A stretch of DNA of 17,280 nt from an uncultured Candidatus Saccharibacteria bacterium (GTDB lineage: Bacteria; Patescibacteriota; Saccharimonadia; Saccharimonadales; Saccharimonadaceae), in contig CANAUU010000009.1 of assembly GCA_947364965.1 (NCBI GenBank), positions 1 through 17,280 of the forward strand, written 5' to 3'. Positions 1-17,280 of the stretch are shown in pieces. The translations under genes and the position numbers were made by a program. Within the stretch, counting starts at the first letter, position 1. Every line of letters begins with the position of its first letter. Under the pieces are notes generated by a model. That model was not told where the DNA came from. It ran no database searches and saw nothing but the letters and a program-made list of their open reading frames with translations.

Positions 1-47
1 CTACACGTACTGACACACTCTTTCCCTACACGACGCTCTTCCGATCT
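1..47 (+). other. Illumina sequencing adapter, not genomic
   Basis: Bases 1-6 and 15-47 match the TruSeq universal (P5/read 1) adapter, ending in the familiar GCTCTTCCGATCT. The 8 bases between them (7-14, GTACTGAC) sit where the i5 index belongs and match the TruSeq HT index I recall as D508. Genomic sequence therefore begins at about base 48. The contig was assembled from an untrimmed read, so the upstream gene is cut by assembly and not by biology. Confidence 0.97.
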
Positions 48-48
48 T

Positions 49-336
49 GGGCGGGAGTTGGTCTATCTCTATAGTGGTTCGATTCGGCGATTACAGAGGT
101 ATAATGGAGTTTATGCGATTCAATGGTGGGCAATTACGCGGGCGCTTGGGGAGGGGCGGGCGCGGTATAATATGTATGGAGTGCGGCCGGTGGAAGGAAA
201 CGGGGTCTATCGCTTCAAACAAGGGTTTAGAGGGCACGTAGAGGAGCTTTTAGGGACTTTTGCGCTACCGGTGGGGTGGTTAGGCCGTTTGTATGTGGCG
301 CGGCTAAAAGAGTATGAATTTGGGGAATTACGATAG
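49..336 (+). CDS. FemAB-family peptidoglycan bridge aminoacyltransferase, C-terminal fragment
   Basis: This is the 3' end of a gene cut by the contig edge; the frame is open from base 49 and ends at TAG 334-336 (95 codons remain). The fragment reads GRELVYLYSGSIRR at its start, then IQWWAI, YNMYGV and GVYRFKQGF. The order matches the end of the FemAB/FemX/MurM GNAT-like fold, where a Y-x-Y-x-G segment, a W-x-x-I helix and a D/N-x-x-G-V strand precede the R-F-K-x-G-F motif near the C-terminus. Family members use aminoacyl-tRNA to add amino acids to lipid II or the stem peptide at the cytoplasmic membrane face. Substrate and acceptor cannot be read from this fragment. A TTG at 58 could be mistaken for a start, but coding sequence continues upstream of it. 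Confidence 0.8.
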   Translation, partial: GRELVYLYSGSIRRLQRYNGVYAIQWWAITRALGEGRARYNMYGVRPVEGNGVYRFKQGFRGHVEELLGTFALPVGWLGRLYVARLKEYEFGELR

Positions 337-353
337 GTTTTGCGCGGGGTGGC

Positions 354-368
354 TTGTAATTTTTACAA
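354..368. promoter_or_regulatory. Palindromic operator candidate on the -35
   Basis: TTGTAA-TTT-TTACAA is a perfect 6-bp inverted repeat with a 3-base centre, and its left arm is the -35 hexamer. A dimeric winged-helix protein bound here would block RNA polymerase. The next gene encodes such a protein, so autorepression is a reasonable inference; no binding evidence exists in the sequence itself. Confidence 0.4.
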
Positions 369-382
369 CAAAGGCGTATAAT
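354..382 (+). promoter_or_regulatory. Promoter of the winged-helix gene
   Basis: TTGTAA (354-359), a 17-bp spacer and a perfect TATAAT (377-382) lie 20 bp before the ATG at 402. A GAGAGGAAG purine-rich ribosome site sits just ahead of the start. Confidence 0.75.
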
Positions 383-401
383 TGAGGAAAAGAGAGGAAG
401 T

Positions 402-701
402 ATGCTGGATATTTTTATTACATCGCGGGTAAGACGGAAGATTGTGGTGGTTTTTGCGAAATATCCGGATTTTAAGACGCACGTGCGGGCTCTGTCGAAG
501 TTGATTAAGGAAGATCCGGGGAATATTCAGCGGGAACTACAGAGGTTGGAACGGGGAGGGTTTTTGCTGGTGACGCAGAAGGGGAATACGAAGATTTATC
601 AGATGAATAAGCAGTTCCCGTTGCTGAAGGAGTTGCAGAGCATGGTGATTAAATCGCAACAGATGTCAAAGGTGAACCGTTCGGACAAAACGATCGGGTA
701 G
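402..701 (+). CDS. ArsR-like winged-helix transcriptional regulator
   Basis: A 99-aa protein with a compact winged-helix fold. An N-terminal helix (SRVRRKIVVVFAKYP, about residues 8-22) is followed by helix-turn-helix segments containing LSKLIKEDPGNIQRELQRLERGG (about 31-53, in which N41 and R44 fall on the recognition helix) and a wing of the form FLLVTQKGNTKIYQMN. A helical tail (LLKELQSMVIKSQ) could dimerise. Many CPR and archaeal genomes carry short regulators of this shape. There are no metal-binding cysteine or histidine clusters, so metal sensing is unlikely. The ATG at 402 is well placed after GAGAGGAAG. The palindrome on its promoter suggests autoregulation; whether it also controls recJ downstream is unknown. 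Confidence 0.75.
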   Translation: MLDIFITSRVRRKIVVVFAKYPDFKTHVRALSKLIKEDPGNIQRELQRLERGGFLLVTQKGNTKIYQMNKQFPLLKELQSMVIKSQQMSKVNRSDKTIG

Positions 702-803
702 TTTGACGGGTTTGGGGCCGGTTTGGCTGGCGGACTTCGGTGGTGAATTGAGAAGTAATTTAGGGGTGGTGTCGGGGGTTTAGGTGATTGTGGAGGTATT
801 CAG

Positions 804-2414
804 GTGAGTAAAATATTTGATCAGTTATTGGAGAAACGAGGGTTTTCGCGGGGGTTTTTGCGGCCAAAATACGAGGAATCGGTTGACCCTTTTTTGTTGC
901 CAGATATGAAGGCGGCGGTGGAGCGGGTACGGGAGGCAGTCGACAGGGGTGAGAAGGTGCTGATTTATGGGGATTATGACGTGGATGGAGTGACGGCGAG
1001 CACGGTGCTTTTTGATGCTTTGATGCTGGCGGGGGTGAAAGAGGTGGAAATTATGCTACCGAACCGGTTTACGGATGGATATGGGATGAGTAAAAAAATT
1101 ATTCAAAAAGCGGTTTCGACAGGGGTGGGGCTAGTGATGACGGTGGACTGCGGAAGTCGAAATGATGAGATTATTAGGGAACTGAAAGAGTCGGGAGTTG
1201 ATACGGTGGTGACGGATCATCACGAATGCGGGGCGACTTTGCCGGAGGCGTTAGCGGTGGTGAATCCGAAGCGGAAAGATGTTGAAGTCGCGGCGGAGCT
1301 GAAGGAGCTGGCGGGGGTGGGAGTGGCGTTTAAGGTGGCACAGGCGCTAGTGAAAGAGGGGATGATCCCGGAGGGGCAGGAGAAGTGGCTGCTGGATTTG
1401 GTGGCGATTGGGACGGTGTGTGATAGCATGAAATTGACAGGGGAAAATCGGCGGCTTTGTCGGTATGGGCTGATGGTGTTAGAGAAGACGCGGCGACCGG
1501 GGCTTCGCGAGCTGATGCGGAATGCGGGGGTGAAGACACTGAACGGGGAGGCGATTGGCTATCAGATGGGCCCGAGATTGAATGCGGCGGGGCGGATGGA
1601 TTCGGCGGAGCGAGCGTTGAAGGTTTTGATGGAGAAAAAGAAGGTTGTGGCGGTGAGCTTGGCGGCGGAGCTTGAGGGGCTGAATGAGGAGCGGCGGAAG
1701 GCGCAGGCGGCGGCGATTGACGAGATAAAGGAGCGGGGGATTCAGGGGGGGGCGGTGATTATAGAGCGGGGGGAGTGGCATGAGGGGGTGCTGGGGATTA
1801 TCGCAGGGAGATTGACGGAGGAGTATAAGCGGCCGTCGTTTGTCCTGTCGGAGGTTGATGGGGTGTTGAAGGGGTCGGGAAGGAGTTTCGGGGAGTTTAA
1901 TCTGGCGGAGGCATTGGATGCGTGTCGAGAATATATCATTGGTGGCGGCGGGCACGCGGGGGCGTGCGGGGTGAAGGTGGCGTCGGAGAAATTGGCGGAT
2001 TTTCGGAAGGCGATGAATGCGTATTATGAAAGTTTGGGGCTGACGAATCAGGAGAGGTTTCTTGGGGTGAGGGAAGATCTCGCGGTGGAGGATTTTGAAG
2101 AGTTTTCGCTGGAGCTGGTTGAGGAACTTCGAGAATTGGAGCCGTATGGGGAGGGAAACCAGGAACCGGTGTTCTTGTTGCCGGGGGTGAGAGTGATGGA
2201 GGTGGCGCGGCTGGGGGCGGATAAACAACATTTGCGGATGATGGTGTGGGATAAGGCGGGGAAGCGGATGAAATTGATCGAGTTTTATGCGCCGGAGGAG
2301 CATCTCGGGGTGCGGGAGGGGGACACGGTGAATGTGTGGGCGGTGCTGACGGAGAACGAATTTCGGGGGTTGAGGAGTGTGGAGGGGAGGATTGTAAGGA
2401 TGGAGGTAGCCTAG
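804..2414 (+). CDS. recJ: Single-stranded-DNA-specific 5'-3' exonuclease RecJ
   Basis: A 536-aa DHH-family nuclease, close to the usual length of about 550-580. The catalytic motifs are in order: YGDYDVDG (residues 55-62), the DCGS metal site (about 115-118), VTDHH (136-140), GPRLNAAGRM (about 256-265) and the DHHA1 glycine-rich GGGGHAGACG (380-389). A C-terminal OB-like domain follows (about 430-536). RecJ degrades single-stranded DNA 5'-3' in recombination, mismatch and base-excision repair using Mn2+/Mg2+ held by the aspartates and histidines. GTG 804 is chosen because GTGGAGG lies about 7 bases upstream and no upstream start in frame is better. No convincing promoter is seen in the 102-bp gap from the regulator gene, so cotranscription with it is possible. 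Confidence 0.95.
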   Translation: MSKIFDQLLEKRGFSRGFLRPKYEESVDPFLLPDMKAAVERVREAVDRGEKVLIYGDYDVDGVTASTVLFDALMLAGVKEVEIMLPNRFTDGYGMSKKIIQKAVSTGVGLVMTVDCGSRNDEIIRELKESGVDTVVTDHHECGATLPEALAVVNPKRKDVEVAAELKELAGVGVAFKVAQALVKEGMIPEGQEKWLLDLVAIGTVCDSMKLTGENRRLCRYGLMVLEKTRRPGLRELMRNAGVKTLNGEAIGYQMGPRLNAAGRMDSAERALKVLMEKKKVVAVSLAAELEGLNEERRKAQAAAIDEIKERGIQGGAVIIERGEWHEGVLGIIAGRLTEEYKRPSFVLSEVDGVLKGSGRSFGEFNLAEALDACREYIIGGGGHAGACGVKVASEKLADFRKAMNAYYESLGLTNQERFLGVREDLAVEDFEEFSLELVEELRELEPYGEGNQEPVFLLPGVRVMEVARLGADKQHLRMMVWDKAGKRMKLIEFYAPEEHLGVREGDTVNVWAVLTENEFRGLRSVEGRIVRMEVA

Positions 2415-2417
2415 CGT

Positions 2418-2514
2418 GGCTTGAAGATGCTTTTTATGAGCCGGTGGACCTCTCCTCATCCAAAGAATCGGACTCGGTCCAGCCGGAAATGCTCATAAAA
2501 AGCATCTTCGAGCC
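2418..2514 (+). repeat. Long near-perfect inverted repeat after recJ (terminator, structured RNA or MITE-like)
   Basis: Arms 2418-2441 and 2491-2514 are complementary over 24 bp with a single T-G wobble. Inside them, CGG (2442-2444) pairs with CCG (2483-2485) and TGGACC (2445-2450) with GGTCCA (2476-2481), separated by small bulges, leaving a 25-nt loop at 2451-2475. The hairpin begins 3 bases after the recJ TAG and is followed by a loose T-rich run (GTTGTTTTCTT). It may end recJ transcription, but a 24-bp mixed-composition stem is unusual for a plain terminator. I see no transposase and no clear target duplication. Confidence 0.85.
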
Positions 2515-2564
2515 CCTGTTGTTTTCTTATTCTGCTAGTTTTGTATTGGCGTGGGTTTCAGAAG

Positions 2565-2594
2565 TTGACATATGCACTCGTTGCCGAGTATAGG
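2565..2594 (+). promoter_or_regulatory. Possible promoter in the recJ-rpsU gap
   Basis: A consensus TTGACA (2565-2570) is followed after 18 bp by TATAGG (2589-2594). No plus-strand gene starts before the terminator at 2649-2680, so if active it would make a short RNA of about 80 nt. Confidence 0.3.
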
Positions 2595-2648
2595 CGGTTG
2601 ATTTGGGGGATTAAAAAATCGCCCTGAGGTGAGACGGAAGATAAGACA

Positions 2649-2680
2649 AAAAAATATACCGGGGGACCGGTATATTTTTT
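2649..2680. terminator. Bidirectional rho-independent terminator (rpsU)
   Basis: Perfect 14-bp stem: left arm 2649-2662, loop GGGA 2663-2666, right arm 2667-2680. It has an A7 run on one side (2648-2654) and T6 on the other, so it can work in both directions. On the minus strand it ends rpsU, and the two last bases of the rpsU stop codon lie inside the stem. Confidence 0.9.
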
Positions 2681-2897
2681 ATTTGAGCCCGAGGCGCATA
2701 CGCTCGGCTTTTTCGGCGCGACGGATTTCGCGGATGATAGCCTTGCTGCGGCGTTCGCGTTTAGAAATCGGCTTAGAGAAGCGCATTTGCGACTTTTTCA
2801 GAGGCATGATACCGCTCTGCAGAACCTTGCGGTTGAAGCGGCGAATCAAGTTCTCGTTCGCCTCGTTCTGGTCTTTCCTAATTACTTTGATTGCCAT
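2679..2897 (-). CDS. rpsU: Small ribosomal subunit protein bS21
   Basis: A 72-aa, very basic protein. MAIKVIRKDQNEANENLIRR and the following FNRKVLQSGI fit bS21, whose hallmark is a short acidic N-terminus, an R-R-F-x-R helix and a basic K/R-rich second helix (here SKRERRSKAIIREIRR). bS21 binds the 30S platform near the anti-Shine-Dalgarno end of 16S rRNA and helps initiation. The promoter's -10 lies only 8 bases before the ATG, so the predicted transcript starts 1-3 bases ahead of the start codon, and there is no Shine-Dalgarno sequence. Its terminator overlaps the stop codon. The gene is therefore almost exactly one transcript long. It is divergent from adk. Confidence 0.9.
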   Translation of the reverse strand: MAIKVIRKDQNEANENLIRRFNRKVLQSGIMPLKKSQMRFSKPISKRERRSKAIIREIRRAEKAERMRLGLK

Positions 2898-2905
2898 ATA
2901 TCGTT

Positions 2906-2934
2906 ATTATATCAAACTTTCTCTAATCTGCCAA
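2906..2934 (-). promoter_or_regulatory. rpsU promoter
   Basis: On the minus strand TTGGCA (2934-2929), a 17-bp spacer and TATAAT (2911-2906). The expected start site, about 7 bases beyond the -10, is at about 2899, two bases before the ATG. Confidence 0.85.
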
Positions 2935-2980
2935 CCCCTATTTTCGGAGTGGTTTTGGCGGGTTCGAGCGGGATTTGTAG

Positions 2981-2986
2981 TATAAT
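2981..2986 (+). promoter_or_regulatory. adk -10 element
   Basis: A perfect TATAAT 18 bp before the adk ATG, with no good -35 at 16-18 bp (the nearest TTGGCG is 20 bp away). A GAAGGAG ribosome site follows at about 2993-2999. Confidence 0.55.
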
Positions 2987-3004
2987 GTAATTGAAGGAGA
3001 ATAA

Positions 3005-3592
3005 ATGATTATATTGATGGGGCTAGCGGGCTCGGGGAAAAGCACGCAGGGTAAAATGCTGGCGGAGGAAACCGGGCGGGTGTGGCTGTCGGCAGGGCAA
3101 GTCTTACGCGAAACAGGGCAGTTTGATGAGATTATGAAGCAGGGGGTGCTGGTTGATGACATGCTGACGGTGAAGCTGATGGCGCAGAAGATGGCGGAGG
3201 TGGTGCGGAGCGGCCGGGATGCGATTTTGGATGGTTTTCCGAGAGATGTGGAGCAGGCGGAATGGATTGCGGAGAATATTGCGTCTGTGATTAAACTTAT
3301 TGTTCGGATAAATGTGCCGAAAGAGGAGCTGCTGCGAAGATTGGAGTTGCGGGGGCGGGCGGATGACTTGGATAGGGGCGCGATTGAGAAACGGTTTCAG
3401 ATTGTTGAACAAAATATTTATTCAGTTTGTGGGATCTTGAGGGCGAAGGGGGTGGCGGTGCGTGATATTGATGGGACAGGGACGCCGGAAGAGGTTTATG
3501 AGAGGCTAAAAGCCGTAGTAGATGAGATCGAAGGGGCGGAGCGGATGGAAATGACGGATATTGAAGATGATAACCGGGTGGCAGAGGAGTAG
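3005..3592 (+). CDS. adk: Adenylate kinase (short-lid nucleoside monophosphate kinase)
   Basis: A 195-aa P-loop kinase. The Walker A motif is GLAGSGKST (residues 6-14; most Adks have GxPGSGKGT). The NMP-binding region contains LR at 34-35 and GVLVDD (47-52), the signature DGFPRD is at 76-81, and the short lid is bounded by RGRADD (116-121) with the catalytic arginines. No Cys4 zinc lid is present. The enzyme interconverts ATP + AMP and 2 ADP. The last 20 residues or so (after EIEGAERMEM) form an acidic tail with no known motif. It is followed 47 bp later by map; adk-map order is the ancient arrangement seen in ribosomal protein operons, here detached from ribosomal genes. The single changed P-loop residue (T14 for G-T) makes a related NMP kinase possible, but adenylate kinase is the best call. 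Confidence 0.85.
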   Translation: MIILMGLAGSGKSTQGKMLAEETGRVWLSAGQVLRETGQFDEIMKQGVLVDDMLTVKLMAQKMAEVVRSGRDAILDGFPRDVEQAEWIAENIASVIKLIVRINVPKEELLRRLELRGRADDLDRGAIEKRFQIVEQNIYSVCGILRAKGVAVRDIDGTGTPEEVYERLKAVVDEIEGAERMEMTDIEDDNRVAEE

Positions 3593-3639
3593 GCGACGGG
3601 TGATATGGGAGTAAAATGATGGGTGGTAGAGGAGCAAAA

Positions 3640-4416
3640 ATGAGTAAAAAAATTGTTCAAGAAGCGGAAAATATCGAGGAGAAGGCGCGCGTGATGCGAG
3701 CTGGGGGGAAGATTTTGGGTGGGATTTTGCGTGATTTGAAGGAATATGTGAAGCCGGGAATGACGGGGAAAGAGGTGGATGCTTGGGTGCGGGCGGAAAC
3801 TGAGAAACGGGGGGCGAAGGTGGCTTATGACTACCTGGAGGAGGATTTTCCGGGGGCGATTTGTATTTCGGTGAACGACGAGATTGTACATGGGACGCCG
3901 ACGGATTACGTTTTTGAGGAGGGGGATAAGGTGTCGTTTGATATGGATTTACTATATCAGGAGTATTATACTGATGCGGGGTTCACGATGTTGGTGGGCG
4001 GTAAGGGGTCGCCAGCGGTGAAACAGATGATAAAAACGGTGGAGCAGGCGCTCTGGGCGGGGATTGATAAGGTGGAACCGGGAGCGCGGATTGGCGATAT
4101 TGGTTATGCGGTGGAGAAAGTGCTTCGGAAGGGGAAATTGGGGGTGATTGAGAATTACGTGGGGCATGGAATTGGGCGTGAGATGCATATGAAGCCGGAG
4201 GTGCCGAATTATGGGATTCGAGGAACGGGGTATAAGTTGAAGGTGGGGGATGCGATTTGTGTCGAGCCGATGGCGTGCTTGGGGAAGCCAGCGAATTACG
4301 TGGATCCGGAGAGTGGTTGGGCGGTGAAGTTGAAGGATGGGTCGATTGGGTGCTACTGTGAGCATACAATTCTGGTGACGGAAGACGGGTGTGAGGTATT
4401 GACGTTGCCGGAGTGA
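3640..4416 (+). CDS. map: Methionine aminopeptidase, type I
   Basis: About 258 aa, removing the initiator methionine from nascent proteins with a two-metal centre. All ligands of the pita-bread fold are visible: H84 in EIVHGTP, D101 in SFDMD, D112 in YTDAGFT, the His in GHGIGREMHMKPEVPNYG, E in CVEPMACLGK and E in YCEHTILVTE. Two starts are possible. ATG 3640 (MSKKIV) has AGAGGAG five bases ahead and gives a normal N-terminus; ATG 3616 has GGGAG four bases ahead and adds MMGGRGAK. I prefer 3640. The gene ends in adjacent TGA and TAG codons. The ftsA promoter lies in its last codons. Confidence 0.95.
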   Translation: MSKKIVQEAENIEEKARVMRAGGKILGGILRDLKEYVKPGMTGKEVDAWVRAETEKRGAKVAYDYLEEDFPGAICISVNDEIVHGTPTDYVFEEGDKVSFDMDLLYQEYYTDAGFTMLVGGKGSPAVKQMIKTVEQALWAGIDKVEPGARIGDIGYAVEKVLRKGKLGVIENYVGHGIGREMHMKPEVPNYGIRGTGYKLKVGDAICVEPMACLGKPANYVDPESGWAVKLKDGSIGCYCEHTILVTEDGCEVLTLPE

Positions 4417-4428
4417 TAGTGGTATAAT
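4399..4428 (+). promoter_or_regulatory. ftsA promoter inside the end of map
   Basis: TTGACG (4399-4404), an 18-bp spacer and a perfect TATAAT (4423-4428). The -35 lies within the last map codons (stop at 4414-4416). The ATG of ftsA is at 4435, seven bases after the -10, which is the expected +1 itself. Confidence 0.8.
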
Positions 4429-4434
4429 ACGCTT

Positions 4435-5670
4435 ATGGATGAAATTTCACGCTACGCAGTAGGTCTTGACATCGGCACGAGCACGGTTCGGGCGGTGGTA
4501 GCGAGCGTGATGAAAGACGGTCGCCTCAATGTGATTGGTTCGGCGGAGGTGCCGAATAGTGGGATGCGGCGGGGGGCGGTGGTGAACTTGGCGGGACCGG
4601 CGCAGGCGATTGATCGAGTTTTGGGGGAAGTTGAACGGATGGGGGGATATGAGATTAATGCGGCGACGATTTCGATTAATGGGTCGCAGATTTTGTCAAC
4701 ACGAACAGAGGGGAAGATTGCGGCGGTGACGGCGAATCATGAGATTAATCAGGACGATTTGGCGCGGTTGACGTCGGTGGCGCTGGAGGGGGAAATCCCG
4801 GCGAATCAGGAAATTTTGGATGTGGTGCCGCTGCAGTATGTTCTGGATGGTCAGGCGGGGATTAAGGACCCGCTAGGGATGGTGGCGCTGAAAATTGAGA
4901 TGCAGGCGAATGTGGTTTCGACGTTGGTTTCGACTTACGATAATTTGCGGAAGGCGTCGGAGTCGGCGAATGTGACGCCGGAGCGGGTGGTGCCGAGCGT
5001 GGTAGCTTCAGCGCGAGCGGTTTTGACCGAGAGGCAGATGGAGAACGGGGTAGCGGTGGTGGATATTGGTTCATCGACGACTGGGGTGGCGATTTATGAA
5101 GAAAGTGATTTGCAGTATGTCGGCGTGGTGCCGGTCGGTTCGAATAATATTACGAATGACCTGGCGGTGATGCTGGCGATTGACACAGAGGTGGCTGAGG
5201 AGATTAAACGGCGGTTTGCGACGGGGAGCTTTGGCGAGAACGAGGAACCGGTGGTGATTCGTTGGCGGGGGAAGGATTTGCATTTTGAGCGAGATCAGAT
5301 TGATGAAGTAGTACAGGCGCGGCTGGATGAGATTTTGGAGCTGGTTCATAAGGAATTGAAGCGGGCGCGATATGAGCAGCGGTTGCCGGAGGGAGTGGTT
5401 TTGACTGGGGGCGGCGCGCGAATGCGAGATATTGATAAGTTTGTGCGAATGACGCTGGGAATGTCGGTGAAAATCGGTGCGCCGACGGGATTGTCTGGGC
5501 TAGTGGAGAAGATTCAGAAGCCGGAGTTCGCGGCGGCGGTGGGGTTGATGTTGACGTCGGCGGAAAATGAGGGGCGAGCAGCGGTGCCGAAGAAGGCGCA
5601 TAAGAAGTCTGCGAAGAAATCGGGTGAAAAAGGCTCAGGGTTTTTGAAAAAGTTTTTTGGCAAGTTTTAA
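4435..5670 (+). CDS. ftsA: Cell division protein FtsA
   Basis: A 411-aa actin-fold protein that tethers FtsZ filaments to the membrane. The phosphate-1 motif is VGLDIGTST (about 9-17), the phosphate-2 motif is VVDIGSSTTGVAI (about 209-221), and the adenosine motif is GVVLTGGGARM (about 322-332). The SHS2/1C region lies between the first two. The last residues, after a lysine-rich linker (KKAHKKSAKKSGEKG), form a short amphipathic helix, FLKKFFGKF, the usual FtsA membrane anchor. The predicted transcript begins at or next to the ATG and no Shine-Dalgarno is present, so translation is probably leaderless from the 4423 promoter. ftsZ follows after 164 bp with its own -10. Confidence 0.93.
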   Translation: MDEISRYAVGLDIGTSTVRAVVASVMKDGRLNVIGSAEVPNSGMRRGAVVNLAGPAQAIDRVLGEVERMGGYEINAATISINGSQILSTRTEGKIAAVTANHEINQDDLARLTSVALEGEIPANQEILDVVPLQYVLDGQAGIKDPLGMVALKIEMQANVVSTLVSTYDNLRKASESANVTPERVVPSVVASARAVLTERQMENGVAVVDIGSSTTGVAIYEESDLQYVGVVPVGSNNITNDLAVMLAIDTEVAEEIKRRFATGSFGENEEPVVIRWRGKDLHFERDQIDEVVQARLDEILELVHKELKRARYEQRLPEGVVLTGGGARMRDIDKFVRMTLGMSVKIGAPTGLSGLVEKIQKPEFAAAVGLMLTSAENEGRAAVPKKAHKKSAKKSGEKGSGFLKKFFGKF

Positions 5671-5799
5671 GATTATACCTTAGCGAGTAGGTGCAATACT
5701 TTTGTGAGCTGGTGAACCTTTCAAAAGACTTATTTGTGAGATGCTGTTGTCGTTTTCTCGTGTGAAATCTTTGAAATCCCTTCATTTCTGGGGAAGTTG

Positions 5800-5808
5800 T
5801 GCTATACT
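5800..5808 (+). promoter_or_regulatory. ftsZ extended -10 promoter
   Basis: TGC-TATACT (5800-5808) is an extended -10 element 26 bp before the preferred ATG. There is no good -35, which is tolerated with an extended -10. The rest of the 164-bp ftsA-ftsZ gap shows no gene. Confidence 0.6.
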
Positions 5809-5834
5809 GAAAGAAGATATAAGTGGAGAAAAAT

Positions 5835-7226
5835 ATGCCTGAGATTAAGCCAACAGAGGTAGAAAGTTCAGCAAGCATTAAGGTTGTCGGTGTAGGTGGC
5901 GCGGGCGGTTCAGCGGTGGACCGAATGAAAGAAATCGGTCTGTCCGGGGTGGAATTTGTGGCGGTGAATACGGATGCGCAAGCCCTGCATCATTCTTCGG
6001 CAGATGTGAAGGTACATATTGGTAAGGGTTTGGGCGCAGGTGGTGATCCAGAAAAAGGTCGTGAAGCGGCAGAAAATGGTCGCGAAGCGATTGGAAAGTC
6101 GCTTGAGGGCGCGGACATGGTGTTTATTACGCTGGGGGCTGGCGGCGGGACGGGTTCTGGAGCTGGTCCAATCGTAGCGGAAGAATCGAAGGGTCGTGAT
6201 ATTTTGACCGTGGGCGTAGCGACAAAGCCGTTCACTTTTGAAGGCGCGAAACGCCGCGAGAATGCAGAGAAGGCGATCGACGCCCTTTCGCAGCGGGTAG
6301 ACGCTCTGATTACGATCCCGAATGACCGACTTTTGCAGACGATTGACCCGCGGACGCCGCTGACGGAAACCTTTAAGATTGCGGATGACGTCTTGCGTCA
6401 GGGGGTGCAGGGAATTTCTGAATTGATTACCGAGCACTCTTTGATTAATCTCGACTTTGCGGATGTGAAGGCGATTATGAAGAACGCAGGGTCGGCTTTG
6501 ATGGGAATTGGTCGTGCTTCGGGCGACAATCGGGCAACTTTGGCAGCGCAGCAGGCGATTGAGTCGCCACTGATTGAGGTGAAGATTGACGGGGCGCGTG
6601 GCGTGCTGTTTTCGGTCGCTGGCGGCTACGATATGGCAATGAGCGAGATTCAGGAAGCAGCTGAGATTATTACTGGAGCAGTGTCGCCGGATGCGAATAT
6701 TATCTTTGGGGCTTCGATTCGTCCAGAGCTTGAGGATGAGATGGTAGTGACGGTGGTAGCGACGGGTTTTGATTCGGAATACTATCGTAAACTCGATATG
6801 GAGCGGGCTAGCATGGAGCCGGTGAGTAGTATGAGCACGGCGACGGTGGGAAGTCTGGCTTCTTCGATGGATACGGAAGACCGAGGCGTTGAATATCGTC
6901 CCGTGAATCGAGTAAGTAATTTTGGCAGTTCGTCCTATAATAATGCCTCTTCGGATATGGGCGGGCGGATTGAGACGGTTCGGGATGAACGTGCGCCGAT
7001 GGCGACGTCGACCTCAGAATCGCGCTTTGGGGCTTCTTCGGATTCACGGTTTAACGCTTCTGATTCAAGGTTTGGTGCGGAGCCAGCGAAAGATACGGGT
7101 GCAACAGATTTTACGGCGGAAAATCGCTCGAATATGTGGGATTCGATTCATAATAATGATCAGGAAGATGATTTGGATGTGCCACCAACTTTGCGTGATC
7201 GCTTGCGCGGTAAGAATCGGGAGTAG
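5835..7226 (+). CDS. ftsZ: Cell division tubulin homologue FtsZ
   Basis: About 463 aa. Nucleotide-binding motifs: GVGGAGG (about 19-25), the tubulin signature GAGGGTGSGAGP (101-112, with S in place of the usual T in GGGTGTG), and the T-loop/synergy region with TIPNDRLL. The core ends near residue 320; a long serine-rich disordered linker follows, and the chain closes with DLDVPPTLRDRL, a good match to the conserved C-terminal peptide that binds FtsA. It polymerises with GTP to form the division ring. ATG 5835 is preferred because GGAG lies 6 bases upstream; GTG 5823 would use that Shine-Dalgarno as coding sequence. Codon use is more balanced than in neighbours, as expected for high expression. 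nrdR begins 2 bases after the stop. Confidence 0.97.
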   Translation: MPEIKPTEVESSASIKVVGVGGAGGSAVDRMKEIGLSGVEFVAVNTDAQALHHSSADVKVHIGKGLGAGGDPEKGREAAENGREAIGKSLEGADMVFITLGAGGGTGSGAGPIVAEESKGRDILTVGVATKPFTFEGAKRRENAEKAIDALSQRVDALITIPNDRLLQTIDPRTPLTETFKIADDVLRQGVQGISELITEHSLINLDFADVKAIMKNAGSALMGIGRASGDNRATLAAQQAIESPLIEVKIDGARGVLFSVAGGYDMAMSEIQEAAEIITGAVSPDANIIFGASIRPELEDEMVVTVVATGFDSEYYRKLDMERASMEPVSSMSTATVGSLASSMDTEDRGVEYRPVNRVSNFGSSSYNNASSDMGGRIETVRDERAPMATSTSESRFGASSDSRFNASDSRFGAEPAKDTGATDFTAENRSNMWDSIHNNDQEDDLDVPPTLRDRLRGKNRE

Positions 7227-7228
7227 GG

Positions 7229-7681
7229 ATGGCGACTTTGCCGAAAATCGGCGATAGTAAAGTTTTGGAGAGCCGTGAGGCGGACGATGGGACGACAATT
7301 CGGCGACGGCGAGTGAGCCCGGATGGACACCGGTTTACGACTTATGAGCGGATTGAGTTGCCGCAGTTGATTGTGGTGAAGCGGAGTGGCAATCGGGAGA
7401 TTTTTGATCGAGATAAATTAATTACGTCAGTGAAGCGGAGTGTGGGGAAGTTTTTGGACTCCGAACTGGAGATTGAAGGCGTGGTCGATCAGGTGGTGGA
7501 GCTACTTCGGGCGGAGAATGATGAGCAAGTGACTTCGCAGCAGATTGGTGATGCAGTGCTGGATGTTTTGGTGGAGCGGAATGAGGTGGCATATGTGCGG
7601 TTTGCGAGCGTGTTTCTGGATTTCAAGACTTTAGCGGATTTTGAGGGGATTTTGAAGCAACGAAGAAGTGCAAAGAAATGA
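7229..7681 (+). CDS. nrdR: NrdR-like ATP-cone regulator lacking its zinc ribbon cysteines
   Basis: A 150-aa protein with the NrdR layout. The N-terminal part keeps VLESREADDGTTIRRRR and RFTTYERIE, which are hallmarks of NrdR, and residues about 46-140 form the ATP-cone (VVKRSGNREIFDRDKL to the FLDFKTLADFEGIL end). Normal NrdR starts MxCPxC and carries RRRREC-xx-CG, forming a Cys4 zinc ribbon that contacts DNA. Here those positions read MATLPK and RRRRVSPDGHRF, and the whole protein has no cysteine. NrdR represses ribonucleotide reductase genes in response to ATP/dATP. The start at 7229 sits 2 bases after ftsZ, with GGGAGTAGGG overlapping the ftsZ stop, so the two are translationally coupled. 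DNA binding, if kept, must use a zinc-free fold. Confidence 0.85.
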   Translation: MATLPKIGDSKVLESREADDGTTIRRRRVSPDGHRFTTYERIELPQLIVVKRSGNREIFDRDKLITSVKRSVGKFLDSELEIEGVVDQVVELLRAENDEQVTSQQIGDAVLDVLVERNEVAYVRFASVFLDFKTLADFEGILKQRRSAKK

Positions 7682-7780
7682 ACTTGTTCCGTGCGAACGT
7701 TGGATATTTGGTTAACAGGGGCGAGATGGTGGTAGCTGAGGTTTTATAAGCGGTTTTATGGGTATAAAAGGAGGTAAAAG

Positions 7781-8038
7781 ATGAGGGTGGTTTGCGTGTG
7801 GCGAAGGGAAAGTGATTATGGGCGCACGGTTGAGGAATGGATTACGGAGTTTGAGCGTCGGACCGGGCGGGAAATTGAGAGTCTCGATCCAGACACGAAG
7901 GACGGGGAGAGTTTTTGTCTGGCGTATGATGTAGTGGAATACCCGACGATTTTGGCACTGGGGGACGACGGTGCGGTTTTGGCGAGCTGGCGGGGGCAGA
8001 TGCTGCCGCTGTTTGACGAGGTGAGCTACTGGGTGTAG
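7781..8038 (+). CDS. Thioredoxin-fold protein without a CxxC
   Basis: An 85-aa protein. MRVVCVWRRESDYGR would correspond to the strand and active-site loop of a thioredoxin, and DVVEYPTILALGDDGAVLASWRG to the cis-proline loop (P55) and last beta hairpin. The usual WCxxC is replaced by WRRESDYGR, so no dithiol chemistry is expected. The single cysteine C48 lies before the cis-proline strand. A near-ideal ribosome site AAAGGAGG precedes ATG 7781. Its role is unknown: a scaffold or chaperone function is possible, or redox activity with a partner. It has its own 99-bp upstream gap with only weak -10-like TATAAG/TATAAA sequences. It converges with the gene at 8164-8811. Confidence 0.7.
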   Translation: MRVVCVWRRESDYGRTVEEWITEFERRTGREIESLDPDTKDGESFCLAYDVVEYPTILALGDDGAVLASWRGQMLPLFDEVSYWV

Positions 8039-8121
8039 TGGTTTCGTTTGTGGTTTGGCGGAACGGTTGTGTTTTTGGGGCCGTGCAATAGAGAAATTTG
8101 GGGCTGCGCGGCATAGGAAAG

Positions 8122-8146
8122 GCCCCTGTGCTGGCTGCACAGGGGC
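8122..8146 (-). terminator. Terminator of the 8164-8811 gene
   Basis: A perfect 10-bp stem, GCCCCTGTGC (8122-8131) with GCACAGGGGC (8137-8146) and a 5-base loop. On the minus strand it follows the TAA of the gene by about 17 bases and is followed by CTTTCCT, a weak T-run. It may also slow plus-strand transcription arriving from 8038. Confidence 0.75.
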
Positions 8147-8163
8147 TTGCGGGGAAGAGAAGA

Positions 8164-8811
8164 TTATTGGGCAGTGGTTTTGAGGAAGTTGCTGAGGGGG
8201 ATCATGTTTTTGAGTAGCTGGATCCGGTCGGCTTCGCTGTGGTCGAGGGCAACGGGGACATAAGGGTCATACTGCTCCTTGGTTGCGGGGTTGTAGAGCT
8301 GGTAGACGGGGCCGTCTGCGAAGGCGCCACGGTGGACGAATTGGATTTTTGTGCCGGGTTGGAGGATGCGGGCGATGAGGTGTTTGCGGTGTTGGGAGGG
8401 AAATCCGCCGAAATGGTAGTCATCGGTTTGGACGGAGCCAACATGGGCTTTGACGATATCGCCGTGGACGTAAACGCCCTGCGGCAGGATACCCAAAGAC
8501 TGGATTTTGACCCAGATGAGGCAACCATTGCCGTTTGTGATTGCAGTGCGCTCGTCATCGTCGTTGTAGCGGTAGGCCTGGAGGGCGAACTGCTGCGGGA
8601 AGCAGGCGTCGATGCCGGTTTCCGCCATGCGGCGGAGCTTGGCGCAAGAAACGCCCTGACCGATGATGACGGCGAGGTTGCGCTTTTTCGCGCTGTGACA
8701 ACCGGCGTGTTCCGGCGAGAGGATGGTTGGCGCGTTGGCGTGACCATCGGCAGAGTTGACCAGGTGATTATAATGGGGGGGGTCGGTTTTTTCGCGAGGT
8801 TCATGGTTCAC
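8164..8811 (-). CDS. Uncharacterised protein, 215 aa
   Basis: I do not recognise this protein. The frame has coherent codon use with C-rich third positions from end to end, which the alternative frames (an S/T/P-rich minus frame at 8202-8804 and a plus-strand frame at 8239-8823) lack. It looks soluble and globular, with no signal peptide or membrane segment. Visible features are a disordered His/Pro-rich N-terminus (about 1-45), a core with AVIIGQGVSCAKLRRMAETG, and a beta-rich half (GCLIWVKIQSLGILPQGVYV, then HGDIVKAHVGSV, DDYHFGGFPSQHRK, IQFVHRGAFADGPVYQLYNP). Histidines and aspartates are frequent (HGD, DDYHF), but I can name no catalytic motif. GTG 8811 is the only start before an upstream TAG; its AGGAG is only 2-3 bases away, so the start is uncertain. 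An ATG at 8804 is in another frame. Confidence 0.7.
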   Translation of the reverse strand: MNHEPREKTDPPHYNHLVNSADGHANAPTILSPEHAGCHSAKKRNLAVIIGQGVSCAKLRRMAETGIDACFPQQFALQAYRYNDDDERTAITNGNGCLIWVKIQSLGILPQGVYVHGDIVKAHVGSVQTDDYHFGGFPSQHRKHLIARILQPGTKIQFVHRGAFADGPVYQLYNPATKEQYDPYVPVALDHSEADRIQLLKNMIPLSNFLKTTAQ

Positions 8812-9009
8812 TTCTCCTTTTGAAGGTGCGATGAGCGCTTGACCGGGCTCGTCGCGGCGGTTTTTTGGGCTTCCGGGACGTGTAAGGGCAGAGGTCCGGG
8901 ATTTGACTGGAACCTGCTAGGCTTTGGCTAGGGCTCACCTAGGTGCACCTAGATTTTCCCAGGATTTAGATTGCCGCAAAAACCGTCGGGGGATAAAGTT
9001 TGCCCCGAT
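8812..9009 (-). promoter_or_regulatory. Long structured 5' leader of the 8164-8811 gene
   Basis: From the promoter at 9016-9044 to GTG 8811 is about 198 nt without a gene. The stretch holds several CTAG-centred palindromes (8936-8952) and further CTAG/CCTAG repeats (8918-8933) that can pair with one another, closed by CCTGGG (about 8957-8962) with CAGG (about 8911-8914). A regulatory RNA element or operator cluster is possible; it is not a class I recognise. Confidence 0.4.
8936..8952. promoter_or_regulatory. Overlapping perfect palindromes
   Basis: CACCTAGGTG (8936-8945) and CTAGGTGCACCTAG (8939-8952) are both perfect palindromes and overlap by 7 bases. They lie about 60 bp downstream of the predicted start site on the minus strand, fitting either an operator or RNA stems. 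Confidence 0.45.
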
Positions 9010-9015
9010 ATTTCT

Positions 9016-9044
9016 ATTGTAGCACACTTTTTCTAAAAAGTCAA
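9016..9044 (-). promoter_or_regulatory. Promoter of the 8164-8811 gene
   Basis: On the minus strand TTGACT (9044-9039), a 17-bp spacer and TACAAT (9021-9016), with TG of an extended -10 (GTGTGC before the hexamer). It lies back to back with the ileS promoter, 24 bp away. Confidence 0.85.
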
Positions 9045-9068
9045 TATGCGGTTATGTTTTGTCAGGGG

Positions 9069-9097
9069 TTGGCAGGGAAGGGAAGATGTGATATACT
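9069..9097 (+). promoter_or_regulatory. ileS promoter
   Basis: TTGGCA (9069-9074), 17-bp spacer, TATACT (9092-9097). The start site at about 9104 gives a leader of about 326 nt before the ileS ATG. Confidence 0.8.
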
Positions 9098-9103
9098 TGG
9101 GTT

Positions 9104-9429
9104 AGAGCGTTTGAGCGGTAATCAGCCGCGAGCTGGCGAAAGAAAAAGTTTTAGCTTTGAATGCTCTTCGCGTCTGAAGCGACGCGAAGAGCAGCGGGGC
9201 TAGAGGTTGATTAGAATCGCTCGTGAGTCTGCGTGAATGATGAAATAAGTGCTTTTTACGAGATTGCTGGGATTCGTGATGCGAATGTACGCACGCGCGA
9301 TTGGCGATTATAAGGCTGAAAGTGGCTGGACCGAGGAAAGAATTTCGTGAGAGAGAAGTTAGATGGTACCGCCCGCTGGGGTTCTAACGGCAAGATAAAG
9401 TAATTTGCCGTGGAACGGCGGGAGTTTTT
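9104..9429 (+). ncRNA. T-box riboswitch leader of ileS (tRNA-Ile sensing)
   Basis: The T-box core reads TGGTACCGCC at 9364-9373. It sits in the expected antiterminator/antisequestrator: GTTAGA (9358-9363) pairs with TCTAAC (9383-9388) and ACC (9368-9370) with GGT (9380-9382), leaving UGGU in the bulge to bind the tRNA end. The U fits the A73 discriminator of tRNA-Ile. The alternative fold would use CGGCAA/TTGCCG (9388-9393/9405-9410) and pair CCGCC (9369-9373) with GGCGG (9417-9421) next to the start. Because that arm contains the ribosome site GGGAG (9420-9424) and the U-run is only five bases, a translation-controlling T-box is favoured, though termination cannot be excluded. Stem I is not settled: 9113-9222 and about 9227-9290 are both candidates. 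Free tRNA-Ile would open ileS expression. Confidence 0.85.
9163..9192 (+). repeat. Strong hairpin in the 5' half of the ileS leader
   Basis: GCTCTTCGCGTC (9163-9174) and GACGCGAAGAGC (9181-9192) form a perfect 12-bp stem with a 6-base loop. No T-run follows, so it is not a terminator. It is nested inside GAGCG/CGCTC (9113-9117/9218-9222) and AATCAGCC/GGTTGATT (9120-9127/9205-9212). Confidence 0.8.
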
Positions 9430-12400
9430 ATGAAGTATAAGGCAGGAAGTCGACGCAGGGCGGTGGAATATGAGAAGGCGCTGGTTGACTGGTGGAAAAA
9501 GAACAAGACTTTTGAGAAGTCGGTAGAACAGAGGCCGATTGATGAGTCGTATGTGTTTTATGACGGGCCGCCATTTATTACGGGGATGCCGCATCATGGG
9601 ACTCTGCTTAGTTCAATCGTGAAGGATGCGGTGCCGCGGTTCTGGACGATGCGGGGGAAGCGAGTGGAGCGGCGCTGGGGATGGGACTGTCATGGTTTGC
9701 CGGCGGAGAATTTCGTGGAGAAACAGCTGGGGATTACGGACCGGCGAGAAATTGGGACGAAGTGGTCGCTGGAGGATTATATCTTGAAGGCGCGCGAGTC
9801 GATGGTGGCAAATTCGGAGACTTGGGAGGGGACGATTGATCGGATTGGGCGCTGGGTGGATTTCAAGGGGGCGTATCGGACGATGGATAAGAATTTTATG
9901 GAGAGCGTGTGGTGGGCGTTTAAGACATTGTACACGGCGGGGAAGATCTATGAGGGGGCGAAGGTCTTGATGTATGACACGAAGTTTGCGACGCCGGTGT
10001 CGAAGTCAGAGGTGACGATGGATAACGATGCTTATCAGACGGTGACGGATCCTTCGGCATATGTGAAGTTTAAGCTGAAAGATGATGAGGCTTATGTTTT
10101 GGCGTGGACGACGACGCCGTGGACACTGGCGGGGAATATGGCGCTGGCGGTGAATCCGGAGCTCGAGTATGCGCGGTATGAATTGCCGGATGGGCGGAAG
10201 TTCATCACGGGAGTGAAGTATGGTGCGGAGAAGGAGGGCTGGAAGGAGCTGGAACGGTTTAACGGATCGGAGCTGGTGGGGCGAGCGTATGAGCCGCTGT
10301 TCCTCGGAGAGACGGGGCAGAAGTTGGTTGACTGGCAGAAGTTCGAGAAGAATTATTATCCGGCGGAGGCGGAAAATGTGCATAAGGTTTGGGGGGCGGA
10401 GTTCGTGTCGGATGTGGATGGGACGGGGATTGTGCATATTGCGCCGGCGTATGGTGAGGATGACTATAATCTCGGGCGCGAGAATAAAGTGCCGTGTGTG
10501 GATGTTTTGGATGAATATGGGTGTTATCTGCCGGGGGCGGATGAGGGGCTGAAAGCGGCTGGCGTGCGGCCAAACGAGGAAGGGCAGATTCAGATTTGGG
10601 AAGCGAATAAGTTTATCGCGAAGTGCTTGGAAGCGGCAGGACCGATTGAGGAAATTGAATATATTAAGCACGAATATCCGTTCAACCCGCGTTCGAAACA
10701 GAGGATTATGTACCGGGCGTTCCCGAGTTGGTTCTTTGACATTCAGGGGTCGAAGCCGTTGATGATTGCGCAAAATGAGAATATCAACTGGTTTCCGGCG
10801 TATTTGAAGCACGGGCGGTTTGAGAAGAATATTGAGCAGGCGCCGGATTGGAATTTGTCGCGCGATCGGTTCTGGGCGACGGCGATGCCGGTCTGGAAGG
10901 GGGATAAGGGGGCGGTGAAGGTGGTGGGCTCGTATGCGGAATTGAAGGAACTCTCGGGGGTGGAGCTGGAGGATTATCACCGGCCGTGGGTGGATGAGGT
11001 TGAATTTGATGCGGTGGTTGATGATGCGACTGGAGAAGTTTCGCCTGTTGCGAAGCCGGTGAGTGCGGGGTATCACATCGAGCATTTCAAACGGACCCCG
11101 AAGGTGTTGGATTGTTGGTTTGAGAGTGGGTCGATGCCGTTTGCGCAGTTGCACTATCCGTTCGAGAACAAGGAGAAGTTTGAGCGGAATTACCCGGCGG
11201 ATTTCATCGTGGAATATGTGGGACAAGTTCGGGCGTGGTTCTATTATGTCCACGCGGTAAACACTGCGCTCGCGGAGGTGGGCGGATTTGGCCCTGAGGC
11301 GCAGGCTCGGGCAGAGAAAAATGCTTTCAAGAATGTGATTACGACAGGGACGCTGGCAGGGAACGATGGTCGAAAGATGTCGAAGTCGCTGGGGAATTAC
11401 ACGGATCCGAATGTTTTGATGGATCAGTATTCGGCGGATGCGTTGAGGTTTTTGTTGCTATCGTCGCCGGTGCTTTCGGGGGAGGATTTCGCGCTGACGG
11501 ATAAAGATGTTTCGGATGTGCAGCGGAAGCTCGCGATGATTTGGAATGTTTATGATTTCTTCGTGACCTATGCCTCGGTTGATAATTGGGAGTGTCCAGA
11601 GCTGCCAGGGAACTGGGGCAAGGATTTGAAAAATCCGCTAGATATTTGGATTATTGCAAGATTACATCAGCTGAAGAAAGAGGTGGTCCAAGGGATGGAG
11701 GAATATAATATCCCGAAAGCGCTCTCGGGAGTGTTGCCGTTTGTGGATGATTTGTCGAACTGGTTTGTGCGGCGCTCGCGTCGGCGTTTCTGGAAGTCGG
11801 AGGATGACGACGATAAAGCGGAGGCGTATTGGACACTTTGGAAAGTTTTGACGAATTTGGCGCGGGTGATGGCGCCGTTTACGCCGTTTCTTGCGGAGGA
11901 ATTATGGCAGAATTTGGTGGGAGACTGGACGTCGGAGAATAGCGTGCATTTGCAGAGCTTCCCGACGAACGCCGAAGTAGACGAGGTGGCGCAGGAAGTT
12001 TTGGACGAGATGGCGCGGGTGCGTAAAGTGATTAATGACGGTTTGGCGCTTCGGATGCGGAAATCTGATACCGAGGAGCAGATGAAGGTGCGGCAGCCGC
12101 TGGCGCGGTTGGCGTATGCGGGGGAGCGCTTACCGGAGTGGGGTGAGGAAATCGTGCGCGATGAGGTGAATGTGAAAGAGGTAGAGGCTATTGATGATGC
12201 GGCGGCGGGTTCTTCGGACGCTGTGTCGGCTGGTGCTTCTTTGGAGGAGGTTTCTGGTGAGGTTGATGGCTTGGCGGTGGGGGAGATTGACGGTCTGGTA
12301 GCGGGGGAAGGAGTGTGGCTGGATAAGCGTTTGACCGAGGAATTGAAGCGAGAAGGGTTCGTCCGAGAGCTGATTCGGGCGGTGCAGAGCGCGCGCAAGA

Positions 12401-12651
12401 AGGCAGGTTTGATGGTGGACGACCGGATTAGGTTGAGCGTGAGCTGTGCGGTGCCGGAAGAGTGGACTGCGACTTTGAAAGCAGAAGTGCTGGCAGAGGA
12501 ACTGGGGGCGGCTGGACTAGATGAGGAGGCTGGCGTTTCGGCTGATTCCTCGGATACGGCGCCGGCTAGTGCGGGGATGAAGAATTATGCCTATGACGAG
12601 ATAGCGAAGGTGAACGGGGAGAATGTGACGATTTCACTAGAGAAGGCGTAA
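9430..12651 (+). CDS. ileS: Isoleucyl-tRNA synthetase
   Basis: A 1073-aa class I synthetase that charges tRNA-Ile. The first half of the Rossmann domain has YVFYDGPPFITGMPHHG with the HIGH-equivalent HHGT at residues 55-58, then the CP1 editing domain (about 190-400, with TTPWTLAGNMALAVNPE), the second catalytic half with AWFYY, and KMSKS at 649-653 followed by LGNYTDP and YSADALRFLLLSSP. An anticodon-binding helical domain follows (about 720-900). The tail has an Ala/Gly/Ser/Asp-rich insert at about 919-960, then a helix pair and a short beta end; no C-terminal zinc finger is seen. The KMSKS context resembles the type-2 (eukaryote-like) IleRS, which often tolerates mupirocin. ATG 9430 has GGGAG five bases upstream and is controlled by the T-box leader. 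Confidence 0.96.
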   Translation: MKYKAGSRRRAVEYEKALVDWWKKNKTFEKSVEQRPIDESYVFYDGPPFITGMPHHGTLLSSIVKDAVPRFWTMRGKRVERRWGWDCHGLPAENFVEKQLGITDRREIGTKWSLEDYILKARESMVANSETWEGTIDRIGRWVDFKGAYRTMDKNFMESVWWAFKTLYTAGKIYEGAKVLMYDTKFATPVSKSEVTMDNDAYQTVTDPSAYVKFKLKDDEAYVLAWTTTPWTLAGNMALAVNPELEYARYELPDGRKFITGVKYGAEKEGWKELERFNGSELVGRAYEPLFLGETGQKLVDWQKFEKNYYPAEAENVHKVWGAEFVSDVDGTGIVHIAPAYGEDDYNLGRENKVPCVDVLDEYGCYLPGADEGLKAAGVRPNEEGQIQIWEANKFIAKCLEAAGPIEEIEYIKHEYPFNPRSKQRIMYRAFPSWFFDIQGSKPLMIAQNENINWFPAYLKHGRFEKNIEQAPDWNLSRDRFWATAMPVWKGDKGAVKVVGSYAELKELSGVELEDYHRPWVDEVEFDAVVDDATGEVSPVAKPVSAGYHIEHFKRTPKVLDCWFESGSMPFAQLHYPFENKEKFERNYPADFIVEYVGQVRAWFYYVHAVNTALAEVGGFGPEAQARAEKNAFKNVITTGTLAGNDGRKMSKSLGNYTDPNVLMDQYSADALRFLLLSSPVLSGEDFALTDKDVSDVQRKLAMIWNVYDFFVTYASVDNWECPELPGNWGKDLKNPLDIWIIARLHQLKKEVVQGMEEYNIPKALSGVLPFVDDLSNWFVRRSRRRFWKSEDDDDKAEAYWTLWKVLTNLARVMAPFTPFLAEELWQNLVGDWTSENSVHLQSFPTNAEVDEVAQEVLDEMARVRKVINDGLALRMRKSDTEEQMKVRQPLARLAYAGERLPEWGEEIVRDEVNVKEVEAIDDAAAGSSDAVSAGASLEEVSGEVDGLAVGEIDGLVAGEGVWLDKRLTEELKREGFVRELIRAVQSARKKAGLMVDDRIRLSVSCAVPEEWTATLKAEVLAEELGAAGLDEEAGVSADSSDTAPASAGMKNYAYDEIAKVNGENVTISLEKA

Positions 12652-12751
12652 GGGGTGAGTTGGTGGTTTTTGGGTTGACGAGGTTGCAGGATAGTCTGAG
12701 CGACCAGTGCTGATTAGGGGTGGTTGGGGCGTATATTGGCGGCTGGACGAT

Positions 12752-12779
12752 TTGACCCTTTTAACATACGTGTTATAAT
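12752..12779 (+). promoter_or_regulatory. Promoter of the membrane-protein gene
   Basis: TTGACC (12752-12757), 16-bp spacer, TATAAT (12774-12779) with an extended TGT before it. AACA-TACG-TGTT overlaps the spacer as a small inverted repeat. A second TATAAT at 12830-12835 without a -35 could be an alternative start. No ileS terminator is visible in 12652-12750. Confidence 0.75.
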
Positions 12780-12891
12780 CGGTGAGAGGGGCTGTTTTTG
12801 GTATTTAGTTTCTTGTTGATGGTGAATACTATAATGGCTCGTAGGTACATTAAACAAAATTAGGTTAGCTAATAACGAAATGGGGGTATTC

Positions 12892-13368
12892 ATGAAGACT
12901 TTAGTTAAAGTGGTTTGGTATCTGGATGCGGCTTTGTTTGGCTGTGTCGGCTGGTTGGTTTTCTGTGTTTGCGGAGTGGCTTATATGCTAATGGACGGGG
13001 TAGCGATGCAGCGTGATGATTGGTTGTTCTTTGGCCTGTGCGGATTTGTGGCTGCGTTTGTGCTGATCTGTGTTTGGTTGGTGCATCGTTATCAGTGGAT
13101 ACGGATGTTGCGGATACTAGGACGTTATTATGGTGCTAGTGTGGCGGAATCTTACGATGACAATTACTCTACCTTAGCATGGTTTTCTGTCATTATGGTC
13201 CTTGAGACTGTAGCTATGTCTCCCTCATGGGTGAATACTCCGGAGGAGCTAGAACAACTAAGATATGCCGTGTGTATGACGTTGCTATGGGCGGGCGTTA
13301 TTGGTATTTTTGTTAAGTCTCTGGGAGCTATGCTGGTGAAGTGGCTATTGAGAACGGAAGCTGACTAA
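12892..13368 (+). CDS. Four-helix integral membrane protein, unknown function
   Basis: About 158 aa. Four hydrophobic segments are visible at roughly residues 8-34, 44-65, 94-109 and 126-149, with Arg/Lys-rich joints (HRYQWIRMLRILGRYY after helix 2; KW-LLRT at the end) that suggest cytoplasmic loops. A polar loop with SYDDNYST precedes helix 3. I see no family motif. ATG 12892 is preferred over ATG 12880 because GGGGG lies 5 bases upstream of it and nothing resembling a ribosome site precedes 12880. Codon use is less G-rich than in the housekeeping genes to the left. It is a single-gene unit between its promoter and the terminator at 13522. Confidence 0.7.
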   Translation: MKTLVKVVWYLDAALFGCVGWLVFCVCGVAYMLMDGVAMQRDDWLFFGLCGFVAAFVLICVWLVHRYQWIRMLRILGRYYGASVAESYDDNYSTLAWFSVIMVLETVAMSPSWVNTPEELEQLRYAVCMTLLWAGVIGIFVKSLGAMLVKWLLRTEAD

Positions 13369-13521
13369 CGACTGTTGTATGAATGCGGGATGCAGGATGT
13401 TCTTGTCGGGTAATAGTTTTATTGCACTGTTGAACACAAATTGCCGTTGGGTGTGACTGAGTTTTGTTTAATGTGGAACTTTTTGGTTTGTTGGTCGTTT
13501 TGATTGTGGGCTGACAAGCAA

Positions 13522-13550
13522 ACGGGGCGCCTTCGGGCGCTCCGTATTTT
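13522..13550 (+). terminator. Rho-independent terminator with UUCG loop
   Basis: ACGGGGCGCC (13522-13531), TTCG loop, GGCGCTCCGT (13536-13545), a 10-bp stem with one G-T wobble, followed by ATTTTATA. It lies 154 bp after the membrane-protein stop; the stretch 13369-13521 holds no gene I can support. Confidence 0.9.
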
Positions 13551-13604
13551 ATAGTAGTTTCTGGTTGCGCATATAGCACTTATGGCTGTAATGATTTTTG
13601 GAGA

Positions 13605-13662
13605 TTTTTTGCTAACATTTTACAGGGGTAGGGAATCAGAAAATTGCGCTTTTAGCAAAAAA
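13605..13662. repeat. Inverted repeat upstream of the 13855 promoter
   Basis: TTTTTTGCTAA (13605-13615) and TTAGCAAAAAA (13652-13662) are exact complements, 36 bases apart, ending 16 bp before the -35. It may be a looped operator or simply A/T-rich structure. Confidence 0.6.
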
Positions 13663-13677
13663 CAAGCATAAAAAGTA

Positions 13678-13706
13678 TTGACTTTTTCGGGCGGGTGTGC
13701 TATCAT
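13678..13706 (+). promoter_or_regulatory. Promoter of the 95-aa gene
   Basis: TTGACT (13678-13683), 17-bp spacer, TATCAT (13701-13706) with an extended TGC before it. Immediately upstream is AGCATAAAAAGT (13665-13676), which recurs at the 14377 promoter. Confidence 0.85.
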
Positions 13707-13713
13707 TAGGACA

Positions 13714-13740
13714 GTTAGATAATAAACAAAAACATCTAAC
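13714..13740 (+). promoter_or_regulatory. 5'-end hairpin of the 95-aa gene transcript
   Basis: GTTAGAT (13714-13720) and ATCTAAC (13734-13740) form a 7-bp stem around an A-rich 13-base loop exactly at the predicted transcript start. The rest of the 140-nt leader is A-rich. It contains a 10-codon ATG frame (13787-13819) that I do not call as a gene. Confidence 0.6.
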
Positions 13741-13854
13741 AAACATAAAAATAACATAATCGTTCAACAAAGTAAAATCTGACGAAATGGAGGACGAGAA
13801 AATAAACAAAAACGGTTGAGCTTGAAAATATAGCGAGACTAGAAAAGGAAAAAT

Positions 13855-14142
13855 ATGAGTGAAAAAATCAACTTTAATATGAAAGGAGAAACTGATGTAA
13901 AGGATGGCGAAACCATCCTCAAGAAAACGAATATTGTAGACATGGATCAGGCTGAAATTAAGCACGCTGGTGAAGGTGATTGGGACGATTTCGAGGCGTT
14001 TGGGTCATCAAATAAGAGGGAAGGAGAATATGTGGCTCCGCCAGAAGAAGGCACCAATCTTGATGAAGTTTTGAAGCGCGCGAAAGCTAGCCATGTTGGA
14101 CGAAAAATCTTGAGCTTGAAAAGTTTACGGATGGCGGCTTAA
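13855..14142 (+). CDS. Small acidic protein of unknown function, 95 aa
   Basis: A 95-aa protein, mostly polar, with no signal peptide or membrane segment. The first two thirds look disordered and acidic (EGDWDDFEAFGSSN, APPEEGTNLDE). The C-terminal third is basic and probably helical (LKRAKASHVGRKILSLKSLRM). No family is recognised. It has a full transcription unit: a strong promoter 150 bp upstream, an AAGGA ribosome site, and a strong terminator 120 bp after the stop. Base composition is more A-rich than in the housekeeping genes. The separate acidic and basic parts suggest a protein-binding adaptor, which is only an inference. Confidence 0.65.
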   Translation: MSEKINFNMKGETDVKDGETILKKTNIVDMDQAEIKHAGEGDWDDFEAFGSSNKREGEYVAPPEEGTNLDEVLKRAKASHVGRKILSLKSLRMAA

Positions 14143-14261
14143 GGGCTGCCTAGAAATACAAGCTTAATTATTATAAATTTGATGGAGAGATTGTATAGAT
14201 TGGAGTTCTGAAATAAGTTTTACAAGTATAAGAGGATTTAGGTATAAGATAAAGATGAGTT

Positions 14262-14288
14262 AAAACCCGAACACGCGTTCGGGTTTTT
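14262..14288 (+). terminator. Rho-independent terminator of the 95-aa gene
   Basis: Perfect 11-bp stem, AAAACCCGAAC (14262-14272) with GTTCGGGTTTT (14277-14287), 4-base loop and a T5 tail. The A-run upstream would allow action in both directions. The 119 bp between the stop and this stem hold no gene. Confidence 0.93.
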
Positions 14289-14364
14289 GCTGGGTTGTGG
14301 TTGCGGAGGGGGGAGAATGTTTTATGGTTATGCTTGTATTGGACTTGTTTTGGACACAGAAAAG

Positions 14365-14405
14365 AGCATAAAAAGTTTGACGGCGGAAAGCGTTAGTGTT
14401 AAACT
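14365..14405 (+). promoter_or_regulatory. Promoter of the 14442 operon with shared upstream element
   Basis: AGCATAAAAAGT (14365-14376) abuts TTGACG (14377-14382); after a 17-bp spacer comes TAAACT (14400-14405) with an extended TGT. The predicted leader is about 30 nt, with AAAGG about 7 bases before ATG 14442. Confidence 0.65.
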
Positions 14406-14441
14406 GGAAAGAAGAGAAAAGTCATGTAGAAAGGTATAAAA

Positions 14442-15566
14442 ATGCCAGAAACAAAATTGAACGACGAGAAGGTGCTCAGGATGTTTGTTGACAGACTGAT
14501 CGCGGAGAAGGGTGGTGAGTCGCTTGAAGCAAAACAAAAAGAGACCTTGCAGGGGGAGCTGCTGGAAGAGCTGGATGAGCGGATACAGCAGGCGATGGTG
14601 CGGGCTTTGCCGGACGCGAAGCTGATGGAACTGGAGAAGTTGTTGGACGCGGAGGCGCCGGATGAGGAGATTGAGAGCTTCTTTTCTGGGGCGGGCGTCG
14701 ATTTTAATCCGGCGCTGAAAAAGGTCATGAGCGACTTTCAGAATGATTATTTTACGGATAAGGTTAAGGTGTCAGTGAAGACGAAGTGGACGGCGAAGCC
14801 GGCTGAAGTGAGCAAGACTACAGCTCCGGCAGCAGCTTCAGAGACTGCGGCTTCGGAAGGGGCGGCTGCTCCTGTGGCTCCGGCTGCGGTTCCAGAGGCT
14901 GCGGCTCCGGTTGCAGCGGTTCCAGCTGCAGATGCTCCTTCGGCTGCAGCGTCGGCTACTATTGCGACTCCGGCAGTGGCAGCTCAGGTTCCGGTTCAGC
15001 AGGTCACACAACAGGCTACGCAGGGTCAGCCGACGCAGGGAACGACCTCGGCGGTGCCTGGGCAGTCGAATGTTGAGGGAGCAGCGCAAGCGAGCCAGCC
15101 GGTCGTGATGGTGGCGGCGCAGGGGGGTGCGGCTAATCCGGCGGCTGAGGGAATGGTCGATGTGGCTTCAGGGGTTCCGGCAAGTAGCCCGGCTCCGGCA
15201 AGCGGTTTGGCTCCGGCGGGGGAACCGGCATTGCAGGCAGCGCCGAATTTGATGGATGCTTTGAACACGGCAACGGCGAATTTGAACGCGGCGGCGGCGA
15301 GTATGGGGGCGACGCAAGTAAATCCAGCGGAAGCAAACACGGAGGCGATACAGGTAAATCCAGCGGTAGGGCAGGTAGCTCCGGCAGCGAGTCAGGCGGC
15401 TGGCGCGGCGCAGGTAAACCCGACAACGCCGACGGTGGGGATGACACAGGCGAGTGTGGCGCAGGTAAATCCTGCGGCGAACGGGAGTGAGGTAAATCCT
15501 GGAATGAATATGGGTGAGGCGACAAATAATACTGGTAATGTCGAGATGACGGGAAAGGAGGCGTAA
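14442..15566 (+). CDS. Protein with helical N-terminal domain and Ala/Pro-rich VNP-repeat tail
   Basis: A 374-aa protein in two parts. Residues 1-115 are charged and helical (ETLQGELLEELDERIQQ, LPDAKLMELEKLLD, then PDEEIESFF), similar in style to small domains common in Saccharibacteria (DUF5663-like; from memory, not tested). Residues 116-374 are low-complexity, dominated by Ala, Pro, Val, Gln and Ser, with no hydrophobic span. In the last 85 residues a (Q/E)VNP motif occurs five times (V at about 293, 305, 325, 342, 351). There is no signal peptide. The tail may be a flexible spacer or binding array. The next gene starts one base after the stop and its AAAGGAGG lies in this gene's last codons, so both are translated together. 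Confidence 0.75.
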   Translation: MPETKLNDEKVLRMFVDRLIAEKGGESLEAKQKETLQGELLEELDERIQQAMVRALPDAKLMELEKLLDAEAPDEEIESFFSGAGVDFNPALKKVMSDFQNDYFTDKVKVSVKTKWTAKPAEVSKTTAPAAASETAASEGAAAPVAPAAVPEAAAPVAAVPAADAPSAAASATIATPAVAAQVPVQQVTQQATQGQPTQGTTSAVPGQSNVEGAAQASQPVVMVAAQGGAANPAAEGMVDVASGVPASSPAPASGLAPAGEPALQAAPNLMDALNTATANLNAAAASMGATQVNPAEANTEAIQVNPAVGQVAPAASQAAGAAQVNPTTPTVGMTQASVAQVNPAANGSEVNPGMNMGEATNNTGNVEMTGKEA

Positions 15567-15567
15567 G

Positions 15568-17280
15568 ATGGCAGGAGAAACTTTGAGACCGACGGGGAGC
15601 ACGAACGAAGCGTGGGAACACCTGGGGGATTCGCCGGAGGGGCGTGGCGGGCGGAGCCCGGAGCAACAGGAAAAACTCGAGAAGCAACTTGGACAGAGGG
15701 CGCTTAGCTCGACGGAGAAGCCGAGGACGGAAGGTGCGCGCGTAGAAGTTATTGACGAGGAGCAGGCGGCGCGGGCGCAGGAACTGAAAAATCAGATTAA
15801 ACAGTTTGAGCATAATAAGCAGAATGCGCAGGATATGCTGGCGGCGTTGGAACGCAAGAAACCCGAAGGTGCAAAAAAGCGTGAGCAGACGGAAAACCGG
15901 ATTCGGAATGCAAAGGCGGCGATTGCTCGGCATGATAAGAAATTGGCGGAGCTGCGCGGGGAGTTGGCGCACCTGACGACAGGTGAGGGGGCGCCGGAGT
16001 TAACTGTGATTGAAGGCGGAGGCGAGGGGGGAGACGCGGGTGCACCAGAGTTGACTGTGATTGAAGGCGGTCGGGCGAATGGGGGACGGGATTATTCTGA
16101 ACAAGACGATGGCCAGATGGTGATGGCTGGGTTTGAACAAAGTCCGGCGGCTGACGTTAGTGGGGGGGGGTTGGCTTCTGGTGAGGGTGTGTCAATGAGT
16201 ACTGGTGAAGAGGGGGAGAGTGCCGAAGGGCTTGAGGCGGCGACGGATCGGAATGGGGAGCCGGCATATTCGCAGGAGACGATTGCGCGGCGGCAAGCGA
16301 TGGGATTGGAGGGAGATCCAGCGGAAGAAGAGCGGCAGGCGGCGCTGGAGAAGGCGCGCAATGAAGGCTATGTGTTGGCGCAGCAGGAAATGAAAAATAT
16401 CCTTCAGGGGCGGACGCCGGAAGAGGCGATTGATGCGATGTCGAAGGATGCGGCGCACGTGATTCAGGAATTGAACCAGATGTCGCGGGCGTATTATTTT
16501 GATGAGGGGATGCGGGCGAGCCATGAGCGACGAGAAGAGGAAGCGCGGAAGGATTTGGAGTCGCTGGTGCGGCGGATTCAGATGGTGCAGGCGATGGTGG
16601 GGGCGGCGGCGCCGGTGGAGTTGCCTTCGTTGATTTCTGATGAGGGAATATTGAATGGGGAAACTGGCGAGCCAGAGATGCCAGAGGGGAATTATGAAGA
16701 TAATGAATTCCTGAATGGCGGAGGTGCGGCGGAACTCGATACGATGGAGCCGACGGGGAACGCGGTTTTGTTGGCGAAGGCCGAGGAAATGGCAAATTTG
16801 CTGGGCGATCCGAGCATTCTTGAGCGCGCGAAAGCGAAGCTGGAGGGGAATGGGGAGTTTGATGAGAGCGCTTATGACAGAGTGATTGAGTTCGGTTCGA
16901 AGCAGTTTGAAGCGGAGCAGGCGGCGAAGAAATCTGGCGTGGGGAATGCAGAAGCAGCGGATGTTGCGGCTGAAGTTTATGAAAATGCCGAGGCGCGCGA
17001 AGAGGCGAATAATCGGGTGGGGAACAAGTTGAAGAAGCGCAAAGGACTGTGGCGGCGGATTAAAGCAGGGGCGCTGGCGGCGATTTTGTCGATCAGTATG
17101 ATTTGTTCGTTGGCTGGGTGTAGTAAACAGGAGGCTGAGGCGCTGACGTTGAGTGAGGGGACGGAGCCAGCTTATGAGTTCGTAGTGGACGGAGAAGAGG
17201 CTGGAACCGACGGGGAGGTTATGGAAGAGGGGTGGGAGACGCTCTGGAACGGCGTGCGCCAAAACCGCGAAGATTTTCAT
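15568..17280 (+). CDS. Large coiled-coil protein with internal membrane segment and lipobox-like site, 5' part
   Basis: The frame is open from ATG 15568 to the end of the window (571 codons, no stop), preceded by AAAGGAGG at 15554-15561. Residues about 64-136 are a charged coiled coil. An acidic disordered stretch follows with a tandem ELTVIEGG repeat (about 142-175). A helical region rich in Glu/Arg/Gln extends from about 225 to 480. Residues about 487-518 read KLKKRKGLWRRIK, then a hydrophobic span, then SLAGC, exactly like a lipoprotein signal peptide but placed some 490 residues into the chain. After it the chain is acidic and polar to the window edge. If the segment acts as a membrane anchor, the first 490 residues are cytoplasmic and the rest outside. 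No known family is recognised. Confidence 0.75.
   Translation, partial: MAGETLRPTGSTNEAWEHLGDSPEGRGGRSPEQQEKLEKQLGQRALSSTEKPRTEGARVEVIDEEQAARAQELKNQIKQFEHNKQNAQDMLAALERKKPEGAKKREQTENRIRNAKAAIARHDKKLAELRGELAHLTTGEGAPELTVIEGGGEGGDAGAPELTVIEGGRANGGRDYSEQDDGQMVMAGFEQSPAADVSGGGLASGEGVSMSTGEEGESAEGLEAATDRNGEPAYSQETIARRQAMGLEGDPAEEERQAALEKARNEGYVLAQQEMKNILQGRTPEEAIDAMSKDAAHVIQELNQMSRAYYFDEGMRASHERREEEARKDLESLVRRIQMVQAMVGAAAPVELPSLISDEGILNGETGEPEMPEGNYEDNEFLNGGGAAELDTMEPTGNAVLLAKAEEMANLLGDPSILERAKAKLEGNGEFDESAYDRVIEFGSKQFEAEQAAKKSGVGNAEAADVAAEVYENAEAREEANNRVGNKLKKRKGLWRRIKAGALAAILSISMICSLAGCSKQEAEALTLSEGTEPAYEFVVDGEEAGTDGEVMEEGWETLWNGVRQNREDFH

Follow-up and report, generated by a model that had tools for sequence, protein, structure and literature searches.

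A Probable Zinc-Free Variant of the NrdR Repressor in One Family of Saccharibacteria

1. Introduction

According to PMC9110341 and PMC12176259, most bacteria use NrdR to repress RNR, and the protein binds DNA through a zinc ribbon. These papers also name D15 and R17 of E. coli NrdR as the residues that read the DNA sequence, and give the arginines of the RRRR motif a role both at the DNA backbone and at the dimer interface. For the four NrdRs studied in PMC12051234, the best box spacing is 15–17 bp. A search of the literature on the zinc-ribbon cysteines of NrdR yielded only a general review and nothing on a form without them, and no report of a Cys-less NrdR was found in the literature on NrdR in Saccharibacteria or Patescibacteria. 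The cysteines are reportedly needed in NrdR. Elsewhere, zinc-free ribosomal paralogues are known as a response to zinc limitation.

The window analysed here is a 17,280-nucleotide stretch of DNA from an uncultured Candidatus Saccharibacteria bacterium (contig CANAUU010000009.1), whose genome assembly comprises 892,853 bases and is 93.7% complete. An initial annotation of the window had described an NrdR homologue without the four zinc cysteines and had offered two alternatives: a fold that has become independent of zinc, or another role, perhaps tied to division through the coupling of the gene to ftsZ.

2. The Cys-Less NrdR and Its Locus

The translated nrdR product of the window (Table 1) contains no cysteine, a trait that it shares with most of its listed relatives. 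The RRRR and RFTTYER motifs and the ATP-cone, all called intact in the initial annotation, are present, the latter with 61.2 bits in the PF03477 profile (cut-off 25.8). The zinc-ribbon profile PF22811 (Zn_ribbon_NrdR) is also matched above its cut-off (39.3 versus 27.2 bits), in a match that starts only at position 10 of the 42 profile positions. The score of 118 bits in the NrdR equivalog profile TIGR00244 of NCBI is below the cut-off of 124.65, and automatic annotation may therefore miss the Cys-less repressor.

Table 1. Positions of nrdR, its sequence elements and the neighbouring cell-division genes in the window.
Feature	Position	Strand	Basis
nrdR, Cys-less orthologue, 150 aa	7229..7681	+	ORF, Pfam and TIGR00244 profiles, alignment
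Former first zinc knuckle, residues 1–8, MATLPKIG	7229..7252	+	alignment, ribbon counts
E14-S15-R16, counterpart of E. coli D15/R17	7268..7276	+	invariant in 54 aligned sequences; role from literature
RRRR, residues 25–28, DNA backbone/dimer-interface arginines	7301..7312	+	invariant in alignment; role from literature
S-P-D-G turn, residues 30–33, in place of the second CxxC	7316..7327	+	D-G in 203 of 210 distinct Cys-less ribbons
RFTTYER, residues 35–41, third ribbon strand; R35 DNA contact, E40 dimer contact	7331..7351	+	alignment to E. coli residues
ATP-cone domain, residues 48–133	7370..7627	+	PF03477
ftsZ	5823..7226	+	name inferred from sequence; stop codon 2 nt 5' of nrdR start
ftsA-like gene, same cluster, upstream	4435..5670	+	ORF; name inferred; adjoins ftsZ in relatives

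In frame, nrdR can be extended in the 5' direction by only five codons (E-S-G-V-G), none of them for Cys, before a stop is reached, and the DNA beyond this stop is the 3' end of ftsZ. A frameshift or upstream exon that hides the cysteines, which the initial annotation had kept in mind, was rejected on this basis. The second, normal NrdR that it had also considered was not found in the window genome with either PF22811 or TIGR00244; at the given completeness, such a gene could be missing from the assembly. Across 60 genomes of the genus, PF22811 is matched once in 57 and not at all in three; a second NrdR in the genus was rejected because no genome has two matches. The matches of the genus start at profile positions 7–10, like the Cys-less form. 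One genome of the genus (G289) contains a second TIGR00244 match.

A divergent second NrdR-like protein is common in the order, in Cys-less and four-Cys genomes alike (L242–L249; for example, L246:697–1101 on the minus strand and L248:609–1127 on the plus strand). It combines a degenerate ATP-cone with a W-RRR motif, and ribbon cysteines are present in the eight copies that were fetched.

3. Distribution of the Cys-Less Form

In a set of 121 proteins, consisting of the query and the 120 relatives listed among 7,964 matches and including one truncated protein (P0102), 102 contain no Cys at all. No CxxC motif was found in the first 45 residues of any member of this set; the only Cys in this region is a single one at residue 2 of P0096, and the C..C pair of P0090 is located outside it.

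The NrdR type of whole genomes was assigned from the start of the profile match. In a family sample of 121 genomes, 89 were assigned to the Cys-less and 26 to the four-Cys type, and the assignment was confirmed by sequence in 97 of the 97 family genomes checked. The remaining six have no match (G192, G239, G272), weak matches only (G206, G242) or a split gene (G215). In an order sample of 197 genomes, the listed strong matches from other families begin at position 1 or 2 of the profile, with a truncated gene in G340 as the exception; the listed matches extend to an E-value of about 3e-40, which leaves G413 (2.3e-39) outside them, along with nine genomes whose matches are all weak. Two genomes of this sample have no NrdR match. 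In a phylum sample of 192 genomes, those of the matches better than 1e-20 whose start lies beyond position 3 are confined to one Saccharibacteria family. Within the genomes sampled up to the level of the phylum, the Cys-less NrdR is seen in this one family only, and the loss of the cysteines is a trait of the whole clade that is not local to the window genome.

4. Replacement of the Zinc Ligands

From the 121 proteins and the fetched loci, including other lineages of the phylum, 267 distinct ribbons were parsed; 17 off-motif sequences (fragments, paralogues and other four-Cys forms) were left out. All four zinc cysteines are present in 57 ribbons and absent from 210, with no intermediate, and no Cys pair was found in the 210 Cys-less ribbons. 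The place of Cys6 is hydrophobic (P, F, Y, L, I or V) in 201 of them and corresponds to P5 in the window protein. Two residues further on, Ile or Leu is found in 210/210, and I7 is nearly invariant in the clade. The second CxxC is replaced by a D-G turn in 203 ribbons, and no conserved His or Cys near the first knuckle was found among the 210. The ribbons indicate that the lost zinc site has a conserved non-cysteine replacement, made up of the hydrophobic residue, the Ile and the D-G turn.

Residues E14, R16, R25–R28, R35 and E40 are invariant in an alignment of 54 sequences, three of them four-Cys. E. coli D15, R17, R26, R28 and R37 correspond to E14, R16, R25, R27 and R35 of the window protein, and the change from D to E at the first recognition residue also occurs in four-Cys Saccharibacteria. 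Compared with a 95%-identical relative (L094), the window ribbon shows no non-synonymous difference (dN 0) at a pS of 0.55. This constancy, together with the division into 210 and 57 ribbons without intermediates, argues for a Cys-less ribbon that is clade-wide and selected. Sequencing error as the source of the missing cysteines is very unlikely, because the ribbon is unchanged at the protein level in L094, 102 of the 121 proteins are Cys-free and CxxC is absent from the first 45 residues of the whole set.

AlphaFold predicts the three-stranded ribbon sheet to be kept without the zinc ligands, although it may return a known fold regardless of the real stability of a domain. The strands span residues 11–17, 23–29 and 35–41 in the Cys-less protein (mean pLDDT 90.0) and 11–18, 24–31 and 37–43 in a four-Cys relative (mean pLDDT 88.4); the first ten residues of the Cys-less model reach a mean pLDDT of only 71. 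The top 13 Foldseek rows and the top five VIA rows are NrdR chains. Superpositions on PDB structures span the whole protein and have a high rmsd, which probably reflects a swing of the two domains.

5. NrdR Boxes at nrd Genes

The window genome contains nrdD, followed by nrdG, on contig C27; nrdDG is the only RNR found, and a search for a PF02867 RNR in this genome was negative. Upstream of nrdD, at L174:1155–1203, lies the box pair ACCCCATATCTAGTGT-17 bp-ACGCTATATATAGCGT, with a p value at the floor of the Markov shuffles (0.005). Scoring was based on a sequence that we take to be the NrdR box consensus, and linkers of 14–18 bp were allowed. ACCCCATATCTAGTGT is placed between TTGACA, with which it has the last base of the hexamer in common, and TAAAAT, both hexamers being picked by eye, and ACGCTATATATAGCGT starts 72 bp 5' of the nrdD ATG. 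The pair overlaps the likely promoter of nrdDG.

The box scan took in 75 of the 76 gathered nrd loci (L261 gave no nrd ORF), which are a part of all nrd matches and were picked regardless of boxes. In genomes labelled Cys-less, a box pair with p < 0.05 precedes nrdD in 24/24 and nrdA in 30/30 cases; these 54 genes include that of G215 with its split NrdR, and a few genomes contribute both genes. The corresponding numbers for genomes labelled four-Cys are 7/7 and 2/2, with only a weak NrdR match in G338, and the letters of the best boxes are similar in the two groups (54 versus 9). Scores of 36 or more were obtained in 46 of the 54 Cys-less nrdD/nrdA windows versus 0 of 174 control windows at ribosomal-protein loci, six of which reached p < 0.05 with a top score of 33. 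All six nrdD promoters scanned in the genus (G000, G157, G109, G274, G289, G301) have box pairs. Directly 5' of nrdJ, box pairs are at chance level (1/12 at p < 0.05); in loci with nrdJ after nrdR, the boxes sit before nrdR. The retained boxes show that some NrdR-type reader is at work, not that the Cys-less protein itself binds there.

Some nrdA loci (for example, L079, L082 and L252) have more than one NrdR-like box pair upstream. In G157 (L250, L251), and also in G109, G274 and G301, nrdD is seemingly split: the main match ends at position 529/530 of the profile, and positions 532–562, the glycyl-radical end, are found in an ORF of their own of about 150–190 aa. Both parts of nrdD in G157 are located near NrdR-like box pairs (L250:530, L251:1143).

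6. ftsZ Linkage, RNR Types and History

The linkage of ftsZ and nrdR is also found with four-Cys NrdRs, both within the order and in other parts of the phylum, and by this shared locus the Cys-less and four-Cys proteins are orthologous. In Cys-less loci, the distance from the ftsZ stop codon to the start of nrdR is usually no more than about 30 nt. A box pair with p < 0.05 is present upstream of nrdR in 1 of 129 Cys-less versus 38 of 60 four-Cys loci across the phylum. Boxes at the nrdR/ftsZ locus of the window were rejected, as the best pair scores 31, inside the range of 28–35 of shuffled loci. Tight linkage and box loss preceded the loss of the cysteines or were independent of it, because four-Cys NrdRs with tight ftsZ linkage and no boxes also occur in the family.

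RNR ORFs of class II length (930 aa or more) are found in 16/26 four-Cys versus 0/89 Cys-less family members. The latter contain another PF02867 RNR (56) or NrdD (36), some of them both, and eight have neither. As typing examples, the short PF02867 protein of L252 is a class I alpha subunit and the long one of L253 a class II enzyme. The RNR type varies inside one Saccharibacteria family, with short and long PF02867 enzymes and NrdD; ten family genomes of known NrdR type, some of them incomplete, have no PF02867 or NRDD match.

An FtsZ tree of 96 rows (all 32 four-Cys and 64 of 128 Cys-less) places the four-Cys members L049, L050 and L052 on a long branch within the Cys-less set, which corresponds to two state changes. 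In a reduced tree of 56 rows, with ten long rows dropped and the Cys-less rows halved again, there are still two changes. A single origin of the Cys-less NrdR is nevertheless likely, because monophyly of the Cys-less rows is not rejected on the reduced tree (p-AU 0.44), although the trees need two changes.

7. Zinc Context in Saccharibacteria

Ribosomal protein L36 is without Cys in 27/27 genomes of the order, with either type of NrdR (L323–L349). In 23 of these 27 it reads SPDD, similar to the SPDG of Cys-less NrdR, at a place that is presumably CxxC in the zinc form. Ribosomal protein L31 has 0–1 Cys in the matched region of 18/18 order members versus at least four in two class-level outgroups. 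Ribosomal protein S14 (the sequence from G264 was left out) is present in a long form without CxxC in 17/17 parsed order members, and both outgroups have CxxC. The last Cys at the old S14 site is kept in 7/8 genomes with a four-Cys NrdR, and the site is Asp in 9/9 parsed genomes with a Cys-less NrdR (L390–L409). Ribosomal protein L33, a fragment at a contig end in the window genome, has 0–1 Cys in 17/17 parsed order members; it shows no shift, because the outgroups G094 and G049 also have one and none, respectively.

Zinc-free forms of ribosomal proteins are common in bacteria, and the ribosomal pattern is therefore only a hint of zinc thrift. Zinc is probably not wholly avoided, because the NrdD of the window genome retains three cysteines (CPAC and one more) at what we take to be the class III zinc site. 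In the class III RNR of the genus (L174, L250), an Asp is found at the position that we assume to be the first zinc cysteine, near DPVCGFSG...CPAC.

8. Proposed Mechanism and Alternative Explanations

The Cys-less protein is quite probably an NrdR that works without zinc and continues to repress nrd genes. It lacks the zinc ligands expected of an NrdR and would best be filed as a zinc-free variant of it. Its presumed function at the boxes has good support from sequence, and we infer metal-free folding, DNA binding, nucleotide switching and read-through from ftsZ. In the proposed mechanism, a vertically inherited NrdR would have had its zinc ribbon turned into a metal-free mini-domain, in which the three-stranded sheet is held by a hydrophobic N-terminal plug (P, F, Y, L, I or V at Cys6, followed by Ile) together with a hairpin turn that mostly reads (S/T)-x-D-G. 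Paired ribbons would present E14, R16, R25–R28 and R35 to the NrdR boxes, and the ATP-cone would still sense ATP and dATP. At high dATP, a tetramer could occupy a box pair with a spacing of about three helical turns at the nrdDG or nrdAB promoter and repress RNR, while with ATP, NrdR would form a non-binding oligomer. The gene itself would be read through from ftsZ, without autoregulation.

It is unlikely that the Cys-less ribbon has lost its box binding and that the protein senses ATP/dATP in some other role, perhaps connected to FtsZ and division. The tight coupling of Cys-less nrdR genes to ftsZ and the rarity of boxes before them speak for such a role, but the DNA-contact residues are invariant, boxes are found at all 54 nrdD and nrdA genes scanned in Cys-less-labelled genomes, and four-Cys NrdRs are commonly linked to ftsZ as well, some of them equally tightly and without boxes. 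On the last two grounds, the division role suggested in the initial annotation is not sustained. The zinc-independent fold, its other alternative, is supported by the conserved non-Cys pattern, the predicted fold, the retained DNA-contact residues and the boxes at nrd promoters.

That the boxes are read by a Cys-containing NrdR-like paralogue, with the Cys-less protein as an accessory or anti-repressor, appears highly improbable. Many genomes of the order have a divergent second match, with ribbon cysteines in the eight fetched copies; against this stand the single PF22811 match in nearly all genomes of the genus, with the start positions of the Cys-less form, and the box pairs kept at all six genus nrdD promoters. 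A ribbon that still binds metal through non-cysteine ligands is quite improbable: 203 of the 210 ribbons have the turn Asp, which speaks for such a ligand, but the place of Cys6 is mostly hydrophobic, Ile or Leu always follows at the second position after it, and the first knuckle has no conserved His or Cys. An artefact of frameshift, mis-assembly or a wrong start codon has a virtually negligible probability, given the Cys-free codons up to the upstream stop and the equal lack of the cysteines in the homologues listed and in the Cys-less family genomes with fetched sequences.

A zinc-free repressor of this kind may be part of a broader trend, for which we see somewhat less than an even chance. 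Saccharibacteria would have shed structural zinc stepwise, beginning with ribosomal proteins L36, L33, L31 and S14 whatever the type of NrdR, and continuing in one family with NrdR. The exchange of CxxC for S-P-D-G (compare S-P-D-D in L36) would then be a metal-free replacement of a zinc knuckle that can be used more than once and keeps box recognition and nucleotide-driven oligomerisation. The Cys-less NrdR also points to low zinc use as a trait that Saccharibacteria may have. A naturally occurring NrdR that lacks zinc ligands across a whole clade separates the needs of the fold and of DNA contact from the contribution of zinc, and the Cys-less NrdRs provide ready sequences for testing this contribution.

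9. Comparison with Known Systems

The Cys-less form has the same two-domain order and the ATP-cone of known NrdRs (TIGR00244; E. coli and S. coelicolor; PDB 9fvr, 9fxk and 7p37). In common with the E. coli and S. coelicolor proteins, it has the RRRR and RFTTYE-type motifs, the predicted ribbon sheet and the box pair at an nrd promoter, but the plug and the D-G turn take the place of the four zinc ligands. It also differs from known NrdRs in its score under the TIGR00244 cut-off and in the lack of a box pair before nrdR.

The four-Cys NrdRs of Saccharibacteria (for example, L171–L173, L035 and L044) have the same contact residues and, in many cases, a locus that follows ftsZ; one of them, L173, shares 40–49% identity with the Cys-less forms in its alignment. 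Unlike the Cys-less form, they contain both CxxC pairs, and in their nrdJ-bearing members nrdR adjoins the class II-type nrdJ, often with boxes before nrdR. The zinc-free ribosomal proteins L36, L33, L31 and S14 show the same change, the absence of structural-zinc cysteines. Whereas these are components of the ribosome, the Cys-less NrdR is a DNA-binding repressor and apparently the only copy in the genus.
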